DNA from: Pseudobdellovibrionaceae bacterium
GTDB taxonomy: Bacteria; Bdellovibrionota; Bdellovibrionia; Bdellovibrionales; UBA1609
Direction of reading: 5' to 3'
NCBI GenBank assembly: GCA_947444305.1
Contig: CANEZP010000018.1
Coordinates: 1 to 64,000, forward strand
DNA length: 64,000 bases
The position numbers were made by a program, and so were the translations under genes. Under the pieces are notes generated by a model. That model was not told the DNA's origin, did not search any database, and saw only the letters and a list, made by a program, of their open reading frames with translations. This document shows, in pieces, positions 1 through 64,000 of this stretch. Position 1 is the stretch's first letter. Each line of letters starts with the position of its first letter.

Positions 1-731
1 ACGAAGTCGCGCTCGAAAAAGTATTTCAGGCGCACGGCCACGAAATTGCCGCCGTTATCGTGGAACCGATGCCCGCGAACTACGGTTTACTTTTACAGCG
101 TCCTGAATTTTTAGAAGAGATTTTCACGCAAGCGAAACGCCACGGGGCCCTCGTCATTTTTGACGAAGTCATCTCGGGCTTCCGCGCGGCCTTCGGCGGA
201 ATGGTCGAACGCTTGAACATGAAGCCCGACCTCGTGACGTACGGTAAGGTCATGGGTGGCGGATTAGCCGTCGGCGCCTACGGTGGACGCAAAGAGCTTA
301 TGGACATGGTCGCGCCCGCCGGCAAGGTTTATCAGGCGGGCACGCTCAGCGCGAATCCGCTCGCGATGCGAACGGGCGCCGCCACTTTAAAAAAATTGAA
401 AACCGCCGACGTTCATAAAATATTAGAAGCCCGCACGGAACGCTTCGCGCACGAAATGAAGATTGTGTTGAAGCCCGCGGGTTTCGACGTCACTCATCTC
501 GGGTCCGTTTTTTGGATTCATCCGCGCACGAACAATCCGATCCGAAGCCTCACCGATCTGCCCCAACAAATGGGCGAGTACTACAAACCGTTGTTTCACG
601 CGCTTTTGCAGCGCGGGATTTACATGGCGCCGAGCGGATACGAAGTCGGGTTCCTGTCGCTCGCGCATGACGAAAAAGTGCTTGATGCCACGCTCGGCAA
701 AGTGCACGAGGCCGTAAGTGAGTTGGGCTAA
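1..731 (+). CDS. hemL: Glutamate-1-semialdehyde 2,1-aminomutase, C-terminal part (5' truncated by window edge)
   Basis: The reading frame is open from base 3, so the gene begins upstream of the window and only about 243 C-terminal residues are visible. The enzyme is a cytosolic PLP-dependent aminomutase that turns glutamate-1-semialdehyde into 5-aminolevulinate, the first committed heme precursor. The visible part carries the aspartate that contacts the PLP pyridine nitrogen (FDEVISGFR, codons around 162) and the PLP-lysine motif YGKVMGGG (Lys codon near 246), followed by the conserved GTLSANPLA segment. It heads a run of heme genes, and its end overlaps the next gene by 14 bases. Identity is secure from motifs; the N-terminal part cannot be judged. 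Confidence 0.95.
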   Translation, partial: EVALEKVFQAHGHEIAAVIVEPMPANYGLLLQRPEFLEEIFTQAKRHGALVIFDEVISGFRAAFGGMVERLNMKPDLVTYGKVMGGGLAVGAYGGRKELMDMVAPAGKVYQAGTLSANPLAMRTGAATLKKLKTADVHKILEARTERFAHEMKIVLKPAGFDVTHLGSVFWIHPRTNNPIRSLTDLPQQMGEYYKPLFHALLQRGIYMAPSGYEVGFLSLAHDEKVLDATLGKVHEAVSELG

Positions 732-1602
732 GCGCCGCGAACTTTTAAAAATGATTTTGATCGCGGTGTGGTTGATCTTCACGGTCACGTTCGCCATCTG
801 GTGGTTTAACTTAAGTATCAATCACATCACGGCCCTGGCCGAACTTCAGCCCGAGCGATTAGAGCATTGGGAGCGTCAAAAGCGCATGGTCTTCTGGGAA
901 GGCTCGAGCTGGTTGATTTTGCTCATTATCGGGGGCGCGGCGCTGGTCGGTCTCGTTCAGCGCGAAAAGCTGCGTTCAAAACGCATCCGCGAATTTTTCG
1001 CGAGCTTCACGCACGAAGTTAAGACTTCGCTCGCGTCGTTACGTTTGCAGGCCGAAGCTTTACAAGATGATCTCGGCCAACAAAGTTCGCCGATCCTCAA
1101 TCGCCTGGTCGGCGACACCGTTCGTTTACAGCTCCAACTCGAAAATTCTTTATTCTTGGCCAGCCAGGATGATCTCAAACTTTACTTCGAATCCGTCAAG
1201 CTCAGCGGTTTGGTCGAACGCATGCGTGAGCAATGGCCCAATTTAAAAATTGAACTGAAGGGCGACGCGATCGTTCACGCCGACGTGCGCGCGCTACGCA
1301 CGATTATGAGCAACCTCGTGCAGAACTCGCACGTGCACGGCAAGGCCGGCGTCATTTCGGTCAGCGTAGCGAAAGAAGCCGGCTCGCAGATCCGCATTTC
1401 GGTGTGCGACGACGGCCGCGGCTTCGACGGCTCACCGGTAAAGCTGGGTGAGCTTTTTCATCGTCCGAAAAACACCAGCGGCAGCGGGCTCGGTCTTCAC
1501 ATTAGTATGATGTTGGTACGCAAAATGGACGGCGACTTGCAATTCGATTCGTCGGGCAAAGGTTTTTGCACGATCGTGAGCATCACCGGCGAGGTCGCAT
1601 GA
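718..1602 (+). CDS. Membrane sensor histidine kinase in the heme operon
   Basis: A 294-residue two-component sensor kinase. Two hydrophobic segments (about residues 11-32 and 62-80) enclose a short periplasmic loop of about 30 residues, too small for a classical ligand domain. The HisKA box has His99 in THEVKTSL. It is followed by an N box (NLVQNS, near 200), a G1 box (DDGRGFDG) and a G2 box (GSGLGLHIS), so the catalytic ATPase domain is intact. The start is a GTG inside the end of hemL (14-base overlap). The stop overlaps the response regulator start as ATGA, implying translational coupling. The usual Pro after HExx is replaced (HEVKTSL), a mild deviation. What it senses is unknown; its position suggests heme, iron or porphyrin status, which is inference. 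Confidence 0.9.
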   Translation: MSWAKRRELLKMILIAVWLIFTVTFAIWWFNLSINHITALAELQPERLEHWERQKRMVFWEGSSWLILLIIGGAALVGLVQREKLRSKRIREFFASFTHEVKTSLASLRLQAEALQDDLGQQSSPILNRLVGDTVRLQLQLENSLFLASQDDLKLYFESVKLSGLVERMREQWPNLKIELKGDAIVHADVRALRTIMSNLVQNSHVHGKAGVISVSVAKEAGSQIRISVCDDGRGFDGSPVKLGELFHRPKNTSGSGLGLHISMMLVRKMDGDLQFDSSGKGFCTIVSITGEVA

Positions 1603-2282
1603 GTAAAATCATGCTCGTCGAAGATGATCAATCGCTAGGCGCGACGCTGAAAGAGCGACTCACCAAAGAAGGTTACGCCGTCTCTTGGGCGGGCAGTAAA
1701 AAAGAAGCGTTGGAATATTCGGCGCGCGAGAATTTTGATCTTTACGTTTTTGACGTCGGCTTACCCGACGGCAGCGGCTTTGAGCTGGTGCGCGAGTTGC
1801 CGGTAAGGCCCTTTATCTTTATGACCGCGCAGGGCGATGCCGAATCGCGCTTACACGGTTACGACCTCGGCGCGGAAGAGTTTATCCCCAAACCTTTTCA
1901 CTTGCGTGAACTTCTGTTGCGCGTGAAGCACGTGCTTGAAAATCACGCGGCCGTGAACAAACTTGAAGTCGGCGGTGTGAAGGTCGATTTCGAAAGCTTC
2001 ACCTTCAGCCGCGACGGCAAAAGCGAGACGATCGCCAGCAAAGATCTCTTGTTTTTAAAACTGCTCGTACAAACGAGCCCGAAGGTCGTCAGCCGCGACG
2101 AAGCCCTCAATGAATTGCGCGGCGAAGACAAATTTCCCTCAAACCGCACCGTCGACAATGCCGTCCTTAGATTGCGCACCGCTTTGGGTGACGAAGTGTC
2201 GGTGTGCCTTGAGTCGGTGAGGGGCGTGGGCTACCGCTGGAATCCCGAAAGCTTACCAAATCAAACGGAGAAGAAATCATGA
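1599..2282 (+). CDS. OmpR/PhoB-family response regulator
   Basis: A 227-residue response regulator and evident partner of the preceding kinase. The receiver domain (1-115) has acidic Asp9/Asp10, phospho-acceptor Asp52 in FDVGLPDG, the switch Thr in FMTAQ and Lys in FIPKPF. A C-terminal winged-helix DNA-binding domain ends in the typical SVRGVGYRW. The start is the ATG at 1599, four bases into the kinase stop; a longer in-frame upstream extension lies wholly within the kinase gene and is rejected. The stop overlaps hemE in the same ATGA way, so kinase and regulator are made together with the heme enzymes. The target genes are not visible here. Confidence 0.92.
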   Translation: MSKIMLVEDDQSLGATLKERLTKEGYAVSWAGSKKEALEYSARENFDLYVFDVGLPDGSGFELVRELPVRPFIFMTAQGDAESRLHGYDLGAEEFIPKPFHLRELLLRVKHVLENHAAVNKLEVGGVKVDFESFTFSRDGKSETIASKDLLFLKLLVQTSPKVVSRDEALNELRGEDKFPSNRTVDNAVLRLRTALGDEVSVCLESVRGVGYRWNPESLPNQTEKKS

Positions 2283-3298
2283 ACAAACGTTTTCAAAACG
2301 CGCTCAACGGTATCGTGCAGGATGTTCCCCCCGTTTGGTTCATGCGCCAGGCCGGTCGTTACCACAAGCATTACCAGAATCTAAAAAAGACCCACACCTT
2401 CATGGAGCTTTGCAAACAGCCCAAGCTCGCGGCCGAAGTGGCTTTAGGTCCGATTCTCGATTTTGACTACGACGTCGCCATTTTATTCAGCGATTTACTT
2501 TTCCCGCTCGAAGCTTTGGGCATGGGCTTAACCTACGATCCGGGCCCGAAGCTCGGCTGGCATTTGAACGAGGCGAATCTTTCGAAGTTCCGTCCTTTTC
2601 AAGACGCGCTCGCGGCGCTGCAATTTCAAAAGGAAGCGCTGATCGAAACGCGCAAAGTTTTGCCTAAAGACAAAAGCCTGATCGGCTTCGTCGGCGGTCC
2701 TTGGACGTTATTCACGTACGCGTGCGAAGGTGAACACAAAGGCAACCTCATCGATGCGAAACGGCATTCGGCTTTGTATCATAATTTTTGTGAGTTCATG
2801 TTGCCGTTGCTCGAAGCGAATATCGAACTGCAACTCGCGGGCGGTGCCGAAGTCGTCATGATTTTCGATACCGCGGCCGGCGAACTTAGTCCGCTCATGT
2901 TCAAAGAACAGCTTGAAGATCAGCTTAATGCTTTTGCCAAACGCTTCCCCGGTAAACTCGGTTACTACTCGAAGGGCACGACGCTCGCGCACATTGAATC
3001 CATGCGCCACAAGACGACCTGGGCGGGTTTCGGCGTCGATCACCGTCACGATTTGCCGGCGATGCTCAAGACGAACGCGCGGGGATTTTTGCAAGGCAAC
3101 TTCGATCAGGCTTTATTGTTCTGTGACACCGACGAATTCAAGCGCCGCGTAGATGAATACCTAGCGCCGTACAAATTGCTTTCGAAAGAAGAGCGGCGCA
3201 ATTGGGTGTGCGGTTTAGGTCACGGCGTGCTGCCGCAAACGCCCGAAGAACACGTTCGTTATTTCGTCAAACACGTGCGCGAGGTTTTTGGAAAATGA
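2279..3298 (+). CDS. hemE: Uroporphyrinogen III decarboxylase
   Basis: A 339-residue cytosolic enzyme removing four acetate carboxyls from uroporphyrinogen III to give coproporphyrinogen III. The N-terminal signature WFMRQAGRY (about residue 20) supplies the substrate-binding arginines. The FVGGPWTL segment and the C-terminal GLGHGVLP, both typical of the family, are present, and the length is normal for HemE. The ATG at 2279 overlaps the regulator stop by 4 bases and is preceded by a purine-rich AACGGAGAAG ribosome site. The stop overlaps hemN as ATGA. Nothing is unusual in the enzyme; what is unusual is that a two-component pair sits between it and hemL. Confidence 0.97.
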   Translation: MNKRFQNALNGIVQDVPPVWFMRQAGRYHKHYQNLKKTHTFMELCKQPKLAAEVALGPILDFDYDVAILFSDLLFPLEALGMGLTYDPGPKLGWHLNEANLSKFRPFQDALAALQFQKEALIETRKVLPKDKSLIGFVGGPWTLFTYACEGEHKGNLIDAKRHSALYHNFCEFMLPLLEANIELQLAGGAEVVMIFDTAAGELSPLMFKEQLEDQLNAFAKRFPGKLGYYSKGTTLAHIESMRHKTTWAGFGVDHRHDLPAMLKTNARGFLQGNFDQALLFCDTDEFKRRVDEYLAPYKLLSKEERRNWVCGLGHGVLPQTPEEHVRYFVKHVREVFGK

Positions 3299-4647
3299 AC
3301 CACAGCGAATTATTAAAAAAATACGACGTACCCGTTCCTCGTTACACGAGTTACCCGACCGTTCCGTACTGGACGGATTCTCCGACGACGGCCGAGTGGA
3401 TTGATTCCCTTAACCGCGCGTACGCGCAGCCCTCCATGACGTGGTCGATGTACGTGCACGTTCCGTTTTGCGAAACGCTCTGCACCTTTTGCGGTTGCAA
3501 TACGGTCATCGGCAAAAACCACGAGCGTGAACAGCCTTACGTAGGCATGCTCTTAAAAGAATTCGGCGCGTACAAAGCGGCGGTGGCGGCGATTGCCTCA
3601 AAACCTTTAAGGCAAATGCACTTGGGCGGAGGCACGCCAACGTTCCTCAACGAAAAGCATCTCGTTCAGATGGTCGAAGGCTTACTCAAAGAAGTCACCT
3701 TAGACACCGCGCACTTCGAAGGTTCGATCGAGGTCGACCCGCGCCGCACGACTAAAGAGCAACTCAAAGCGCTTTTGCCCTACGGTTTCAAGCGCGTGAG
3801 CATGGGCGTGCAGGATTTCGATCCCGAAGTGCAACGCCTCGTGAATCGCATCCAGCCTTTCGAGCAAACCCGTGATCTGACCGATGCCGCCCGGGCGATG
3901 GGTTACGATTCGGTCAACTTCGATCTTATCTACGGATTGCCGAAGCAGACGGTGGCTTCGTTCGGTCCTTCGATCGACCGCACGGTTCAGCTCAGGCCCG
4001 ACCGTATAGCACTCTATTCGTTTGCGCTCGTGCCATGGATCAAACCCGCGCAGCGTTTGTTCAAAGACGAAGACCTGCCCGCCGGCGCGGAAAAGCGCGC
4101 GCTGTACGAAATGGCTTACAAAAAGTTGACCGATGCCGGTTACGTCGAAATCGGCATGGATCACTTCGCCTTGCCGGAAGATCACCTCGCCAAAGCGATG
4201 ACGCAAAAAACTTTGCACCGCAATTTTATGGGTTACGCCGACCTTCGCACCGACGTGCTGCTGGGTTTAGGCGTCAGCAGTATTTCGGAATCGCCGGATT
4301 GCTTCCACCAAAACGAAAAAGTTTTGCCGGTGTACGAACGCAAGGTGAACGGTGGTCTAATCCCGACCTTACGCGGTCATAAATTGCACGAGCAGGATCG
4401 CAAACACCGTGAACAAATTTTGACTTTCATGACCCAAGGCGCGACCACGCTCGAAAGTGCCGCGCAGGCCGCCGACGTGAAGCAATTCCTCGGCGATATG
4501 ATCGGGGATGGATTGGTAAAGCTCGACGGGTTAACGCTCTCGCTGACCGAAACGGGTAAACCGTTTTTAAGAAACGCCTGCGTGGCCCTTGATCAACGTC
4601 TTCGTGAATCGAAACCCGCAACGAAAGTGTTCTCGCAAGCTCTATGA
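3295..4647 (+). CDS. hemN: Oxygen-independent coproporphyrinogen III oxidase (radical SAM)
   Basis: A 450-residue radical-SAM enzyme converting coproporphyrinogen III to protoporphyrinogen IX without oxygen. The [4Fe-4S]/SAM motif CxxxCxxC is at Cys59, Cys63 and Cys66, followed by the extra Cys68 of the HemN-type FCGC. The N-terminal RYTSYPT motif and the GGGTPTFL SAM-binding segment are present, which favours true HemN over the HemW chaperone. I chose the ATG at 3295, which overlaps the hemE stop by four bases; a 31-residue upstream extension would lie inside hemE and has no family similarity. No HemF is visible, so heme synthesis at this step would be oxygen-independent unless a second enzyme lies elsewhere. 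Confidence 0.96.
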   Translation: MNHSELLKKYDVPVPRYTSYPTVPYWTDSPTTAEWIDSLNRAYAQPSMTWSMYVHVPFCETLCTFCGCNTVIGKNHEREQPYVGMLLKEFGAYKAAVAAIASKPLRQMHLGGGTPTFLNEKHLVQMVEGLLKEVTLDTAHFEGSIEVDPRRTTKEQLKALLPYGFKRVSMGVQDFDPEVQRLVNRIQPFEQTRDLTDAARAMGYDSVNFDLIYGLPKQTVASFGPSIDRTVQLRPDRIALYSFALVPWIKPAQRLFKDEDLPAGAEKRALYEMAYKKLTDAGYVEIGMDHFALPEDHLAKAMTQKTLHRNFMGYADLRTDVLLGLGVSSISESPDCFHQNEKVLPVYERKVNGGLIPTLRGHKLHEQDRKHREQILTFMTQGATTLESAAQAADVKQFLGDMIGDGLVKLDGLTLSLTETGKPFLRNACVALDQRLRESKPATKVFSQAL

Positions 4648-5864
4648 AACCGGTCGCGATCGTCGGCGCCGGCTTCTCCGGTCTTACATTGGCTCACCAC
4701 CTGCGCAAGCGCGGGCTCGAGGTTCAGCTTTTCGAAAAGCAGGACCGCGCGGGCGGCTTGATCAACACGCACGCCTCCGGCCTAAGCTTGAGCGAAGCGG
4801 CCGCCAATGCAATTCTCAACGACAGCGAAATAGAAAAGTTATTCGCGGATCTCAATCTACCGTTCGCGGCGCGCAAGCCCGAGCGTAAAAAGCGTTACAT
4901 ATTTTGGAACACACCTAAGCGCTGGCCGCTAGGTTTGTGGACGACGCTTAAGGCGCTTTGGATGATATTGCAAATTCGCCTCGGCAATGCCGAAGTCTTG
5001 CCACGCGAGGCCGAAAGTATTCATGACTGGTGCCGGCGGGTCGTGAACGCTCAGTTTGAAGAGCGCTTAATTTCGCCGGCTCTGCAGGGCGTGTTCGCCG
5101 GTGATCCTAAAATCTTGAGTGCCAAACTTACGCTCTCGGCTTTGTTCACGGGCCGCGCGCCCGCGGGCAAAGAAAAGGGCAGCATCGCGCCGCCCGAAGG
5201 CATGAATCAGCTGATGCAAACGCTCCGGCGCAGGCTTGAAGCCGACGGCGTGCCTATTCAGTTCAACCATGATTTCGATCTTAAGGGATTAGGCGGCGAT
5301 CAAATCGTCGTGCTCTGCACGAGTGCCTGGACCGCCGCCGACATAACTAAAGACACGCATCCCGAACTTTCCGAACAATTACGCCGGTGCGAAAGTTTAC
5401 CCCTCGTCAGCGTCACTTGCGTGTTCGAAAAATCAGAGACGGATCTCGAAGGGTTCGGCTGCCTCTTGCCGCCACAGCAAAACTTTATCGCGAGCGGCGT
5501 GATCTTCAACGACTGCGTGTTCGAGAACCGTTCGCAAAAACGATCCGAAGCTTGGATCTTGGGCGGGGCTCTGCAGCTCGGCGCCGCGGGCTGGAGCGAC
5601 GAAGAGCTGATCAACAATATATTAAAGGATCGCGCACGCTTGATGCCCGGCTCGGAAGGCCGCCGGCCGCTTGAGTTCCGCGTCCACCGTTGGCCGCGCG
5701 CGATTCCGCACTACACCGTCCAATGGGAAAAGATCGTGAAGACCTTAAAAGTCGAGCGTCCTTTGTTTCTGCACGGCAATTACCTGGGCGGCATCGGCTT
5801 GTCGCGCATTCACCGTCGCTCGATCGAGCTGGCGGAGCAAATAAAGGATATTTATGGCGCGTAG
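4644..5864 (+). CDS. hemG: FAD-dependent protoporphyrinogen/coproporphyrinogen oxidase (HemG/HemY type)
   Basis: A 406-residue FAD-dependent oxidase that takes protoporphyrinogen IX to protoporphyrin IX (the related HemY class oxidises coproporphyrinogen). The N-terminal dinucleotide-binding motif is GAGFSGL, followed by the FEKQDRAGGL segment typical of the family. The C-terminal flavin-closing region has GNYLGGIGLSRI. At about 400 residues it is a little shorter than typical HemY (about 450). Its position between hemN and hemH indicates the protoporphyrin-dependent route. The start ATG overlaps the hemN stop as ATGA, and its 3' end overlaps hemH by 11 bases. The symbol refers to the oxidase step; by fold it is the HemY/PPOX type, not the flavodoxin-like HemG of E. 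coli. Confidence 0.9.
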   Translation: MKPVAIVGAGFSGLTLAHHLRKRGLEVQLFEKQDRAGGLINTHASGLSLSEAAANAILNDSEIEKLFADLNLPFAARKPERKKRYIFWNTPKRWPLGLWTTLKALWMILQIRLGNAEVLPREAESIHDWCRRVVNAQFEERLISPALQGVFAGDPKILSAKLTLSALFTGRAPAGKEKGSIAPPEGMNQLMQTLRRRLEADGVPIQFNHDFDLKGLGGDQIVVLCTSAWTAADITKDTHPELSEQLRRCESLPLVSVTCVFEKSETDLEGFGCLLPPQQNFIASGVIFNDCVFENRSQKRSEAWILGGALQLGAAGWSDEELINNILKDRARLMPGSEGRRPLEFRVHRWPRAIPHYTVQWEKIVKTLKVERPLFLHGNYLGGIGLSRIHRRSIELAEQIKDIYGA

Positions 5865-6861
5865 CGGAGTTCTATTAATTAACTTAGGTTCGCCGGATTC
5901 AACCGAGACGGCGGACGTTCGTAGATATCTCAATCAGTTTTTGACCGACAAGTACGTCGTCGATATCCCGAAGATATTCCGGCACATTTTTGTGAAGGGA
6001 ATCATCACGCCACGGCGGGCACCAAAATCGGCGGAAGCGTACAAACTCATCTGGACGGAGCGGGGATCGCCGCTCGTCGATTACACTAAGCGCTTCACCG
6101 AAAAACTTCAGAAGCTTGTGCACTTCCAGTACGACGTACGCTGGGCCATGCGTTACGGCTCGCCGTCGGTCGAGAGCGTGCTCGCGAACTGGGACATCGA
6201 TGAGCTCTTGATCATACCTATGTATCCACAGTACGCCGAGAGTTCGGCCCTGACCGCGATCGAAGAAGCGCTCAAGTTCGCGCCTAAAAAATTGAAAACC
6301 AAGGTCTCGAAAGATTTTTACCAACACGAAGCGTTCATCTCGAGCGCGGTTTTACGAATTCAAGATGAGGTTGATCGCTTCAAACCCGACCACCTTCTGC
6401 TCTCGTACCATGGGCTGCCCGAGCACCACTTGAAGAAGCAATACCCCGAACACTGTTTGCAGGAGCCCGGTTGCTGCGCGAAAGTGACGGAGGCCAATCG
6501 TTACTGTTACCGCGCGCAGTGTTTCGCGACCTCACGCGCGCTGACCGCCAAGCTGAATTATCCCGCCGCGAATATCTCGATCAGTTTTCAATCGCGCCTG
6601 GGCCGTAGGCCGTGGATCAAGCCTTACACCGACTACGTGGTGCCCGCGCTAGCCAAGCAAGGGGTGAAAAGACTGGCGGTCGCTTCGCCTTCGTTCGTCT
6701 GCGACTGTCTCGAAACCTTGGAAGAAATTCAGGTCCGCCTGAAGGAGCAATTCAAGGAGTGTGGCGGAACCGACCTAAAATTAATCCCGGCCCTGAACGA
6801 TGAGGACTACTGGGTCTCCAATTTCCGCCGAATCATCAGCGACCTCGATAATTCCCTTTAA
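5854..6861 (+). CDS. hemH: Ferrochelatase with internal cysteine cluster
   Basis: A 335-residue enzyme inserting Fe2+ into protoporphyrin IX, the last step of the operon. Family marks are LLINLGSPDS at the N terminus, the metal-binding His186 in SYHGLP, and the acidic helix CLETLEEI near residue 280. Between residues 201 and 223 there are five cysteines (201, 207, 208, 218 and 223, ending CYRAQC). They fall at a place where E. coli-type ferrochelatases have few. Several bacterial ferrochelatases are known to carry a [2Fe-2S] cluster, some with the ligands in an internal segment, so an iron-sulfur cluster here is likely but inferred. It overlaps the end of the preceding oxidase gene. Confidence 0.96.
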   Translation: MARSGVLLINLGSPDSTETADVRRYLNQFLTDKYVVDIPKIFRHIFVKGIITPRRAPKSAEAYKLIWTERGSPLVDYTKRFTEKLQKLVHFQYDVRWAMRYGSPSVESVLANWDIDELLIIPMYPQYAESSALTAIEEALKFAPKKLKTKVSKDFYQHEAFISSAVLRIQDEVDRFKPDHLLLSYHGLPEHHLKKQYPEHCLQEPGCCAKVTEANRYCYRAQCFATSRALTAKLNYPAANISISFQSRLGRRPWIKPYTDYVVPALAKQGVKRLAVASPSFVCDCLETLEEIQVRLKEQFKECGGTDLKLIPALNDEDYWVSNFRRIISDLDNSL

Positions 6862-6934
6862 ATCGCCCTGCACATGCACTAGTACCGTGGGTCACTCCAG
6901 GAATGTAACCATGGTCCTACCTGAAAGGGGATTT

Positions 6935-7468
6935 ATGAAAGCACTCGTCCTTGCCTTCTCGATTTTTGCCGGAATTTCTCAAGCTCACGCCCGCTCCGAA
7001 GTTCCGTTCTACGGCTGCAAATTGCGGGCGGATCTCGTTGAAACTAAAGAGTCGGTTGAAGCATTCATCGTTCGGTCCGAAACGGTCGTCGGTTACGGAG
7101 TTTCGGAATGTACGGATCTGCGCGGCCGCAAGGTTACCCAAAACGTAACGGTACAACTCGAGAGCGGCGGGGTCGGCCTCGCGTTTAACGGTCCGCTGCA
7201 AGGCTTAACCGTACTCGCGGCGCGCGCCGGCGTTGCGGGCGTCACCAGCATGGAAGGCGTTTACGATTTCAGCGTCGGACCCCGTTTGGGTTTGATCGAT
7301 TCAAGAGAAAGCGTCATGGCCGGTATTCAGATTAACGGTCCCGCGGCCGGCGTCGGCATCGAAGCCGTGATTGAAAATCGTTTGTCGCTCGGCCTCGATT
7401 TCGGCGGCATGAAAATGGTCGTTAAAGCGGTTGGACGATCGGTCCGCCCGGTTCGCGCGCGCAACTAA
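6935..7468 (+). CDS. Small secreted protein of unknown function
   Basis: A 177-residue protein with a clear Sec signal peptide (MKALVLAFSIFAG... cleavage probably after AHA, residue 21). The ATG at 6935 follows an AAAGGGG ribosome site; an upstream in-frame extension would run through the hemH end and lacks sense. The mature part is rich in Gly and Val with alternating polar/hydrophobic stretches (GVGLAFNG, GVYDFSVGPRLGL) suggesting beta structure, and two Cys near the N terminus (residues about 28 and 55) that could pair. It is probably periplasmic or outer-membrane associated. I do not recognise the family, and nothing links it functionally to heme. Confidence 0.75.
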   Translation: MKALVLAFSIFAGISQAHARSEVPFYGCKLRADLVETKESVEAFIVRSETVVGYGVSECTDLRGRKVTQNVTVQLESGGVGLAFNGPLQGLTVLAARAGVAGVTSMEGVYDFSVGPRLGLIDSRESVMAGIQINGPAAGVGIEAVIENRLSLGLDFGGMKMVVKAVGRSVRPVRARN

Positions 7469-7482
7469 GCCTAGTTACCTAA

Positions 7483-8280
7483 GTGCATTTCCTTACCGTC
7501 GATAATTTTTATGCCGGAGCGAAAGGGCTCCGGGCCGAGTTCGACGCGAACTTTGCCGATCCCTTGCGAACACACGCGGGTCGCTTCGTTTGGGACTATT
7601 GGCATGTTCCCGGCGAGTACACGCACTTGCGCACCCCCGCGTACAATTATTTTTCGGCTAAGCGGTACGAAGCTTTTCACCGCTACTTGGTCCGCTGGGG
7701 CCGCGAGCATTTAGGTTGCCACGACATTTCGCCGCCTTGGCTAAGTTGTTACGTAGAAGGTTGCCGGCAACAACCGCATCAAGATTTGCCGCACGGGCCT
7801 TTGGCTTTCGTGTATTCGCTCACTCCGCGTAAAAGAAAATTTCGCGGCGGAGAGACATTCATTTCTAAACCAAAATCATTGATCCCTCCGGAATATAACC
7901 GGCTGACTCTTTTTAATCCATCGCTCCTTCACGGCGTCCGCGAAGTCCGCGGGACGCACGATCCCCGCGAGGGCCGGCTCGTTATGCACGGATGGTTCGT
8001 GAATCCACGTCCGTTTTGGACGGGCCCGCTGACCGCCGCCGGGGTGAAGCGTTCGCTCGACCGGGGGTTCGCGAACGTACCGTTCGAAAAATTAGGCCCC
8101 GGGTTCGGCGCATTCCGATTAAAAATTGGGCGCGACGGACGGGTGCGTTCATCGAAACTACTCGTTGAAACGTTTAAACATTCGGCGAGGGTGAAAGAAA
8201 TTCTGCTGTACTTGAACCAATTCGAGTTCGGCAAAATTCCCGCGCCGGCGACCCTAACTTTACCTTTGCGCATTGATTAG
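7483..8280 (+). CDS. 2OG-Fe(II) dioxygenase-like protein with C-terminal TonB/AgmX-like domain
   Basis: A 265-residue protein with the facial-triad pattern of the prolyl-4-hydroxylase-like 2-oxoglutarate/Fe(II) oxygenases: His99-x-Asp101, distal His150 in LLHGVREV, and Arg165 (GRLVMHGWF) placed to bind 2-oxoglutarate, with FRGGETF between. The last 60 residues (DGRVRSSKL... FEFGKIPAPATLTLPL) resemble the C-terminal domain of AgmX/PglI- and TonB-like proteins, where GxVxSS and a final aromatic strand are typical. No signal peptide is seen, so it may be cytosolic although that C-terminal domain is usually periplasmic. The start is GTG with a weak ribosome site. The substrate is unknown. The fusion is read from motifs only. 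Confidence 0.72.
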   Translation: MHFLTVDNFYAGAKGLRAEFDANFADPLRTHAGRFVWDYWHVPGEYTHLRTPAYNYFSAKRYEAFHRYLVRWGREHLGCHDISPPWLSCYVEGCRQQPHQDLPHGPLAFVYSLTPRKRKFRGGETFISKPKSLIPPEYNRLTLFNPSLLHGVREVRGTHDPREGRLVMHGWFVNPRPFWTGPLTAAGVKRSLDRGFANVPFEKLGPGFGAFRLKIGRDGRVRSSKLLVETFKHSARVKEILLYLNQFEFGKIPAPATLTLPLRID

Positions 8281-8393
8281 TTTTTGTTTGGTGATCCTGA
8301 AGTCTTTACCAAAACGTAGTGTTTACGAATACTTACGAATATGATACACACTGTTACTTCAAACACGTTCACTGTTCCACCGAAGGGAATTGA

Positions 8394-11300
8394 ATGCTCC
8401 GCCACTTGCGTGATTTCGTATCACTGAATCTTGTCTTGTCGCTCGCGTTAGTAACGCCCGCGCCTGTTTTCGCGACCAGCCCCGTCGCAAAAAGTCCGGT
8501 CACCGCAAGTGCCGACCGCGCGTCCGTTTCGACGGCCGACTTACAAACACTAATGCGCAATGATAGTCAGCTTATTTACTGGAGCACGCTCGAAGATCGC
8601 AACCCGATGGTCGGTGGTTTCGCGCTCGACGGTTCACCCGACGAAAAACCTCTCTGGACCGTGAACGAAAACGATTCGCTCGTCGATAAGAATCCGTTCT
8701 TCATGCGCTCGCAGTCGTGGAGCGATTCCGCTCAAGGAGCATGTTCGGACGGCGTTTGCTTCACCAAAACCGCGCAAGGTTTAAGTCTTCAGTTCGGCGC
8801 GATTCCTAAGACGCTCGTGCTCAAAGAAGCGATGACTCCCATCTTGGATACCGATCAATATCTTTTCATGTCGGCCGACAACCAAGACGTATTCAAAGAA
8901 AAATTGGGCGAGAACACCGACGTTCCCGGTGAAGGTTTCTTCTTCATCGCTAAAAAAGATTTAGCTCAGGCTTTACAGTACAATTCTCCTTTGCCCATTT
9001 TCTTCGCGCCCACGGTCGGCACGGGCTGGACGGGTCCGCAACCGCACGCGGTTGAATTCGCGAACAGCGATCCTTTGAACGCGCAATACATCTTTCCCGA
9101 TCGTGACGGCGATCCGCTTACGCTCGATCACACCGACATCATGGCGCTCGAAAAAGTGTCGCGTAACAATTTGCAGCTCGCGCAGTCGTGGGCCGCTCTT
9201 GAAGGCGCAACCGGCCCCCGCGGTGCCGTACTTCCTAAAATCGGCACGACGATGACTTTCGGTCTGCAATTGACCGGTCAGTTGCCGCGTATTCCGCAAA
9301 CCTTCGGCGAGCGCGCGAAACAAAATGCAACGCAAGTGGCTTCGTCGGTTTGGTCGGCGGTTTTGCCCACGGCCGAGGCGCACTCTTCGCGTTTGCAAGT
9401 TTTGCGTGAACGATTGCTCGAATTAGTCCGTACCCGCGCCGCGGCCAGCATGCCGCCGCCCCCGAACGACGAGACGAATCCGCCTCCGCAAGAATCACCT
9501 TTGCCGCCCACGCCCACGGCTCTACCGGTCGTCGTGCCTTTGGCCACGCCGGGCAATGAAGTTTCTCAATTACCCATGTGGCGCCGTTGGGTCGCTCCCG
9601 GAATCCTTTACGGAGCCACGGCGGGTCTTGCCGCGGCCGCTTACCAGGATATCGATTGGAAAGCGTTGATCACCGCCGATATGCCCAAGCGTATTACCTA
9701 CATCTCGATGATCTTCGGTGGCGTCGCGTTGACTAGCTACATGCTTAAGATCGGTCCATATAAAGACAAGTTGGCGCGTTTGTATCCCACCGGCAAAGTC
9801 CTGGTGATCTCCAGCAACGAAAGCGCCCGTAAAGGTTTGGTCAAAGCAATCTCGCGCGCGAAAAACGGCGAGATTATCGAAGCCTCAAGCAAAGCCGAAG
9901 TGGACAAGCTTCTTGCCGAGAATGAATTTGATCTCGTCTTCCAAGAGAGCGAAGACGCTAGTCTGTTCAGCGCCGACACCGCCCGGTTGATTAAAGAAAA
10001 GAATGAATCCGCGACCGTCGTCACGACGGATCGTTTTTGGAATCCCGATGTGATCGTAAGAGATTACAGCTCCGGTTTGAAAAGCGTCGATTCTAAGCGC
10101 ATGGCCGCCGCAAAAAGCTTCCTCACGATTTTCTCGCAAGGTCTCTGGACTTCGTTCGCGGGGATCTCGATGATGATTCGCCAAACTTTAGATTTCGGTA
10201 AAGATCGTTTCTTCCCGAACAATAAAGTTGTGCATAAGGCTTGGGAAGCGACGATGGGTTTCGCGCTTAAATCAAGCTCGAGCATCACCACCAATTGGAA
10301 AACGGCTTTGTTGGGTTGGACGTTCGGTTTAGCCGACGCCACGATGGTCGCCGTTGACCTTTTGATCTTCGCTCCTTGGTTGATGCAGAAGTGGGGGATG
10401 GACGACGTTGGTGCGCACACCGTTGCTTACGCTTCGGCCGCCGTTCTCAGCCAGTTCGTGACCTATGCGCAAGTAGGACCCCATGGCTACGCGCAAGATA
10501 CAAAGACCATTCACTTCCAATCCGCCGAGAATGAAGCCCGTCGGTTAATGGCACTCGAAGGTCTTGATCCTGAAAACTCCCGTCACGAAGGCCGTTTAAA
10601 CAAGCTGACCGCTATTGAAATGGAAAAGCGTTTCAAAGCCGTGGGCTTGCCCAGCGATGACGAATTTTTCTTTGATCCGTTAAGCATCTGGCACAAGAGT
10701 TTAAAAAACTTAGGTTTCTCGGCCGATCGTCTGCAGAACATGTCGGAAGAAGAGCGCGAGAAGTTGGCCGAACAAGATTTCATTTTGTCGCACCGGCACT
10801 TGGGGTTGATCAAGCCCGCGATAAAATCCGCCTTGGCCGAAGCGATCAAGGTGAATAACGCCAATCCTTCACCCGTCGGCGCTCAGACCGTTGAACTTCT
10901 ATCGTGGGCGCTGAAGAATCGTAGTTTAACTAAGCCGATCTTAGGCCGCGTTTACGAAACCTTCTCGACCACCCGGGTATTTAATAGCGCCAAAGATGCG
11001 GTTGATTCGTCGGTCGCGAATTGGTTGGCCAATGATAAGACGCCGAACTTCATCGGTAAATACTGGGCTATCTCGCGCGGTCTTTTCGATTACCTCGCGG
11101 CTGACGCAACGAAGGTTCAGCGTGATCAGCGTTCCGTGCTGTTCGTGATGTCGACCAGCAATACCGAAGCCGCGATTGAGAGCCTAAAGTTCTTGCCGCA
11201 ATCTTGGATCGATAAGGCCGGTTCAAAAGAGGCCGCCGGTCTCGGCGCCGAGTTGTTCCACCGCCACTTTACCGGTTTCATCGAAAAAGAGATTGGCCGC

Positions 11301-12479
11301 GTACAAAAAAGTGACAAGCTCGAAGCTGAGCTTGGCCCACGCGCCGATACTCAGCTTTCGAAGATGGACGCGGGCGGCGTTTCGACGGATGCATTTACCC
11401 GCGCGATTCGCCGTAATACTGTTCTTACTAAATTGAAGACCATCGATGATGAGCAAAAAGAAATCGATGCTTGGCAGCCGCCGCATGAAGACTGGCTCGC
11501 GCGCCGCCAATGGCGGATCGCGAAAGAGTCGGCGCGTGAAGCGTTCGGCAACGGTGACGATCAAATTTCTGAAGAGTGGATTTCGGTAACGAAGGCGTAC
11601 GCGTCGACATTGAATCCCGAAGCGGCTGAAGCTTTCGAGATTGAACGCTGGACCCGGGAGCAACAGTTCCGATTTTTATTCGCACAAAAATTCGCGAAGC
11701 AAGTCGGCTTGCACGTGAGCAACGTTGAAAATTCCGAGTTCGTACAGAAGGTGATGGTCAAAGCCGTTCAAGCAACCGACGGCGCGATGAGAAAAGGTCG
11801 TCTCGCTTATTACACTAAGCTGAACGAAGTTGATAAGCAGACGTTCATGGCGCGCGTATTCACCGAGAACTTCATCAACACGTACATCGGTATGTCGGTA
11901 AATTCGGATCTCTATTTGAAAGCCGCTTCGCCGGAATATCCGGGACGTTTGCAGCGTGCACGTCAGTTCGTGCTGGGCACGAAGCACTTCAAATGGTTAC
12001 AAAAACCTATGGCGATCGCCGAGATGTTCGGACGCAATGAAACGAGCGCGTTCCAACCTGGATTTGATTCAATGGCCGATCGTAGCATTCCGTTCTTTCC
12101 GGATCTGGCGCACAACTTCGTTCGTACCTTACGGTACGTTCCGTACGCGATCGGTCCGTCTTATCTTACGCAACGGTTCGTGTTCCAGATTCCGTACCCC
12201 TACGTCATGTGGGTCGCTACGGTATTGTTCGGTTCAACCAACGGTGCGTTCGTCGAAGCCAACAACCGCGTCATGCGCAACTTGGATAAGAAGCCTATGG
12301 GCGGTATTCCGGAAAAACTTTTGTTCGCGCGCACGCACGCGTTCTTTACGAATCCGCAAGCCGTACTTGAATTGATGTACGCTGAACCGATCGTTCGTAA
12401 CGTAAACGACGGTGTCGGTTCCGTGTTGAACAAGTGCGACGAAATTTTGAGAAGTGTAGGGAAGGGTATTAAGCGCTAG
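8394..12479 (+). CDS. Very large (1361 aa) membrane protein with degenerate receiver-like domain, unknown function
   Basis: A single uninterrupted 1361-residue gene starting at an ATG behind GAAGGGAATTGA. Residues 1-28 form a signal peptide or anchor. A predicted soluble region (about 30-395) ends in a proline-rich linker (MPPPPND... to about 390). Hydrophobic segments follow at about 398-417 and 433-452. A roughly 85-residue stretch (467-550) has the rhythm of a response-regulator receiver (KVLVISSNES... FDLVFQESED) but lacks the acidic pair and the phospho-Asp. Further membrane segments lie at about 640-670, 678-698 and 1262-1282, with long charged helical regions between. I do not recognise the family. 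It is monocistronic, followed by a terminator at 12573. Confidence 0.85.
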   Translation: MLRHLRDFVSLNLVLSLALVTPAPVFATSPVAKSPVTASADRASVSTADLQTLMRNDSQLIYWSTLEDRNPMVGGFALDGSPDEKPLWTVNENDSLVDKNPFFMRSQSWSDSAQGACSDGVCFTKTAQGLSLQFGAIPKTLVLKEAMTPILDTDQYLFMSADNQDVFKEKLGENTDVPGEGFFFIAKKDLAQALQYNSPLPIFFAPTVGTGWTGPQPHAVEFANSDPLNAQYIFPDRDGDPLTLDHTDIMALEKVSRNNLQLAQSWAALEGATGPRGAVLPKIGTTMTFGLQLTGQLPRIPQTFGERAKQNATQVASSVWSAVLPTAEAHSSRLQVLRERLLELVRTRAAASMPPPPNDETNPPPQESPLPPTPTALPVVVPLATPGNEVSQLPMWRRWVAPGILYGATAGLAAAAYQDIDWKALITADMPKRITYISMIFGGVALTSYMLKIGPYKDKLARLYPTGKVLVISSNESARKGLVKAISRAKNGEIIEASSKAEVDKLLAENEFDLVFQESEDASLFSADTARLIKEKNESATVVTTDRFWNPDVIVRDYSSGLKSVDSKRMAAAKSFLTIFSQGLWTSFAGISMMIRQTLDFGKDRFFPNNKVVHKAWEATMGFALKSSSSITTNWKTALLGWTFGLADATMVAVDLLIFAPWLMQKWGMDDVGAHTVAYASAAVLSQFVTYAQVGPHGYAQDTKTIHFQSAENEARRLMALEGLDPENSRHEGRLNKLTAIEMEKRFKAVGLPSDDEFFFDPLSIWHKSLKNLGFSADRLQNMSEEEREKLAEQDFILSHRHLGLIKPAIKSALAEAIKVNNANPSPVGAQTVELLSWALKNRSLTKPILGRVYETFSTTRVFNSAKDAVDSSVANWLANDKTPNFIGKYWAISRGLFDYLAADATKVQRDQRSVLFVMSTSNTEAAIESLKFLPQSWIDKAGSKEAAGLGAELFHRHFTGFIEKEIGRVQKSDKLEAELGPRADTQLSKMDAGGVSTDAFTRAIRRNTVLTKLKTIDDEQKEIDAWQPPHEDWLARRQWRIAKESAREAFGNGDDQISEEWISVTKAYASTLNPEAAEAFEIERWTREQQFRFLFAQKFAKQVGLHVSNVENSEFVQKVMVKAVQATDGAMRKGRLAYYTKLNEVDKQTFMARVFTENFINTYIGMSVNSDLYLKAASPEYPGRLQRARQFVLGTKHFKWLQKPMAIAEMFGRNETSAFQPGFDSMADRSIPFFPDLAHNFVRTLRYVPYAIGPSYLTQRFVFQIPYPYVMWVATVLFGSTNGAFVEANNRVMRNLDKKPMGGIPEKLLFARTHAFFTNPQAVLELMYAEPIVRNVNDGVGSVLNKCDEILRSVGKGIKR

Positions 12480-12572
12480 TGCGTGTAGACGGAGGCGATG
12501 AGGAGTAGAGTGCCCGCGCCAAAAGCTACGATACTAAGACGCACGATAAGTTTATGCAAAGATCCCCCGAAG

Positions 12573-12600
12573 AGCCGCCGATAATTTGGCGGCTTTTTAT
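12573..12600 (+). terminator. Rho-independent terminator after the 1361-aa gene
   Basis: Perfect 7-bp stem AGCCGCC/GGCGGCT with an 8-base loop, followed directly by TTTTATTT. It lies 94 bases after the stop of the large membrane-protein gene. Confidence 0.85.
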
Positions 12601-12769
12601 TTGACGTGATCGCATCATTCTCGGAGATGCGGACGCTTCCGACAAGACCAGTTTGCGTTAATTTTTTAGAGTGATTTTCTTAACCGGCGAGTGCCATTTT
12701 GCAACCGTGCACGCCGAAGCTGGACTAAAATCTCTAGCCGTTTTTGTGTCACTGAGGAGAGCTGCGAAA

Positions 12770-13681
12770 ATGAAATTAGGCCGGGTGCTTACTGCGCTAC
12801 TCTTTTATTTTTGCGCTTATCTATTCCCTATTTTTTTCTCTTCTGCCGCGATGGCCGAGGATTTCTACGAGTTCAACGGACAAACCTATTACGAATTTTT
12901 GGATGTTGGTGCGAGCTGCAGCGAAGCAGAACTGAAAACCGCTTACCACAAAGCCATGATGCGCCACCATCCCGATCGCGGCGGCAGGAAAGAAGCGGCG
13001 GCGTTTGCGAACCAAGCGTACGCGGTGCTGGATAATAACGTCCAGCGAGCCGCCTACGATCGCTATTTGTACACGCGGAGGACGGGAGAAATCTTACGGG
13101 CGCCGCCAGCTCCGGTGAAGACCGAAGCGGAACTCCGGCGCGAAGTGCTCGACCTCCTTGTGCGTGACGTTACGGAGATGGGTCAGCAAGAGTTAGCGAA
13201 GGACCCTAAACTCACGGACGACCGTCTCGCCGGTCTCGCGTATTACGTTATGGAATTTTGGGAGCGGTGGTTTCCGGATCGCAAGATTCACGCGCGTGAA
13301 CTTCACGCGTTGATGACGGAACTCGTACTTGATGATCGAAGGCGTGCACTCGGGTTAGGCGTAATCTTTCACTTGAAGGAAATTGCCGCAAGTGGTGATC
13401 CCGCGGAAAAAGTCGCGGCCAACGCCGGCCTAAACGATATCGGGGCCAAACTTGCTTTCAGGATTGAGACCGAGCCGGACCCGGCGAAGAGTTTATTCTA
13501 TGACCGGATTCATCGCTACTTAGCAGGGTATTCGTTGTTGCGTCAGACTTCTGCCTCGCGGTCTACACCTGCGGGCGGGGACGGAGTGGACGCCTGTGAG
13601 GCTGCGTTGCGCTATCGGCAGACCGCCGCGTCGACGGAGCCGCCTCCGGCCCACAAGCTGGACCTGCACATCAAGTTCTAA
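12770..13681 (+). CDS. Exported J-domain (DnaJ-like) protein
   Basis: A 303-residue protein whose first 29 residues are a hydrophobic signal peptide or anchor ending SSAAMAED. A J domain follows directly (about residues 40-100): YYEFLDVGASCSEAELKTAYH, then the HPD motif at 67-69 (MMRHHPDRGG) and the helix IV-like AYAVLDNNVQRAAYDRY. No zinc-finger or DnaJ C-terminal substrate domain follows; the rest is helical and charged without a known domain. The ATG at 12770 has a GAGGAGA ribosome site. By the positive-inside rule the J domain should face the periplasm, where no DnaK is known, so either the N terminus is an inverted anchor or the partner is not DnaK. It appears to be transcribed alone. 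Confidence 0.82.
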   Translation: MKLGRVLTALLFYFCAYLFPIFFSSAAMAEDFYEFNGQTYYEFLDVGASCSEAELKTAYHKAMMRHHPDRGGRKEAAAFANQAYAVLDNNVQRAAYDRYLYTRRTGEILRAPPAPVKTEAELRREVLDLLVRDVTEMGQQELAKDPKLTDDRLAGLAYYVMEFWERWFPDRKIHARELHALMTELVLDDRRRALGLGVIFHLKEIAASGDPAEKVAANAGLNDIGAKLAFRIETEPDPAKSLFYDRIHRYLAGYSLLRQTSASRSTPAGGDGVDACEAALRYRQTAASTEPPPAHKLDLHIKF

Positions 13682-13772
13682 GTGAGCGAAATCGCTGCCT
13701 AACCGCTTCCTGACAATGGTCGTCTAAGGGAAGTGTTAAATCCAAGCGAGCTCATAACCCGGAAGGATTCTC

Positions 13773-14768
13773 ATGCTGATTTCTTTATTGATGCTGGCGA
13801 ATTTGAACGTGGCCTCGGCGCAGACCCAGGTCGTTAAGGTCGATGGATCAAGCACCGTTTTTCCGATCACCGAAGCCGTGGCCGAGGAATTTCAAACCGC
13901 GAAACGCGGATCGGTGAACGTGACCGTCGGGGTATCGGGAACGGGCGGGGGCTTCAAAAAATTCTGCCGTGGTGAGACCGATGTGCAAAATGCTTCGCGG
14001 CCCATTCAAACTTCGGCCGACAAAGCAAAACCCGGCGAGATGGAAACGTGCAAGGCCGCGAACATCAAATACTTCGAACTGCCCATCGCCTTCGACGCCA
14101 TCGCCATCGTGGTCAATAAAGGTAACGGCTGGTTGAACGACATCTCGGTCGAGGACCTGAAAAAGATCTGGGCGCCCGAGGCTCAGACCAAAGTCATGAA
14201 GTGGAAAGACGTCAATCCGCAATGGCCGGACCAGCCCATCAAACTCTACGGCGCGGGTGCCGACTCCGGCACGTTCGACTATTTCACCGAAGCGATCGTT
14301 GGTAAGGCAAAATCAAGCCGCGGAGATTACAGCGCGAGCGAAGATGACAACGTCATCGTGAAAGGTATTTCCGGCGACAAAGGTGCCCTCGGTTATCTGC
14401 CGTACTCTTACTACGAACAGAACAAACAGAATCTGAAACTGGTCGGCGTGACCGACAAAGGTAAAAAGCCGGTCGCACCTTCGCGCCAAACCGTTGAGTC
14501 GGGTGCCTACGCGCCGCTCTCACGCCCCGTGTTTATTTACGTCAACGAAGCCTCGTTCAAGAAACCCGCGGTTAAAGATTTCGTCGAGTTTTACGTTCAA
14601 AACGCCGCGCGTCTGGTCGACGAAGTAAAATACATTCCTCTTCCGGCCGAGGCTTACAAAGTAAACACCGAGCATTTGGGCAAGGGAAAGCTGGGTACCG
14701 CCTTCGCGGGTCACTCGGCCGTCGGCATGAAGATTCAGGATTTGATGAAGAAAGAGAAGAGTCTGTAA
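13773..14768 (+). CDS. pstS: PstS-family phosphate-binding protein
   Basis: A 331-residue periplasmic solute-binding protein of the PstS/SphX family. The mature N terminus has the phosphate-site motif [12 protein letters not shown], then [18 protein letters not shown] and [12 protein letters not shown], which line the phosphate pocket. The start ATG follows GGAAGGA; an in-frame stop just upstream excludes a longer product. The signal peptide ([16 protein letters not shown]) is short and has no Lys or Arg in its n-region, which is unusual. No pstCAB, phoU or phoBR genes adjoin it, so it may serve a transporter encoded elsewhere or act as a stand-alone binding protein. Confidence 0.9.
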
Positions 14769-14808
14769 TCCTGATTGCGCAACTCGAAATTCTGGTTACC
14801 ATACTCGT

Positions 14809-15597
14809 ATGGGGAATTTCAAAACCGCTCGCGGTGCGCTGACCTTCGTAACGATGTTCTCGGCAATTTTGGTTTTTCTCGCGCACGGATTTATCATCCG
14901 TGCGTTGAACAAAGACCCGGTCGCCCGGCGACGCAAGCTTCTCAAAAATATTCACCGCTATTCTAAGTTTGCTTTAAAAGTTATGCGCGTCCACGTCAGC
15001 GTTCGCGGGGATAAAAGCGGCGGCGGCAATACGCTGATGGTCTGCAATCACATGTCGTACTTAGACATGATTATTTTGGCCGCGGTAAAGCCTTCGGTAT
15101 TCGTCACCTCCGTCGACATGGGTCAAATTTTCTTCCTCGGCACGATGGCCGAAATCGGCGGCAGCCTATTCGTCGAGCGGCGTAACCGTGACCGCATCGA
15201 CCACGATGTCTCGCAGATCGAAAATGTTTTAGACGAAGGCTTCGACGTGACCTTGTTCCCCGAAGGAACGAGCGGGGACGGCGCGGTCGTTTTACCGTTC
15301 AAACGTTCGCTCCTAACCGCCGCGCTGAATTCGGGCACACCGGTGATGCCGGTCACGCTAAAGTATAATGAAATCGACGGCGAAGCATTTTCTTCGGCCA
15401 ACCATGGCGTCGTTTGTTGGTACGGTCGCCAATCGTTCTTGCCGCATTTCTTTCGTCTGCTCTCGTCCGATTCAATCAAGGCAAGCATCACCTTCGGCGC
15501 ACCCGTGCGTGGCGAAGTGGGCATGACGAAGCACACGCTCTGCGATGATCTTCACCGCACGATTTCTCGTGAGTATAGTGAGATTTCCGTTTTTTGA
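14809..15597 (+). CDS. 1-acyl-sn-glycerol-3-phosphate acyltransferase (PlsC family)
   Basis: A 262-residue PlsC-type acyltransferase that transfers an acyl chain to lysophosphatidate or a related lipid at the inner membrane. The catalytic NHxxxxD motif is at residues 80-86 (NHMSYLD), and the glycerophosphate-binding FPEGT lies near 150 with downstream PFKRSLL. An N-terminal hydrophobic helix (about 10-30) anchors it. The gene starts 40 bases after pstS. Its stop codon is already part of the left arm of a large stem-loop (15596-15669). Chain or head-group preference cannot be read; PlsC-like paralogues also acylate ornithine lipids. Confidence 0.9.
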   Translation: MGNFKTARGALTFVTMFSAILVFLAHGFIIRALNKDPVARRRKLLKNIHRYSKFALKVMRVHVSVRGDKSGGGNTLMVCNHMSYLDMIILAAVKPSVFVTSVDMGQIFFLGTMAEIGGSLFVERRNRDRIDHDVSQIENVLDEGFDVTLFPEGTSGDGAVVLPFKRSLLTAALNSGTPVMPVTLKYNEIDGEAFSSANHGVVCWYGRQSFLPHFFRLLSSDSIKASITFGAPVRGEVGMTKHTLCDDLHRTISREYSEISVF

Positions 15598-15669
15598 TTG
15601 GCTTCGCACGGCGAGTTTGAGGGCCGCTCGGTGGCGCGGCTCGCGGTTTGCGGCTCCGAAGCGCCAATC
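15596..15669 (+). other. Large stem-loop directly after plsC-like gene
   Basis: Arms GATTGGCTTCG (15596-15606) and CGAAGCGCCAATC (15657-15669) pair with one 2-base bulge. Inside, GCGAG (15611) pairs CTCGC (15640) and GCCGC (15623) pairs GCGGC (15636), giving a compact nested structure of about 74 bases. There is no T-run after it, so it may be a processed 3' end, a Rho-linked stop or a structured RNA. Confidence 0.55.
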
Positions 15670-15707
15670 AATTCGGCGCAGGAATGTTCCATCCATGTGA
15701 GTGCGGC

Positions 15708-15730
15708 CATTCCGCCATCCGGGCGGAATG
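15708..15730 (+). other. Perfect 9-bp hairpin in intergenic region
   Basis: CATTCCGCC (15708-15716) and GGCGGAATG (15722-15730) form a perfect stem with a 5-base loop. A 10-bp palindrome GGAATGTTCC lies just upstream (15681-15690). There is no T-run. It is one of several structures in the 687-bp gap between the acyltransferase and HNH genes. Confidence 0.5.
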
Positions 15731-15880
15731 GGAATGAAATGAAGAGATTTAATTTTTAGGGGGGGAGAGTAGGCGTCCCCGCAAGCGATCGGGTTTACAC
15801 TCTTCACCAGTTTTTCCTCTCCTCATTCTTCTTCTTCTTCTTTATCCTTCCCAAAAGAAACAACCCTCCCAAATATACAC

Positions 15881-15906
15881 TCTTGCGGCCGCGGACGGCC
15901 GCAAGA
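15881..15906 (+). other. GC-rich 10-bp hairpin in intergenic region
   Basis: TCTTGCGGCC (15881-15890) pairs perfectly with GGCCGCAAGA (15897-15906), with a 6-base loop. It sits amid pyrimidine-rich low-complexity sequence (15815-15870). No convincing gene is seen in 15670-16284. Confidence 0.5.
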
Positions 15907-15967
15907 AGCCACTCTCAAGGACGGAAAATTTTAGCACCAAGAAGATGAGGCCATCGAAGCCAAAAAC

Positions 15968-15981
15968 TCTGCGCGCACAGA
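15968..15981. repeat. Palindromic repeat copy 1 (one mismatch)
   Basis: TCTGCGCGCACAGA, one base different from the 14-bp palindrome TCTGCGCGCGCAGA found three more times within 1.1 kb. It is preceded by AAAAAC and followed by ATTTTCC, close to the flanks of copy 2. Confidence 0.7.
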
Positions 15982-16035
15982 ATTTTCCGATTGGATTCTC
16001 TTCATGAAACAAAAGTCCGAATCGCTTCAATGAAC

Positions 16036-16049
16036 TCTGCGCGCGCAGA
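16036..16049. repeat. Palindromic repeat copy 2
   Basis: Perfect 14-bp palindrome TCTGCGCGCGCAGA in the upstream region of the HNH gene, flanked as GAAC...ATTC, so symmetry extends slightly beyond the core. Confidence 0.75.
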
Positions 16050-16284
16050 ATTCTTTTACATTTTTCTCTATTTCTAAATAGCATTTGACGAGATTTTTGG
16101 CTCAGCATTGAAGCAGTCACGTGGTTCAATTTCACAATTTGCTTTCGAAGTTCCAACCGAAAAGTAGCTCGCCGTATTGGGGCAATTCGAAGCTTTAAAG
16201 ATGAATGGTACTTAGGCTCTTCCGGTTCAGGAAACGATGTTTTCAAAACCCATGTTAGCTTCACCTCAGCTTAAGGAGTCGAAG

Positions 16285-17292
16285 ATGAATGCTGAGCAAA
16301 AATGGATTCATGAGTGTGCGTTGGCCGCGAAAGTTCGTTATCACAAATTCGAACTCGAGTTCGTCCAGATCTTGAAGGATGTTGAGCGTAGTAAAACGCA
16401 TAAGGCTTTAGATAAATCGAGCGTACATGCTTACGCCGTTGAGATATTGGGCTTTACCGATGCCGTGGCTTACAGCTTTATCGCGGTGGCTCGCAAATCG
16501 CGCGAGATACCTGAAATTTTAAAATCCGGGCTTTCGGTCTTTGTTTTGAATCGGATGGTATCTACCTTAAATACTGAGAATGCTTCCGAGCTCATTCAAT
16601 ATGCGCAAACGCATTCTAGTCGCGAACTCGAGCGAGAGTTGGGGCGGCGCAATCCGCGGAGTAAATGCGAACGGGTGAAGTTCATCTCGGAGGAGTGCGT
16701 TGAGATTTCGGCGCATGTGTCGGTTTCGTTTTTAGAAAAACTCAAGCGGGTTGAAGCTCTGCGCGCGCAGAAAAATCAGCCGCAAGGTGTTGGCTGCGCG
16801 CTGGAGTCGGCTTTAGAAGAGTATTTACGAAAGCACGATCCCGTGCAGAAGGCGGAGCGGGCGCGGCGGCGTGAGGCCAAGGCGCACTCGATGGCGCGTG
16901 AAGAGGGACGGCATAGAGAGCAGACTCGACCGAACGAGCAGGCTAGACCGAACGAGCAGGCTAGACCTAGCGAGCCGGCACGGCGTGCTGAAAACGAAGA
17001 GCGGTCAAAAACGGCCGAGAGAAAACCTGGAGAACTCTGCGCGCGCAGAGTTGGGAAGCGAGTGCCGCTGACCGCGGCGCAACGGCACGCGGTGTTCGCG
17101 CGGGATTCCGGGCGGTGTACGCATTTAGATAAAGTCGGTCAGCGGTGCGGGTCAGATCAGTGGATTCAGGTCCACCATATTATAGAGGTGGCGCGCGGCG
17201 GGAGTAATGATCCTCAGAATCTGACGACGCTCTGTTCATTTCACCATGATCAGATTCATCAGTTGCACTTTCCGATGGAGCGTTGGGGATGA
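16285..17292 (+). CDS. HNH endonuclease-domain protein
   Basis: A 335-residue protein with the ATG at 16285 behind TTAAGGAGTC. The N-terminal half (1-170) is helical and of unknown type, comparable to the N-terminal regions of DUF222-type HNH proteins. Residues about 200-260 are a highly charged linker containing a short tandem repeat (EQARPN-type unit, about 2.5 copies). A classical HNH domain follows (about 265-330): CTHLDKVGQRC zinc knuckle, IQVHHIIEVARGG catalytic His-His, then the NLTTLC and HHDQIH ends. It probably cuts DNA; the target is unknown. Base composition is more AT-rich in the N-terminal part than in neighbouring genes, and two copies of a palindrome lie inside it, both suggesting a mobile or recently acquired gene. 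Confidence 0.88.
   Translation: MNAEQKWIHECALAAKVRYHKFELEFVQILKDVERSKTHKALDKSSVHAYAVEILGFTDAVAYSFIAVARKSREIPEILKSGLSVFVLNRMVSTLNTENASELIQYAQTHSSRELERELGRRNPRSKCERVKFISEECVEISAHVSVSFLEKLKRVEALRAQKNQPQGVGCALESALEEYLRKHDPVQKAERARRREAKAHSMAREEGRHREQTRPNEQARPNEQARPSEPARRAENEERSKTAERKPGELCARRVGKRVPLTAAQRHAVFARDSGRCTHLDKVGQRCGSDQWIQVHHIIEVARGGSNDPQNLTTLCSFHHDQIHQLHFPMERWG
16758..16771. repeat. Palindromic repeat copy 3, inside HNH gene
   Basis: Same perfect 14-bp palindrome, here inside the HNH coding sequence, read in the frame CTG CGC GCG CAG (Leu-Arg-Ala-Gln). Confidence 0.75.
17036..17049. repeat. Palindromic repeat copy 4, inside HNH gene
   Basis: Same perfect palindrome (16 bp with flanking C/G, 17035-17050), read in a different frame from copy 3: CTC TGC GCG CGC AGA (Leu-Cys-Ala-Arg-Arg). 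The frame difference shows that it is the DNA that is conserved, not a peptide. Confidence 0.75.
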
Positions 17293-17310
17293 GATTTGGC
17301 TTTGATGTGG

Positions 17311-17375
17311 AATTCAGCGGTGAAATAGGTTCGGCATTGAACAGGTTCAGCGGTTAATCAGGTTCAGCAGTGGGT
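17311..17375. repeat. Four degenerate 16-17 bp tandem units after HNH gene
   Basis: Units begin at 17311, 17327, 17343 and 17360, with a shared core (A)GGTTCAGCGGT or close variants; the first starts AATTCAGCGGT. Their function is unknown. They lie between the HNH stop and the convergent regulator gene. Confidence 0.4.
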
Positions 17376-17440
17376 AAGAGATTTTCCTGACCAGTGGAGC
17401 ATGAGATATGGAAGTGCAGCTTATGCTCCGGTACGTCGAC

Positions 17441-17462
17441 CGCGGGCTTCACTCAGCCCGCG
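17441..17462. terminator. Possible terminator hairpin downstream of leftward response regulator
   Basis: Perfect stem CGCGGGCT/AGCCCGCG with a 6-base loop, 7 bases beyond the stop of the leftward response regulator. It has no T-run on either side, so intrinsic termination is uncertain. Confidence 0.4.
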
Positions 17463-17468
17463 CGGACT

Positions 17469-18191
17469 CTACAACTCAGGATTTAAAAAGCGAACTCGGT
17501 AGCCTACGCCGCGGATGGTTTCTACGATGTCGCCGTAATCGAGTAGTTTTTTGCGTAAACCGAAGACATGGGTGTCGACCGTGCGGCCCACGACGTGGAC
17601 GCTTTCGCCTTGGATTTGTTCGACGATTGCTTGGCGCGAAAGGACTTTGCCTTGGTTTTCTAACAAAAGCTGAAGCAAGCGGAACTCGGAGCGGGTGAGA
17701 TCGAGTTTGTCTTCGCGCAATTTGGCTTCGTGCGAATCGACGTTCAGGTTGAGATCCCCGAGTTGGATTAAAGCGGGGGCGACGGCGGCCGAGTTTTCTT
17801 GTAGCCATTGCCGGCGGCGAAGCAAGGCGTTGACCCGGGCCATGAGCACTAAAGTATCGAAAGGTTTAGTAAGGTAGTCGTCGGCGCCGTTATCGAGCGC
17901 CATGGCGACCTGTTCGGGTTGGGTTTTCGCGGTGACGAACAAGACCGGTGTTTTGGAAAGCGGGCCGGGTTTGCGCAGCCAGCGAAGAATCTCGAGACCG
18001 CTGAGCGAGGGCAGCATCCAATCGACCACCACGAGGTCGTACTTCTCGGTTTGGATTTTTTGCGTCGCCTGTTCTCCGTCACCGACCTCGTCGACTACGT
18101 AGCCTTCGCGTTTAAGATGCAGCACGATCAATTGGCGGATCTCTTGTTCATCTTCAACAACGAGGACCCGCTTACTGAATTGATTTGTCAT
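17469..18191 (-). CDS. PhoB/OmpR-family response regulator
   Basis: A 240-residue response regulator. The receiver has Glu13/Asp14 in VVEDEQ, phospho-acceptor Asp57 in VVDWMLP, Thr in FVTAK and Lys in LTKPF. The winged-helix C terminus has LTRSEFRLL, VVGRTVDTHVFGLRKKL and ends IRGVGYRVRF, the PhoB pattern. It lies 9 bases after the acyltransferase gene on the same strand, so the two are probably co-transcribed. No histidine kinase is adjacent, making it an orphan. The lone pstS 3 kb away could tempt a PhoB label, but nothing in the sequence proves phosphate control. Confidence 0.92.
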   Translation of the reverse strand: MTNQFSKRVLVVEDEQEIRQLIVLHLKREGYVVDEVGDGEQATQKIQTEKYDLVVVDWMLPSLSGLEILRWLRKPGPLSKTPVLFVTAKTQPEQVAMALDNGADDYLTKPFDTLVLMARVNALLRRRQWLQENSAAVAPALIQLGDLNLNVDSHEAKLREDKLDLTRSEFRLLQLLLENQGKVLSRQAIVEQIQGESVHVVGRTVDTHVFGLRKKLLDYGDIVETIRGVGYRVRFLNPEL

Positions 18192-18200
18192 GCGCGTATA

Positions 18201-19061
18201 TTAAATCATCACGCCCGGCGGATCTGTCAGGTTTTGGTCAAGCGGTTGGGGCTCAAGATTGTACTTGGCCCGCATCTGTTTCGACAGATTGGTGAAATCG
18301 AAGAGCGTGAAGAAATCCAGGCAGTTGAATTTGCGGTCGACGGCGGCCGGCCCGCAGAATTTGGCCCCTAACTTGAGGTAAAACTTGAGCAAGGGAGGGA
18401 ATTGCTTGATCGCCTCGGCCCGGTCGGCTTCTTCGAGGAGTAGGATGCGGGATTGCTCGCGGCGCTCGTTTTCACGGAAGCGGTAGCCGGCCAGCGGGGC
18501 GACGTGGGGGTAGGGGGCGGTGGCTTCGCGCTCCTGTAGCATAAGTTCGATCTTGCGGGCGATCAGGTGATCGGTCGTTTTGATCGAGGTGCAGCCGAAG
18601 GCGTATTCGGCGCGAACTTCGCGGATGTATTCGGCGATGCCCCGCCAGAGGAGCTGAATGACCGCGCCCGAGCGAAATGCCGGGTGGACGCAGGCCCGGC
18701 CGAGTTCGACCTTGGTGCCGGGCATGCGTTTGACGTGGTCGATATTAAATTCGGTTTCGGAATAGAACTTATCTTGGAACAGCGTGCACATGATGCGGTA
18801 GCAACCGACGATGCGTTGGCTGCTTTTTTCCATGACGATGAGCTGGTCGCATTTCCAGTCGAAACGATCGATGTCGACCGAAAAAGGTGAGGCCCGGCCC
18901 GCGCCGTATTCGGTGACGAAAACTTCTTTACGGAAACGTAAGACGGCGTACCATTCACGCCAGGAGGTTACGGTTTTCACGACGTAGTCTTTGTTCTCAA
19001 CGCGGATCTCGACGTTGGGTGAATAGGGTCGCCACTCTTTCAAAGCTAAACTCGACATCAT
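18201..19061 (-). CDS. GNAT-fold N-acyltransferase (OlsB/hemolysin-like family)
   Basis: A 286-residue protein resembling the acyl-homoserine-lactone-synthase-like GNAT acyltransferases (OlsB/ornithine-lipid type). Segments of the fold are FRKEVFVTEYG near the N terminus, RIVGCYRIM in the central strand, VELGRACVHPAFRSG and the RGIAEYI helix. Family members use acyl-ACP to N-acylate ornithine or related amines in membrane-lipid synthesis; the substrate here is unknown. The start has two consecutive ATGs behind GGGAGGCAC; the second has better spacing. It is followed at 9 bases by a response regulator on the same strand. No OlsA partner is adjacent, but a PlsC-like acyltransferase lies 3 kb to the left and could serve. 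Confidence 0.75.
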   Translation of the reverse strand: MMSSLALKEWRPYSPNVEIRVENKDYVVKTVTSWREWYAVLRFRKEVFVTEYGAGRASPFSVDIDRFDWKCDQLIVMEKSSQRIVGCYRIMCTLFQDKFYSETEFNIDHVKRMPGTKVELGRACVHPAFRSGAVIQLLWRGIAEYIREVRAEYAFGCTSIKTTDHLIARKIELMLQEREATAPYPHVAPLAGYRFRENERREQSRILLLEEADRAEAIKQFPPLLKFYLKLGAKFCGPAAVDRKFNCLDFFTLFDFTNLSKQMRAKYNLEPQPLDQNLTDPPGVMI

Positions 19062-19220
19062 GTGCCTCCCTGCGCATTCCGTGGATCGGTCATGAACAGA
19101 GTAAATGAAATCTGAACTATCGTGTGTTGAGTTTGTGTCAACGCCCGCAACCGTACGCTGACAACTTCATGGCCCGAACATGATCCCGCGGGCGGGCAAA
19201 CTAAGCGATATTCATGAAGA

Positions 19221-19952
19221 ATGTTTCTTGCCGACTTGCATGTTCATTCCAATTACAGTGACGGTTCGCTGACCATACCTCAGCTCGTCGACATGTACGG
19301 GCGGCTCGGATTCGGCGCCATCGCGGTGACCGACCATATTTGCGAGCAAAATACTTTCCTCGGACTTGCGGCCCGCTACCTAGAAAAGACTTTGACGGCC
19401 GAGACCTTCGCGCTCTATCAAGCCGAGCTCGAGCGCGAGCGCGTTCGGGCATGGAGTGAGTACGGAATGGTTTTGATTCCCGGGATTGAACTGACGAAGA
19501 ATTCTTTCCGCTACCGGCGCTCGGCGCACATCCTTGGTCTTGGGATCCGAGAATTTATCGCGCCCGAGGGTTCGCCGATCGAGCTCGCGAGGTCTATTCG
19601 CGGACAGGGTGGCTGCGCGATCGCCGCGCACCCGGTGCCCACCCGCAAGTTTGAAGCGCAAACATTTTACCTTTGGAACCACCGCGAAGAGCTGCGTTCG
19701 GAATTTGACGCGTGGGAAGTGGCGAGCGGTAAGGTCTGGTTCCCCGAAGTGGAGGATGAAGGCCTGCCGATGATCGCGAACAGTGATCTCCACCACCCGG
19801 CGCAGATGGAGTCGTGGAAATCCGTGTTCGGCTGTGAGCGAACCGAAGCGGCTATCCTACAAGCGATTCGCGATCAAGAGTTGGGACAGATGTATTTTCG
19901 TCCCCGCTTAGACTTTCGCGCTCCGGCGCTCCTCCACCCAAATGTAGAATGA
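19221..19952 (+). CDS. PHP-domain metal-dependent phosphoesterase
   Basis: A 243-residue PHP-family protein (polymerase and histidinol phosphatase fold). The metal-binding motifs appear in order: DLHVHSNYSDG (His7, His9), VTDH (about 37-40), PGIELT (about 94), AAHP (about 141) and NSDLHH (about 190), matching small stand-alone PHP phosphoesterases such as the YciV/RnaAM-like group. The substrate cannot be read; 3',5'-nucleotide phosphates or short RNAs are candidates from the family. The ATG at 19221 has only a weak ribosome site. The last 45 bases overlap the convergent pump gene in antisense. Confidence 0.88.
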   Translation: MFLADLHVHSNYSDGSLTIPQLVDMYGRLGFGAIAVTDHICEQNTFLGLAARYLEKTLTAETFALYQAELERERVRAWSEYGMVLIPGIELTKNSFRYRRSAHILGLGIREFIAPEGSPIELARSIRGQGGCAIAAHPVPTRKFEAQTFYLWNHREELRSEFDAWEVASGKVWFPEVEDEGLPMIANSDLHHPAQMESWKSVFGCERTEAAILQAIRDQELGQMYFRPRLDFRAPALLHPNVE

Positions 19953-22900
19953 CGGCAACAGCAAGAGCGTGAGGATGGTTGACGTAAGGATACCGCCGAT
20001 GACGACCGTCGCGAGCGGCCTTTGCACTTCGCTGCCTAAACCGCTGTTGAGCGCCATCGGTAAAAAGCCGAGCCCGGCCACGAGCGCCGTCATCACGACC
20101 GGCCGCAAGCGCGCCTGCGCCCCGTGCAAAACGGCCGAGCGTAAATCTTCGCCCTGCGCGCGGAGCTGATTGATGAAGTCAACCATGACCATCCCGTTTA
20201 AGATCGCGATGCCGAGCAGGGCAATGAACCCCACCGCCGCCGAAATACTAAAAGGAATGCCCCGCAGATAAAGCGAGAGAACGCCACCGGTTACCGCGAA
20301 CGGAATGCTCATGTAAACAAGCAGCGTCAGCCGAAGGCTGCCGAGGTCGCGGTACAAAAGAAAGAAGATTAACGCTAAGGTGAACGGAATAATAACGGCG
20401 AGCTTCAAGCGCGCGCGTTCAAGGTTTTTAAACTGACCGCCCCATTCGAGCGAATAGCCGGGTTCAAGCTTTAGGCCTTTTTCAATTTTCTCTTTAGCCT
20501 CGGCCACGAAACTTCCGAGATCGCGACCGCTTAAAAACACGGCGATGGCTGAATATCTTTTGCCGAAGCTGCGGGCGATCGTCGTTACCTGTTCGCCTTG
20601 GCTAAACTGCGCAACCGAACTTAGAGGTATACTGCCGCCGTCGGGTAAACCCAACGGGATGTTTTTGATCTCGGTCGTGTTCTCTCGCAACTCTTCGGCC
20701 AAGTGGAGGACGACGGGGAATCGCCGGTCACCTTCGTAGAAGTTGCCGACCTGCACTCCGCCCATCGCCATCATCAAAGTCGAATTCGCCTCTTGCGTAT
20801 TCACGCCCACGCGGGCCATCGCTTTGTAATCGAGGTTAATGTTCAAGACCGCGCTTTTACGTAAGGCCGTGAGTTCATCCATCTCGGCGCCGCTAACGCC
20901 CGGAATTTTTTCGACCACTTCTTTTGCGGCATCGATGTACTCAATAAGTTTGTCGAGATTCGGACCGAAGATCCTGATGCCGACGTCGGCGCGGCTGCCT
21001 TCTAAAATTTCGTTAAAGCGCATGGCGATCGGTTGGGTCGCGCTAACTTCGTGACCGGGGAGCTCGTCCTCGATCTTGGCCGCGATCGCCGCCATCAGTT
21101 CTTCCTTAGTGCGTGACCACTTGGTGCGGTCTTTTTCCAAAATGATAAAGGTGTCGGCAAAATTAACCCCCATCGGATCGGTGGCCGACTCAGGGGTACC
21201 TAAGCGGGAAAACACGCGAGTGACCTCGGGAAATGTGCGGATGATTTTTTCGGCCTCTTTTTGGATACGCACGGATTCATCCAGCGACATTCCCGTATCG
21301 CGCACTAGACCCGCGACGGCGTCGCCTTCATCAAGTTCGGGAATAAAATCCGAACCGAGACGGCTAAAGATAAACGCCGAGAGGACGGCGAGCAGCACGG
21401 CCCCGGCGGCGGCTAAGCGGCGGTGCGTGAGCGCAAAGTTTAGGGCCGGTGCGTACGCGCGTGAGAGAATCAGGAAAGCCGAGTTCTTTTTGTGTCGCGA
21501 GGGGTTCACTAACAAAAATCCGAGCACGGGCATGAGCAACAAAGCCACCGCGAGACTCGCGGCGAGGGCCATCAAAACGGTCGCCGCCATCGGGTGAAAC
21601 ATTTTTCCTTCGATGCCTTCGAGCGAAAGGATCGGCACGTACACGATCATGATGATGAAGAGCCCGAGCGTCACGGGCTTAATCACTTCGGTGGCCGAGC
21701 GGCTTACAAGCTCAAGCTTTTGGCTCCACGACAGGGAAGCGGCATCTTCGTCGTTCTCTAAGTGGCGCATTAAGTTCTCGATCATGACCACGGAGCCGTC
21801 GACGAGTAAGCCAAAATCAATGGCGCCGAGGCTCATAAGGTTGGCCGAGATGCCGAAAAATCTCATACCTAAAACCGCGAACAACATGGAAACCGGGATC
21901 GCCATCGCGACGGTGACCGCCGCGCGGAAATTGCCGAGTAAGAGCAGCAAAACAAGAATGACCAGGCCGGCGCCCTCGAGCAAGTTTTTGCCGACCGTGT
22001 GAATGGTGGCGTCGACCAAATAGCTTCGGGTGTAAACGATGTTGACCGCTACGTCGTTCGGTAATTCGAGTTCAGCGAGCGCCTTCATCACCGAAGCAGA
22101 CACCTCGCGGCTGTTAGCGCCGATGTACATGAGAGCCGTGCCTAAGACGGCTTCCTGGCCGTTCGAAGTCGCGGCCCCGAGCCGTTGCGTGTGATCTTCA
22201 CGTATGCCGGCCAAATCGCGTAACAAAACCGGCTGACCACGAAAATTAATCTTTACCGGGATTGCGCCCAATGATTCCAAATCGGGGAGGTGGCTTGAGG
22301 TACGAACGATGATTTGTTTTCCGCCGGTCTGGATGTAACCGCCGCCGTAACTATCGCCGATGGTTTTGAGTTTACGGTGCAAGTCCTCGAAGGTTACGCC
22401 GTACTTTTCCATCTTTCGAGTGTCGGCGTTGACGTGTATTTCTTTGCGAAAGCCGCCGCCGCTATCGATGTCGGCGATGCCCGCTAACTTTTTGAGTTCG
22501 GGTCTAATCACGAAATCTTGGATGGTGCGCAAATACAGCAAACGCTGGTTCTCGGGTTTGGCGCTTAGTTCGCTGCCCGGTTTCGCGTCGACAGTATACA
22601 TGACGACTTCACCGAGGCCGCTCGTGATCGGAGCGAGTTCGGCCGTGATGCCCTCGGGTAGTTGGTCGGTCAAATTTTGTAAGCGCTGTGCGATTTGTTG
22701 GCGCGCGAAGTAGAGGTCCGTACCTTCTTTGAAGACTAGCGTAACTTGCGACAGACCATATTTAGAAAGCGAGCGGATGTCTTCTAATCCGGGTACGCCC
22801 GACATTTCGGTTTCAATTATGTAAGTGACGGTCTTCTCGATCCGTTCGGGATCAAGCGCGCCGGTCTTGGTATTGATGAGTACTTGGACGTTTGTGATAT

Positions 22901-23021
22901 CAGGTACCGCGTCGATCGGAAGCCGCGCCAGTTGCACGGCGCCGAAGATCGAAACGGCTATGAAAACCGCAAGGACCGTAAAACGATTCGCCAGCGAAAA
23001 AGAAGCAATTCGGTTCAGCAT
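19908..23021 (-). CDS. czcA: CzcA/CusA-type heavy-metal RND efflux pump
   Basis: A 1037-residue inner-membrane proton-driven pump of the heavy-metal RND class. N-terminal IDAVPDITNVQV, the proton-relay segment DFGLLVDGSVVMIEN in the fourth membrane helix, and the large periplasmic loops typical of HAE/HME pumps are present, and the length is normal. The DFG...DG...EN pattern is the CzcA (divalent cation, Co/Zn/Cd) rather than the monovalent Cu/Ag form. The start ATG lies 4 bases after the channel gene. No membrane-fusion (CzcB) gene lies between or next to them, which is unusual because the three normally form one operon. The 3' end overlaps the PHP gene by 45 bases in antisense. Confidence 0.94.
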   Translation of the reverse strand: MLNRIASFSLANRFTVLAVFIAVSIFGAVQLARLPIDAVPDITNVQVLINTKTGALDPERIEKTVTYIIETEMSGVPGLEDIRSLSKYGLSQVTLVFKEGTDLYFARQQIAQRLQNLTDQLPEGITAELAPITSGLGEVVMYTVDAKPGSELSAKPENQRLLYLRTIQDFVIRPELKKLAGIADIDSGGGFRKEIHVNADTRKMEKYGVTFEDLHRKLKTIGDSYGGGYIQTGGKQIIVRTSSHLPDLESLGAIPVKINFRGQPVLLRDLAGIREDHTQRLGAATSNGQEAVLGTALMYIGANSREVSASVMKALAELELPNDVAVNIVYTRSYLVDATIHTVGKNLLEGAGLVILVLLLLLGNFRAAVTVAMAIPVSMLFAVLGMRFFGISANLMSLGAIDFGLLVDGSVVMIENLMRHLENDEDAASLSWSQKLELVSRSATEVIKPVTLGLFIIMIVYVPILSLEGIEGKMFHPMAATVLMALAASLAVALLLMPVLGFLLVNPSRHKKNSAFLILSRAYAPALNFALTHRRLAAAGAVLLAVLSAFIFSRLGSDFIPELDEGDAVAGLVRDTGMSLDESVRIQKEAEKIIRTFPEVTRVFSRLGTPESATDPMGVNFADTFIILEKDRTKWSRTKEELMAAIAAKIEDELPGHEVSATQPIAMRFNEILEGSRADVGIRIFGPNLDKLIEYIDAAKEVVEKIPGVSGAEMDELTALRKSAVLNINLDYKAMARVGVNTQEANSTLMMAMGGVQVGNFYEGDRRFPVVLHLAEELRENTTEIKNIPLGLPDGGSIPLSSVAQFSQGEQVTTIARSFGKRYSAIAVFLSGRDLGSFVAEAKEKIEKGLKLEPGYSLEWGGQFKNLERARLKLAVIIPFTLALIFFLLYRDLGSLRLTLLVYMSIPFAVTGGVLSLYLRGIPFSISAAVGFIALLGIAILNGMVMVDFINQLRAQGEDLRSAVLHGAQARLRPVVMTALVAGLGFLPMALNSGLGSEVQRPLATVVIGGILTSTILTLLLLPSFYIWVEERRSAKV

Positions 23022-23025
23022 AAAA

Positions 23026-24258
23026 TCACTCCAGTGAGGGCGCTTGGCCCGCGAGCGCTAAAAGTTCGGTCGAGGCGGCGGCGAAATCGGCCTGCACTTC
23101 GTAGATTGCGTTAAGTGCGGCGAAATGTTCGGCGTCGGCTTCGATGTAAGTCAGCAAGTCGACTTGTCCTTTCTTGAAAGCGCGGTCGGTCGCGTCCATG
23201 TCTTTTTCGAGCCGGTCGGCCTCTTCCGGTTTTAATTCAATCACGGAGACTCGCGCCGCTTCGTATTTCGCCAATGCCGAGCTCAAATCTTGTTTCAAAC
23301 CTTCGAGGGCCCAGTTTCTTCTTTCGGCCGAGGCCTTTGATCGCGCTTTGTACGCATTCACGCCGCCGACGTTCGGATTCCAAACGGGGAGCGGAAACGA
23401 TAGCCCCAAGCCGTAAGACTTCTCGGGTTGCGCACCCTCGCCGTGATTGTATTCGCCGCTCAAGACCACGCCGGGAAAGGCCTCGGTCTCCTCGAGCAGT
23501 ACGTTGGCTTCGGCCATTTTTAATTCAGCCGTTTGTTTGGCGAGTTGCGGATTTTTTTGGGCGGCTTGTTCAACGAGTTCGTTCAGTGTGTACGACGGCG
23601 ATTTGCGAAACCAACTTACGTTGATCTCAGGCTCGGTGTTGAGCCCCAGGTAGAGATTCAATTCGTTCCAAGCGCTTTGGTGATTGGCCTCAAGCTCCCG
23701 GAACTGGCGCCCCAGTAACATAATCTTTGCGCGCACGATCGTGGCTTCGGCTTTCTTTTGCGGCGAAGCGAAGACTTGCGAGCGTAGATACGTTCCCACC
23801 GTTTGAAAACGTTTGAGTCGTTCGCGGGCGTGACTCGCTTTCTGGTCGGCGGCCTTATGCGCGTAGATTCTGCGAATGACTTCGGCACGCAGTGCGATCT
23901 CGCCGCCGTCGCGCGCGAAATTTTGCGCCGCGCGTGAGGCTTCGGCTAATTTTACCTGCGCCTTCAATCGGTTCGGTCGCGGAAGTTGTTGCGAAAGACC
24001 GACGCGGGCGAAGTTTGTAACACCTTCTTCCTCTTTTTGGCTGGCGCCGAGATCAAGCGTCGGGTTTGCCCAGCGGCCGGCTTGCCCATACAGTTCATGA
24101 CCCGCTTCGACTTCCAAACGTAGCGCGCGGAGTTCGGGATTCTTCGCGATCGCGATCTCCAAAAGTTGCTTCGCCGAAAACGTTTCGCCGGTCGCCGCGG
24201 CGGCGAGTGGATTCAACATTAGATAACCAAAGATAAAATAGTAAACGCGTGTAAACAT
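23026..24258 (-). CDS. czcC: CzcC/TolC-type outer-membrane efflux channel
   Basis: A 410-residue outer-membrane factor with a signal peptide (cleavage probably near AAAATG, residue 23) and the duplicated coiled-coil/beta architecture of the TolC family. It contains LLEIAIAKNPELRALRLEVEAG at the N-terminal repeat and GLSFPLPVWNPNVGGVNAYKA, the CzcC-type mid-protein signature. It forms the outer-membrane duct for the CzcA pump encoded 4 bases downstream. GAGGG shortly precedes the ATG. The heavy-metal role is taken from the pump and from the Cys/His-rich CzcI-like gene upstream. Confidence 0.9.
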   Translation of the reverse strand: MFTRVYYFIFGYLMLNPLAAAATGETFSAKQLLEIAIAKNPELRALRLEVEAGHELYGQAGRWANPTLDLGASQKEEEGVTNFARVGLSQQLPRPNRLKAQVKLAEASRAAQNFARDGGEIALRAEVIRRIYAHKAADQKASHARERLKRFQTVGTYLRSQVFASPQKKAEATIVRAKIMLLGRQFRELEANHQSAWNELNLYLGLNTEPEINVSWFRKSPSYTLNELVEQAAQKNPQLAKQTAELKMAEANVLLEETEAFPGVVLSGEYNHGEGAQPEKSYGLGLSFPLPVWNPNVGGVNAYKARSKASAERRNWALEGLKQDLSSALAKYEAARVSVIELKPEEADRLEKDMDATDRAFKKGQVDLLTYIEADAEHFAALNAIYEVQADFAAASTELLALAGQAPSLE

Positions 24259-24320
24259 TCGGCCCTCGGTGGTTCGAAGTTAATTCAAAAGTAATTCAAT
24301 TTTAGCAGCGAGTTTGAAAC

Positions 24321-24647
24321 TCAAACGATCGGCGGTTTGAACAGCGGCGCGAAAGGGCGCCAGAGCAGGGCCGCGGGCGAAAAATAGAAGCCACGGTCGG
24401 GATTGCCCGTGTAGATCTTTGCGACCGCCGCCGGCAGCACCAAGTGATGACAATGGCCGAAGTGACAAGCCTCATCGCAAAGATCGAAGCCTTCGGCATC
24501 GGCCGGCCGGGCATTAAAGGCGGGCCCGCATGAAGTATGAAGTGAAGCAACGGCGTTGACGGAAAAACCGGCGCAATCGCCGCCACCGGTTTCGGCGAAC
24601 AAGTTGAGCGCAAACGAAAATATGAAAAACCAGGCCGTGAAGCGCAT
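24321..24647 (-). CDS. CzcI-like periplasmic Cys/His-rich protein
   Basis: A 108-residue protein with a Sec signal peptide (first 18 residues) and a compact metal-binding-like segment at 57-68: CDEACHFGHCHH, with further Cys at 25 and 40. Small periplasmic proteins with an HFGHH-type motif (CzcI) precede czcCBA operons and are thought to tune metal resistance. Motif, size and position agree with that, though overall similarity cannot be measured here. It lies 62 bases upstream of the channel gene and 18 bases after the TonB receptor stop, so it is probably in the same transcript. Confidence 0.7.
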   Translation of the reverse strand: MRFTAWFFIFSFALNLFAETGGGDCAGFSVNAVASLHTSCGPAFNARPADAEGFDLCDEACHFGHCHHLVLPAAVAKIYTGNPDRGFYFSPAALLWRPFAPLFKPPIV

Positions 24648-24665
24648 AGCAAATAAAGTATCGGG

Positions 24666-26477
24666 TTAGAGCCCGGTGCGCAAATCTAAATAAACGCCTG
24701 AGCCCGGCGCGCCGTACCCTAACACCTCCTGATAGTGCCGGTCGAAAGCGTTCTCAACGCTGAGGCTGAGCGATGTTCGTTCCGTAGGCGCAAATTCAAG
24801 CGTCGCGTTCAGCGTGTCGTACCCGGCGTTTTCCGCGGGCGCGGCCGTGATGGGGTCGATGTCGGCACGACGGCCCTTACCTTGGTAGCGAAGTCGCGTG
24901 CTCCAACGCCGGTCGAACGAAAAACGGGAGCCCGCGCTCCAAGTGTGGAGTGGCCTGCGTAAGAGTTTCCTCCCGTCGTCCAACCGTTTGCTTTCGGTGT
25001 AGGTATACGCCGCTTCAACGGTCCACCGCGCATTCAATTCGCCCGCGTATTCGGTTTCAAAACCCCGGGCTCGCGTTGCGCGAAGATTTTCGTAGCGGGT
25101 TCCGAATTGCACAAGGTCGCGCGAGTGATACTGGAAGGCGGTGAGCGATAACATTTGTGAACCCGGCAAACTTTGGTTTAGAGAAAGTTCGGCTCCGCGT
25201 GATCGTTCGGGACGAAGGTCCGTGTTGCCGAAGGCCGGGGCGTAAAGTTGAAATAGACTCGGGGATTTAAACGCCGTCGCGTAACGTGCCTTCAGCTTCG
25301 TGCCCGACGACGCAAAGTGCAGACCCGGCGCTACCTGATGGGTCAAAAAATTTCCGAAACGGGAATGCACATCGATGCGCTCACCTAAATCGAGCGTGTA
25401 GATATCTCGTGCGTAATCGGCGGCCACGAAAAACCCAGTCATCGCCATCTCCCGCACGGCGCGCTCTCGGCGGTGCGAAGGTCCGAAGCTTACCTTTAAG
25501 CGAGAATCCGCCGTCCATTGATTTACGTTCTCAATTTTTATGGTGGATGCCGACCTCCGCTCCCGGAAGACCGATGTATTCGCGGCGTCGGCCGGATCAA
25601 AGAAGTCTAAGGCGAGATCATGGCGAGCGAGCGTAAAGCTTGAATCCAAATGCGGCGTCCACGCCCGTTTTGCGTGCAACGCGTTCGTAAAAAATTGCGC
25701 TTTAGAGTGATAGTTTGGGTCGTCCGCGGCCAGAAATGGCGGCGTGGCCTTTGGGGCGAAGTCTAAGTCTGTGTCGGCGCGCAAGAGGCGCGAGGCGAAA
25801 GAAAATTGATTTTTACCCGAACGGAATCCTGCCGTTGCGGTGGCGTTGAATCTGCGGTAACCGTCGCGCTCACGGCCCGGTTGCGCGGCCGAAATGCCCT
25901 GGCTCTCGAAGCGCGAAACACCGAGGGCGTAATCCCAACGCTCCGTACCCTTCGCCAGCGAGCCACCGATCTGATTAGTTTGAAAGCTACCGGCGCGCCC
26001 TTGAAGATTGACGGCCACGGGGCCCGCGCCTCGTTTGCTGACGAGGTTGATAACACCGCCGATCGCGCCCGAGCCGAAACGCAGTGACTGCGGGCCTTTG
26101 AAGATCTCAATTCGCTCGATCATGCCGGCATCAACCGAAGAAAAATCGAATGCGCCACCCGGGGTCCCGGCATCGTTGATCTCAACGCCGTCGAGCAGCA
26201 CCAGGGTATGTTCGCCGGCCGCGCCACGAAGGTAAACCGCGGCTGGTTGACCGGGCCCACCGGCTCGAACCACTTCGACGCCCGGAAGAAAACGCAAAGT
26301 GTCTTCGACCGTGCCGGGCGCCGTCGGAGTTACAATGGCCGAGGGCTGGCCCCAAATTTCTTTTTCCGGCTGTACGACGATCGCGGGCAATAACTCTTGC
26401 GCTTCGATCGCGCCCGCGAGGAAAAGAACGAAAGGAATAAAAACGAGCGTGAAACTAAGACTGCTTTTCTTTTTCAC
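24666..26477 (-). CDS. TonB-dependent outer-membrane receptor (BtuB-like)
   Basis: A 603-residue TonB-dependent receptor. Signal peptide (KKKSSLSFTLVFIPF... to EAQ), plug domain with VYLRGAAGEHTLVLLDGVEIND and GPQSLRFGSGAIGGVINLVSKRG, then a 22-strand-type barrel ending in the aromatic-poor YLDLRTGL. The plug sequence and length are closest to BtuB-type cobalamin receptors. I chose the GTG at 26477, which overlaps the tatA end and places KKK directly before the hydrophobic core; a longer in-frame start reads back into tatA. It is followed at 18 bases by the CzcI-like gene. Sitting in a metal-efflux operon, it may import a metal chelate; the ligand is not readable. No cobalamin riboswitch is seen upstream. 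Confidence 0.88.
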   Translation of the reverse strand: MKKKSSLSFTLVFIPFVLFLAGAIEAQELLPAIVVQPEKEIWGQPSAIVTPTAPGTVEDTLRFLPGVEVVRAGGPGQPAAVYLRGAAGEHTLVLLDGVEINDAGTPGGAFDFSSVDAGMIERIEIFKGPQSLRFGSGAIGGVINLVSKRGAGPVAVNLQGRAGSFQTNQIGGSLAKGTERWDYALGVSRFESQGISAAQPGRERDGYRRFNATATAGFRSGKNQFSFASRLLRADTDLDFAPKATPPFLAADDPNYHSKAQFFTNALHAKRAWTPHLDSSFTLARHDLALDFFDPADAANTSVFRERRSASTIKIENVNQWTADSRLKVSFGPSHRRERAVREMAMTGFFVAADYARDIYTLDLGERIDVHSRFGNFLTHQVAPGLHFASSGTKLKARYATAFKSPSLFQLYAPAFGNTDLRPERSRGAELSLNQSLPGSQMLSLTAFQYHSRDLVQFGTRYENLRATRARGFETEYAGELNARWTVEAAYTYTESKRLDDGRKLLRRPLHTWSAGSRFSFDRRWSTRLRYQGKGRRADIDPITAAPAENAGYDTLNATLEFAPTERTSLSLSVENAFDRHYQEVLGYGAPGSGVYLDLRTGL

Positions 26478-26664
26478 GAGTCGTATTTTTGTCGGCCAAT
26501 CTTTCCGCCGAGGGGGGCGGCGGCTCATCGCTATTAAGTGATTTTTTGAAATCACGAATGGCTTCGCCCAGGCCCTTCGCGACGCCGGGCAAACGGCTCG
26601 GACCGAAGAACACGATCAACACGGCGGCTAAAATTAAAATATGTGAAAGACTAAACTCACCCAT
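26455..26664 (-). CDS. tatA: TatA/TatE-type twin-arginine translocation protein
   Basis: A 69-residue protein with one N-terminal membrane helix (LSHILILAAVLIVFF), the hinge FGPSRLPG and the amphipathic helix KGLGEAIRDFKKSL, then a charged tail: the standard TatA/E layout. It forms the pore-like oligomers of the Tat export system. No tatB or tatC is adjacent. The 3' end overlaps the TonB-receptor gene by 23 bases, coupling the two. Upstream is a repeated ATCAGGAG/GTCAGGAG purine tract that supplies the ribosome site. Confidence 0.92.
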   Translation of the reverse strand: MGEFSLSHILILAAVLIVFFGPSRLPGVAKGLGEAIRDFKKSLNSDEPPPPSAERLADKNTTREKEKQS

Positions 26665-26815
26665 GATTTTTCTCCTGACATCTCCTGATGTTAGGATGAG
26701 CTTACTCCAATGAGGGTGGCCTGGATATTGCCTTATCTCTATTCCGTAACGTTTACCGGCCGCATCCGGGGCAAGATTCCCGGAAGGTCCAGGTAACCAA
26801 CAAACGGAGGATTTT

Positions 26816-27073
26816 ATGATTCAAAAAGCACTCGGCTTTGCTCGCGAGAATGTCGTTTTAACGAGCGTTCAAAATGCGCTCGGTGGTTTCGGGGTCGCTC
26901 TTCTTGTCCAGTGGTATGTCCAGGGCGCAGCCTTCGCACCGATGTGGTTAGGCTGGGTATTCGTGGCCTTCAGCGTCGCCATTCACGTGTACGAACTTGC
27001 CTTGGCGGTCATGCCTGACTCGACAAGCCGTACCAATACGCGCACGACGGCGTCGCGCTCGTTCTCAACTTAG
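26816..27073 (+). CDS. Small inner-membrane protein, unknown function
   Basis: An 85-residue protein with an excellent GGAGG ribosome site 6 bases before the ATG. It has two membrane helices (about residues 18-36 and 42-65) joined by a short loop, and a Ser/Thr/Arg-rich polar tail (SRTNTRTTASRSFST). It is divergent from tatA, with about 150 bases between. No family is recognised. It is small but well supported by ribosome site, hydrophobic pattern and the absence of another gene in the interval. Confidence 0.75.
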   Translation: MIQKALGFARENVVLTSVQNALGGFGVALLVQWYVQGAAFAPMWLGWVFVAFSVAIHVYELALAVMPDSTSRTNTRTTASRSFST

Positions 27074-27085
27074 GTTCGATAGACT

Positions 27086-28843
27086 TTAAAAGATCTTCTC
27101 GCGGATAGCCCAGAAATGTTTTTTCTTGCGCGCGATGACGAACATCGGGGGCCGGTAACGGTCCCTAAGAGCGAGCACATCTTCAACGGTGTTTACGTCA
27201 AGGTTCATCTCGGGAACCCTTAAGTGCATGCGGGCAAAATTCAGGTGAAAGGCGTGCCGCTTTTCCTTCGAGTCCAAGTAGTAATATTCTTTTAAGACAT
27301 TGGCGTCGGCATCGTAGTATTGAACCTCAAGCCGATCGCCGCCCTTTTTGTCCCGCGATTTTTTGAACATCATCGAATCAACGCGCATGACGTGCGCATC
27401 CTTCAGGGCCATAGCCTCTTTAAGGCGTTTGTCGTTATCCACTAAAAGATTCGCGCATTGAACGCATTTGTGAGCGGCGATGTCGTTCTCGGCGCCGCAT
27501 TGGTTGCAGCGCTTGAACCGGAAAAGAAAACCGCACTCGATCAGCTCGCGCGTCTGGGGATCTTCAAAGCCGCCGCGGCATTTGCGGCCGAAGTGCTCTT
27601 CAACGAAGCCGTCCTCATTTTGAATACCCCAGAACTGATTTGTAACACCGCACTTCGGGCAGGGCACGTCGACGATCACGGCGCCGGAAAGCGGTTTGTC
27701 CTCCTCGATGGCGGGCGTAAAGATATCGTGGTCCTGCCCGGTATAATCTAAGATCAAGCAATCGGTCTTACCCGGGGACAAACGAAGTCCGCGCCCCACG
27801 ATTTGCTGATAAAGTGCGGCCGATTCGGTAGGGCGAAGAATGGCGATCACGTCCACGTGCGGAGCATCGAAGCCGGTCGTAAGGACCGAGACGTTGACCA
27901 AGAATTTAAGTTTGCGAATTTTAAACGCATCGATGGTGTCGATCCGCTCTTTGGATTCGGTGTCGCCGATGATGAGTGCCGAGACGTAGGGCGGCAGCGA
28001 GCGCATGATTTCTTTGGCGTGATTCACGCTTGAGGTGAAGATCATGATCCCGTGCCGGTCTTTCGACAGATCGACGATGTTTTGAATAATCACCGGCGTG
28101 ATGCGCTTTTGATCTTTAAGCAATTGCTCAACTTGGGACTGCACGAACGTCGTTCCGTTTAGCTTCAAGCTCGAAAAATCATAACAGGCGACGGGTGAGT
28201 CGATGCGCACGGGCAGGGTGAGGTAACCGTTCTCGATCATGTAGCGGGTGGTTAGCTCAAAGACACATTTCTTAAAAAACCGCGGTTCGGTGGTTTGTCT
28301 AATCTTACGCGGTTGGTGATATTCGTAGATCCAGCCTAGCCCTAAGCGGTAGGGCGTCGCGGTTAATCCAAGCACGCATATCATCGGGTTTAAATTTTGT
28401 AGCTTACTCAATACTTGGTGGTACTGCGTCTCACCTTCCATCGCGACGCGGTGACATTCGTCGATCACGACCAAAGAGAAGTTCTCAAAAAAAGAATCGG
28501 GCGCACGCGCCACGGATTGGATGCCGCCGAAGATTATTTTTTGGCTAATATCTTTACGATCCAGACCGGCCGAATAGATGCCTGCGTCTTGATCGAACGT
28601 TAAATATTTTGCGTGATTTTGTTCAACCAGTTCACGCACGTGCGCCAAGACCAAAACCCGGCCGCGCGCGACGCGCGCCAATTCAGCGATGACTAAACTC
28701 TTTCCCGCGCCTGTTGGTAGTACGATGACGGCGGGCGTTCGTTCTTTTTTGAAATGGTTGAGCGTCGCCTGCACGGCATCATTTTGGTAGGGACGTAAAG
28801 TGAATGTGCTTGTCGTATTTTGTGCCGTCACGTTTTCACACAT
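27086..28843 (-). CDS. radD: DNA repair helicase RadD (YejH-like), superfamily 2
   Basis: A 585-residue SF2 helicase matching E. coli RadD (586 residues) closely in length and segment order as I recall it: FTLRPYQ at the N terminus, Walker A PTGAGKS at 43-49, VIDECHR (DECH 128-131), LGLTATPYRLG, VLTTGFDAPHVD, IVGRGLRLSPGKTDCLILDY. A C-terminal zinc region follows with CPKC and RCNQCGAENDIAAHKC, and finally FVIARKKKHFWAIREK. RadD acts with RecA and SSB in recombinational repair. It is transcribed away from the chemosensory operon. The N-terminal 14 residues have no counterpart in E. coli, so an internal start is possible. Its convergent neighbour is the small membrane protein, 12 bases away. 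Confidence 0.93.
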   Translation of the reverse strand: MCENVTAQNTTSTFTLRPYQNDAVQATLNHFKKERTPAVIVLPTGAGKSLVIAELARVARGRVLVLAHVRELVEQNHAKYLTFDQDAGIYSAGLDRKDISQKIIFGGIQSVARAPDSFFENFSLVVIDECHRVAMEGETQYHQVLSKLQNLNPMICVLGLTATPYRLGLGWIYEYHQPRKIRQTTEPRFFKKCVFELTTRYMIENGYLTLPVRIDSPVACYDFSSLKLNGTTFVQSQVEQLLKDQKRITPVIIQNIVDLSKDRHGIMIFTSSVNHAKEIMRSLPPYVSALIIGDTESKERIDTIDAFKIRKLKFLVNVSVLTTGFDAPHVDVIAILRPTESAALYQQIVGRGLRLSPGKTDCLILDYTGQDHDIFTPAIEEDKPLSGAVIVDVPCPKCGVTNQFWGIQNEDGFVEEHFGRKCRGGFEDPQTRELIECGFLFRFKRCNQCGAENDIAAHKCVQCANLLVDNDKRLKEAMALKDAHVMRVDSMMFKKSRDKKGGDRLEVQYYDADANVLKEYYYLDSKEKRHAFHLNFARMHLRVPEMNLDVNTVEDVLALRDRYRPPMFVIARKKKHFWAIREKIF

Positions 28844-28911
28844 TATTTCGAGATCCGATCTTGATCAAGATAACTTGATGGAACGTTGGTTTCCATCGCC
28901 GATAAAAAGAT

Positions 28912-31908
28912 ATGTCATTCTCCGATCAAGATATTGCCGAATTCAAAGCCGAAGCCCGCGAACTTCTCGATACCGCCGAGAAAGGTTTGCTGTCGCTCGA
29001 TCAGGGCGGAGATTTCAAGTCGGCCTTCGACTCGATCTTTCGCGGATTCCACAATCTTAAAGGCGCCGCCGGGATGATGGAGCTGCCGAAGCTGCAAGCT
29101 CATACGCACGAACTCGAAAGTTTGCTGATGAAATTGAAAACGGAAGGCGCGATGCCCGCACCGTACATCAGCTTGTTCCTTCGCGGTGTTGATGCCGCGC
29201 GCTCTTTACTTGAAGGTCAAGACATCGCCTTTGTTTATTCGGTCGGCGAAGACGATCCGGCATCCGCACCGGCACCGGCTATTACACACGTAATCGTAGC
29301 CGAAGCCGTTCCCGCACCGACACGGGTCACTGCCTCCGCGCCCGCGGCCCCGGCTTCGCCCGCGATCCCGCAAGCGGTGAACGATGAATTCGTTGCCGAA
29401 TGCGGTGAAATCGTCGAACGGGTCGCCAAGAATCTACAGTTGCTTGAGAAGGGCAATGCTTCGAAAGACAATGTCGACGCTCTATACCGCGATGTCCATT
29501 CGCTTAAAGGTTCGGCCTACTTATTTTCGTACACCAAACTAGGCGACCTCGGGCACGGGATGGAGTCAAGTCTCGAACGAGTGCGCGCCGGCACTCACAA
29601 ACCGTCGGCGGCGCTGTTCGATCAGCTGTATAAATGTTTGGCGCTTATCGAACAGATCGTAAAGAATATCGCCGCGAACATTCAAACCGCGGATCTAGAC
29701 GAACAGGTTCCGCTCTTAGCCGCGCGACTGCTCAAGGCCGCCGAGGCTTTAGAAAGTGTTCAAGAAACGCCGGTCACGTCCACTGCGCCCAGTACCACGA
29801 CCGCGGCGCAGGCCAACGAGTCGGGTGAGGGCGCCGCATCGATCCGAGTTCCCGTTTCATTACTTGATAATTTGATGACCTTGATGGGCGAGATGGTTTT
29901 GGTGCGCAATCAAGTCTTACAGTACGCCAACCGCTCGGACGATTTAGAATTGCTCAGCATGAGCAAGCGTCTCAACGTAGTGACCGGTGAAATTCAGGGC
30001 GAGATGATGAAGACTCGCATGCAGCCCATCGGGAACGTCTTGACCAAGTTCAATCGCGTCGTCCGGGATCTTTCGCAAGAGCTTCGGAAAAATATCACGC
30101 TGAACATCATCGGGGCCGAAACCGAGCTCGATAAATCCTTGCTCGAAGCCATCAAAGATCCGTTAACCCACATCGTGCGAAACTCTTGCGACCACGGGAT
30201 CGAAACTCCCGAAGTGCGTCGCGAGAAGGGCAAGCGCGACGTCGGTACGATCAGCGTACGTTCGTACCACGAGGGCGGGCAAGTCGTCGTCGAAGTCAGC
30301 GACGACGGCAAAGGTCTCCATAAAGAGATGCTCCTTAACAAAGCGGTCGAGCGCGGGTTGATCACGCCGGCGCAGGCGGCTTCCTTAGGCGAAAAAGAGA
30401 TCTACAATCTTATTTTCGCGCCGGGCTTTTCGACCGCCGCGGCGGTGACGAACGTCTCGGGCCGGGGCGTAGGCATGGACGTTGTGCGCACGAACATCGA
30501 GCGCATCGGCGGGACCGTAGATCTCACCAGCCGGCCGGGCGCGGGCACGACGATCAAATTAAAAATTCCGCTGACGCTGGCGATCGTTCCGGCCTTGATC
30601 GTGCGCTGCGGTCTCGGTAAATTTGCCGTACCGCAAGTCAAACTGGAAGAGCTAGTTCGCGTCGATCAATCCTCGGCCGACAATCACATCGAAATCTTAC
30701 ACGGCACGCCGGTCTACCGTTTGCGCGGCAATATCTTGCCCCTCGTGGATTTGAATCGTGTGCTCAAAGGCAACGGTGGAGATTCGCAACCCGACCCCGC
30801 CAAATATAAAGACGCAATCGTCAACATCGCCGTACTCAACGCCGAGCAGTTTTCGTTCGGTTTGATCATCGACGAGATTCAAGACAGCGCCGACATCGTC
30901 GTCAAGCCGTTGACCCGGTTAATGAAGTCGCTGCAAGTTTACTCGGGCGCGACGATCCTAGGCGACGGTTCGGTCGCTTTGATTTTAGATGTCCTTGGCA
31001 TATCGAAGGTCGCGAATCTCAAAGCCGAAAAAATACGTGAGGTCACCGGCGATCAAAAGGCGAAAGAAAACATTCGTCTGCTGGCCGACGCGCAAGACTT
31101 CTTGCTGGTAAAAGTGAACGCGACGGCGCGGCACGCGCTGGCGATGGCTTACGTCAACCGGCTTGAAGAATTTAAGAGTTCCGAAGTTGAGTACTCGGGC
31201 AATCAACGTTTGGTCCGCTACCGCGACTCAATCCTGCCGCTTATTTCCGCGAATCAACAGCTCGGACTGCCCGATACGACGGTCGACCGAGCGACGATCC
31301 CCGTGGTCGTCATCGAAAAAGCGGGCGTGCTTTACGGGATTGAAGTGGACGGTATCGTCGATACGCTTTCAACCCAGCACGAAACACGAGTCGCGTTCAA
31401 AAAGCAAAACGGAATCTTCGGTAATATCAATACCGCCGACGAATTGATCGTCGTCATGGATCCTTTCGAGATGATCGAAACCGCGTTCCCCAACATGGCA
31501 CGCGCGAAATTCAAAGAATCTAATGCTTCCGGCAAAAGAGTTTTACTGGTGGAGGATACCGCTTTCTTCCGCCGGAATATTAAAAAGGTATTGGAAGAAC
31601 GCGGCTACGAAGTCGTGACGGCCGGCGACGGTGAAGAAGCGCTCAGCCTTATGGGCCCGCAACACCCGCTCTTCGATATCATCGTCTCCGATATTGAGAT
31701 GCCCAAGGTGAACGGCTTCCAGCTGGCGGCTTCGGTTCGTAGCAATCCGCACCTCGCGGGTATCCCGATGCTCGCGGTGAGCTCACGCGCCGACAAAGGC
31801 TACCTCGAGCAAGGCGCGCGCGCCGGGTTCAATCTTTATCTCGAAAAATTAAAACCGGACATCTTACTCGAAGCCGTTGAACGTTTACTAATGAGGAATG
31901 CCGCATGA
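28912..31908 (+). CDS. cheA: Hybrid CheA histidine kinase (two HPt, two CheW-like, receiver)
   Basis: A 998-residue chemosensory kinase. Order: HPt1 with phospho-His47 (HNLKGAAG); HPt2 with His196 (HSLKGSAY); a dimerisation helix pair from about 305 (VSLLDNLMTLMGEMV); the HATPase domain with HIVRNSCDHGIE, VSDDGKGL and GRGVGMDVV; a CheW-like domain (about 560-690); a second, diverged CheW-like domain (about 715-860); and a C-terminal receiver (873-995) with phospho-acceptor Asp927 in VSDIEMP. The Pro/Ala-rich linker (about 115-155) joins the HPts. It heads a nine-gene operon with overlaps throughout and is divergent from radD across a 68-base gap. Two HPts and a fused receiver are typical of pathways controlling functions other than flagellar swimming, but the target is not proven. 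Confidence 0.96.
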   Translation: MSFSDQDIAEFKAEARELLDTAEKGLLSLDQGGDFKSAFDSIFRGFHNLKGAAGMMELPKLQAHTHELESLLMKLKTEGAMPAPYISLFLRGVDAARSLLEGQDIAFVYSVGEDDPASAPAPAITHVIVAEAVPAPTRVTASAPAAPASPAIPQAVNDEFVAECGEIVERVAKNLQLLEKGNASKDNVDALYRDVHSLKGSAYLFSYTKLGDLGHGMESSLERVRAGTHKPSAALFDQLYKCLALIEQIVKNIAANIQTADLDEQVPLLAARLLKAAEALESVQETPVTSTAPSTTTAAQANESGEGAASIRVPVSLLDNLMTLMGEMVLVRNQVLQYANRSDDLELLSMSKRLNVVTGEIQGEMMKTRMQPIGNVLTKFNRVVRDLSQELRKNITLNIIGAETELDKSLLEAIKDPLTHIVRNSCDHGIETPEVRREKGKRDVGTISVRSYHEGGQVVVEVSDDGKGLHKEMLLNKAVERGLITPAQAASLGEKEIYNLIFAPGFSTAAAVTNVSGRGVGMDVVRTNIERIGGTVDLTSRPGAGTTIKLKIPLTLAIVPALIVRCGLGKFAVPQVKLEELVRVDQSSADNHIEILHGTPVYRLRGNILPLVDLNRVLKGNGGDSQPDPAKYKDAIVNIAVLNAEQFSFGLIIDEIQDSADIVVKPLTRLMKSLQVYSGATILGDGSVALILDVLGISKVANLKAEKIREVTGDQKAKENIRLLADAQDFLLVKVNATARHALAMAYVNRLEEFKSSEVEYSGNQRLVRYRDSILPLISANQQLGLPDTTVDRATIPVVVIEKAGVLYGIEVDGIVDTLSTQHETRVAFKKQNGIFGNINTADELIVVMDPFEMIETAFPNMARAKFKESNASGKRVLLVEDTAFFRRNIKKVLEERGYEVVTAGDGEEALSLMGPQHPLFDIIVSDIEMPKVNGFQLAASVRSNPHLAGIPMLAVSSRADKGYLEQGARAGFNLYLEKLKPDILLEAVERLLMRNAA

Positions 31909-32345
31909 GAGAGCAACTCACAACCTTCAACGTCGGTAATGATTTATTCGGCATCGAAGTGATGAAGATTCAAGAAGTGACTGGTGAACTGACGGTTATC
32001 CCCGTACCGCTAGCTCCAAATTTCGTGCGAGGCCTAATCAACCTGCGCGGTCAGATCGCGACGGCGATGGGTTTACGCGAATTGTTCGGGCAACCCGCCA
32101 TGACTTCCGCCAAGCCGATGTCGGTGGTGTGCAAGATCGACGGCAATTTGGTTTCGCTCGCGGTGGACGCGATCGGCGACGTCGTCGAAGTTGAGCGCGC
32201 GAACTTTGAATCGGCGCCCGATACGGTGCCCGCCGAAATACGCCGCTTCATTCGCGGTATTTACAAGATGAACGGACAGCTTTTAAGCGTTTTAGATTTA
32301 GAAACCCTAGCCAAAGAACTATCACCCACGGAGAACAAGCAATGA
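31905..32345 (+). CDS. cheW: CheW coupling protein
   Basis: A 146-residue scaffold linking the receptor to CheA. It has the CheW fold pattern: [39 protein letters not shown] and DLETL at the end, with the conserved NLRG turn that contacts receptor tips. Start and stop overlap the neighbours as ATGA, implying balanced stoichiometry. It is the only free CheW in the operon, although CheA carries two fused CheW-like domains. Confidence 0.95.
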
Positions 32346-33943
32346 AGACCGCCGGCAAAAAGAACGTCACGAAAAAGGCCGTAAAGACCGAAGCGCCGCA
32401 AGATATCGCCGCGATCCTCAACGCGCTCAATCGCGTTCAAGCTGTGATCGAATTCAGAATGGACGGCACCATCCTGAACGCCAACGAAAATTTTCTGGCC
32501 GCCGTAGGTTACACTCTCGAAGAAATCAAAGGCCAACACCACCGCATGTTCTGCGTTCCCGAAACGAGCGCTTCGCTCGAATACAAAAACTTTTGGGCAA
32601 AATTGAACCGCGGCGAATTTGATGCCGGTGAATACAAGCGCGTTGGTAAGGGTGGCCGCGAAATCTGGATCAATGCTTCGTACAATCCTGTTTTCGACAA
32701 AAAAGGCAATCCCGTAAAGGTCGTTAAATTCGCGACCGACGTGACCGAGCTCAAAGCCCGCACCGCCGAATTTGAAGGCAAGATCCAAGCGATTTCGAAA
32801 GCCCAAGCGGTTATCGAATTCAAACTCGACGGTACAATCATGGACGCCAACGAAAATTTCCTAAAAACCTTGGGCTACGATCTCGCCGAAATCAAAGGTA
32901 AACATCACCGCATGTTCTGCGAAGAATCCACCGCGCAGAGCCACGAATATAAAATGTTTTGGGAAAAATTGAACCGCGGCGATTTCGACGCCGGTGAATA
33001 CAAACGTTTGGGTAAAGGCGGACGCGTCGTTTGGATCAACGCCTCCTATAACCCGATCTTCACCGCCGACGGCAAACCGTACAAAGTCGTGAAATACGCG
33101 ACCGACGTCACCGCGATGAAAAACATGTTCGAAGCCATCGAGAAATCGGCCGTGGCGCTTTCTTCCTCATCGATGCAGCTCACGACGACCGCGAAGGAAC
33201 TGGCGAATACCGCCGATCGCACGAACCGTGAATCGCAATCCGCCTCGAGCGCGGCCGACGAAGTTGCCCGCGGCGTGCAAACCGTTGCCGTCAACATGGA
33301 AGAAATGGTCGCTTCGATCAAAGAGATCGGCCGTTCGACCAGCGAATCTTCGCAGATGGCGAAAAAGACGCTGCAAAAAGCGCAAGAATCCAACGCGACG
33401 ATAACCAAACTCGGCATCAGCTCGCAAGAGATCGGCGACGTGATCAAAGTCATCAGCTCAATCGCTCAGCAAACCAATTTGTTGGCCTTGAACGCCACGA
33501 TCGAGGCGGCCCGCGCCGGTGAAGCCGGCAAAGGTTTTGCCGTCGTCGCCAACGAAGTTAAAGAATTGGCGAAGCAAACCGCGAAGGCGACGGAAGACAT
33601 CACCAACAAGATCGGCGCCATTCAAAACGACACGAAGAGCGCCGTCGAAGCCATCGCCGGCATCTCGGATGCGGTTGAAAAGCTGAACGGTATCTCGGCG
33701 GTTATCGCCGCCGCCGTCGAAGAGCAAACGGCCACGACCAACGAAATCTCGCGCGTCGTGATCGAATCCAAACGCGGGGTCGAAAGCATCTCGGGCACGA
33801 TCAAAATCGTTTCGAGTGCCGCGAGCGCCAGCATGGAAAATTCGAGCCAGACGCTTGGATCAAGCGAAGAACTCTCGAAATTGGCCGACACCTTGTCGTT
33901 ACTTGTTAATAAAGACCAGAAAAAATGGGCGAACGTAAACTAA
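32342..33943 (+). CDS. Soluble chemoreceptor with two near-identical PAS domains
   Basis: A 533-residue cytoplasmic methyl-accepting protein without any membrane segment. After a Lys-rich N terminus come two PAS domains in tandem (about 30-140 and 152-262), with matching landmarks [17 protein letters not shown] / [23 protein letters not shown] and [16 protein letters not shown] / [16 protein letters not shown]. The pair is a recent-looking internal duplication of about 366 bases. The C-terminal signalling domain has the hairpin tip [32 protein letters not shown] and flanking [16 protein letters not shown]-containing soluble receptors such as BdlA or Aer-like proteins sense redox, heme or small ligands; the ligand here is unknown. 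It is coupled to CheW (ATGA) and overlaps CheB by 19 bases. Confidence 0.95.
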
Positions 33944-34995
33944 AGATTCTTATCGCAGATGATTCGGTGGTCTACCGCTCGCAAATACGGGCGGCGCTGG
34001 AAGACCGTGCCGAAATCGTCGGCACGGCCGCGAACGGGAAGATCGCCTTGGATAAACTCGCGGCGACGCCGGTCGATTTATTGATCCTTGATCTCGAGAT
34101 GCCGGAAATGGACGGCCTCGCGACTTTGCGGGCGCTCGGGCAAAAACCCGGGGGCCCTAAAGTTTTAGTTTTTTCTTCGGCTTCGAAGCGCGGTGCCGAG
34201 ATCACGATCGAAGCGCTACGCGCGGGGGCCAGCGATTTTATCGCGAAGCCGGGTGCGCAAGACGGTGCGCTCATGGGCAGTGAGCCCGCGAAATACATCC
34301 GTGATCTGATCGCGCCTAAGATCGAAGCGCTGTTCCCGCAGGTAAAATCCGTACCGGTCGCAACCGCGACCGTGCGGCCGCCGGCGCCCGGCGTGATTTG
34401 GGATTTGTTCCGGCCCTCGGTGGTCGTCATCGGTTCAAGCACGGGCGGGCCGACGGTGCTCGAAAGTATTTTTTCGCAAGTGCACGCGCCGCTCGAGTGT
34501 CCGATCGTCATCGCGCAACACATGCCGCCGGTTTTCACCGCGGCGATCGCGGAACGTCTGGCCAAAATCAGCGGCCTTCCCGCACGGGAAGCCTCGGACG
34601 GCGAGGCGCTTGAAAATGCGATTTATATCGCGCCGGGAAATTATCATACGCGTTTGCGCGAAGTCGGCGGCAAAGTCCGGCTAACCCTTGATCAAGAGCC
34701 GCAGATCAATTCGGTGCGGCCCGCGGTCGATCCCTTATTTGAGTCGGCGGCGCGTATTTTCAAGAACAAATGCCTCGGCTTTGTTCTGACCGGTATGGGC
34801 GCGGACGGCGCCGCCGGGGCCGTCGCGGTTAAATCGGCGGGGGGCGCAATTGTTATTCAAGATCAAGCCTCCTGCGTCGTCTTCGGCATGCCGGGCGCGG
34901 TGCAGGCGGTCGGCGCCTACGACCGGATCGCTACGCCAAAGCAAATTGTTGAGATCTTTCACGATAAAATTGCAATCACCGGGGGAGCCAAGTGA
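33925..34995 (+). CDS. cheB: CheB protein-glutamate methylesterase
   Basis: A 356-residue adaptation enzyme removing receptor methyl groups. The receiver domain has Asp12/Asp13 and phospho-acceptor Asp56 ([10 protein letters not shown]). The catalytic domain has the triad in SSTGGP (Ser172), AQHMPP (His199) and GMGADG (Asp near 294). The ATG is 19 bases inside the receptor gene, and the stop overlaps the next gene as GTGA. With CheR two genes later, the soluble double-PAS receptor is probably subject to methylation-based adaptation. Confidence 0.96.
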
Positions 34996-35375
34996 AAATA
35001 TTGATCATCGACGACACCAAAAGCGTTCACGCTTTCGTCAAAAACCTTTTAGGTAAGTCGGCCGGGCTCGAAACTTTGAGTGTTTTCAACGGTGCCGAAG
35101 CGATGGGTTTACTCGCCGAAAGAAAAAGTGAGTTCGACCTTATCCTGCTCGACTGGGAGATGCCGGTCATGGACGGGCCCACGACCTTAAGCGCGATCAA
35201 AGCCTCGGGCATTACCGCACCCGTCATGATGATGACCACGAAAAATGAAATGAAAGACATTGAAAATATGCTCGCGCTCGGGGCGGCCGAATATTTGATG
35301 AAGCCTTTTACGATCGACATTCTTTTCGACAAGATCGAATACGTCACGGGACGCCGGATGGATTATGCAAGTTAA
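34992..35375 (+). CDS. Single-domain response regulator
   Basis: A 127-residue stand-alone receiver with Asp7/Asp8, phospho-acceptor Asp54 (LLDWEMPVMDG), Thr in MMTTK and Lys in LMKPF, hence fully phosphorylatable. It starts with GTG overlapping the cheB stop, and the end overlaps cheR by 11 bases. It is one of two free receivers in the operon; one may act as phosphate sink for CheA and the other as output, but the sequence does not tell which. Confidence 0.93.
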   Translation: MKILIIDDTKSVHAFVKNLLGKSAGLETLSVFNGAEAMGLLAERKSEFDLILLDWEMPVMDGPTTLSAIKASGITAPVMMMTTKNEMKDIENMLALGAAEYLMKPFTIDILFDKIEYVTGRRMDYAS

Positions 35376-36180
35376 CGAAATCTTAAAATTCTTCGCCGCG
35401 TACATCGAAAAAGAACTGGGTATTCAATACTCGGAAACCAACTTTTTCCAACTACAGAATCGCCTAGAGGACATCGCGAAGCTGAACGGATGCGCGGATT
35501 TACCGGCGCTACACGCTTTGGCCGCGGGCGGGATCCACGGCGCGTTCAAACAAATGCTCTTGGACGTGGCTACGAACAACGAGACTTCGTTCTTCCGCGA
35601 TCCACGAGTATTTCGCGCATTGGAAAACTCAATTTTCAAAACGCTCACCGCCGAGCGGCCGGGCCGCAGCCTGAAAATCTGGTCGGCCGCGAGTTCAACC
35701 GGTCAGGAAGCGCTTTCGATGGCGATCATTTTAAAAGAAATGGCCTCAACCGGTATCGCGCAATTCTCGATCACCGCGACCGACATTTCCGAGCGCGTGC
35801 TCGCGATTGCCAAGGCCGGGGTGTACTCACAGCTCGAGATCCAACGGGGCATGCCCGCACCCTTGCTGCTCAAGTATTTTACCAAAGAGCCCAATGACCA
35901 ATGGGCGGTGTCGCGCGAGCTTTTGAACCGAATTTCTTACGGCAAACAAAATTTAAAAGACGCTTTCGCATTCGGTGAGTCGTTCGATTTAATCATGTGC
36001 CGTAACGTGCTGATCTACCAAAACGTGGCCGGCAAAAAAGAAATTATGAACCGCCTAACCCAGACTCTGCAGCCCGGGGGGATTCTTATTCTAGGTTCCG
36101 GCGAGAGCCTGTTCGGAATTTCGGATAGCTACGAACAAGTGAACATGGATGGCGCGATAGTTTACCGGAAGGTGGCCTGA
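35365..36180 (+). CDS. cheR: CheR chemoreceptor methyltransferase
   Basis: A 271-residue SAM-dependent methyltransferase acting on receptor glutamates. N-terminal all-helical domain, then NETSFFRD (72-79), the SAM-site segment IWSAASSTGQEALSMAI, TATDISERVLAIAKAG and DLIMCRNVLIY. The SAM-site motif reads AASSTGQE where many CheRs have AACSTGEE, a modest change. The stop overlaps the next start by one base (TGATG). It partners CheB. Confidence 0.95.
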   Translation: MQVNEILKFFAAYIEKELGIQYSETNFFQLQNRLEDIAKLNGCADLPALHALAAGGIHGAFKQMLLDVATNNETSFFRDPRVFRALENSIFKTLTAERPGRSLKIWSAASSTGQEALSMAIILKEMASTGIAQFSITATDISERVLAIAKAGVYSQLEIQRGMPAPLLLKYFTKEPNDQWAVSRELLNRISYGKQNLKDAFAFGESFDLIMCRNVLIYQNVAGKKEIMNRLTQTLQPGGILILGSGESLFGISDSYEQVNMDGAIVYRKVA

Positions 36181-37019
36181 TGGAACGCTTTGCCGCCGAA
36201 CGGAGCGATACCGCCGTGATCATCCGAATGAACGGAGCGCTTGATAAGCCCGCTTGCGAACTCTTCACGAATTTAACGAAGTCGTGGATGCTCCAAGACG
36301 CGATCACCTTCGTGCTCGACTTTTCGAAGATCTCCGAACTTTCGCGTGAGTTCTACCTGAGCATGAACCAGTTTCGCGCAGCGCTGAAGCGGGACGGCAA
36401 GGGGCTGTACTCATTAGGCTTGAACAAAGATCTCATGCGGTCCGTGACAAACGACGGGCTCGACAAGATTTTTATGCCCATTCAATCGCTCGAAGAAATC
36501 CTCGGCAAGCGCGCGGTGCCCGCGCCCGCCCCGGCGAGCGGCATCGACGTTGGCTTCATCAATCCATTCCTCTCGGCGACGGTCAAAACGTTCACCGTTC
36601 AGACCAACACACCGGTAAAGCCGCTCAAACCGTTCCTAAAAAAAGAGCTCGTGCCGGGCATCGCGATCGCGGGGGTACTTACGTTAATCTCGAACGCAAG
36701 TTCGGGCAGCGTGGTTCTCTGTTTTTCGGAAAGCGTTTTCCTTAAAATTTACGAGAACATGTTCGCCGAAAAAATTAGCGCGATCAACGCCGAAGTCCAG
36801 GACGCGGCGGGTGAACTTTTGAACATCATTTACGGGCAAGCCAAACTCGAGCTGAATAACCTCGGGCACCAATTTCAGCCCGCGCTGCCGACCGTCATGG
36901 TTGCCGACCAGCTTAAAATCCGGCAAAGCGGTTCGCCCACCGTCGTCGTGCCTTTCGAAACCGCGCACGGAAACTTTCATCTAGAAATCGAATTTAAATC
37001 CTCAAAAGGAGCAGCTTAA
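36180..37019 (+). CDS. STAS-CheX fusion protein (CheY-P phosphatase candidate)
   Basis: A 279-residue protein with two parts. Residues 1-108 look like a STAS domain (VIIRMNGALDKPACELF, FVLDFSKISELSREF), but the usual DSSG phospho-site loop is changed to ELSRE. A Pro/Ala linker (111-122) leads to a CheX domain (125-272) with FINPFLSAT, the phosphatase ExxN signature Glu212-Asn215 in AAGELLNIIYGQAK, and EFKSS at the end. CheX-type proteins dephosphorylate CheY-P through that Glu/Asn pair. The fusion to STAS is unusual and suggests partner-switch or localisation control. It lies directly before CheY (stop and start adjacent), consistent with that pairing. Confidence 0.82.
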   Translation: MERFAAERSDTAVIIRMNGALDKPACELFTNLTKSWMLQDAITFVLDFSKISELSREFYLSMNQFRAALKRDGKGLYSLGLNKDLMRSVTNDGLDKIFMPIQSLEEILGKRAVPAPAPASGIDVGFINPFLSATVKTFTVQTNTPVKPLKPFLKKELVPGIAIAGVLTLISNASSGSVVLCFSESVFLKIYENMFAEKISAINAEVQDAAGELLNIIYGQAKLELNNLGHQFQPALPTVMVADQLKIRQSGSPTVVVPFETAHGNFHLEIEFKSSKGAA

Positions 37020-37412
37020 ATGTTTAGCACGAGCATCAAGATCTTAGTGGTCGACGACATGGGCACCATGCGCAAATTAGTAAAACGTGGCCTCGGCGAA
37101 ATTGGTTTCACCACCATGGAAGAAGCGGAAGACGGACAGGTCGCTTGGGCCAAGCTGAATGACCAACCCGATATCGGCTTAGTCATTTCGGATTGGAATA
37201 TGCCGAATTGTACCGGGCTCGATCTACTCAAGCGCGTACGGGCCGACGGACGCTTTAAATCTTTACCCTTCGTGCTGTTAACGGCCGAGGTCGAAGCGCA
37301 CCAAGTTAAAGAAGCGCTCACGCTCGGCGTGGACGGCTACATCATCAAACCTTTCACGGGTGATTCTCTTCGCGCTCAACTCGAGAAAACGCATTTGAAG
37401 CGGGCCGGCTAG
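37020..37412 (+). CDS. cheY: CheY response regulator
   Basis: A 130-residue CheY: Asp12/Asp13 (VVDDMGTMRKLV), phospho-acceptor Asp58 (SDWNMPNCTGLDLL), Thr in LLTAE and Lys in IIKPFTGD. The DWNMP and MRKLV segments are those of classical CheY rather than of the other free receiver in the operon. It abuts the CheX fusion (likely phosphatase) and precedes the HD-GYP gene by 3 bases. The output may be a flagellar or other motor, or the HD-GYP protein; this is not decided by sequence. Confidence 0.94.
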   Translation: MFSTSIKILVVDDMGTMRKLVKRGLGEIGFTTMEEAEDGQVAWAKLNDQPDIGLVISDWNMPNCTGLDLLKRVRADGRFKSLPFVLLTAEVEAHQVKEALTLGVDGYIIKPFTGDSLRAQLEKTHLKRAG

Positions 37413-37415
37413 ACG

Positions 37416-38780
37416 ATGAACTCGGAATCGCAGTTCGGTTTAGTTTTGGTGGGTTTCGATACGGCTTTGCACGGTTTAATCACCGGGCTTCTCAAGCCGT
37501 TGAACACACATCATCTAAGCGATGCGAAAGAGGTCGAAGAGTTTTTGGAAAGCTATCGCCTTACTCCGGGTACCACCGTCATGGTTTCGACCGCGCTGAA
37601 AGGCATGTCGCAAATGGAGGCCGGGCAGGCTTTCAATTCCTATTTTCAGGGTTTGCGGCTGATCTTCGTTACGACCGAACGTGAACAATTCGAAACCGCC
37701 GCGCTGAAGAAGAACGGTTTCAGCGAAAGCTATCTTCTGCCCGCCGACGAATGGGTCTTACGAGAAAGTCTCGAAGAGATTAAACAGAATCGTAACGTCG
37801 GCGGCTCGCGCAAATTCCGCGCCGTGAAAATGCTTGATTTGCAAGCCGAGCAAGATCTGCCTTTCGAAGTACGTGTCTTCATGCCGCTAAATAATAAGTT
37901 CGCGCTGCTTTCAGCCGGCGGGAAACTCACGGCAAAAAAATGCGAAATGTTGCAGAAGCGAAACATCAATTCGGTGTTCGTTGATCAAACCCAGCTCGGA
38001 AAGTTTTATGAATACACGGCCGAGCGGCTCGTCGCGCTCAACCTGCCGGGCACGGACGGCCTGTCCGAAACCGAGCGGTCGAGCCGGTTGCAGGCGAGCG
38101 TTCGCACGCTCTTCCACGCCATCCTCACCAACGATAAAGGTGCATCGGGAAATTATGATGAGGGCCGTGATCTTTTCGAGCAAAGCAAGAAAGTCGTCGA
38201 GAACTTCGTCCGTCAAAAAACCGGTTTGGATTTGAACGCGAAGCTTCGTGAAGTGATGGGTGAGGGCAAAGACGCCTACTCACACGCGCAGTCCGTTTCG
38301 ACGATCGCGGCCTTGCTCAGCATGGCGACCGGCATCGGTAAACCCGAAGACTTGGCGATCGCCGGGCTTTTTCATGACTTGGGCGTAGGCGGTTCGGCAC
38401 AGGACATCGGCGTGTTCAACGTCGGCCAGCTTAGCCCCGAAGAGTTCGCAAAATTCAGCCAGCACCCACGCGAGTCGCTCAATCTTTTGAAAGAAAAGAA
38501 GATCACCGTTACGCCCGAGATCGCCGCGATCATCGAGTGCCATCACGAACGGGCCGACGGCAAAGGTTTTCCGAAGCAGATGCCGGGCCATAAGATCCCC
38601 GCGGCGGCGCACCTTCTTGCGTTTGCGGATGCGTTCGAAGAATTATCACGGCCGAATGCCAACCGTGCGGCTTTGACGTTAATCGAGATTCAAGAGCGGG
38701 TCGCGAAGGGTTTAGGTACCCCGCCGGAAATCTTGCTGCCGATTTATAAATTCTTAGGCAACGCCGAAGTCGCGGCCTAG
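37416..38780 (+). CDS. HD-GYP-type protein with pseudo-receiver N terminus
   Basis: A 454-residue protein. Residues 1-125 have receiver-like rhythm but none of the acidic residues (GLVLVGFD, TVMVSTALKG, FVTTERE). A middle domain (about 148-205) has VRVFMPLNNKF and NINSVFVDQTQL. The HD-GYP region runs from about 285, with the HD pair His320-Asp321 (LFHDLG), His350 and HHERADGKGFP at 376-386, where GYP is replaced by GFP. HD-GYP proteins hydrolyse c-di-GMP; the changed signature makes activity plausible but unproven. It ends the chemosensory operon, and its TAG shares the palindrome CTAG with the convergent protease gene. A same-architecture paralogue lies at 41237-42553. Confidence 0.88.
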   Translation: MNSESQFGLVLVGFDTALHGLITGLLKPLNTHHLSDAKEVEEFLESYRLTPGTTVMVSTALKGMSQMEAGQAFNSYFQGLRLIFVTTEREQFETAALKKNGFSESYLLPADEWVLRESLEEIKQNRNVGGSRKFRAVKMLDLQAEQDLPFEVRVFMPLNNKFALLSAGGKLTAKKCEMLQKRNINSVFVDQTQLGKFYEYTAERLVALNLPGTDGLSETERSSRLQASVRTLFHAILTNDKGASGNYDEGRDLFEQSKKVVENFVRQKTGLDLNAKLREVMGEGKDAYSHAQSVSTIAALLSMATGIGKPEDLAIAGLFHDLGVGGSAQDIGVFNVGQLSPEEFAKFSQHPRESLNLLKEKKITVTPEIAAIIECHHERADGKGFPKQMPGHKIPAAAHLLAFADAFEELSRPNANRAALTLIEIQERVAKGLGTPPEILLPIYKFLGNAEVAA

Positions 38781-39772
38781 CGCTTCCATTCGGGCGGCGT
38801 AACGAAAATACCCAAGCGATGCACCGAACGGCGGTAACTTGAACTTCCGCTCAAAATGGCGACGCCGAAGACCTGCCCTTCTGAATTGACCCCGGGACCG
38901 CCGCTGTTGCCCGGCATGACGTCGACCGAAGTGTGGACCAAAGGCGGTTCGTTTATGGCGTAGGGTCTACCGCGCGAAACTCGCAAGTCTTTACCGTTCG
39001 AATTCGGAGCCGGCGAGCGATCGCCGAAGTCGTGCACCATACCAGGCCGCGCCGGGCAGTTGGTGCACGAGGGAAAACCGATCGCGAACAACGGTTCTTG
39101 CCCGCTGGGACGGCGGGGCGCGAGCTTCAGTGGTGCACCGATCTCGACCGGTAAAGTCAGCACGGCGTAATCCAGATGCGCTTCGATCGAGGTCGGGTGG
39201 GGGCGGTAGACTAGCGGTGGGTTGGCGTAGGGGTCGAACAATATGTTCGCGTCTTTATCGAAGATAAAAATCGGGGTCACCTCGCGCGGTGCGAACGCGC
39301 GTTCGAGCATGTGCGCGGCCGTCCAGAACGATTTGCCCGTGCCCAATAAAAAACCGCTGCCTTTGTGAAACGAGAGCGCCAAACGGCATTTCTTATTCTC
39401 GGTGTTAAAGAATCCTTGTTGGCTTTCGCAGTAGGCGACTTGTTTGAGCATCACCGCGCGCATCATCGGATCGTTCTCACCGAAGGTGAGATAGTAGCGC
39501 ATCGAGGCACCGATACCGAATGAGGTGTTAATTTCTTGCGTGCGATCTTGCGTGGGCACGACGATCCGGAAGACCGAGGCGGACGCCTCACGGACCGCCG
39601 CGGGGACCGTTGCGTCGGAGGGTTCGTAAAAACCACCCTCTTCAGGTATTCCTGCCGCGGGGTCGAATCCATCCCCGGTTTTCTCAGGGGGCGCGCAGCC
39701 CCCCAACACCAGGGCAAGAGCCCAGACCACCACCAACCCGATCATCCGGCGGCGCATTTCCCATTTAAACAT
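38777..39772 (-). CDS. Trypsin-like serine protease lipoprotein
   Basis: A 331-residue secreted protease with a lipoprotein signal ending LALVLGGC (Cys near residue 26). The chymotrypsin-fold triad reads GTGKSFWTAAHML (His), LDYAVLTL (Asp) and VMPGNSGGPG (Ser). The middle has GSGFLLG, the usual strand before the catalytic His. There is no PDZ domain, unlike DegP/HtrA. Two Cys pairs (CESQQ...KKC and CTNC) could form disulfides. An internal ATG 15 bases downstream would also leave a good lipoprotein signal. It shares its stop palindrome with the end of the HD-GYP gene, so the two are strictly convergent. Confidence 0.88.
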   Translation of the reverse strand: MFKWEMRRRMIGLVVVWALALVLGGCAPPEKTGDGFDPAAGIPEEGGFYEPSDATVPAAVREASASVFRIVVPTQDRTQEINTSFGIGASMRYYLTFGENDPMMRAVMLKQVAYCESQQGFFNTENKKCRLALSFHKGSGFLLGTGKSFWTAAHMLERAFAPREVTPIFIFDKDANILFDPYANPPLVYRPHPTSIEAHLDYAVLTLPVEIGAPLKLAPRRPSGQEPLFAIGFPSCTNCPARPGMVHDFGDRSPAPNSNGKDLRVSRGRPYAINEPPLVHTSVDVMPGNSGGPGVNSEGQVFGVAILSGSSSYRRSVHRLGIFVTPPEWKR

Positions 39773-39849
39773 GATTTTCGTAATTGCAGACCTCGCGCCA
39801 AAATTTGGTCCGCGTAATCCGGTTTATGCCGGTTGGGCCGTTGAATTTC

Positions 39850-39874
39850 CCGGGACCCTGAAAGGGTTTCCCGG
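39850..39874. other. Hairpin between protease and J-domain-like gene
   Basis: CCGGGACCCT (39850-39859) pairs AGGGTTTCCCGG (39863-39874) with a 2-base bulge and a 3-base loop. It lies 25 bases beyond the stop of the leftward J-domain-like gene and could end that transcript, though no T-run follows. Confidence 0.45.
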
Positions 39875-39898
39875 TTGTCTGTCAGGTGACGGGCGGGG

Positions 39899-41173
39899 CT
39901 AGCGGCGTCGTTTACTTTCGCGGCCCATGCGTTCTAAAAAGCTGTGGTGAATACGCAGGTCCGTCACTTGTTCTTCTAAAACCTTTCGTTCGCGCGCAAG
40001 GTCTCGCTCGATCTTTTTTTCGATCGGCGCAAAGTTCTTTCGGCGCGAAAAACCCCAGGCCGGTTGCCGGCGCAGGTCTTTAAGGTAATCGTTCGTTTGG
40101 CTGATCTCGTCCGACAGCCATTCGTGCGTGATGTGAAGCTCACTGATCCGGAGCGCTTGCCAGTCACGGCTGCGCAATAAAACCAGATGGTAAAGCTTCG
40201 TCATCTCTTTCAGATTTTCTTCTTTGTAAGCCGCCTGTACGCGCAACCACATGTTCTTACGCCAGTCGGCTTCGTCGGGCGTGCTGTTCATGTCGGGGTG
40301 AAGTTTGCGCGCGAGCTGCCGGTAAAGGAGCTTGAACGTTTCAACCTTGGGGGTAAGCGGCCGCGGCTCTTGGACATCTTCATCGCCGCTGGATTCGCCG
40401 GCCGGGGTGTCGCGGGTGAACGCTTCTTCGGCCGCGTCTTCGATTTCGACTTTCTCGCGCATGCTAGCTAATACGACCTCGAGCGATTCGCCGGTCTTAC
40501 GCTGAAAATCGCGCGCGAACTGTTGCTGAACTTTCGGGTGCAGCAGGTCCCAAACGCGAAAGAATAAATGATAATCGCCCGTAAAACTCGCCACGCGTAA
40601 GATTTTACCGAGGAACATTTGCGCGACATCACTGTCGGCGCACCACTCTTCGATCTCGGCGTCCGAGAGCGAGCTAAAATGCTCGAGTTCCTCGATGTCG
40701 GAGGGATCGAGGGTCTGCGAGCGGGCCTTGTTCATCTCGGCCTCTTCGCGTGCGGCCCGGCGGCGATCCTTCGTCTTCTGATTTTCGTGAAGCTGCGCGC
40801 GTACGAAGTCGTCGCGCAGGGAGCGCATGTTGTCGATGTTCCGGCGATCGTCGTCGCTGCCCGTGATGTACATGCGAATTTCTTCGCGGATACGTAGTGC
40901 CGCTTCGGTCAGGGGTAGGTCTTCCATCTCGGCCAGCGCGTGCATCCAATTGTGAAACTCGACCAGCTCGCGGTACTCGCCACGCAACAGATCGAGTTGT
41001 TCGCGCCGCGCTCGGAAGGTAAGCTCGAACCATTCGGTATACAACCGCTTGTCGCGCGAAAAAAACGATTCCAAATTCGCTTCCATCCGCTGCAACTTTT
41101 TAAGCAGCCGGTCGATGCGAGAGAACGCCTTTTTGCGAATTTCCATGTCGTCGACTAAAACCAAACTTTGCAT
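39899..41173 (-). CDS. Coiled-coil protein with C-terminal J-like domain
   Basis: About 424 residues, strongly charged and helical. Long coiled-coil-like stretches flank the protein (RIDRLLKKLQRMEANLESF at the start; ERDLARERKVLEEQVTDL at the end). A J-like module (about 290-345) has the sequence FKLLYRQLARKLHPDM, with the HPD motif, and LWRVQ-type helix pairing. No signal peptide or zinc finger is seen. It lies 63 bases after the second HD-GYP gene on the same strand, so the pair is probably one transcript. Start: I give the ATG at 41173; ATG 41146 is equally possible and neither has a strong ribosome site. The role is unknown; a co-chaperone or assembly role for a cytosolic machine would fit. 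Confidence 0.72.
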   Translation of the reverse strand: MQSLVLVDDMEIRKKAFSRIDRLLKKLQRMEANLESFFSRDKRLYTEWFELTFRARREQLDLLRGEYRELVEFHNWMHALAEMEDLPLTEAALRIREEIRMYITGSDDDRRNIDNMRSLRDDFVRAQLHENQKTKDRRRAAREEAEMNKARSQTLDPSDIEELEHFSSLSDAEIEEWCADSDVAQMFLGKILRVASFTGDYHLFFRVWDLLHPKVQQQFARDFQRKTGESLEVVLASMREKVEIEDAAEEAFTRDTPAGESSGDEDVQEPRPLTPKVETFKLLYRQLARKLHPDMNSTPDEADWRKNMWLRVQAAYKEENLKEMTKLYHLVLLRSRDWQALRISELHITHEWLSDEISQTNDYLKDLRRQPAWGFSRRKNFAPIEKKIERDLARERKVLEEQVTDLRIHHSFLERMGRESKRRR

Positions 41174-41236
41174 TTGCAGACGTGTATAGCACAATACGCG
41201 CCAACACCAAACCATGGTCTTCCGCCGTAGATTTAT

Positions 41237-42553
41237 TTATTGGGGCTTCACGCCGAGTAAATCGCCGATGATGGCGAGAAGGGCGGGGTCGTACGCTTTG
41301 CTTTGCATGAGTTTTTCGACGGCCACGCGCAGAGAAACGCGGTTTTTTCCGGCGCGCATTTGCGTCGCGTATTCAAGTTCATCGGCGATGGCGACCAACT
41401 GCGATTCGGCCATAAAATCCGCACCCCGGACTTCGTTCGGGAAACCGCGGGCGTCCCAGCGTTCATGATGTTGCTCGATGATTTTCAACACACGGGTCGA
41501 GAGTTCGATCTGGCGTTTTTTAATGATCTGTAAAGCGATCAGCGGATGCTGTTGGTAAGCGAGGCGTTCGGCCTCGGTGCGTTCGCTGTCGTGCTTCTCT
41601 TGATTTTCGATCGCGACGTCGGCCAGGCCGATGTCGTGAAGCAAACCGGCCAGGGCGATTTCTTCCACTTTGCCGATCCCCAAACCGAGCGACAGCAAAG
41701 CCGCGAGCGATGATGCATTCGTAACGTGCGAGTAGGCATCGCCGCCGCTGTTGCTGAAGTTCAGCATGCGTTCGTAGATCGAGTCGGGCTCGGGTGAGGT
41801 TTCGATGATGTACGTCTTAACGATCTCGTTATAATCCTGGATGGTCGCATTCTCGGTTAAAAAACCGCTGAGCAATGAGCGCACCGCTTTTTGCATCATC
41901 TCTTTGCGTTCGATCGGGCCGAGGCCGTCGCCCGTCTTGATTTTCTTCAGCTGATTGGTCGTGAAGCGCGAGTACGCGGCGAGCTGTTCGACCGGCACGT
42001 AGATCACGCGAATCTCATGATCGAGCAATCGCTTCGAGCGCGCGTCGGAAAGCGGCGAGCCGGCCGAGCTATAACGGATAAACTTACGGTTGATCGGTAA
42101 AAAAACGTACGTATCGAAATCCAAAACCGTGTCGGGCGTCAAATTGATCAGAGGGACGTCTTTATAATCGGCCGAGTTGTCGGTCACTAAATTGCGAACG
42201 ACGCTTTTGTCCAACGGCAGCAGGAAGGCATCGGCAAAACCGTTTTTACTCAACGCTTGCTGATCGAAGCCCTCACGCTCGGTGCAGACGTAATACATCG
42301 GCGCTTGCGCATAGACGCTACGGATGCCCAACGCGATTTCGACGAGATCGATTGAGCCAAGGGGCCGGCCGCAAAAAATGAGGTCGGGTTCAGCCTCGCC
42401 GTCGCCTTTTAAAAGTTTGCTGATGTCCATCGGGACTTCACGAAACTCCACCATGGGCAGCGCTTCGCGCAGCATACGGTACGCCGTTCGGTCGACGCCG
42501 ATGGCGATCGCAAAAAGGGCGGGCATAAGCTGTTTGGCGTTGGCGGAATCCAC
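41237..42553 (-). CDS. HD-GYP-type protein, paralogue of the chemosensory-operon one
   Basis: A 438-residue protein with the same layout as the gene at 37416: pseudo-receiver-like N terminus (shared block TERE.F...AL.KNGF...LLP near residues 90-115), a middle block (YVFLPINRKFIRYSSAG), then the HD region with LLHDIGLADVAI, QQHPLIALQIIKK and QHHERWDARGFP. In the last motif the conserved Asp-Gly is Asp-Ala and GYP is GFP. Catalysis is therefore less certain than in the first paralogue. The start codon is GTG at 42553 without a strong ribosome site. It is followed by the J-like coiled-coil gene. Confidence 0.85.
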   Translation of the reverse strand: MDSANAKQLMPALFAIAIGVDRTAYRMLREALPMVEFREVPMDISKLLKGDGEAEPDLIFCGRPLGSIDLVEIALGIRSVYAQAPMYYVCTEREGFDQQALSKNGFADAFLLPLDKSVVRNLVTDNSADYKDVPLINLTPDTVLDFDTYVFLPINRKFIRYSSAGSPLSDARSKRLLDHEIRVIYVPVEQLAAYSRFTTNQLKKIKTGDGLGPIERKEMMQKAVRSLLSGFLTENATIQDYNEIVKTYIIETSPEPDSIYERMLNFSNSGGDAYSHVTNASSLAALLSLGLGIGKVEEIALAGLLHDIGLADVAIENQEKHDSERTEAERLAYQQHPLIALQIIKKRQIELSTRVLKIIEQHHERWDARGFPNEVRGADFMAESQLVAIADELEYATQMRAGKNRVSLRVAVEKLMQSKAYDPALLAIIGDLLGVKPQ

Positions 42554-42753
42554 ATTGTCTTTTCGGAGACTTAACTCAAGGAATTGAACTTAAACGCCGC
42601 CGCTTCATTCTGAAACACGACCGCAGCCGAAGGTCGGGCATTTACCAATATTCACGTGTCCCGAAAAGACCTCAAAAGATTTGGCCGCCGCTTCCCCGGA
42701 TGGGGGCTTTGTGGCAGAACTTCGGCAAGGGAACCCCAAAAATAGGACGGATG

Positions 42754-44637
42754 ATGAACGTGACTTCCTTGATGACGGCGCTGCTGATTTGCTTAACCCC
42801 GTTTGCCGCCCAGGCCGGTGAACATTTCTCGGTTAAGCCTTACCTAAAAAAATGCGGCGGCGGCAAAGTGTATCCCAAATGCGATTCGCCCTCGCTCAAT
42901 CAAAACACTATTTTCGAAGCCGGCCGCGCCGAAGCCCTAAAAAAGAATATTGATATCATGCTGGTCGTCGGCGCCGACTGGTGCGCTCCGTGCTTGGAAT
43001 TCGACGCCTTGATTTACAAGGACAAAGATTCGGCTAAGCTTTTCGAGAAAGTCGTGTTGATCGATATCAACGGTGACGTTGAGTCGGGTAAGGCTTTACT
43101 CAAGCGTTTACAAATCAGCAGTGCGGGCTATCCTCAGGCATTTATCCTGAAAGCAAAAACCAATGATTGGGTGCAAAAGTTTTTCCCGGGCCGTTTCGCC
43201 AACGTTGCCGAGCTGGTCTCTAATTTCGGACGCAACGTGGCCGAATATACCGAGCCGCAAGGTGAGAAACCGCTAACCTACGACAAAGTCGATGTAAGCA
43301 CACTCGAACTGCCGGTTGAATTGAACGGGGACTACGGCCTCTCTACCTTTTATCCTTCCCCGAAGAACGATTCCGAAAAGTTCATCAACCAGGGCGTGGC
43401 CGCTCTGCAAGTTTATCACTACGTAGATGCTTACCGCGCGTTCCGGATGGCCGAACTCATGAATGCCGATTCCGTTATGCCCCACGTTGGACGAATTTTT
43501 TCGCTCATCAATATCGACGAGGATTCGGCCGACTCTTATTTAGTCCGTGAGGCCTTCCAAAAAATTTCGGTCATCCAGAAAAAGCGGACTCTTACGCCGG
43601 CCGAAAAGACTTGGGTCAATTTCGCCAGGGCCATGCACGCGGAAAACGTCGCCAATTACGTCAAAGCCGAAGGCGTGGAAGTGACGTCTATGACCGACGC
43701 TCTTAAGAATATAAACGACAATGATCCGCAAAACGTCGACGGACTTTCTCTCGCGACTTGGTTTACGGTTGGCCAAATCGGCATGGCGCAGTCAAAAACG
43801 GTTTTTAAAGCCATCCTGGCGATTCAACCGGATAACATCGGCGCGCACCATTCGCTCATGCACATCGCCGAGAGCGAAAACGACGCCGCCGAAGCGAACG
43901 TTCACGCACCCATCTTGGCCCAACTCGCGCCGCGCTCGGCGCACGCTCTGCACATGGTCGGTCACACTTTGCCGCAGCAGGGTCGTTGGGCCGAGGCGCT
44001 TGCGTATTTCAAGAAAGCCGACGCCATTCACAACGAATGGGCACAAAAAAACGGCGTCAAGGCGAGCCAAGACTGGCATTACACGCACAACCTGAACCTC
44101 ATGGCCGCAAGCTACCTGGGATTGGGTGATACAAAAAAGGCCATGTCGACTTGGATTATCGGCGTGAACGAAGCGGATTACACGCTCCTTAGCCACATCA
44201 TCGATCTTGCCGTGGCAACCGATCATCCGTCGGCCCAAGGTCTGATCAAAGTACTTGAAGATTCCGGCGGGGCCACGAACTTAGAACCACGGCGCCGCGA
44301 AGTTGATCTTACACCTGAAAAAGCGAAGGACTTAGCGATGGCGGCCACGCCCCCGCGCGACGATAAAAGGTCGGACTACACGAAATTGTTGGACCGGGTG
44401 ATCGCGGACTACGCGAAGAAGTCCGGCGCGGACAGCGCATTGACCTCCGACATCGGCGCCTACTTTTCAGGTAAGTTCAAAGAAAGCGGCTTTGACGGCT
44501 GGAGCAACTCATACTTAGAATTGCTGCGCTTGAAACGGGTCGCGAAGATCCTTTCGCTAACTTGGCTTTCGGAATCCTTAGATTCCCTCGAGTTTGCGGT
44601 GCAATCCGGATCGCTGTGCAGCCCCGTTAAGAAATAA
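42754..44637 (+). CDS. Secreted thioredoxin-fold protein with TPR-like repeats
   Basis: About 627 residues. Signal peptide (MNVTSLMTALLICLTPFAAQAG), then a thioredoxin-like domain with the active-site motif WCAPC (Trp76, Cys77, Cys80) in LVVGADWCAPCLEF and a cis-Pro-like SAGYPQAFIL. The rest (about 215-600) is helical with TPR-like units such as KFINQGVAALQVYHYVDAYRAFRMAELM and EALAYFKKADAIHNEW. Such a protein could act as a periplasmic disulfide reductase or isomerase scaffolded by TPRs. AGGA precedes the second of two tandem ATGs at the better distance, so I use 42754. A lone gene, probably with its own promoter in 42554-42750. Confidence 0.82.
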   Translation: MNVTSLMTALLICLTPFAAQAGEHFSVKPYLKKCGGGKVYPKCDSPSLNQNTIFEAGRAEALKKNIDIMLVVGADWCAPCLEFDALIYKDKDSAKLFEKVVLIDINGDVESGKALLKRLQISSAGYPQAFILKAKTNDWVQKFFPGRFANVAELVSNFGRNVAEYTEPQGEKPLTYDKVDVSTLELPVELNGDYGLSTFYPSPKNDSEKFINQGVAALQVYHYVDAYRAFRMAELMNADSVMPHVGRIFSLINIDEDSADSYLVREAFQKISVIQKKRTLTPAEKTWVNFARAMHAENVANYVKAEGVEVTSMTDALKNINDNDPQNVDGLSLATWFTVGQIGMAQSKTVFKAILAIQPDNIGAHHSLMHIAESENDAAEANVHAPILAQLAPRSAHALHMVGHTLPQQGRWAEALAYFKKADAIHNEWAQKNGVKASQDWHYTHNLNLMAASYLGLGDTKKAMSTWIIGVNEADYTLLSHIIDLAVATDHPSAQGLIKVLEDSGGATNLEPRRREVDLTPEKAKDLAMAATPPRDDKRSDYTKLLDRVIADYAKKSGADSALTSDIGAYFSGKFKESGFDGWSNSYLELLRLKRVAKILSLTWLSESLDSLEFAVQSGSLCSPVKK

Positions 44638-44681
44638 TGCCGGAAAAAGCGCGGTGCCGCGGGTAAAACGTGGCTTGAGCG

Positions 44682-44710
44682 TTGACAGCACGTGCTCGGA
44701 TACCTATTTT
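44682..44710 (+). promoter_or_regulatory. Sigma70-type promoter of tRNA-Leu
   Basis: TTGACA at 44682-44687, a 17-base spacer, then TATTTT at 44705-44710. The tRNA begins 29 bases after the -10 box. Confidence 0.75.
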
Positions 44711-44739
44711 AATCGTTCTCAGTCACCATTCCAAATTAT

Positions 44740-44826
44740 CCCCAGGTGGCGAAATTGGTAAACGCATCAGCTTGAGGGGCTGACGCCCGCAAGGGTTTGC
44801 TGGTTCAAGTCCAGTCCTGGGGACCA
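44740..44826 (+). tRNA. tRNA-Leu (anticodon GAG)
   Basis: An 87-base class II tRNA. Acceptor CCCCAGG (44740-44746) pairs CCTGGGG (44816-44822), then A and an encoded CCA. The anticodon stem TCAGC/GCTGA encloses TTGAGGG, giving anticodon GAG (reads CUC/CUU). A long variable arm (CGCCC GCAA GGGTT) and a T-arm with loop TTCAAGT confirm Leu. Confidence 0.95.
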
Positions 44827-44832
44827 CAATAA

Positions 44833-44853
44833 AAGCCGACCGCTGGTCGGCTT
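44833..44853 (+). terminator. Hairpin after tRNA-Leu
   Basis: Perfect 9-bp stem AAGCCGACC/GGTCGGCTT with a 3-base loop, 7 bases after the tRNA CCA. Only a weak T content follows. It is probably the 3' end of the tRNA transcript. Confidence 0.65.
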
Positions 44854-44935
44854 GCTGCCTCCCGAAAATTTTATTGTGCTGTTTTGTTTTTCGCCTCCGG
44901 CGAATGTTCGCCCGAAGGCTCACGGCCTGCGGCCC

Positions 44936-44986
44936 GGCTGCGCTCCGCTCGCCTCCTGGGGACGTTGGGCTGCGCTTCGCTCGCCT
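44936..44986 (+). repeat. Direct 19-bp repeat pair downstream of tRNA-Leu
   Basis: GGCTGCGCTCCGCTCGCCT at 44936-44954 recurs at 44968-44986 with one mismatch, a period of 32 bases. Immediately upstream, GGCGAA/TTCGCC (near 44898-44911) forms another hairpin. The 44854-45159 interval holds these structures and AT-rich sequence but no convincing gene. Confidence 0.6.
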
Positions 44987-45060
44987 ATTGCGGTTGGTTT
45001 ATCTCAGGCGGGCTGCTGTTTGAACAACCGGCTTGCCGCTAGTCTTATGCGGAGCTTCTT

Positions 45061-45076
45061 TTCTGGAATTTAAACG
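45061..45076 (+). repeat. Direct repeat, left copy (flanks lower-GC gene)
   Basis: TTCTGGAATTTAAACG, identical to 46285-46300. Similarity continues imperfectly for about 25 bases: GC-GCTT, then TATAAA and ATATAAA-like AT-rich sequence. Confidence 0.7.
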
Positions 45077-45159
45077 CCGCAGCTTACTTATATAAACAAA
45101 TATAAAATACAAAATTCTTTGATTAATGTCTTTCTTGTGCCCTTACACATTTAGGAGAC

Positions 45160-46143
45160 CTATGGCTTTGCGCCGCAAACGGTTGCGAGTTGTTTTTTTA
45201 GGTTTTCGGTGTGGTCGGGGCCGAATGAGATCCAGCCGTTGTTGCTTTGGGAGTTTGCGATTTTTGCTACGTAAGTGTCTCTTAGTCTCTGGTTTTTGTT
45301 TAGTGCACGTTTTTCGCTGATCAATGTGGTTATGAAATCAGTTAGATCTTTTGCGTCGGCAAAGACGATGCGAATAACCTGAATCAAATCTCCAACTTCA
45401 CTTAAAGTTGCGACCAACGTGGGAACTTCCTTATCATCATTGGCTTTTGCGATTTCATTTAACTTTGCGAAGATCGCGTTTCTTTTGCCGGGGTCGGCGC
45501 CGAAATATTTTAAGGCCGTATCAAGGGTGTCGGATTTCGGAATTAAATCGAGAACCATTTTTTGGCTAGCGGCTTTGATTTCGTCGGAATCGAGCGCAAC
45601 GAGCTGAACTTGTCGCCGGACATTTGCGTCGCGGAGCCAAACAAATCGCGCGGGAGAGCCGGCGAACATGATTAACGCGAGCTCAGTCGTCTCGGGACTA
45701 AAATTGGCCGCTTTCAAAGTTGCTTTGAGGGCGTCAAAGCGAACGATGCCGTCTTTGTCCATAGCATCGTTACTGCCGATCTCTGACGGAGAATATTCGA
45801 CGCCTACCCAGGCAATCTGATGCCGCTCGATGAGCGTGGAAAGCTTATTTGCTTTCTGGATCTGCTCCTGCAACTTCATGAACGCACTTTGCCTATGGAT
45901 CCAATCTTGAAGCGGCCCGACGATTTCGGGCGTGAGCGGTTCGGTCTTATCGATGATCGCATTGAAAACCGCGAGGTCACTTGGCGCCCGGTGCATGGAA
46001 AAATCTAGCGAGATTAAGCCCTGTTTTGCTTGAAATTCATCCGAAGAATTCGTCTGACAAACTCTCGCCAGCGCGGATGACGGGAAGGCGTAGATTGGCA
46101 TGGCTGTAAGACATATCGACAGGATAGCTTTGCCAAACTTCAT
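45160..46143 (-). CDS. Secreted protein of unknown function, repeat-flanked
   Basis: A 327-residue protein with a Sec signal peptide (MKFGKAILSICLTAMPIYA... cleavage near SALA). The ATG at 46143 has GGAG eight bases upstream; a 12-residue longer start is less likely. The mature part is helical and mixed-charge with no recognised motif (segments such as LQDWIHRQSAFMKLQEQIQKANKL and DLIQVIRIVFADAKDLTDFITTLI). Its GC content is visibly lower than its neighbours and it is bracketed by a 16-bp direct repeat next to a tRNA gene, both consistent with acquisition. The function is unknown. Confidence 0.78.
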   Translation of the reverse strand: MKFGKAILSICLTAMPIYAFPSSALARVCQTNSSDEFQAKQGLISLDFSMHRAPSDLAVFNAIIDKTEPLTPEIVGPLQDWIHRQSAFMKLQEQIQKANKLSTLIERHQIAWVGVEYSPSEIGSNDAMDKDGIVRFDALKATLKAANFSPETTELALIMFAGSPARFVWLRDANVRRQVQLVALDSDEIKAASQKMVLDLIPKSDTLDTALKYFGADPGKRNAIFAKLNEIAKANDDKEVPTLVATLSEVGDLIQVIRIVFADAKDLTDFITTLISEKRALNKNQRLRDTYVAKIANSQSNNGWISFGPDHTENLKKQLATVCGAKP

Positions 46144-46284
46144 ACTATTCACTCCACGGAGGTTTATAGACATCAGCAACGGCTATGCCATCCGCGGGAC
46201 GACCGGCGGGGTTGGGGCTTTGGGCTTTCAGTTATTTTTTGGATAGAAGCTGGTGCTGCAGAAATGAATCGTGCGGTGTTTCAA

Positions 46285-46300
46285 TTCTGGAATTTAAACG
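46285..46300 (+). repeat. Direct repeat, right copy
   Basis: TTCTGGAATTTAAACG, 1224 bases from the left copy at 45061, on the far side of the secreted-protein gene. Confidence 0.7.
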
Positions 46301-46691
46301 GTGCGGCTTCGGATTATAAATATAAATTATTTGATTCAGATGGCGGTCAGGTGCCGCGATTCGTTTGGTCGCGATCGTTTTAGATTTGCCATTTTCATTG
46401 TATATAAAAATAGTTTTTCTGTCCGATTCGATTCAGGCTGATCTTGTAGCTTCGCTTCCATCTTTTTTGGACTTTTAAACCTTTTGTGGCCATTTTTGGA
46501 CACGATTTTCCGGGGGCCGAAGCCGAATATTCTCGGTCTCTACGGCGCTTACGCGCCCGAGGGAGGGATCCCGATCTATAAGTCCTCTAAAACGTGTGAA
46601 ATAAACTCGTGCCGGGCCTTTGGGAGTTGCCATAGATAAGGCCGCTCGCTAGCTAAGGCGGATTCCATGACCTTACCCGAAAGGATCCCCC
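46301..46691. other. Non-coding AT-rich gap
   Basis: About 390 bases with no supportable gene. It is AT-rich at the left (TATAAATATAAATTATTTG), contains two TTTTTGGAC copies (near 46465 and 46490), and presumably holds the promoter for the following secreted-protein pair. No clear -35/-10 was identified. Confidence 0.4.
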
Positions 46692-47423
46692 GTGAAGCTT
46701 GCTCTCGCCCTGTTGACGCTGTTTTCCTGTCTTACGGCTGCCGCCGACGAAATCGACGATCGTGCGCGCCGAAACGCCGAGCGCCAAGCTGAAGAGAGCC
46801 GCCAGCAGACGGCCGCTTACCGCGCAAAAGGAAATAGCGAACGTTTAATCGCTTTCAACGGCTTCGTAAATAATCACGGCGGATTGCAATCAGGGACTTG
46901 CCGCGTGGCTACGGAAGATTGTTCGCGCCGCTACGGCCGTGAGAGCACCTACTGCCCCCTCAACCGCGGTGAGCAAACGGACATTCGTAGCCTCGGCGCG
47001 AGCGGTGAGTACGTCATCATGGAGTGCCGGGTCGTTACCGGTGACGGTAGCGCTTGCGAATTGGGTCCCGATTCGGATCGCAATTCGGCCGCCGACCACA
47101 AGGCGAACTTCTACAAAGCCACCTGCACGCCCGAAGGCGGAGCGCCGTACTTGTTGACGTTTAATAGCGCCGGTAAAGAATATCGCGCGGCCCCGATCAA
47201 AGAGCCCAAGCCCGAAAAAGAAACTTACTCTTCACGCACTTACTCAAGCCCATACGGGTACTATGGTCACCCCTACGGGCGTTTCGGAGGTTACTACGGA
47301 TACGGCCGCGCTTACGGTTACGGCTACGGTTCGCGCGTTTACAATTGTTACGGAGAGCAGTGCAACTACTACGGCGTCGGCAAAGCGAAGAAGAGCCGCC
47401 GCACGAAGAACAAAGATAATTAA
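46692..47423 (+). CDS. Secreted protein with Tyr/Gly-rich C-terminal tail
   Basis: A 243-residue protein. GTG start behind GAAAGGA, signal peptide MKLALALLTLFSCLTAAA. The mature N-terminal half has charged helices, then six Cys between about 70 and 150 (GTCRVATEDCSRRYG, YCPLN, MECRVV, SACELG, KATCTP) suggesting disulfides. Residues about 185-225 are a low-complexity Tyr/Gly tail (PYGYYGHPYGRFGGYYG), followed by CYGEQCNYYG and a Lys/Arg-rich end. The tail resembles adhesive or surface-associated low-complexity sequence. The gene is 31 bases before a DUF4189-like secreted protein, probably in one operon. No family is recognised. Confidence 0.8.
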   Translation: MKLALALLTLFSCLTAAADEIDDRARRNAERQAEESRQQTAAYRAKGNSERLIAFNGFVNNHGGLQSGTCRVATEDCSRRYGRESTYCPLNRGEQTDIRSLGASGEYVIMECRVVTGDGSACELGPDSDRNSAADHKANFYKATCTPEGGAPYLLTFNSAGKEYRAAPIKEPKPEKETYSSRTYSSPYGYYGHPYGRFGGYYGYGRAYGYGYGSRVYNCYGEQCNYYGVGKAKKSRRTKNKDN

Positions 47424-47454
47424 TTTCTATTTTATATAAAGAGGCTTTTGTTTC

Positions 47455-48372
47455 ATGAAGTGTTTATTCGTTTTCTTAGTTTTGAATCTTGTTTCGACCA
47501 CGGCTTCGGCTCAGTTTTTTGCGAACGATACCCAATGGGGTGAGGCCGTCGGTAAAAAGAATTCCGGCGGCACGAAAGAGCCGACCGACACCCGGCCTCC
47601 GGTAACCCGAGCGCCGGTCACCCGGCCACCGGTCATCAAGGATCCCGTCCTTACCGGGCCGGCGGTAACTCCTAAGGTGGCGGTCAAGTACTGGGCGGTC
47701 TTCGCCTTAGATCAAAGTAATCTCGGCGGTGATAAAGCGTATATCTCCTTAGGTTTTGCCCGACGGGAGACGCTCGCCGAGGCCGAAATCGAGGCGATCA
47801 AAAGCTGCCGGGTTCAGGCCAAATCGCCACAAGATTGCAAGGTCGCGATGAGATACGATACGGGCTGCTTCTACATCGCTACGGGCAGTCGTCCGTGGGG
47901 CGGCGTCGGGTGGGGTGGTGCGCAGACTCCGCAAGGCGCATACAACGAATGCCACAACCGGGAATTCGACTGCGCAGTACCGGTGTACGGCGGTTGTGCT
48001 TACGCGGAGAACGACACGTCCCGCACCAATATCGTCGAAGCGGCCAAGCTGCCCTATTGGATCGCGCTGAGCGTAGGACGAGGTTCGGATTCCACTACGA
48101 AATACATCGCCGTTTCCTCGGCTGCCGGGAAAACGAAAGCGCATGCTTCGGAGAGAGGTGTGGCTTCGTGTAATAGAACTTATCCGGGGACGGTGACTTG
48201 CGAGACGATTACGCACTTCAATACCGGTTGCGGATGGGTCGCGAACGCGAAAACAAGCCCGGGGGACACGCTCAACTGGGCCATTTCAAAAACGAAGCAG
48301 GCGGCCTACGACCGTTGTCAATCGGACGGCAGCACCTGCGATACGAAAGTGACCGGGCATTGTTTCCCTTAG
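47455..48372 (+). CDS. Secreted DUF4189-like protein with two repeat units
   Basis: A 305-residue protein. Signal peptide MKCLFVFLVLNLVSTTASA, a Pro/Thr/Val-rich linker (about 40-75, repeats of RPPVTRAPVT type), then two similar domains: about 78-185 (YWAVFALDQ... CRVQAKSPQDCKVAMRYDTGCFYIA) and about 200-303 (YWIALSVGRG... CNRTYPGTVTCETITHFNTGCGWVA). The YWA/ALS-A...C..C..........C pattern is that of DUF4189, whose members are secreted and of unknown role. The tandem arrangement comes from internal duplication. It follows the Tyr/Gly-rich protein at 31 bases. Confidence 0.75.
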   Translation: MKCLFVFLVLNLVSTTASAQFFANDTQWGEAVGKKNSGGTKEPTDTRPPVTRAPVTRPPVIKDPVLTGPAVTPKVAVKYWAVFALDQSNLGGDKAYISLGFARRETLAEAEIEAIKSCRVQAKSPQDCKVAMRYDTGCFYIATGSRPWGGVGWGGAQTPQGAYNECHNREFDCAVPVYGGCAYAENDTSRTNIVEAAKLPYWIALSVGRGSDSTTKYIAVSSAAGKTKAHASERGVASCNRTYPGTVTCETITHFNTGCGWVANAKTSPGDTLNWAISKTKQAAYDRCQSDGSTCDTKVTGHCFP

Positions 48373-48391
48373 TTCTGCTCGCTTGTCTTAT

Positions 48392-49126
48392 TTAACGCTT
48401 AGGCTGAGCGCCCACGCGGGGGCGCTTGTAGCCGTACTGATTCCGGTAATCGATCCCGAAAATTCGTGTCAGGCACAGATTCATATCTAGCGGATGGGTG
48501 CCCTTGACCGGAAAGATAAAATCATCGATCTCGGCCGGCCGGCCGGTGCACGGTCGCACGACGTACACTTCCAACCATAATTGTTCGGCATCATCGTGCG
48601 CCGGATAACTGCGGCGATAGATGTCGTACTCCGAATTAAAACCATAACCGAGGGTTACGCCACCGACTTGCCGGGTGAGGAGGTGGTGGGCCGCGCTGCG
48701 GGCGAGGTCGGCTCCGGGAGTGGTGCTTAAAACTTCGCGGTCCCACTCGTAATATAAGTAACCCACGCGTGATTGATCCGTGCCGACGTTCAACGTGCCC
48801 AAAATCTTTTCGCCGACTTTGATCGTCAGGTGGAGGCCGGTGGGGAGCGGAGTGATGGTCACGCGTAAGCGGCCGGCGGGCACTTTGATGTCGGGGTCCA
48901 AACCAAGCGCCAAGGCTTGTAAAGGCGTGAGGTAAGTTTCCTGACTCCAAAGTTTGTGCGTGATGGGCTCACCCTGAGCAAGCCAGCGCAACTCGGCCTT
49001 GAGCCACTTGTCTGCTTTCCGGCTCGTTAAAACTTTTTGGCATTCGGCGTGGTAGTCGTCGGTGGAGTCGGCGTGCGCGATTGCGAAAGAGGATAGCATT
49101 ACGAACGTTATAAAAAATAAGCGCAT
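48392..49126 (-). CDS. Secreted protein of unknown function
   Basis: A 244-residue protein with signal peptide MRLFFITFVMLSSFAIAHA. The mature part is mixed alpha/beta with AELRWLAQGEPITHKLW, LRVTITPLPTGLHLTIKVGEKILGTL and GVTLGYGFNSEYDIYRRSYPAHDD, and ends Arg/Lys-rich. It lies 4 bases after the gene at 49131 on the same strand, so the two are co-transcribed. Three Cys occur (near 29, 207 and 232). No family is recognised. Confidence 0.75.
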   Translation of the reverse strand: MRLFFITFVMLSSFAIAHADSTDDYHAECQKVLTSRKADKWLKAELRWLAQGEPITHKLWSQETYLTPLQALALGLDPDIKVPAGRLRVTITPLPTGLHLTIKVGEKILGTLNVGTDQSRVGYLYYEWDREVLSTTPGADLARSAAHHLLTRQVGGVTLGYGFNSEYDIYRRSYPAHDDAEQLWLEVYVVRPCTGRPAEIDDFIFPVKGTHPLDMNLCLTRIFGIDYRNQYGYKRPRVGAQPKR

Positions 49127-49130
49127 GTTT

Positions 49131-49742
49131 TTATTCCGCTTTGCCGGGCGAAGGCATCGTGAAGTTGTCGAAGTGCTGATGAATCAACGTCGCGCCTTTT
49201 TCTAAATTGACGTTTCCCCCGACTTCGATCCCGGCGCCGTAAGCGGCGATCGCGCCGAGATTATTTTCCATCGACAGGGCGATGAATGTTTGGCCTTCTT
49301 TTAGCTGTTGAATCTGATTTTCAACGTTCAATCTGAATCGTGCGTTCGGTAGGGTACTGCCTTCGAACCGCAGCCCCGCAACTTTGGCCTCGCCGACGAC
49401 GTAGATTTCTTGGACCACGTTGATTACGGGACGTGCGCTCAACCGTTCGCCGGTCAGTAAATCGCTAAGCAACGAATTCAGTTCTAACAACGCTCCGGAC
49501 CGGCCGGTCACCACGGTCTGGCGGATTTCGACCTCGGTGATGGCGCCGCCCCAATTGCGTACCAGGGTGATCTCGGTAGAGCCGGTAAGGTGATTTTTTA
49601 TAAGAGCTAGTTTTTCTTCCGAAGGGCGGCCCGAATCCACCACGTTGAGGGAATTCGCGATCAGGTCTTCATAGCAGGCCGAGGCCCGGCCGGTCGTAAA
49701 TGCGCATAGAAATGCGAAAAATAAGCTAACGACTTTAGACAA
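49131..49742 (-). CDS. Secreted protein of unknown function (TTG start)
   Basis: A 203-residue protein starting with TTG (49742) six bases after AGGGGG, a strong ribosome site that decides the unusual start; an overlapping ATG is out of frame. Signal peptide to about ASAC. The mature part has beta-type alternation (TEITLVRNWGGAITEVEIRQTVV, GEAKVAGLRFEG, NARFRLNVENQI) and a Gly-rich end. It could be an outer-membrane or periplasmic beta-rich protein; no family is recognised. It is first of a two-gene transcript and divergent from the DUF155-like gene across only about 20 bases. Confidence 0.72.
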   Translation of the reverse strand: MSKVVSLFFAFLCAFTTGRASACYEDLIANSLNVVDSGRPSEEKLALIKNHLTGSTEITLVRNWGGAITEVEIRQTVVTGRSGALLELNSLLSDLLTGERLSARPVINVVQEIYVVGEAKVAGLRFEGSTLPNARFRLNVENQIQQLKEGQTFIALSMENNLGAIAAYGAGIEVGGNVNLEKGATLIHQHFDNFTMPSPGKAE

Positions 49743-49763
49743 CTCATCCCCCTGAATTTGGCT

Positions 49764-50966
49764 ATGGCAGCCGTTCTAGCAAAGTCGCCGGGCAAATGGA
49801 ACTTCCGTCAACCAGACGCGACGAGCCGTGATTGGCGGGCGCGCTCGGCTTACCATTTTGAGGTGAATCAGAGTGATCTTGTGATTAAATCCGGCTCCGC
49901 CTTCGTTTACTACGCATTTGACGTAGGTTCTTCTATTGATCTTGATAAGGCCGAGCGGCTGCTCGTCGCGGCGAAGAAAACGCAGACCGCCGACCGTAAA
50001 CGGCCCGGAAAGTATTTCGAGTACACGCCGCCGCCCGTTCGCTGGACGGAAGAATGCCCCGTTCAGCAGATCGGGCCGCACTTCGCGACCAAAACGACCG
50101 TCGAAATTCTTTTGTTTGATTTCGGTTGCGTGTCGATCCGTTTCGCGATCCCGATCGAAGGCCCGATCGCGAGGGTCATCGATCTGAGCGTCGATCTTTA
50201 CGAAAATGCGAAACTACGTGATGCCGCGAAAATTCTCGTTACCGAACTGATGGGCAAAATCGGCGCGGTCGTCGACAAACCCGAGATCGCCGGCAAGATC
50301 GAAGATTACTGCATCTTCAACTTCTCGAAGCTTGAACCCGCGGTAACGGTGCCGGAGCTGCTTCAAGGCCATTTCGTTAACCTGACCTGTATTTTGCGCG
50401 CGGATCCCGGCTCGCCCTCCGATCGCGAATCGCAAGAGATTCTGGCCGACCGGATTTCCTACGGCTCGAACGATCTTACGCTTTTGAGCTGGCACGCGGC
50501 CGTGATCTACGGCGAAGACACCGAGGATATTCACGCCGTGCTTGAGTTCGCGAATATCTTGCTGCTCGAGTTGTCGTACCTCGATAGCCGCCTCGATAAA
50601 TCGCTCGATTCTTTTTACGAATTCTTTAATCTGTACAGCCAAAACCGGTTCAGCTTCGGCCGCTCGAAGCAGCCGCTGATGCGCCGGATTTCCGAGCTGC
50701 AAATCGAGAGCGCGGTTTTATTCGAACGTATCACGAACGGTTTGAAGCTGATGGGCGACGCCTTTCAGGCGCAGATCTTCCGCGTGGCCACGAAAAAGAT
50801 GGGTCTAAGCTCGTGGGATGCGAGCATCGCCCGTAAACTCGAGACGATCGAAAGCATCTACCAAAAGATCTCCGACGCCGAGGGCACCCGGCGCATGGAG
50901 CTGCTCGAGATCATCATCATCATCTTGTTCTTGGTTTCGATCGCGACTTCCTTCAAATTTAGCTGA
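49764..50966 (+). CDS. RMD1/YagE (DUF155)-like tail-anchored membrane protein
   Basis: About 400 residues. A soluble part (TVEILLFDFGCVSIRFAIPIEG; ILADRISYGSNDLTLLSWHAAVIYG; VLEFANILLLELSYLDSRLDKSLDSFYEF) is followed by a helical bundle and one C-terminal membrane helix (LLEIIIIILFLVSIATSF). This architecture matches the DUF155/RMD1 family, known from yeast as organellar membrane proteins and widespread in bacteria without a settled function. No signal peptide, so the bulk is cytosolic. The start is uncertain: ATG 49764 lacks a ribosome site, and TTG 49758 or GTG 49863 are alternatives. It precedes the DEAD-box gene by 73 bases. Confidence 0.72.
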   Translation: MAAVLAKSPGKWNFRQPDATSRDWRARSAYHFEVNQSDLVIKSGSAFVYYAFDVGSSIDLDKAERLLVAAKKTQTADRKRPGKYFEYTPPPVRWTEECPVQQIGPHFATKTTVEILLFDFGCVSIRFAIPIEGPIARVIDLSVDLYENAKLRDAAKILVTELMGKIGAVVDKPEIAGKIEDYCIFNFSKLEPAVTVPELLQGHFVNLTCILRADPGSPSDRESQEILADRISYGSNDLTLLSWHAAVIYGEDTEDIHAVLEFANILLLELSYLDSRLDKSLDSFYEFFNLYSQNRFSFGRSKQPLMRRISELQIESAVLFERITNGLKLMGDAFQAQIFRVATKKMGLSSWDASIARKLETIESIYQKISDAEGTRRMELLEIIIIILFLVSIATSFKFS

Positions 50967-51039
50967 TAACTTTACCAAATTGGCCGCCGGGGCGCAGTTC
51001 CCGGTTTACTTTGGCAACGAATCCAACGAAACCCTAGGC

Positions 51040-52152
51040 ATGACGTTTCAAGATTTTGCCCTGCTCCGTTCGCTCCAAGGAACCCTCAAAGAAAAAGGGT
51101 TTAAACAACCCACCGAAATCCAACAAATGGCTATTCCCGCGCTGATCGAACGCAAATCGATCGTCGGCATCGCCGAGACGGGCAGCGGGAAGACGCTTGC
51201 CTACGTTTTGCCTATTCTCAATCTGCTCAAAGCGATGGAGAACGAAGGCAATAAGGTCACCGAGGACGGCACCCCACGCGCCTTGGTTCTTGTTCCCAGC
51301 CGTGAGCTGGGCGAACAGGTCAGCAAAGTCTTTAAGACCTTCACCCATCAAACCCGCCTACGCGTACGAACCGTGCTCGGCGGCACCGCGCTCGAGGTGG
51401 CGAAGGAAAATCTAAAAGGCAATTTCGAAGTCCTCGTCGCCACGCCCGGGCGGCTGGAGCAAATGATCCACCGCCGCCAAGCGCGGCTGAGCGATCTCCA
51501 GATTTTGGTGATCGACGAAGCCGACGTGATGGTTGATCCCGGCTTCCTTGACGTCGCCAAAAAGATTTTGGGCGCGTGCCCCGAAGTGCTGCAGTTAGCG
51601 CTCTTTTCCGCAACCGTTTCGGCCGACGTGCAACCGGTGATCGACGAAATCTTCGCGGGCGTCGAGACCATGCGAACCAAGCGTAGCGAAAAAACGGCCA
51701 AGGGCCTGACCACTCAAAATGTAACCGTGGTCGACGGCAAGCGCTGGCCGTTGCTCGAAAAACTTTTGCAAGAAAACCGCGAAGGCAGCACCTTAATTTT
51801 CGCGAACACGCGTGAGCAATGCGATGCTTTAGCTAAGCTCTTAGATAAAAACGAAATCGAGCACGTCATCTACCGCGGCGAGATGGATAAAATCGAGCGG
51901 CGCAAAAATTTGAAAGCCTTCCGTGACGGCGTCATCAAAGTTTTGGTCTCGACCGATCTCGCGTCGCGCGGCCTCGACGTCGAGCAAGTCGATCGCGTGA
52001 TCAATTATCACATGCCCAGCGTCGTCGAAAATTACCTTCACAGGGTGGGTCGCACGGCGCGCGCGGGCCGCTCGGGTCTGGCGATAAACTTCATCACCGA
52101 CCGCGACACGGAAATGCTCACGAAGATCAAAACGCTTCGGCCAAATAAATAG
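51040..52152 (+). CDS. DEAD-box RNA helicase
   Basis: A 370-residue ATP-dependent RNA helicase core. Q motif FKQPTEIQ, motif I AETGSGKT, PSRELGEQ, GG (LGGTA), TPGRL, motif II DEAD (VIDEADVM), motif III SAT, then FANTREQCDAL, STDLASRGLDVEQVDRVINY and HRVGRTARAGRSG. There is no C-terminal extension, so it resembles a minimal RhlE/RhlB-type helicase involved in ribosome assembly or RNA decay. I use ATG 51040 directly before the Q-motif helix; a 74-residue upstream extension runs through the previous gene's end in another frame. Confidence 0.93.
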   Translation: MTFQDFALLRSLQGTLKEKGFKQPTEIQQMAIPALIERKSIVGIAETGSGKTLAYVLPILNLLKAMENEGNKVTEDGTPRALVLVPSRELGEQVSKVFKTFTHQTRLRVRTVLGGTALEVAKENLKGNFEVLVATPGRLEQMIHRRQARLSDLQILVIDEADVMVDPGFLDVAKKILGACPEVLQLALFSATVSADVQPVIDEIFAGVETMRTKRSEKTAKGLTTQNVTVVDGKRWPLLEKLLQENREGSTLIFANTREQCDALAKLLDKNEIEHVIYRGEMDKIERRKNLKAFRDGVIKVLVSTDLASRGLDVEQVDRVINYHMPSVVENYLHRVGRTARAGRSGLAINFITDRDTEMLTKIKTLRPNK

Positions 52153-52294
52153 CTTTTAGCGAATAGAACATTAGCTCATTTTATGGACTTGCTCGGCCGG
52201 GCTTATTCGCTTGGTGAATATATTCAATTCTAATCTTGCGTTATCCTTCCCTCCGCACGCGTGTTAACTCTTGTTCATCCTTGGGGAGGGGCGA

Positions 52295-53533
52295 GTGAAA
52301 ACCAATCTTTTAATTGTAGCCGTTCTGATTCTTTCTCCCTTCGCGCGCGCCCAGGATTGCGCGGATCACGTGATGGTCAGCCAAACCACTTCCACGCCCG
52401 TCAACGCCGAAAGTTTCTTCTGGAAAATTCAAAAACAAGGCGTTGCCGATAGCTACTTGGCCGGCACCTACCACACCACCAACGGCGGCGTCCGCCTCAA
52501 CTGGGAAGCATTGCCGGTCTTATTTAGTGAATTAAAAGTATTGATGAGCGAAACCGACTTCGCTCCCTCGGCGGCGCAAGAGTACGCAACACGCGCGAAG
52601 GACACGCCCTTAGCGCAAGCGATGCAGTTGGCGCAAGCGCCGGGCGCAAAGTCGGTTTCGGTTGATGCGTGGATCGCCGGCCAAACCCGCGGCACCGGGC
52701 TGCGCGTAGTTCCGGTGCAAAGCATGACCGAAATGATCGACAGCTTGCTTTCGGTGCCGCAGGCGGAGCAGGCGCGAATCTTACGCGAAACTGAATGCTC
52801 GTTGGCTGCCGTTCGTGAGCAGGCGGCTAACCTCGAAAAGCTTTACGTCCGCGATCGTGCGGCCGAGTTCGCGAAAGAAAGCGAACGCTTGCAATCCCCG
52901 CATCCCGAGCTGGTCCAAAATTTCTCGCGCGCTTTACTCGCCGAGCGCAACGCGCTTTTCGCTGAGCGTGCACGCCCGCTGCTCGAGCAGGGTGGGGCAT
53001 TGTTGGCTCTCGGCGCTTCGCACTTGAGCGGTCAGGCCGGTCTGGTGGCGCGCCTCCGCGCGCAAGGCTTCACGGTGACGCCGCTCAACCGCGCCGAATT
53101 CTTACAACGCAAATTAGATCAGTTTAATGAGCGCTTCGAGTTTCCGACGCGAGAACTGTTGAGTTGGCTAACGGCGAATGGTTTAGCGCCGGCCGAGGGC
53201 TACGTGGCTCCGCGAATTGAACTCGTGCCCGGTGCGCGCATCGCGCAAACTTGCGAAGATGATTGCGATATGACTTCGGAAGCTGGCAAAATTTTAATCT
53301 CGTTGTCGCGCTGGCAAGACGCCACCGCGGCAACGGTCAGTGCACAATTCTTGGGTGAGGTATTGGTGCAACTGATTCGTGATGTGCAGATGAAGGCGGC
53401 GGGGGCCGACCAAAGCTGCGTGTCTTGGAATCAGCGGAATGTTCAAGCGGTCATACTTCAGGGGAAGTTTTTGATCGCGCGGCATATGCGTGTGGCGGGC
53501 TTACGTCCACCGCCGAATCCGGTGTGTCAGTGA
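52295..53533 (+). CDS. TraB/GumN-family secreted protein
   Basis: A 412-residue protein with GTG start behind GGGGAGGG. Signal peptide MKTNLLIVAVLILSPFARA. The family has two GxxH motifs: LAGTYHT (about residue 55) and ALGASHLSG (about residue 250), with the intervening ETDFAP segment. TraB/GumN proteins are related to the Tiki metalloproteases, so a membrane-surface peptidase is plausible. A C-terminal extension of about 120 residues (four Cys, CEDDC among them) goes beyond the usual domain. A 142-base gap separates it from the helicase gene. Confidence 0.8.
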   Translation: MKTNLLIVAVLILSPFARAQDCADHVMVSQTTSTPVNAESFFWKIQKQGVADSYLAGTYHTTNGGVRLNWEALPVLFSELKVLMSETDFAPSAAQEYATRAKDTPLAQAMQLAQAPGAKSVSVDAWIAGQTRGTGLRVVPVQSMTEMIDSLLSVPQAEQARILRETECSLAAVREQAANLEKLYVRDRAAEFAKESERLQSPHPELVQNFSRALLAERNALFAERARPLLEQGGALLALGASHLSGQAGLVARLRAQGFTVTPLNRAEFLQRKLDQFNERFEFPTRELLSWLTANGLAPAEGYVAPRIELVPGARIAQTCEDDCDMTSEAGKILISLSRWQDATAATVSAQFLGEVLVQLIRDVQMKAAGADQSCVSWNQRNVQAVILQGKFLIARHMRVAGLRPPPNPVCQ

Positions 53534-53569
53534 TTGTTTTAAGGGTGATCTAAGAGGGGGGAACGAAAA

Positions 53570-54319
53570 ATGGGGAAATTATTATGGGTCGGGCTGCTGC
53601 TCACCTGGAACGCGCAAGCGGTGACGTTGTTGGGCAACGTCCCGTCGAGAGAAGTCGAAAACATCCAAGAAAAGATGGATAAGATCTGGGCTTTCGAGAG
53701 CGCCCGGTTTCTCGCGAAGACGGTGACTCCTCCGGAAATTTACTTCTATGAATTTAACCGCGCCGAAGAGCCGCCCGAGTTCGTCGCTTTCCAGAATGAA
53801 TGGTTGCACGATCAGCCGGGAATCTGGCGTTCGTGGATGACCTTCCGCAAGGACTTGGGGCCGGCGCCGCAATTCATCAGCGCAGGTTGGATCGATGAAC
53901 AGCTGGAGCGGGGACTGCCGTTTCCGAAAAGCTTCGTGGGCTTGCACTACGTCGGAACGAACCGCTTGCAGCTTAGTCCGTTCGCGACTTTCGGGCGTTA
54001 CATGATTAACGATCCTTACGGCCGGCGCCGGGATCTTACGGGCTACGGGTTCTACGCCGCCGCCCACGAGATGTTGCATTACGCCTTCGCCGAGCGCGGC
54101 GTTCCCGAAGAGTTACACCATTGCTTGTTCGTCACCAAGTCCGACGCTTCGAGCGCGCCGATCATGGCGCAGATCGCGGAGCACTTGATCAGCGAAGGCT
54201 ACTCCAGCTCGTTGGTTAAATTCATCGGTTACGCCAGTGAGGAAGTCGTAAAGCCTTGCGCCGCCTTGACCGAGGAACAGCGCGAGGACGTGCGCCAGGT
54301 TTTAAATACGGTTTACTAG
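53570..54319 (+). CDS. Secreted HExxH metalloprotease-like protein
   Basis: A 249-residue protein with a short signal peptide (MGKLLWVGLLLTWNAQA). The zincin motif is HEMLH (in AAAHEMLHYAFAERGVPEELHHCLF); the Glu-Glu and His-His downstream could give the third metal ligand. Two Cys at the end (HHCLF and KPCAAL) might pair. No known peptidase family is assigned. It lies 36 bases after the TraB/GumN gene and ends before a good terminator, so these two form one transcript. Confidence 0.72.
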   Translation: MGKLLWVGLLLTWNAQAVTLLGNVPSREVENIQEKMDKIWAFESARFLAKTVTPPEIYFYEFNRAEEPPEFVAFQNEWLHDQPGIWRSWMTFRKDLGPAPQFISAGWIDEQLERGLPFPKSFVGLHYVGTNRLQLSPFATFGRYMINDPYGRRRDLTGYGFYAAAHEMLHYAFAERGVPEELHHCLFVTKSDASSAPIMAQIAEHLISEGYSSSLVKFIGYASEEVVKPCAALTEEQREDVRQVLNTVY

Positions 54320-54364
54320 CCGGCGATTCCGCTCCGGAATCGAACGACGAGCTTTTTAGCAGCG

Positions 54365-54398
54365 AAAACCCCGTTCTCATTTTGAGGCGGGGTTTTTT
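54365..54398 (+). terminator. Rho-independent terminator
   Basis: Stem AAAACCCCG (54365-54373)/CGGGGTTTT (54388-54396) with a 14-base loop, followed by a T-run. It closes the TraB/GumN-metalloprotease transcript. Confidence 0.9.
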
Positions 54399-54501
54399 GT
54401 TTGCGGAGGGGCCTCGGTTGAGTTGGCGTCGGGTCCCGCCCGTCTAAAGTGTGTCAGTTCGCTTTGCCCTATTTTGTCGTCTAATGAGGACGGGGGCATC
54501 G

Positions 54502-55074
54502 TTGAACAATTTGAAAGTCACAACTTACCTTGCCGCCTTCACGCTCGCGCTTTCGGCGTTGATCCCGTCAGGGGCCTTGGCCGGTGAGCGACGTAAAGTC
54601 ATCAAGCGCAAACCTGCCCAAGTCATCAAAATGAAGCCGAGCGAGTACCCCAATCCCTTCGTGGTGAAAGGCTGGACCTTCGACGCCGGCTTAAGCCGTG
54701 GGCAGCGCCAGCGCGCCGACTACTATGAATATAGCGTCGGTGCGAATGCGTACTTTTACGACTGGCTCGCTTGGCGCAACGTGATCTACATGCGCGACAA
54801 CTTAGACGGCACGAAAAATCTCGGTTGGGATATGAGCGAACGTTTTAATTACGAGCTCGGTCAAGATTCGGGCCTGTCGATTTTCGGCGCGCCCGGTTTT
54901 CGCTGGGGCGGCAGCGCGGGCAACGGCCCGTTCGTCGAAGCCGGCGCAACTTTCCAGATTGGTCGCGTGGCGGTCGGTGGTGGCGTGCGCGAACTTTTCA
55001 CCTCTTGGACACGCACCGGTGCCGGAAACGAAACTCAAGTCTTCATCAACTTGTTCGCGGGCGGTTGGCCGTGA
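54502..55074 (+). CDS. Small outer-membrane protein candidate
   Basis: A 190-residue protein with signal peptide NNLKVTTYLAAFTLALSALIPSGALA and alternating beta sequence thereafter (FDAGLSRGQRQRADYYEYSVGANAYFYDWLAWRNVIYMRD, GPFVEAGATFQIGRVAVGGGVRELF), typical of a small beta-barrel. Start: TTG at 54502 has the best ribosome site (GAGGACGGGGG); ATG 54484 is an alternative. The stop overlaps the next gene as GTGA. The function is unknown. Confidence 0.75.
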   Translation: MNNLKVTTYLAAFTLALSALIPSGALAGERRKVIKRKPAQVIKMKPSEYPNPFVVKGWTFDAGLSRGQRQRADYYEYSVGANAYFYDWLAWRNVIYMRDNLDGTKNLGWDMSERFNYELGQDSGLSIFGAPGFRWGGSAGNGPFVEAGATFQIGRVAVGGGVRELFTSWTRTGAGNETQVFINLFAGGWP

Positions 55075-56339
55075 GAATATTCGCGTTGGCATTCGCCGTA
55101 GCATCACTTTCTTCGTTCGGCGCGCACGCCGCCGACGAAACGCGTACTTTGCCCAAAGGCCGTTTCGGAATCATTCTCGGCAACGTTTACGCGACCGGTA
55201 CGGATTACGAATTCGGTAAAGACGGTTCAAAGAAAACGGTTGGGGAGACTCACGCCACTTCCATTAAAGATCAGGCGCTCGCGGGTGCTTCGCGCAATTC
55301 GCTCGGCACGGCCGTCTTCAACGGCGTGGTCGGTATTCTGCAAGCGACGCCTACCGGTCAACAATTTTTGGCCGGCGCGCAGAACGCGGTCAACCAACTC
55401 GACCTCGGCACGATGTCGATGAACGTCGCTTCGACCGCCAACGTGACTTCGCCGACCATCATGTACGGCGTGACCGATAAGTGGAGCGTGATCGTCAACG
55501 TGCCCTACGTGAGATTAAAGACCGAAGTGGATTGGGCTTACGTGCCCGGGAAAAGCAACGACGCCCTCGATTCTTTGAGCGCGTTGGCGAACGTCATCGG
55601 GATCACGTCGATTCCGAATCGCAATCAGTTCGTCGGGCTCGCGCAACAAGAACTCGCCACCCGCGGTTACAAACCGCCCGTATCACGCGAGAAGAAATTT
55701 CTGGGCGATATCCGTTTGATGAACTTGGTCGACCTCGGCCGAGCGGGTCGCTTGTCTTTCGGGACGATGAACACTCTGCAGCTGCCGACGGGACCTAAGC
55801 ATGATCCCGACGATCTGTTCGACGCCGGATCTTTCCACAATGCTTTCATCGAACAGGAATTCACCGCGGTCTACAAACACAGCCGGCGTTTCCAAAGTTA
55901 TTACTCGGGCGCGTTTCGCTATAACTTAGCGCAGGAGACCGACTTTCGCATTCCGCTCGATGACCAAGATCTCTCGCCCGATAAATCACAGACCGAAACG
56001 GTGAAGCGCCAAATCGGAATGGGCACCACGCTCGAAGCCGGCGCTAAGTATCGCTTGTTTAGCCGTTTGCAAATCCTTGGCGGACTTATCCGCCGCACGA
56101 AGGCCGCGGACAGTTTCAGCGGGAACAAAGGCTCGAACTACGATGCGCTAGAGCGTATGTACCCATACGTCGCGGGCGAAGCTTACGTTTACAAATTGCA
56201 ATTGAAGTACGACCCCTTGAGCAATTACCAACCGGGTTCGGTACCTTTGATGGCCGATATCAGCTACGAAGAAACTTTTTCGGGAACCAACACGCCGGCG
56301 CTAAAGCAGTTGATGTTTTCCATCGCGACGTTCTTCTAA
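55071..56339 (+). CDS. Outer-membrane beta-barrel protein, coupled to preceding gene
   Basis: A 422-residue protein with signal peptide MRIFALAFAVASLSSFGAHA from the GTG at 55071 overlapping the previous stop. The mature part alternates in beta fashion with Tyr- and Phe-rich strands (SPTIMYGVTDKWSVIVNVPYVRLKTEVDW, FRYNLAQETDFRIPLDDQD, LQLKYDPLSNYQPGSVPLMADISYEETF) and ends in ATFF, a C-terminal Phe as in outer-membrane barrels. It recalls the MetA-pathway-of-phenol-degradation-like transporter barrels, but the family is not certain. Confidence 0.75.
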   Translation: MRIFALAFAVASLSSFGAHAADETRTLPKGRFGIILGNVYATGTDYEFGKDGSKKTVGETHATSIKDQALAGASRNSLGTAVFNGVVGILQATPTGQQFLAGAQNAVNQLDLGTMSMNVASTANVTSPTIMYGVTDKWSVIVNVPYVRLKTEVDWAYVPGKSNDALDSLSALANVIGITSIPNRNQFVGLAQQELATRGYKPPVSREKKFLGDIRLMNLVDLGRAGRLSFGTMNTLQLPTGPKHDPDDLFDAGSFHNAFIEQEFTAVYKHSRRFQSYYSGAFRYNLAQETDFRIPLDDQDLSPDKSQTETVKRQIGMGTTLEAGAKYRLFSRLQILGGLIRRTKAADSFSGNKGSNYDALERMYPYVAGEAYVYKLQLKYDPLSNYQPGSVPLMADISYEETFSGTNTPALKQLMFSIATFF

Positions 56340-56346
56340 GCGCGAC

Positions 56347-56790
56347 TCAATCTAATAATTTAGAGACGATCGCTTTAAGTTGTTTTCGCTCGGTGGCGGA
56401 AAGCGGGGCGAGGAATTCGGCTTCGGCCTCCTCGCGCAGGCCGTCGATCTTGCTTAAGAGTTTACGGCCGGCGGCGGTGAGCTCGAGGCATTTTGCGCGG
56501 CGGTCAGTTTCGCTTTGCACGCGCTTCAAGTATTTGCTCTTTTCTAATCCGTCGAGCATGCGAACCATCGTTGCCTTATCCATCGCCATAAAGTTGCCGA
56601 GCTCGACCTGATTCAAGCGGCCTTCAACGCTCAGCAATCTTAACATGGCATACTGCGGCCCGATGATCTTGAACGGCTCGAGTCTTTCGTCGAGTCGCGC
56701 ACGCATGCGCGTTGCTACTTTAACGATACAATAGCATGTATTCGATTTAAGCTTAGGATGTACCATCTGTCCGGTCAGGCTAAGATTCAT
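56347..56790 (-). CDS. MarR-family transcriptional regulator
   Basis: About 147 residues (139 if the ATG at 56766 is used). Winged-helix MarR pattern: IGPQYAMLRLLSVEGRLNQVELGNFMAMDKATMVRMLDGLEKSKYLKRV with the DRRAKCLELTAAG wing. A longer TTG start is rejected because it would place the first codons inside the palindromic operator. The gene is divergent from an EmrAB-TolC-like operon and surely controls it and itself: MarR repressors leave DNA on binding a phenolic or hydrophobic ligand. Confidence 0.88.
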   Translation of the reverse strand: MNLSLTGQMVHPKLKSNTCYCIVKVATRMRARLDERLEPFKIIGPQYAMLRLLSVEGRLNQVELGNFMAMDKATMVRMLDGLEKSKYLKRVQSETDRRAKCLELTAAGRKLLSKIDGLREEAEAEFLAPLSATERKQLKAIVSKLLD

Positions 56791-56806
56791 CCAATTAGTT
56801 TTGCCT

Positions 56807-56835
56807 GAAATAGTTTGCACTATCAACTATATTTC
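56807..56835. promoter_or_regulatory. Palindromic operator for the MarR-type regulator
   Basis: GAAATAGTT (56807-56815) and AACTATATTTC (56825-56835) form an imperfect inverted repeat with a 9-base centre, placed between the divergent regulator and efflux operon, 38 bases before the OMF start. Confidence 0.7.
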
Positions 56836-56872
56836 AATAGCTTAGTTTTAGGTTCATCCCCGGGGTTGGCGC

Positions 56873-58168
56873 GTGAAAATACCTTTTGCAATCTTCCTAA
56901 GCTTTTTCTCTTTGCAAGCGACGGCCGTGCCGCTTGATCTAAAGTCGGCCTTGGCCGGCGCGCGCAGCCAATCACCCGAGGTACAAAAAGCCGCGTCGCT
57001 CAAAGAGGAAGCGCGGTGGCGCAAGGTCGAGGCCTACGCGGGTTGGTTCCCGCGCATCACGGCTTCGGGCAATTACCTGCTCGACTATAAATATATGTTC
57101 ACCGACATCAACATTGCCGGCGCGCCCGTGACCGTGCCGGGCATCGTGCCCACGACCATCTTCGACGTGAAAGCGCAGTACAGTTTATGGGACGGGTGGG
57201 CCAGTACCAACCGCGAACGAGCCTCGAAGGCGCTCGCCGCCGCGGCCGATGATGACTTCCGCTGGGCTGAATTCAAGGTGGGCCGCACGGTGGCGCTCGA
57301 GTACTACCGCACCCTCGCCAATAAAGAATTACTCCAAGTGGCCGAGAACAATTTAAAAACTCTGCAAGATCATTTGCGCGAAGTGCGGCTGTTTAAGCAG
57401 AACGGACTTTCGACCAACTACGATGTTTTGCGGGTCGAGGTGCAAGTCTCGGAAGCCGAGAGCGAAATACTAAACACGCAAGACAATCTCGCGGTGGCGC
57501 AAGGTCACCTCGCCGAAGTGCTCGGCCAAGACGAGCCGGTCGAGCCCGCCGGAAAACTGCCGGAGCTCAAAGCCGAACTCGCCAACGGTGTGAAGGCCGA
57601 CGTTTCACAACGTACGGACATCGAAGCGTTGAACGAGCGCGTAAAGGGTTACGCCTTTAGCGAGAGCGCCGCCGGCCGTCACTGGATGCCGCGCTTTTCG
57701 GCGGTGGGACTTTACCAGTTTTATAACAATCGCAACGACGGCTTCGATGATTGGGACCGCTACCGCAACGCATACCAAGTCGGATTGAATCTCACTTGGG
57801 ATTTGTTCGACGGTTACGCTTCGACCGCGCGCAAGCACGAAGCGATCGAGCAGCGTGTGCAAAGCGAGAAGTCGCTCCGGATCGCGCAACTCAAAGGCAA
57901 ATTGGACCTCGACCGGTGGTCACGCAAATTCAAATACTTTTGCTCCGTCTACAAAGCCCGGCAGGGTGACGTCGCTAAAACTCAGGAAAGCGTGCGGCTC
58001 GCGCGCGAAGGCCGCAAGGTCGGTGCGCGTACGAATAGCGACTTGCTCGACGCCGAGGCCGAATTGTTCCGCGCCGAAGCCGGCGCCGTGACCGCGCAGC
58101 TTGGCGCCATTGAAGCCTTGATCAACCTTGAATTGAGTACGGGCCAAGCCCTGTACAATTTCGAATAG
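56873..58168 (+). CDS. TolC-like outer-membrane efflux channel
   Basis: A 431-residue outer-membrane factor with GTG start and signal peptide MKIPFAIFLSFFSLQATA. Duplicated coiled-coil arms: SQSPEVQKAASLKEEARWRKVEAYAGWFPRI, FDVKAQYSLWDGW, LLQVAENNLKTLQDHLREVRLFKQNGLSTNYDVLRVEVQVSEAE, and the second repeat ending VRLAREGRKVGARTNSDLLDAEAE. It is the outer duct of the tripartite pump with the two following genes, spaced by 13 and 7 bases, and is likely repressed by the divergent MarR protein. Confidence 0.92.
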   Translation: MKIPFAIFLSFFSLQATAVPLDLKSALAGARSQSPEVQKAASLKEEARWRKVEAYAGWFPRITASGNYLLDYKYMFTDINIAGAPVTVPGIVPTTIFDVKAQYSLWDGWASTNRERASKALAAAADDDFRWAEFKVGRTVALEYYRTLANKELLQVAENNLKTLQDHLREVRLFKQNGLSTNYDVLRVEVQVSEAESEILNTQDNLAVAQGHLAEVLGQDEPVEPAGKLPELKAELANGVKADVSQRTDIEALNERVKGYAFSESAAGRHWMPRFSAVGLYQFYNNRNDGFDDWDRYRNAYQVGLNLTWDLFDGYASTARKHEAIEQRVQSEKSLRIAQLKGKLDLDRWSRKFKYFCSVYKARQGDVAKTQESVRLAREGRKVGARTNSDLLDAEAELFRAEAGAVTAQLGAIEALINLELSTGQALYNFE

Positions 58169-58181
58169 CCGGAGAGAGAAC

Positions 58182-59024
58182 ATGAAAAAGAAAATTCTTA
58201 TGGGCATCGGCGCGGTCTCGGTCGTTTTGATCGGCTGGTTCATTTTCGATTATTTAATGTACGTATCGACCGACAACGCGCAGGTCGAAGGGCATTTCTT
58301 GCTGCTCACCCCGAAGGTCGGCGGCTACATAACGAAAATTAACGTTGAAGAAGGCCAGCGCGTAAAGAAGGGCGACGTACTCGTCGAGCTTGATCCGCGA
58401 GATTACCAAAACGTTCTACGCCAGGTGGCGGGTGAGCTGACTTCGATCGACGCGAAGAAGCGAGACACGGAGCGCACCTACCGCCGTATTAGCGAATTAA
58501 AAGCGCAGGGCGCGGTTTCGCAAGCGCAGTACGATACTTCCTCGGCTTCGTATTCGGAAAGCAAAGCGAAGTGGGACGCCGTCAGTGCGCAGGTTTCGCA
58601 AGCGCAATTGAACTTGGACAACACCAAGATCGTCGCGCCCTCCGACGGTTTTATCGCGAAAAAATCGGCCGAGATTGGGCAACTCGCTTCTCCGGGTATT
58701 CCGCTCGTGGGTTTCGTCGACGCGACCGAACGCTGGGTGACCGCCAATTTCAAAGAAACGGATTTGCCGCATCTTAAAAAGGGCGCGCACGTGAGCGTGA
58801 AGATCGACGCGATCGACGGACGCAAATACGAAGGTAAGATCGTTTCCATCAGTTCGGCAACGGGCGCGACGTTTACGTTACTTCCGCCCGACAACGCCTC
58901 AGGCAATTTCACGAAGGTCGTCCAGCGCGTGCCGGTCAAAGTTTCGCTCGGTGAGCTTAGCGAAGAAGACGCCGAAACTTTGCGCGTGGGTCTCAGCGCT
59001 TACGTGAAAGTCTCCATCCACTAG
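58182..59024 (+). CDS. emrA: EmrA/HlyD-family membrane fusion protein
   Basis: A 280-residue periplasmic adaptor with one N-terminal membrane helix (about 5-28). Biotinyl-lipoyl-like half-domains (YVSTDNAQVEGHFLLLTPKVGGYITKINVEEGQRVKKGDVLVELDP and VAPSDGFIAKKSAEIGQLASPG), a short coiled coil, and a beta-barrel C terminus. It connects the MFS pump to the TolC-like channel. It is shorter than E. coli EmrA (about 390) because the hairpin is reduced. RBS GGAGAGA is adjacent. Confidence 0.9.
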   Translation: MKKKILMGIGAVSVVLIGWFIFDYLMYVSTDNAQVEGHFLLLTPKVGGYITKINVEEGQRVKKGDVLVELDPRDYQNVLRQVAGELTSIDAKKRDTERTYRRISELKAQGAVSQAQYDTSSASYSESKAKWDAVSAQVSQAQLNLDNTKIVAPSDGFIAKKSAEIGQLASPGIPLVGFVDATERWVTANFKETDLPHLKKGAHVSVKIDAIDGRKYEGKIVSISSATGATFTLLPPDNASGNFTKVVQRVPVKVSLGELSEEDAETLRVGLSAYVKVSIH

Positions 59025-59031
59025 AGGTTTT

Positions 59032-60594
59032 ATGACCCGGCAATCTAAACTGATCGTCTTCGTCGCGGTCTTGGCCTCGTTGCTCGAGATCATCGACACG
59101 TCGATCGTCAACGTCGCGCTGCCCACCATGATGGGGAACTTAGGTGCCACGCTCGAAGATATTTCGATGGTCGTTACCGGCTACGCGATTGCCAACGCGA
59201 TTATCTTACCGGCCTCCGCTTGGTTGTCGGAGCGCTTCGGGCGCAGACGTTATTTTTTGACCTGCATCGTTTTGTTCACGCTCACCTCCGTCGCCTGCGG
59301 CCTGGCGCCGAATCTTTTCTTTCTGATTGTGTTCCGCATTCTGCAAGGACTCGCGGGCGGGGCGTTGTTGCCGACGTCACAGGCTTTGATCTACGAGCAG
59401 TTCCCGAAAGAAAAAGCCGGCATGGCCGGCGCCATCTTCGGGATGAGCGTTATGGTCGGCCCCGCGTTGGGCCCGGTCATCGGCGGCTACCTGACCGACG
59501 AATTCGGCTGGCGCATGATCTTCAATATCAACTTACCGCTGGGAATTTTCGCGCTGATGGTCGGCTCGGCCGTCATTCAAGATGCGGAATACCACACCGA
59601 CGCCAAGTCAGCCGGGCCGCGGCCGCTGGACACGATCGGGTTAGGATTGCTCGTCGCGGGGGTCGGTTGCCTGCAGTATGTTTTGGAGCGCGGCGAAGCC
59701 GACGACTGGTTTTCGTCCAGCGCGATCTGCATCAACGCGATCATCGCGGCGATAAGTCTTCCCGGTTTCGTATGGTGGGAACTTCGCACAAAGTTTCCGA
59801 TCGTCAACGTTCGCTTGTTTGCCGACCCGATCGTGCGCGGCGGGGTCACGCTCATGGCCTGCCTCGGATTTTTTCTGTACGGAGTGGTGTTCTTGATGCC
59901 GACCTTCCTCGCGCGTACTTACGGCTACGACGCGACCCAGATCGGAATCATGTTCATCCCGGGCTCGTTGGTGACGATGGCGATGATGCCGTTGATGGGC
60001 CGCATGATGCAAGGGGGAGTGAACCCGAAATATCTCGTGGCCACCGGCTTCGCGTTGATCGAAGTCACGCTCTACATCATGACGACGTTCTCGCCTTTCT
60101 CGAGCAAAGGCGACATTCTGCTTTCGCTGTACGTTCGTGGCCTAGCCCTGTCTTTTTTGTTCGTGCCGATCAACTCCTCCATTTTATCGCAGTTTAAAGG
60201 CGCCGAGCTGGGGCAAGTGTCCGGCTTGATGAATCTGTTTCGTCAGATCGGCGGTAGCATGGGGATCGCGCTCGTCGCGACGATGTTGAATACGCGCAGT
60301 CACCAAAACTATTTAGATTTAGCTTCGAAAGTTTCGCCCCTGAATCCGAACACGCAACAATTTATGCAATCTTCGGGCGGGGCGCTCGGGCACAAAATGG
60401 GCGAGCAGCTGGGCTTGGCCAGCGGGGCGCAGGCGGCGATGCGCGTGATGTTCTATAAGATGCAATCGCAAGTCTTCATGATGACCTTCCTGCAATTGGT
60501 CTTCATCATGATGTGCCTCGTCTCGCTGGCGTTCATCCCGGTTTACTTCCTGAAATTCAAACGACCACCCACCGTCGTTCTCGCGGATCATTGA
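59032..60594 (+). CDS. emrB: EmrB-type MFS multidrug transporter (DHA2, 14 TM)
   Basis: A 520-residue drug/proton antiporter of the DHA2 family. Motif A is WLSERFGRRRYF; motif C, in the fifth helix, is GPALGPVIGGYLTDEFGWRMIFNIN; motif D1-like LEIIDTSIVNVALP is at the N terminus. The length and the hydrophobic pattern fit 14 membrane helices. Together with the adaptor and channel it forms a complete EmrAB-TolC-type exporter of hydrophobic compounds. It is the last gene of the MarR-controlled operon. Confidence 0.93.
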   Translation: MTRQSKLIVFVAVLASLLEIIDTSIVNVALPTMMGNLGATLEDISMVVTGYAIANAIILPASAWLSERFGRRRYFLTCIVLFTLTSVACGLAPNLFFLIVFRILQGLAGGALLPTSQALIYEQFPKEKAGMAGAIFGMSVMVGPALGPVIGGYLTDEFGWRMIFNINLPLGIFALMVGSAVIQDAEYHTDAKSAGPRPLDTIGLGLLVAGVGCLQYVLERGEADDWFSSSAICINAIIAAISLPGFVWWELRTKFPIVNVRLFADPIVRGGVTLMACLGFFLYGVVFLMPTFLARTYGYDATQIGIMFIPGSLVTMAMMPLMGRMMQGGVNPKYLVATGFALIEVTLYIMTTFSPFSSKGDILLSLYVRGLALSFLFVPINSSILSQFKGAELGQVSGLMNLFRQIGGSMGIALVATMLNTRSHQNYLDLASKVSPLNPNTQQFMQSSGGALGHKMGEQLGLASGAQAAMRVMFYKMQSQVFMMTFLQLVFIMMCLVSLAFIPVYFLKFKRPPTVVLADH

Positions 60595-60771
60595 TGCCCC
60601 AAAATGAGACAACTAAAAGTGACGGAAAATTGGACGATCGTTTTTAGTTAAGCGGCCGTCAAAGATCTGCGCGGCAAGTGCGTTTTAGTCGCGAATGGCG
60701 GGTACCGTACGTGCAATTGATCCGGGTATAAGGTCGCCGCTCTTGCCGCAGGCCTTAAGGGGGAACCACGC

Positions 60772-61578
60772 ATGAAACACTTATTTTTGATCATCATCGC
60801 AGGCTCGTTGAGCGCATGTGCGCAATCGGGCTTTAATTCCAACGCCGCAAATTCGGTCGCTCAGTCCGCGAACGTTGCCGGTGATGCGGACGACGTGGTG
60901 ATCCCACTTCCGCCGCGCCCGAGCATGCCTAGCGAACCGACCGATACGGTCATACCGCCGCCCCCGCTACCGCCGCCACCTCCGCTTCCTCCTCCGCCCC
61001 CGCCGCCGGTTCCGCCCGCCGTGGGATCTATGGGTTGGAACAACGTTGAAGGCATCGGCCAATGCGCCGGAATCGCGCACGACAACGGCCGCGTGGATTG
61101 CTTGGGTTTCCAAGCGGTTTGTACCGGTTCGATGAACTGTCCGTTCGACGAGGCCGTCGCGGTTTGTAACTTCACTTATCTGCAAGGTAAGAACGACTTC
61201 CGTCTTCAGCCGGGCGCGTTTGAATACTTCTCGAACGACATGGATCACTTGCCCGTCGGTTGGGGTTGCCAAGTTCAGCCGCGCGGTTTCAAGGTCGGTA
61301 ATCCGTTGGTCGATCCCGCGGTCTTCGACGCAAAATTTTATTTGGCTAGCCACGCAGATTTGCAAGCCGCTTTCGGCGCCGAAAGCCGACACATGGCTAG
61401 CACGCACTGGCGGACAAAAGGTCTTAGCGAGGGCCGCCGCGGTTCACCGAATTTTTCGGCGAAGATCTATCTCGAACGCTACGCCGACCTACGGGCCGCA
61501 TTGGGCGCCACCAATTACATGGCCGCCGCCGAACACTACGTGAAGTACGGCCGTGCCGAAGGCCGCTCGGGCAAGTAG
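60772..61578 (+). CDS. Polyproline lipoprotein with tandem C-terminal repeats
   Basis: A 268-residue lipoprotein: signal ending LSAC (Cys16). Then an N-terminal spacer and an extreme polyproline segment (about 46-85). Next comes a Cys-containing domain (GIGQCAGIAHDNGRVDCLGFQAVC, CPFDEAVAVCNF, WGCQV: six Cys, three likely disulfides). Last are two tandem repeats of about 42 residues (FDAKFYLASHADLQAAFG... HWRTKGLSEGRRG and FSAKIYLERYADLRAALG... HYVKYGRAEGRSG). The polyproline rod would hold the domain away from the outer membrane. RBS AAGGGGGAA. The function is unknown; the repeat form occurs in various surface proteins. Confidence 0.82.
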   Translation: MKHLFLIIIAGSLSACAQSGFNSNAANSVAQSANVAGDADDVVIPLPPRPSMPSEPTDTVIPPPPLPPPPPLPPPPPPPVPPAVGSMGWNNVEGIGQCAGIAHDNGRVDCLGFQAVCTGSMNCPFDEAVAVCNFTYLQGKNDFRLQPGAFEYFSNDMDHLPVGWGCQVQPRGFKVGNPLVDPAVFDAKFYLASHADLQAAFGAESRHMASTHWRTKGLSEGRRGSPNFSAKIYLERYADLRAALGATNYMAAAEHYVKYGRAEGRSGK

Positions 61579-61650
61579 CCTCGAACAATGGGGCCGGCCG
61601 CGTGACGGCCGGGCTTGCCTCTGCTCTGCTCTCCAACCACATAAATATTA

Positions 61651-61750
61651 AAGGCGTCGAAATGAACAAATCGACGTCGCCACTCAACTCAGCTGATTTG
61701 AAATCAAAGGAACAGCGCCTACGTAGGCGATTTGTTCATTTCGACGCCTT
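61651..61750. repeat. 100-bp element with 23-bp perfect terminal inverted repeats
   Basis: The left arm 61651-61673 (begins AAGGCGTCGAAATGAAC) is the exact reverse complement of the right arm 61728-61750. The 54-base centre contains two more palindromes: TGATTTGAAATCA (near 61694-61706) and CGCCTACGTAGGCG (61716-61729), the second overlapping the right arm by two bases. There is no obvious target duplication. It lies between two convergent secreted-protein genes, 18 bases from the end of the leftward one. Confidence 0.8.
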
Positions 61751-61768
61751 CGCAGTATACGCTGCTTA

Positions 61769-62368
61769 TTACGGGTTTTCGCGCGGACCGCGAGCTTCAC
61801 GCGGGCTGCTAACTTCGGGCGGGCCGCTAACTTTGCGCGGCGAAGTGGCGGCGGAGATTTTTTGGCGTGTTTCCTCGGGTAGGTCGGTTAGGACGCGGCG
61901 GAGTAATTTTTGTGATTGGTCTTCGTAAGCCGTGGGCGCCGAAATCTTTATTTTTTCAAGCGAGAGCGAGAAGTAATCGGGGCTGTTGAGCAGCCATTCG
62001 TCGCCGGGCCAGACAGCTTCGTTGTTCGGGCCGTTAAACCTTAGCGATGAAAACTGTTCCTGCAGTTCCGCGAGGTGGGCGGCGGTGAAAAGCAAATCTC
62101 CGGGGCCCGGCGTGATCATGACGGTCGTGTAATTTTCGTTTGAGATAATTACCGTTTTACCCCAGTCGGACGTGCCCTCGGCGAGCCAGCCGAAACCGGC
62201 GTTTCGCCACGCGATGCCCTCTACGCCGAGATTTTTGAGGTACTGGGGTTGTCCCCGCAAACGTATTGCGTTTACGAGCGAATCTAGGCAACCGATGCCC
62301 GCCGAGGCCTGCGCCGAGAACGCCAGTCCTGCGAGCACAACGAAAATAAGTCGTAATTGTTTAGGCAT
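61769..62368 (-). CDS. Secreted protein of unknown function
   Basis: A 199-residue protein with signal peptide MPKQLRLIFVVLAGLAFSAQASA. The mature part has VEGIAWRNAGFGWLAEGTSDWGKTVIISNENYTTVMITPGPGDLL and PNNEAVWPGDEWLLNSPDYFSLSLEKI. A C-terminal tail rich in Pro/Arg/Ser (SPREARGPRENP) carries a short repeat. It follows the peptidase gene by 63 bases on the same strand, and its stop is next to the inverted-repeat element. No family is recognised. Confidence 0.72.
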   Translation of the reverse strand: MPKQLRLIFVVLAGLAFSAQASAGIGCLDSLVNAIRLRGQPQYLKNLGVEGIAWRNAGFGWLAEGTSDWGKTVIISNENYTTVMITPGPGDLLFTAAHLAELQEQFSSLRFNGPNNEAVWPGDEWLLNSPDYFSLSLEKIKISAPTAYEDQSQKLLRRVLTDLPEETRQKISAATSPRKVSGPPEVSSPREARGPRENP

Positions 62369-62431
62369 GGCGATTCCAGCAGCAAATCCCGTGCCCCGCG
62401 GGAGGGCGGGGCGGGGCCGGCGAGGGCGGAC

Positions 62432-64000
62432 CTACTTCACCTTGCCGGGCGCGGGCGCCGGGGTCGGTTCCGGCGGGCAGTTCAAAATAGATTCGCAATT
62501 CAGATTTTTGGTCATCTCGGCTAAGATTTTCTCGACGTCAAATTTTTCGCCCGTGATCGCTTCGATGTTTTGCGGAAAGCGTGTTTTCCAGCCGACCTTG
62601 TACCAAGCTTCGGAGATCAGTTCGGCGAGGCCCGGTTGTTTGTACCACGAGGCGCGGCCCGTGCGGCGCTCAAGCTCTTTCGAAATCCACTTCGACATCA
62701 TTTCGGACCCGAGCGTGGCGTAAGAGTAGCCGATGTTACGGACGCTTCCGCTGGTGAAGTGGGTGGTCGCTAGGTAGGCGTAGAACGCGGGCACGTGAGA
62801 CTCAACGAAAGGGGGAAGGCCGGTAAGAACTTCGTTGGCGTTAAAAATCTGTTCCGCGCGCTCGAGATAAGTTTTAGCGCCTTTAGCTTTGTAATCGTAA
62901 TCCCAGAGATCGATGTCGTACAAAGCGGAACTCGCTCGCATCAACAAATCCACGCCCGTGTTCCGATCGCTGTTCAAAATCCATGTTCTAAATTGTTCGA
63001 GAGACGGCTTTTCACCTTCGAAGGTGGTTGCATTGTCGAACAGAAATTGCGGTTCGCGCAAAAAATATTCGGCGGTCATCGAGGGCACTTCGACGTAACC
63101 GTAGCCCTCGCTGGTCATGTCTTCCTTGTCTTTCAATAAGTACTCGAGCGCGTGGCCCATGCCTTCGTGGTACATGGTGCGCAACTCGTCTAAGCCCCCG
63201 ACGCGAAAGTTCTGCATGATGTACACGGTGCCCGGCATCTTCGCCTGACCAGGCACGAACGAAAGAGTTGAGGCGTCGAGCGTGCGAATCTCATCTTCCG
63301 GGATGAACGTCGGCGACATGTAAGCCATGGTTGGATTTTTCAAACCTTCGCGCGGCTTTTCGTCAACGATCATTTGCCCAAGGTCCGACGACTTAAAACC
63401 ACTTTCGATCATGCTCGCATCGAAGATATTCACCAAGTTATCGGCCGGAAAGAAGCGTTGGGCGGTATTCAAATCAGGTAAGGTCAGCAACCCGACGTGA
63501 TTGCGACGCAACTTTGATTTGTCGATGCCGAGATCACGCACCCGGCGATCGATGAACAATTCAACCGGCGGTCGCATTTGCCGAATCCATTTATGCAAGA
63601 ACTCACGCTGATTGGCGACGCCCCTGTATTCGGGCAAGTAGCCCTGACCGCTGGCTTCGAGTTGATATTCGGCCCAGGTTCTATAGCCCTTGCTCTGGGC
63701 AAGCTCGGTTCGCAAGATCGCCATTTCGTTTAGCGATTGCCCTTGCGCTTGGACGGCTTCGGCACCCACGTAGCGTAGACCCACGCGTTGATTCATCTCC
63801 GACGATTGTTCTTGCGCCTCTTTTATTGTCAGCACTCCGGATTTAAATAGGCGCGGGATTTCGGCGGATTTCTTCTTCCATTCGGCCAAGCCCGCGGCGG
63901 CGACCGCACTACGTATGGCGTCGGCGTATTTTTGATGCAGCAACTCAGCTTTGATGAGTGTCGGCTTTTGATCTTCGGCGAAGTGTTCGAACTCATTTTC
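62432..64000 (-). CDS. M3-like oligopeptidase with HExxGH zinc motif (5' truncated by window edge)
   Basis: At least 522 residues; the frame stays open to base 64000, so the N terminus lies beyond the window. The region YHEGMGHALEY followed about 25 residues later by VEVPSMTAEYF, and the late HFTSGSVRNIGYSYATLGS, line up with the M3 (thimet/oligoendopeptidase F) pattern of HEFGH, ELPSQ..E and H..GY. Here the zinc motif is HEGMGH (HExxGH), one residue longer than HExxH; HExxGH is normal in M49 (DPP III). The C terminus is a Pro-rich tail with two Cys (NCESILNC). The likely role is a zinc peptidase; whether the N-terminal part contains a signal peptide is not visible. Confidence 0.78.
   Translation of the reverse strand, partial: ENEFEHFAEDQKPTLIKAELLHQKYADAIRSAVAAAGLAEWKKKSAEIPRLFKSGVLTIKEAQEQSSEMNQRVGLRYVGAEAVQAQGQSLNEMAILRTELAQSKGYRTWAEYQLEASGQGYLPEYRGVANQREFLHKWIRQMRPPVELFIDRRVRDLGIDKSKLRRNHVGLLTLPDLNTAQRFFPADNLVNIFDASMIESGFKSSDLGQMIVDEKPREGLKNPTMAYMSPTFIPEDEIRTLDASTLSFVPGQAKMPGTVYIMQNFRVGGLDELRTMYHEGMGHALEYLLKDKEDMTSEGYGYVEVPSMTAEYFLREPQFLFDNATTFEGEKPSLEQFRTWILNSDRNTGVDLLMRASSALYDIDLWDYDYKAKGAKTYLERAEQIFNANEVLTGLPPFVESHVPAFYAYLATTHFTSGSVRNIGYSYATLGSEMMSKWISKELERRTGRASWYKQPGLAELISEAWYKVGWKTRFPQNIEAITGEKFDVEKILAEMTKNLNCESILNCPPEPTPAPAPGKVK

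Follow-up and report, generated by a model that had tools for sequence, protein, structure and literature searches.

Private palindromes in and around HNH nuclease genes of a Pseudobdellovibrionaceae bacterium: a candidate REPtron-like element

REPtrons consist of a single RAYT (TnpA-REP) gene beside inverted hairpin repeats which are also dispersed in the genome, and in some of them the REPs are kept near the gene (PMC8266576). Some REP families, for example the CGTC repeats, are reported without a dedicated transposase, and palindromic repeats within coding regions are known as well (PMC3733652). The Rickettsia palindromic elements are such repeats that lie in frame within coding sequence. 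As a precedent for multicopy HNH repeats, REP13E12 of Mycobacterium tuberculosis with its DUF222-HNH protein comes closest; REP13E12/HNH/DUF222 are listed among repetitive elements (PMC10589994). An HNH domain and a tie to Y1-type transposons are combined in IscB and the accessory nucleases of the IS605 type, and ParB/Spo0J binds with a helix-turn-helix the palindrome parS of about 16 bp. In the literature search we found no paper linking HNH with REPIN/RAYT, nor Bdellovibrio palindromes with HNH genes.

The HNH gene compared here with these systems lies on contig CANEZP010000018.1 of the draft genome GCA_947444305.1 from a Pseudobdellovibrionaceae bacterium. The window, that is the whole stretch of DNA analysed, covers positions 1 to 64,000 of this contig. 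The locus has the following features.

15653 to 17292, plus strand: whole unit of the subfamily-I paralogues (inverted REP pair, palindromes, HNH gene), delimited by pairwise DNA homology and upstream alignment
15653 to 15728, minus strand: distal REP arm, a REP-like unit of about 80 bp with the hairpin CCATTCCGCC-ATCCG-GGCGGAATGG, recognised by profile search, compensatory stem and folding against shuffles
15880 to 15960, plus strand: proximal REP arm with the hairpin TCTTGCGGCCGCGGACGGCCGCAAGA; the same unit occurs upstream of Y1 transposase genes
15968 to 15981, no strand: palindrome copy 1, upstream, with one mismatch (TCTGCGCGCACAGA), 7 bp past the REP arm
16036 to 16049, no strand: palindrome copy 2, upstream, exact
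16285 to 17292, plus strand: HNH gene with the conserved start MNAEQK; the reading frame is open from the ATG at 16237 (351 aa from there)
16758 to 16771, no strand: palindrome copy 3, intragenic, encoding (A)LRAQ(K), a palindrome only in subfamily I
17033 to 17052, no strand: palindrome copy 4, extended to 20 bp (AACTCTGCGCGCGCAGAGTT), in the linker directly ahead of the HNH domain, encoding ELCARRV; its exact 14-bp core begins at 17036
17140 to 17259, plus strand: HNH domain (residues 302-341, PF01844; Pfam E 4.2e-8, above the curated cut-off)

The initial annotation of the window had placed a palindrome at 15968 (with one mismatch), 16036, 16758 and 17036 and had noticed it nowhere else. 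All four coordinates are correct, and no further match with up to two mismatches exists in the whole window. Shuffled versions of the window contained 0.79 matches on average, and only one out of 100 reached four. It had also been stated that the intragenic copies differ in reading frame, and this is the case, as the copy at 16758 encodes ALRAQK and that at 17036 ELCARRV. A genome-wide count, in which equal frequency without linkage to HNH genes would have spoken against a connection, revealed a strict linkage instead: the draft genome (4.17 Mb, 29 contigs) harbours twelve exact copies of TCTGCGCGCGCAGA, and all twelve are located at four HNH paralogues, three per gene. If one mismatch is allowed, the pattern is found at 20 places, compared with three for the reversed control pattern.

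In total we found twelve palindrome-bearing HNH paralogues in this genome, which we grouped by their private palindromes as follows.

Subfamily I, TCTGCGCGCGCAGA: paralogues C18, C13, C16 and C1
Subfamily II, TTCTGTGCGCACAGAA: paralogues C5, C2, C17, C3 and C7a
Subfamily III, ACTCTGTTTAAACAGAGT: paralogues C15 and C7b
Subfamily IV, CTGTTTGTACAG: paralogue C2b, centre not symmetric

Each of these genes carries one copy in the linker directly before the HNH domain, and the upstream copies lie about 130-540 bp ahead of the start (farther in C3 and C7b). The homologous linker site is present in all twelve paralogues with changed cores, most of which are still symmetric. Genome-wide, the type II palindrome CTGTGCGCACAG occurs at 17 places, twelve of them at five HNH genes, and type III (CTGTTTAAACAG) at five places, four of them at two HNH genes. 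The sequence of the palindrome covaries with the HNH subfamily, as if each enzyme tags its own gene.

Studying the coding sequences reveals that the linker palindrome is read in a single frame in 12/12 genes and encodes [L/F]CxxR, the middle residues of which vary with the palindrome (AR, AH, LN or TN). The arginine codon is AGA in all twelve genes, against a share of 11% in the rest of their sequence and of 3% in host genes nearby. When runs of identical codons are compared among the four subfamily I paralogues, the longest is EALRAQ, which coincides with the palindrome at 16758; in subfamily II it is FCAHR, which coincides with the linker palindrome. The HNH paralogues within the genome differ by a dS of about 0.8-2.3 at a dN/dS of about 0.07-0.13. 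Because synonymous sites are frozen despite a dS of about 1 between paralogues, the DNA rather than the peptide is constrained, as had been proposed in the initial annotation; the same sites, together with the invariant AGA codon, rule out conservation of the LCARR peptide as the sole cause. At the same time a dN/dS of about 0.12 indicates that function is maintained in the HNH genes. Subfamily II mostly retains the LRAQ peptide, but there its codons form no palindrome, therefore the additional inner site is private to subfamily I, where it fits the type-I core.

Upstream of the gene a pair of inverted REP-like hairpins (15653-15960) was found, which had not been remarked upon before. Two conserved upstream blocks are reverse complements of each other and form an inverted pair of REP-like units of about 80 bp. 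Their 10-bp stem shows compensatory changes across 49 copies, 40 of which are fully paired, and the hairpins fold far better than shuffled sequences. The inverted pair is located upstream of eight out of twelve palindrome-bearing HNH genes, and at least one arm is present at ten. In the four subfamily-I loci, the shared DNA begins about 500-600 bp upstream of the gene, and pairwise homology extends from the outer REP arm to the HNH stop codon or a few bp beyond; outside this unit no homology was detectable when the four loci were compared pairwise. The flanking protein is only about 36% identical in genomes of the same genus, which is too distant for a comparison of empty sites. Nothing in the upstream region reached the gathering threshold in an Rfam search, and the matches by E-value were at chance level only. 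We therefore rejected an RNA of the omega or HEARO type, from which the locus differs in that the upstream blocks are the inverted REP pair shared with Y1 genes.

In this genome 20 out of 24 Y1_Tnp genes have the same REP unit upstream. Two Y1 proteins were tested and matched both the REP-associated and the IS200 tyrosine transposase models, each below the cut-off. The 24 Y1_Tnp matches represent a large and divergent set of REP-type transposases, most of which have a REP stem variant of their own. None of the 24 Y1 loci carries a TCTG/CAGA palindrome. As the REP unit is common to the Y1 genes, the HNH gene occupies a REPtron-like frame but lacks a Y1 domain, and because the palindrome is private to the HNH subfamilies, there are two nested repeat systems. 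The unit resembles a REPtron in having a single gene beside inverted hairpin repeats. These are scattered through the genome as well, and the Y1 transposase genes use the same REP unit. However, its gene encodes an HNH nuclease without a Y1/HUH domain, so that it does not belong to the RAYT family, and a second, subfamily-specific short palindrome is added, one copy of which lies in the coding sequence.

The HNH protein consists of a helical N-terminal domain, a variable linker and the C-terminal HNH domain. Searching Pfam and NCBIfam for a Y1/HUH domain gave matches to HNH domains only, and no accepted Pfam family covers the N-terminal domain. The best NCBIfam match is IscB, restricted to the HNH part and with a score of 31.7 against a cut-off of 175. 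Although the HNH domain and the tie to Y1-type transposons are shared with IscB and IS605-type accessory nucleases, no RuvC domain was found and matches in the PDB are limited to the HNH part; with neither RuvC nor a known RNA, an identity as IscB was rejected. The architecture, a helical N-terminal domain followed by a C-terminal HNH domain in a multicopy protein, resembles that of the DUF222-HNH proteins. But DUF222 itself gave only a weak match in paralogue C6 (E 0.0018, below the cut-off) and none in the palindrome-bearing members tested. A structure model based on an alignment of two sequences has a mean pLDDT of 57.9, with values mostly of 70-92 in the helical N-terminal part. In a Foldseek search the top match of this domain is Spo0J-parS, which is not significant (E 1.4, probability 0.44), and in hhalign it scores 21 against the helix-turn-helix of this genome's own ParB (shuffles about 10, probability 10%). 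The likeness to ParB/Spo0J, which binds a palindrome, may be taken as a weak lead towards palindrome binding. The protein differs from ParB in having no ParA or CTP-binding part and an HNH domain instead.

The protein matched nothing in the phage and plasmid collections, for which reason an origin from either was rejected. In the window the gene is neighboured by an acyltransferase-like gene and a response regulator, as read from their translations. No methyltransferase gene adjoins it in the window, and a type II restriction-modification pair was rejected on this ground.

The HNH protein family is present in 34 out of 59 searched genomes of the order, with up to 38 matches per genome. We searched each gene and its surroundings (-700/+500) for perfect palindromic 12-mers present in two or more copies. 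Such repeated palindromes were found at 18 out of 54 HNH loci (ten from this genome, eight from relatives), but at none of 26 other window stretches and none of 24 Y1 transposase loci. A simulation of all loci yielded one locus in 20 rounds. Together with the genome-wide linkage these controls rule out a chance origin of the pattern. Relatives from other genera follow this design with palindromes of their own, which are given below.

Three loci of genome G014, GTTCTTAAGAAC: upstream and just downstream of the gene
Loci of genome G037, TGTCGCGCGACA: upstream and just downstream of the gene
Locus L125, TGTCCCGGGACA: upstream and in the linker
Locus L126, ATTCTTAAGAAT: upstream and in the linker
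Locus L116, CTGCCCGGGCAG: two copies within the gene

Seven out of nine copies of the G014 palindrome in its genome lie at three HNH genes. Of the G037 palindrome 51 copies exist when up to one mismatch is allowed, while its reversed control has none. In G037 and at locus L094 the gene is flanked by long inverted repeats. Many of the more distant family members examined carry no such palindromes. G037 also has many HNH copies and palindromes at contig ends, which suggests that near-identical repeats break the assembly. Beside an HNH gene of G014 (L099:1379-1771, G014:C14) there is a perfect inverted repeat of 196 nt with 1 nt between the arms, which may be real or an assembly artefact.

Arrays of palindromes related to that of subfamily IV lie far away from any HNH gene. 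Another stretch (L059:2014-2177, G000:C20:37213-37376) holds six palindromes of the TCTGT....ACAGA type with an exact spacing of 30 bp and differing spacers, in frame within an ORF for a membrane protein of 591 aa (SVQSS..TLYKQS..). Tandem arrays of 5-11 related palindromes without an HNH gene nearby are found at L052:1470-1782 (G000:C2:33469-33781), L053 and L060, with spacings of 30, about 23-47 and 31 bp, respectively. For the L052 core TATGAA no matching HNH gene was found in this genome. Two type-II palindromes (L162:1496 and 3340, G000:C7:126495 and 128339) enclose a stretch of 1.8 kb like a composite element, which by its translation holds a gene for a trypsin-like protease. Orphan REPs with a palindrome occur at C1:245k and C3:18.6k.

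The same changing sequence appears at several sites per locus, mostly symmetric and with synonymous positions included, and the simplest cause is a dimeric reader of duplex DNA which differs by subfamily. Judged from the sequences, no candidate other than the HNH protein was seen that would differ in step with the palindromes. With moderate confidence we favour an element that is selfish and REPtron-like, with the gene of an HNH nuclease taking the place of the Y1 (REP-type) transposase gene and encoding a palindrome-recognising protein. Its unit runs from the inverted REP hairpins over one or more short palindromes to the HNH gene with the inner palindrome. The helical N-terminal domain would bind the palindrome as a dimer, each subfamily recognising its own, and the HNH domain may nick or cut DNA there or nearby. 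The unit and the palindromes would spread; the REP hairpins are probably processed in trans by the Y1 transposases, the likely movers of the unit. A classical homing endonuclease was rejected, as insertion should destroy its own site, whereas the palindromes (if they are the site) are intact around and within the gene. For the same reason plain cutting there would be self-destructive, and binding (as tether or operator), nicking or structure-conditional cutting is likelier. The initial annotation had regarded a self-marked HNH gene as a candidate selfish element, which is well supported by the strict linkage, the covariation with subfamily and the DNA-level constraint, and also by the defined unit common to the paralogues and the same pattern in other genera. 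Each of the three roles it had offered for the motif (nuclease recognition or tethering site, binding site for own control, small mobile palindrome) may apply, and the last is partly borne out by the related palindromes away from HNH genes, seen as tandem arrays and with orphan REPs.

The main rival, improbable but alive and compatible with part of the data, holds that the palindromes are operators, by which the HNH protein or a dedicated regulator represses its own gene, with the inner copy as roadblock or auxiliary operator and no role in mobility. The upstream copies about 130-540 bp before the start, the inner site and the subfamily-matched dyad symmetry, as for a dimeric regulator, would all suit this function. 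It leaves unexplained, however, the palindromes that closely follow the gene in G014 and G037, the 51 copies in G037, the tandem arrays including the one in frame in an unrelated membrane-protein gene, and the REP frame. This frame and the stray palindromes, together with the presence of the unit in several copies, rather favour a mobile selfish role.

That stray palindromes exist, some in frame in another gene, would also be expected if they were self-spreading REP-like miniature repeats, driven by Y1 transposases or another factor and gathering at an insertion-tolerant HNH linker and upstream region like the Rickettsia elements, and the known palindromic repeats in coding regions (PMC3733652) are a precedent. 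We regard this as quite unlikely, because the subfamily-I copies are at HNH genes in 12/12 cases, 0/24 Y1 loci carry them, and the linker copy sits at a homologous position with its core changed on both halves between subfamilies, for which insertion alone is insufficient. The Rickettsia elements are alike in their in-frame position, but here the palindrome is tied to one gene family with matched upstream and inner copies. The interaction of the HNH protein with the palindromes is an inferred one, which leaves a very small chance for a host factor unrelated to it, such as a methyltransferase or nucleoid protein, as the reader; such a factor would hardly account for a private palindrome per HNH subfamily in one genome whose remainder is largely without it, and the window has no adjacent methyltransferase gene. 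Still slightly less credible is a role as transcript hairpins (terminator or stability element). The extended copy (17030-17055) can fold single-stranded (-7.0 kcal/mol, z -2.7, DNA parameters), but those at 15968 and 16036 show little or no advantage over shuffled sequences in folding, the inner copies are not followed by a T-run, and the symmetry includes the four central bases, where an RNA loop would not require it.

Beyond the REPtron-like selfish element favoured here, we tentatively raise a broader and rather doubtful view, namely that a family of palindromic repeats has an HNH nuclease instead of a Y1 transposase as its cognate enzyme. This would be a new kind of REP system, with several private enzyme-repeat pairs diversifying together in one genome and the recognition site kept in frame in the enzyme's own gene. 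Matched pairs of nuclease and repeat in a single genome make the co-evolution of enzyme and repeat directly testable, and they provide a natural set of nucleases, each with predicted sites that are readable from its own gene. If true, this view would also provide a function for a large group of multicopy HNH proteins in Bdellovibrionales that are recognisable by the HNH domain alone.
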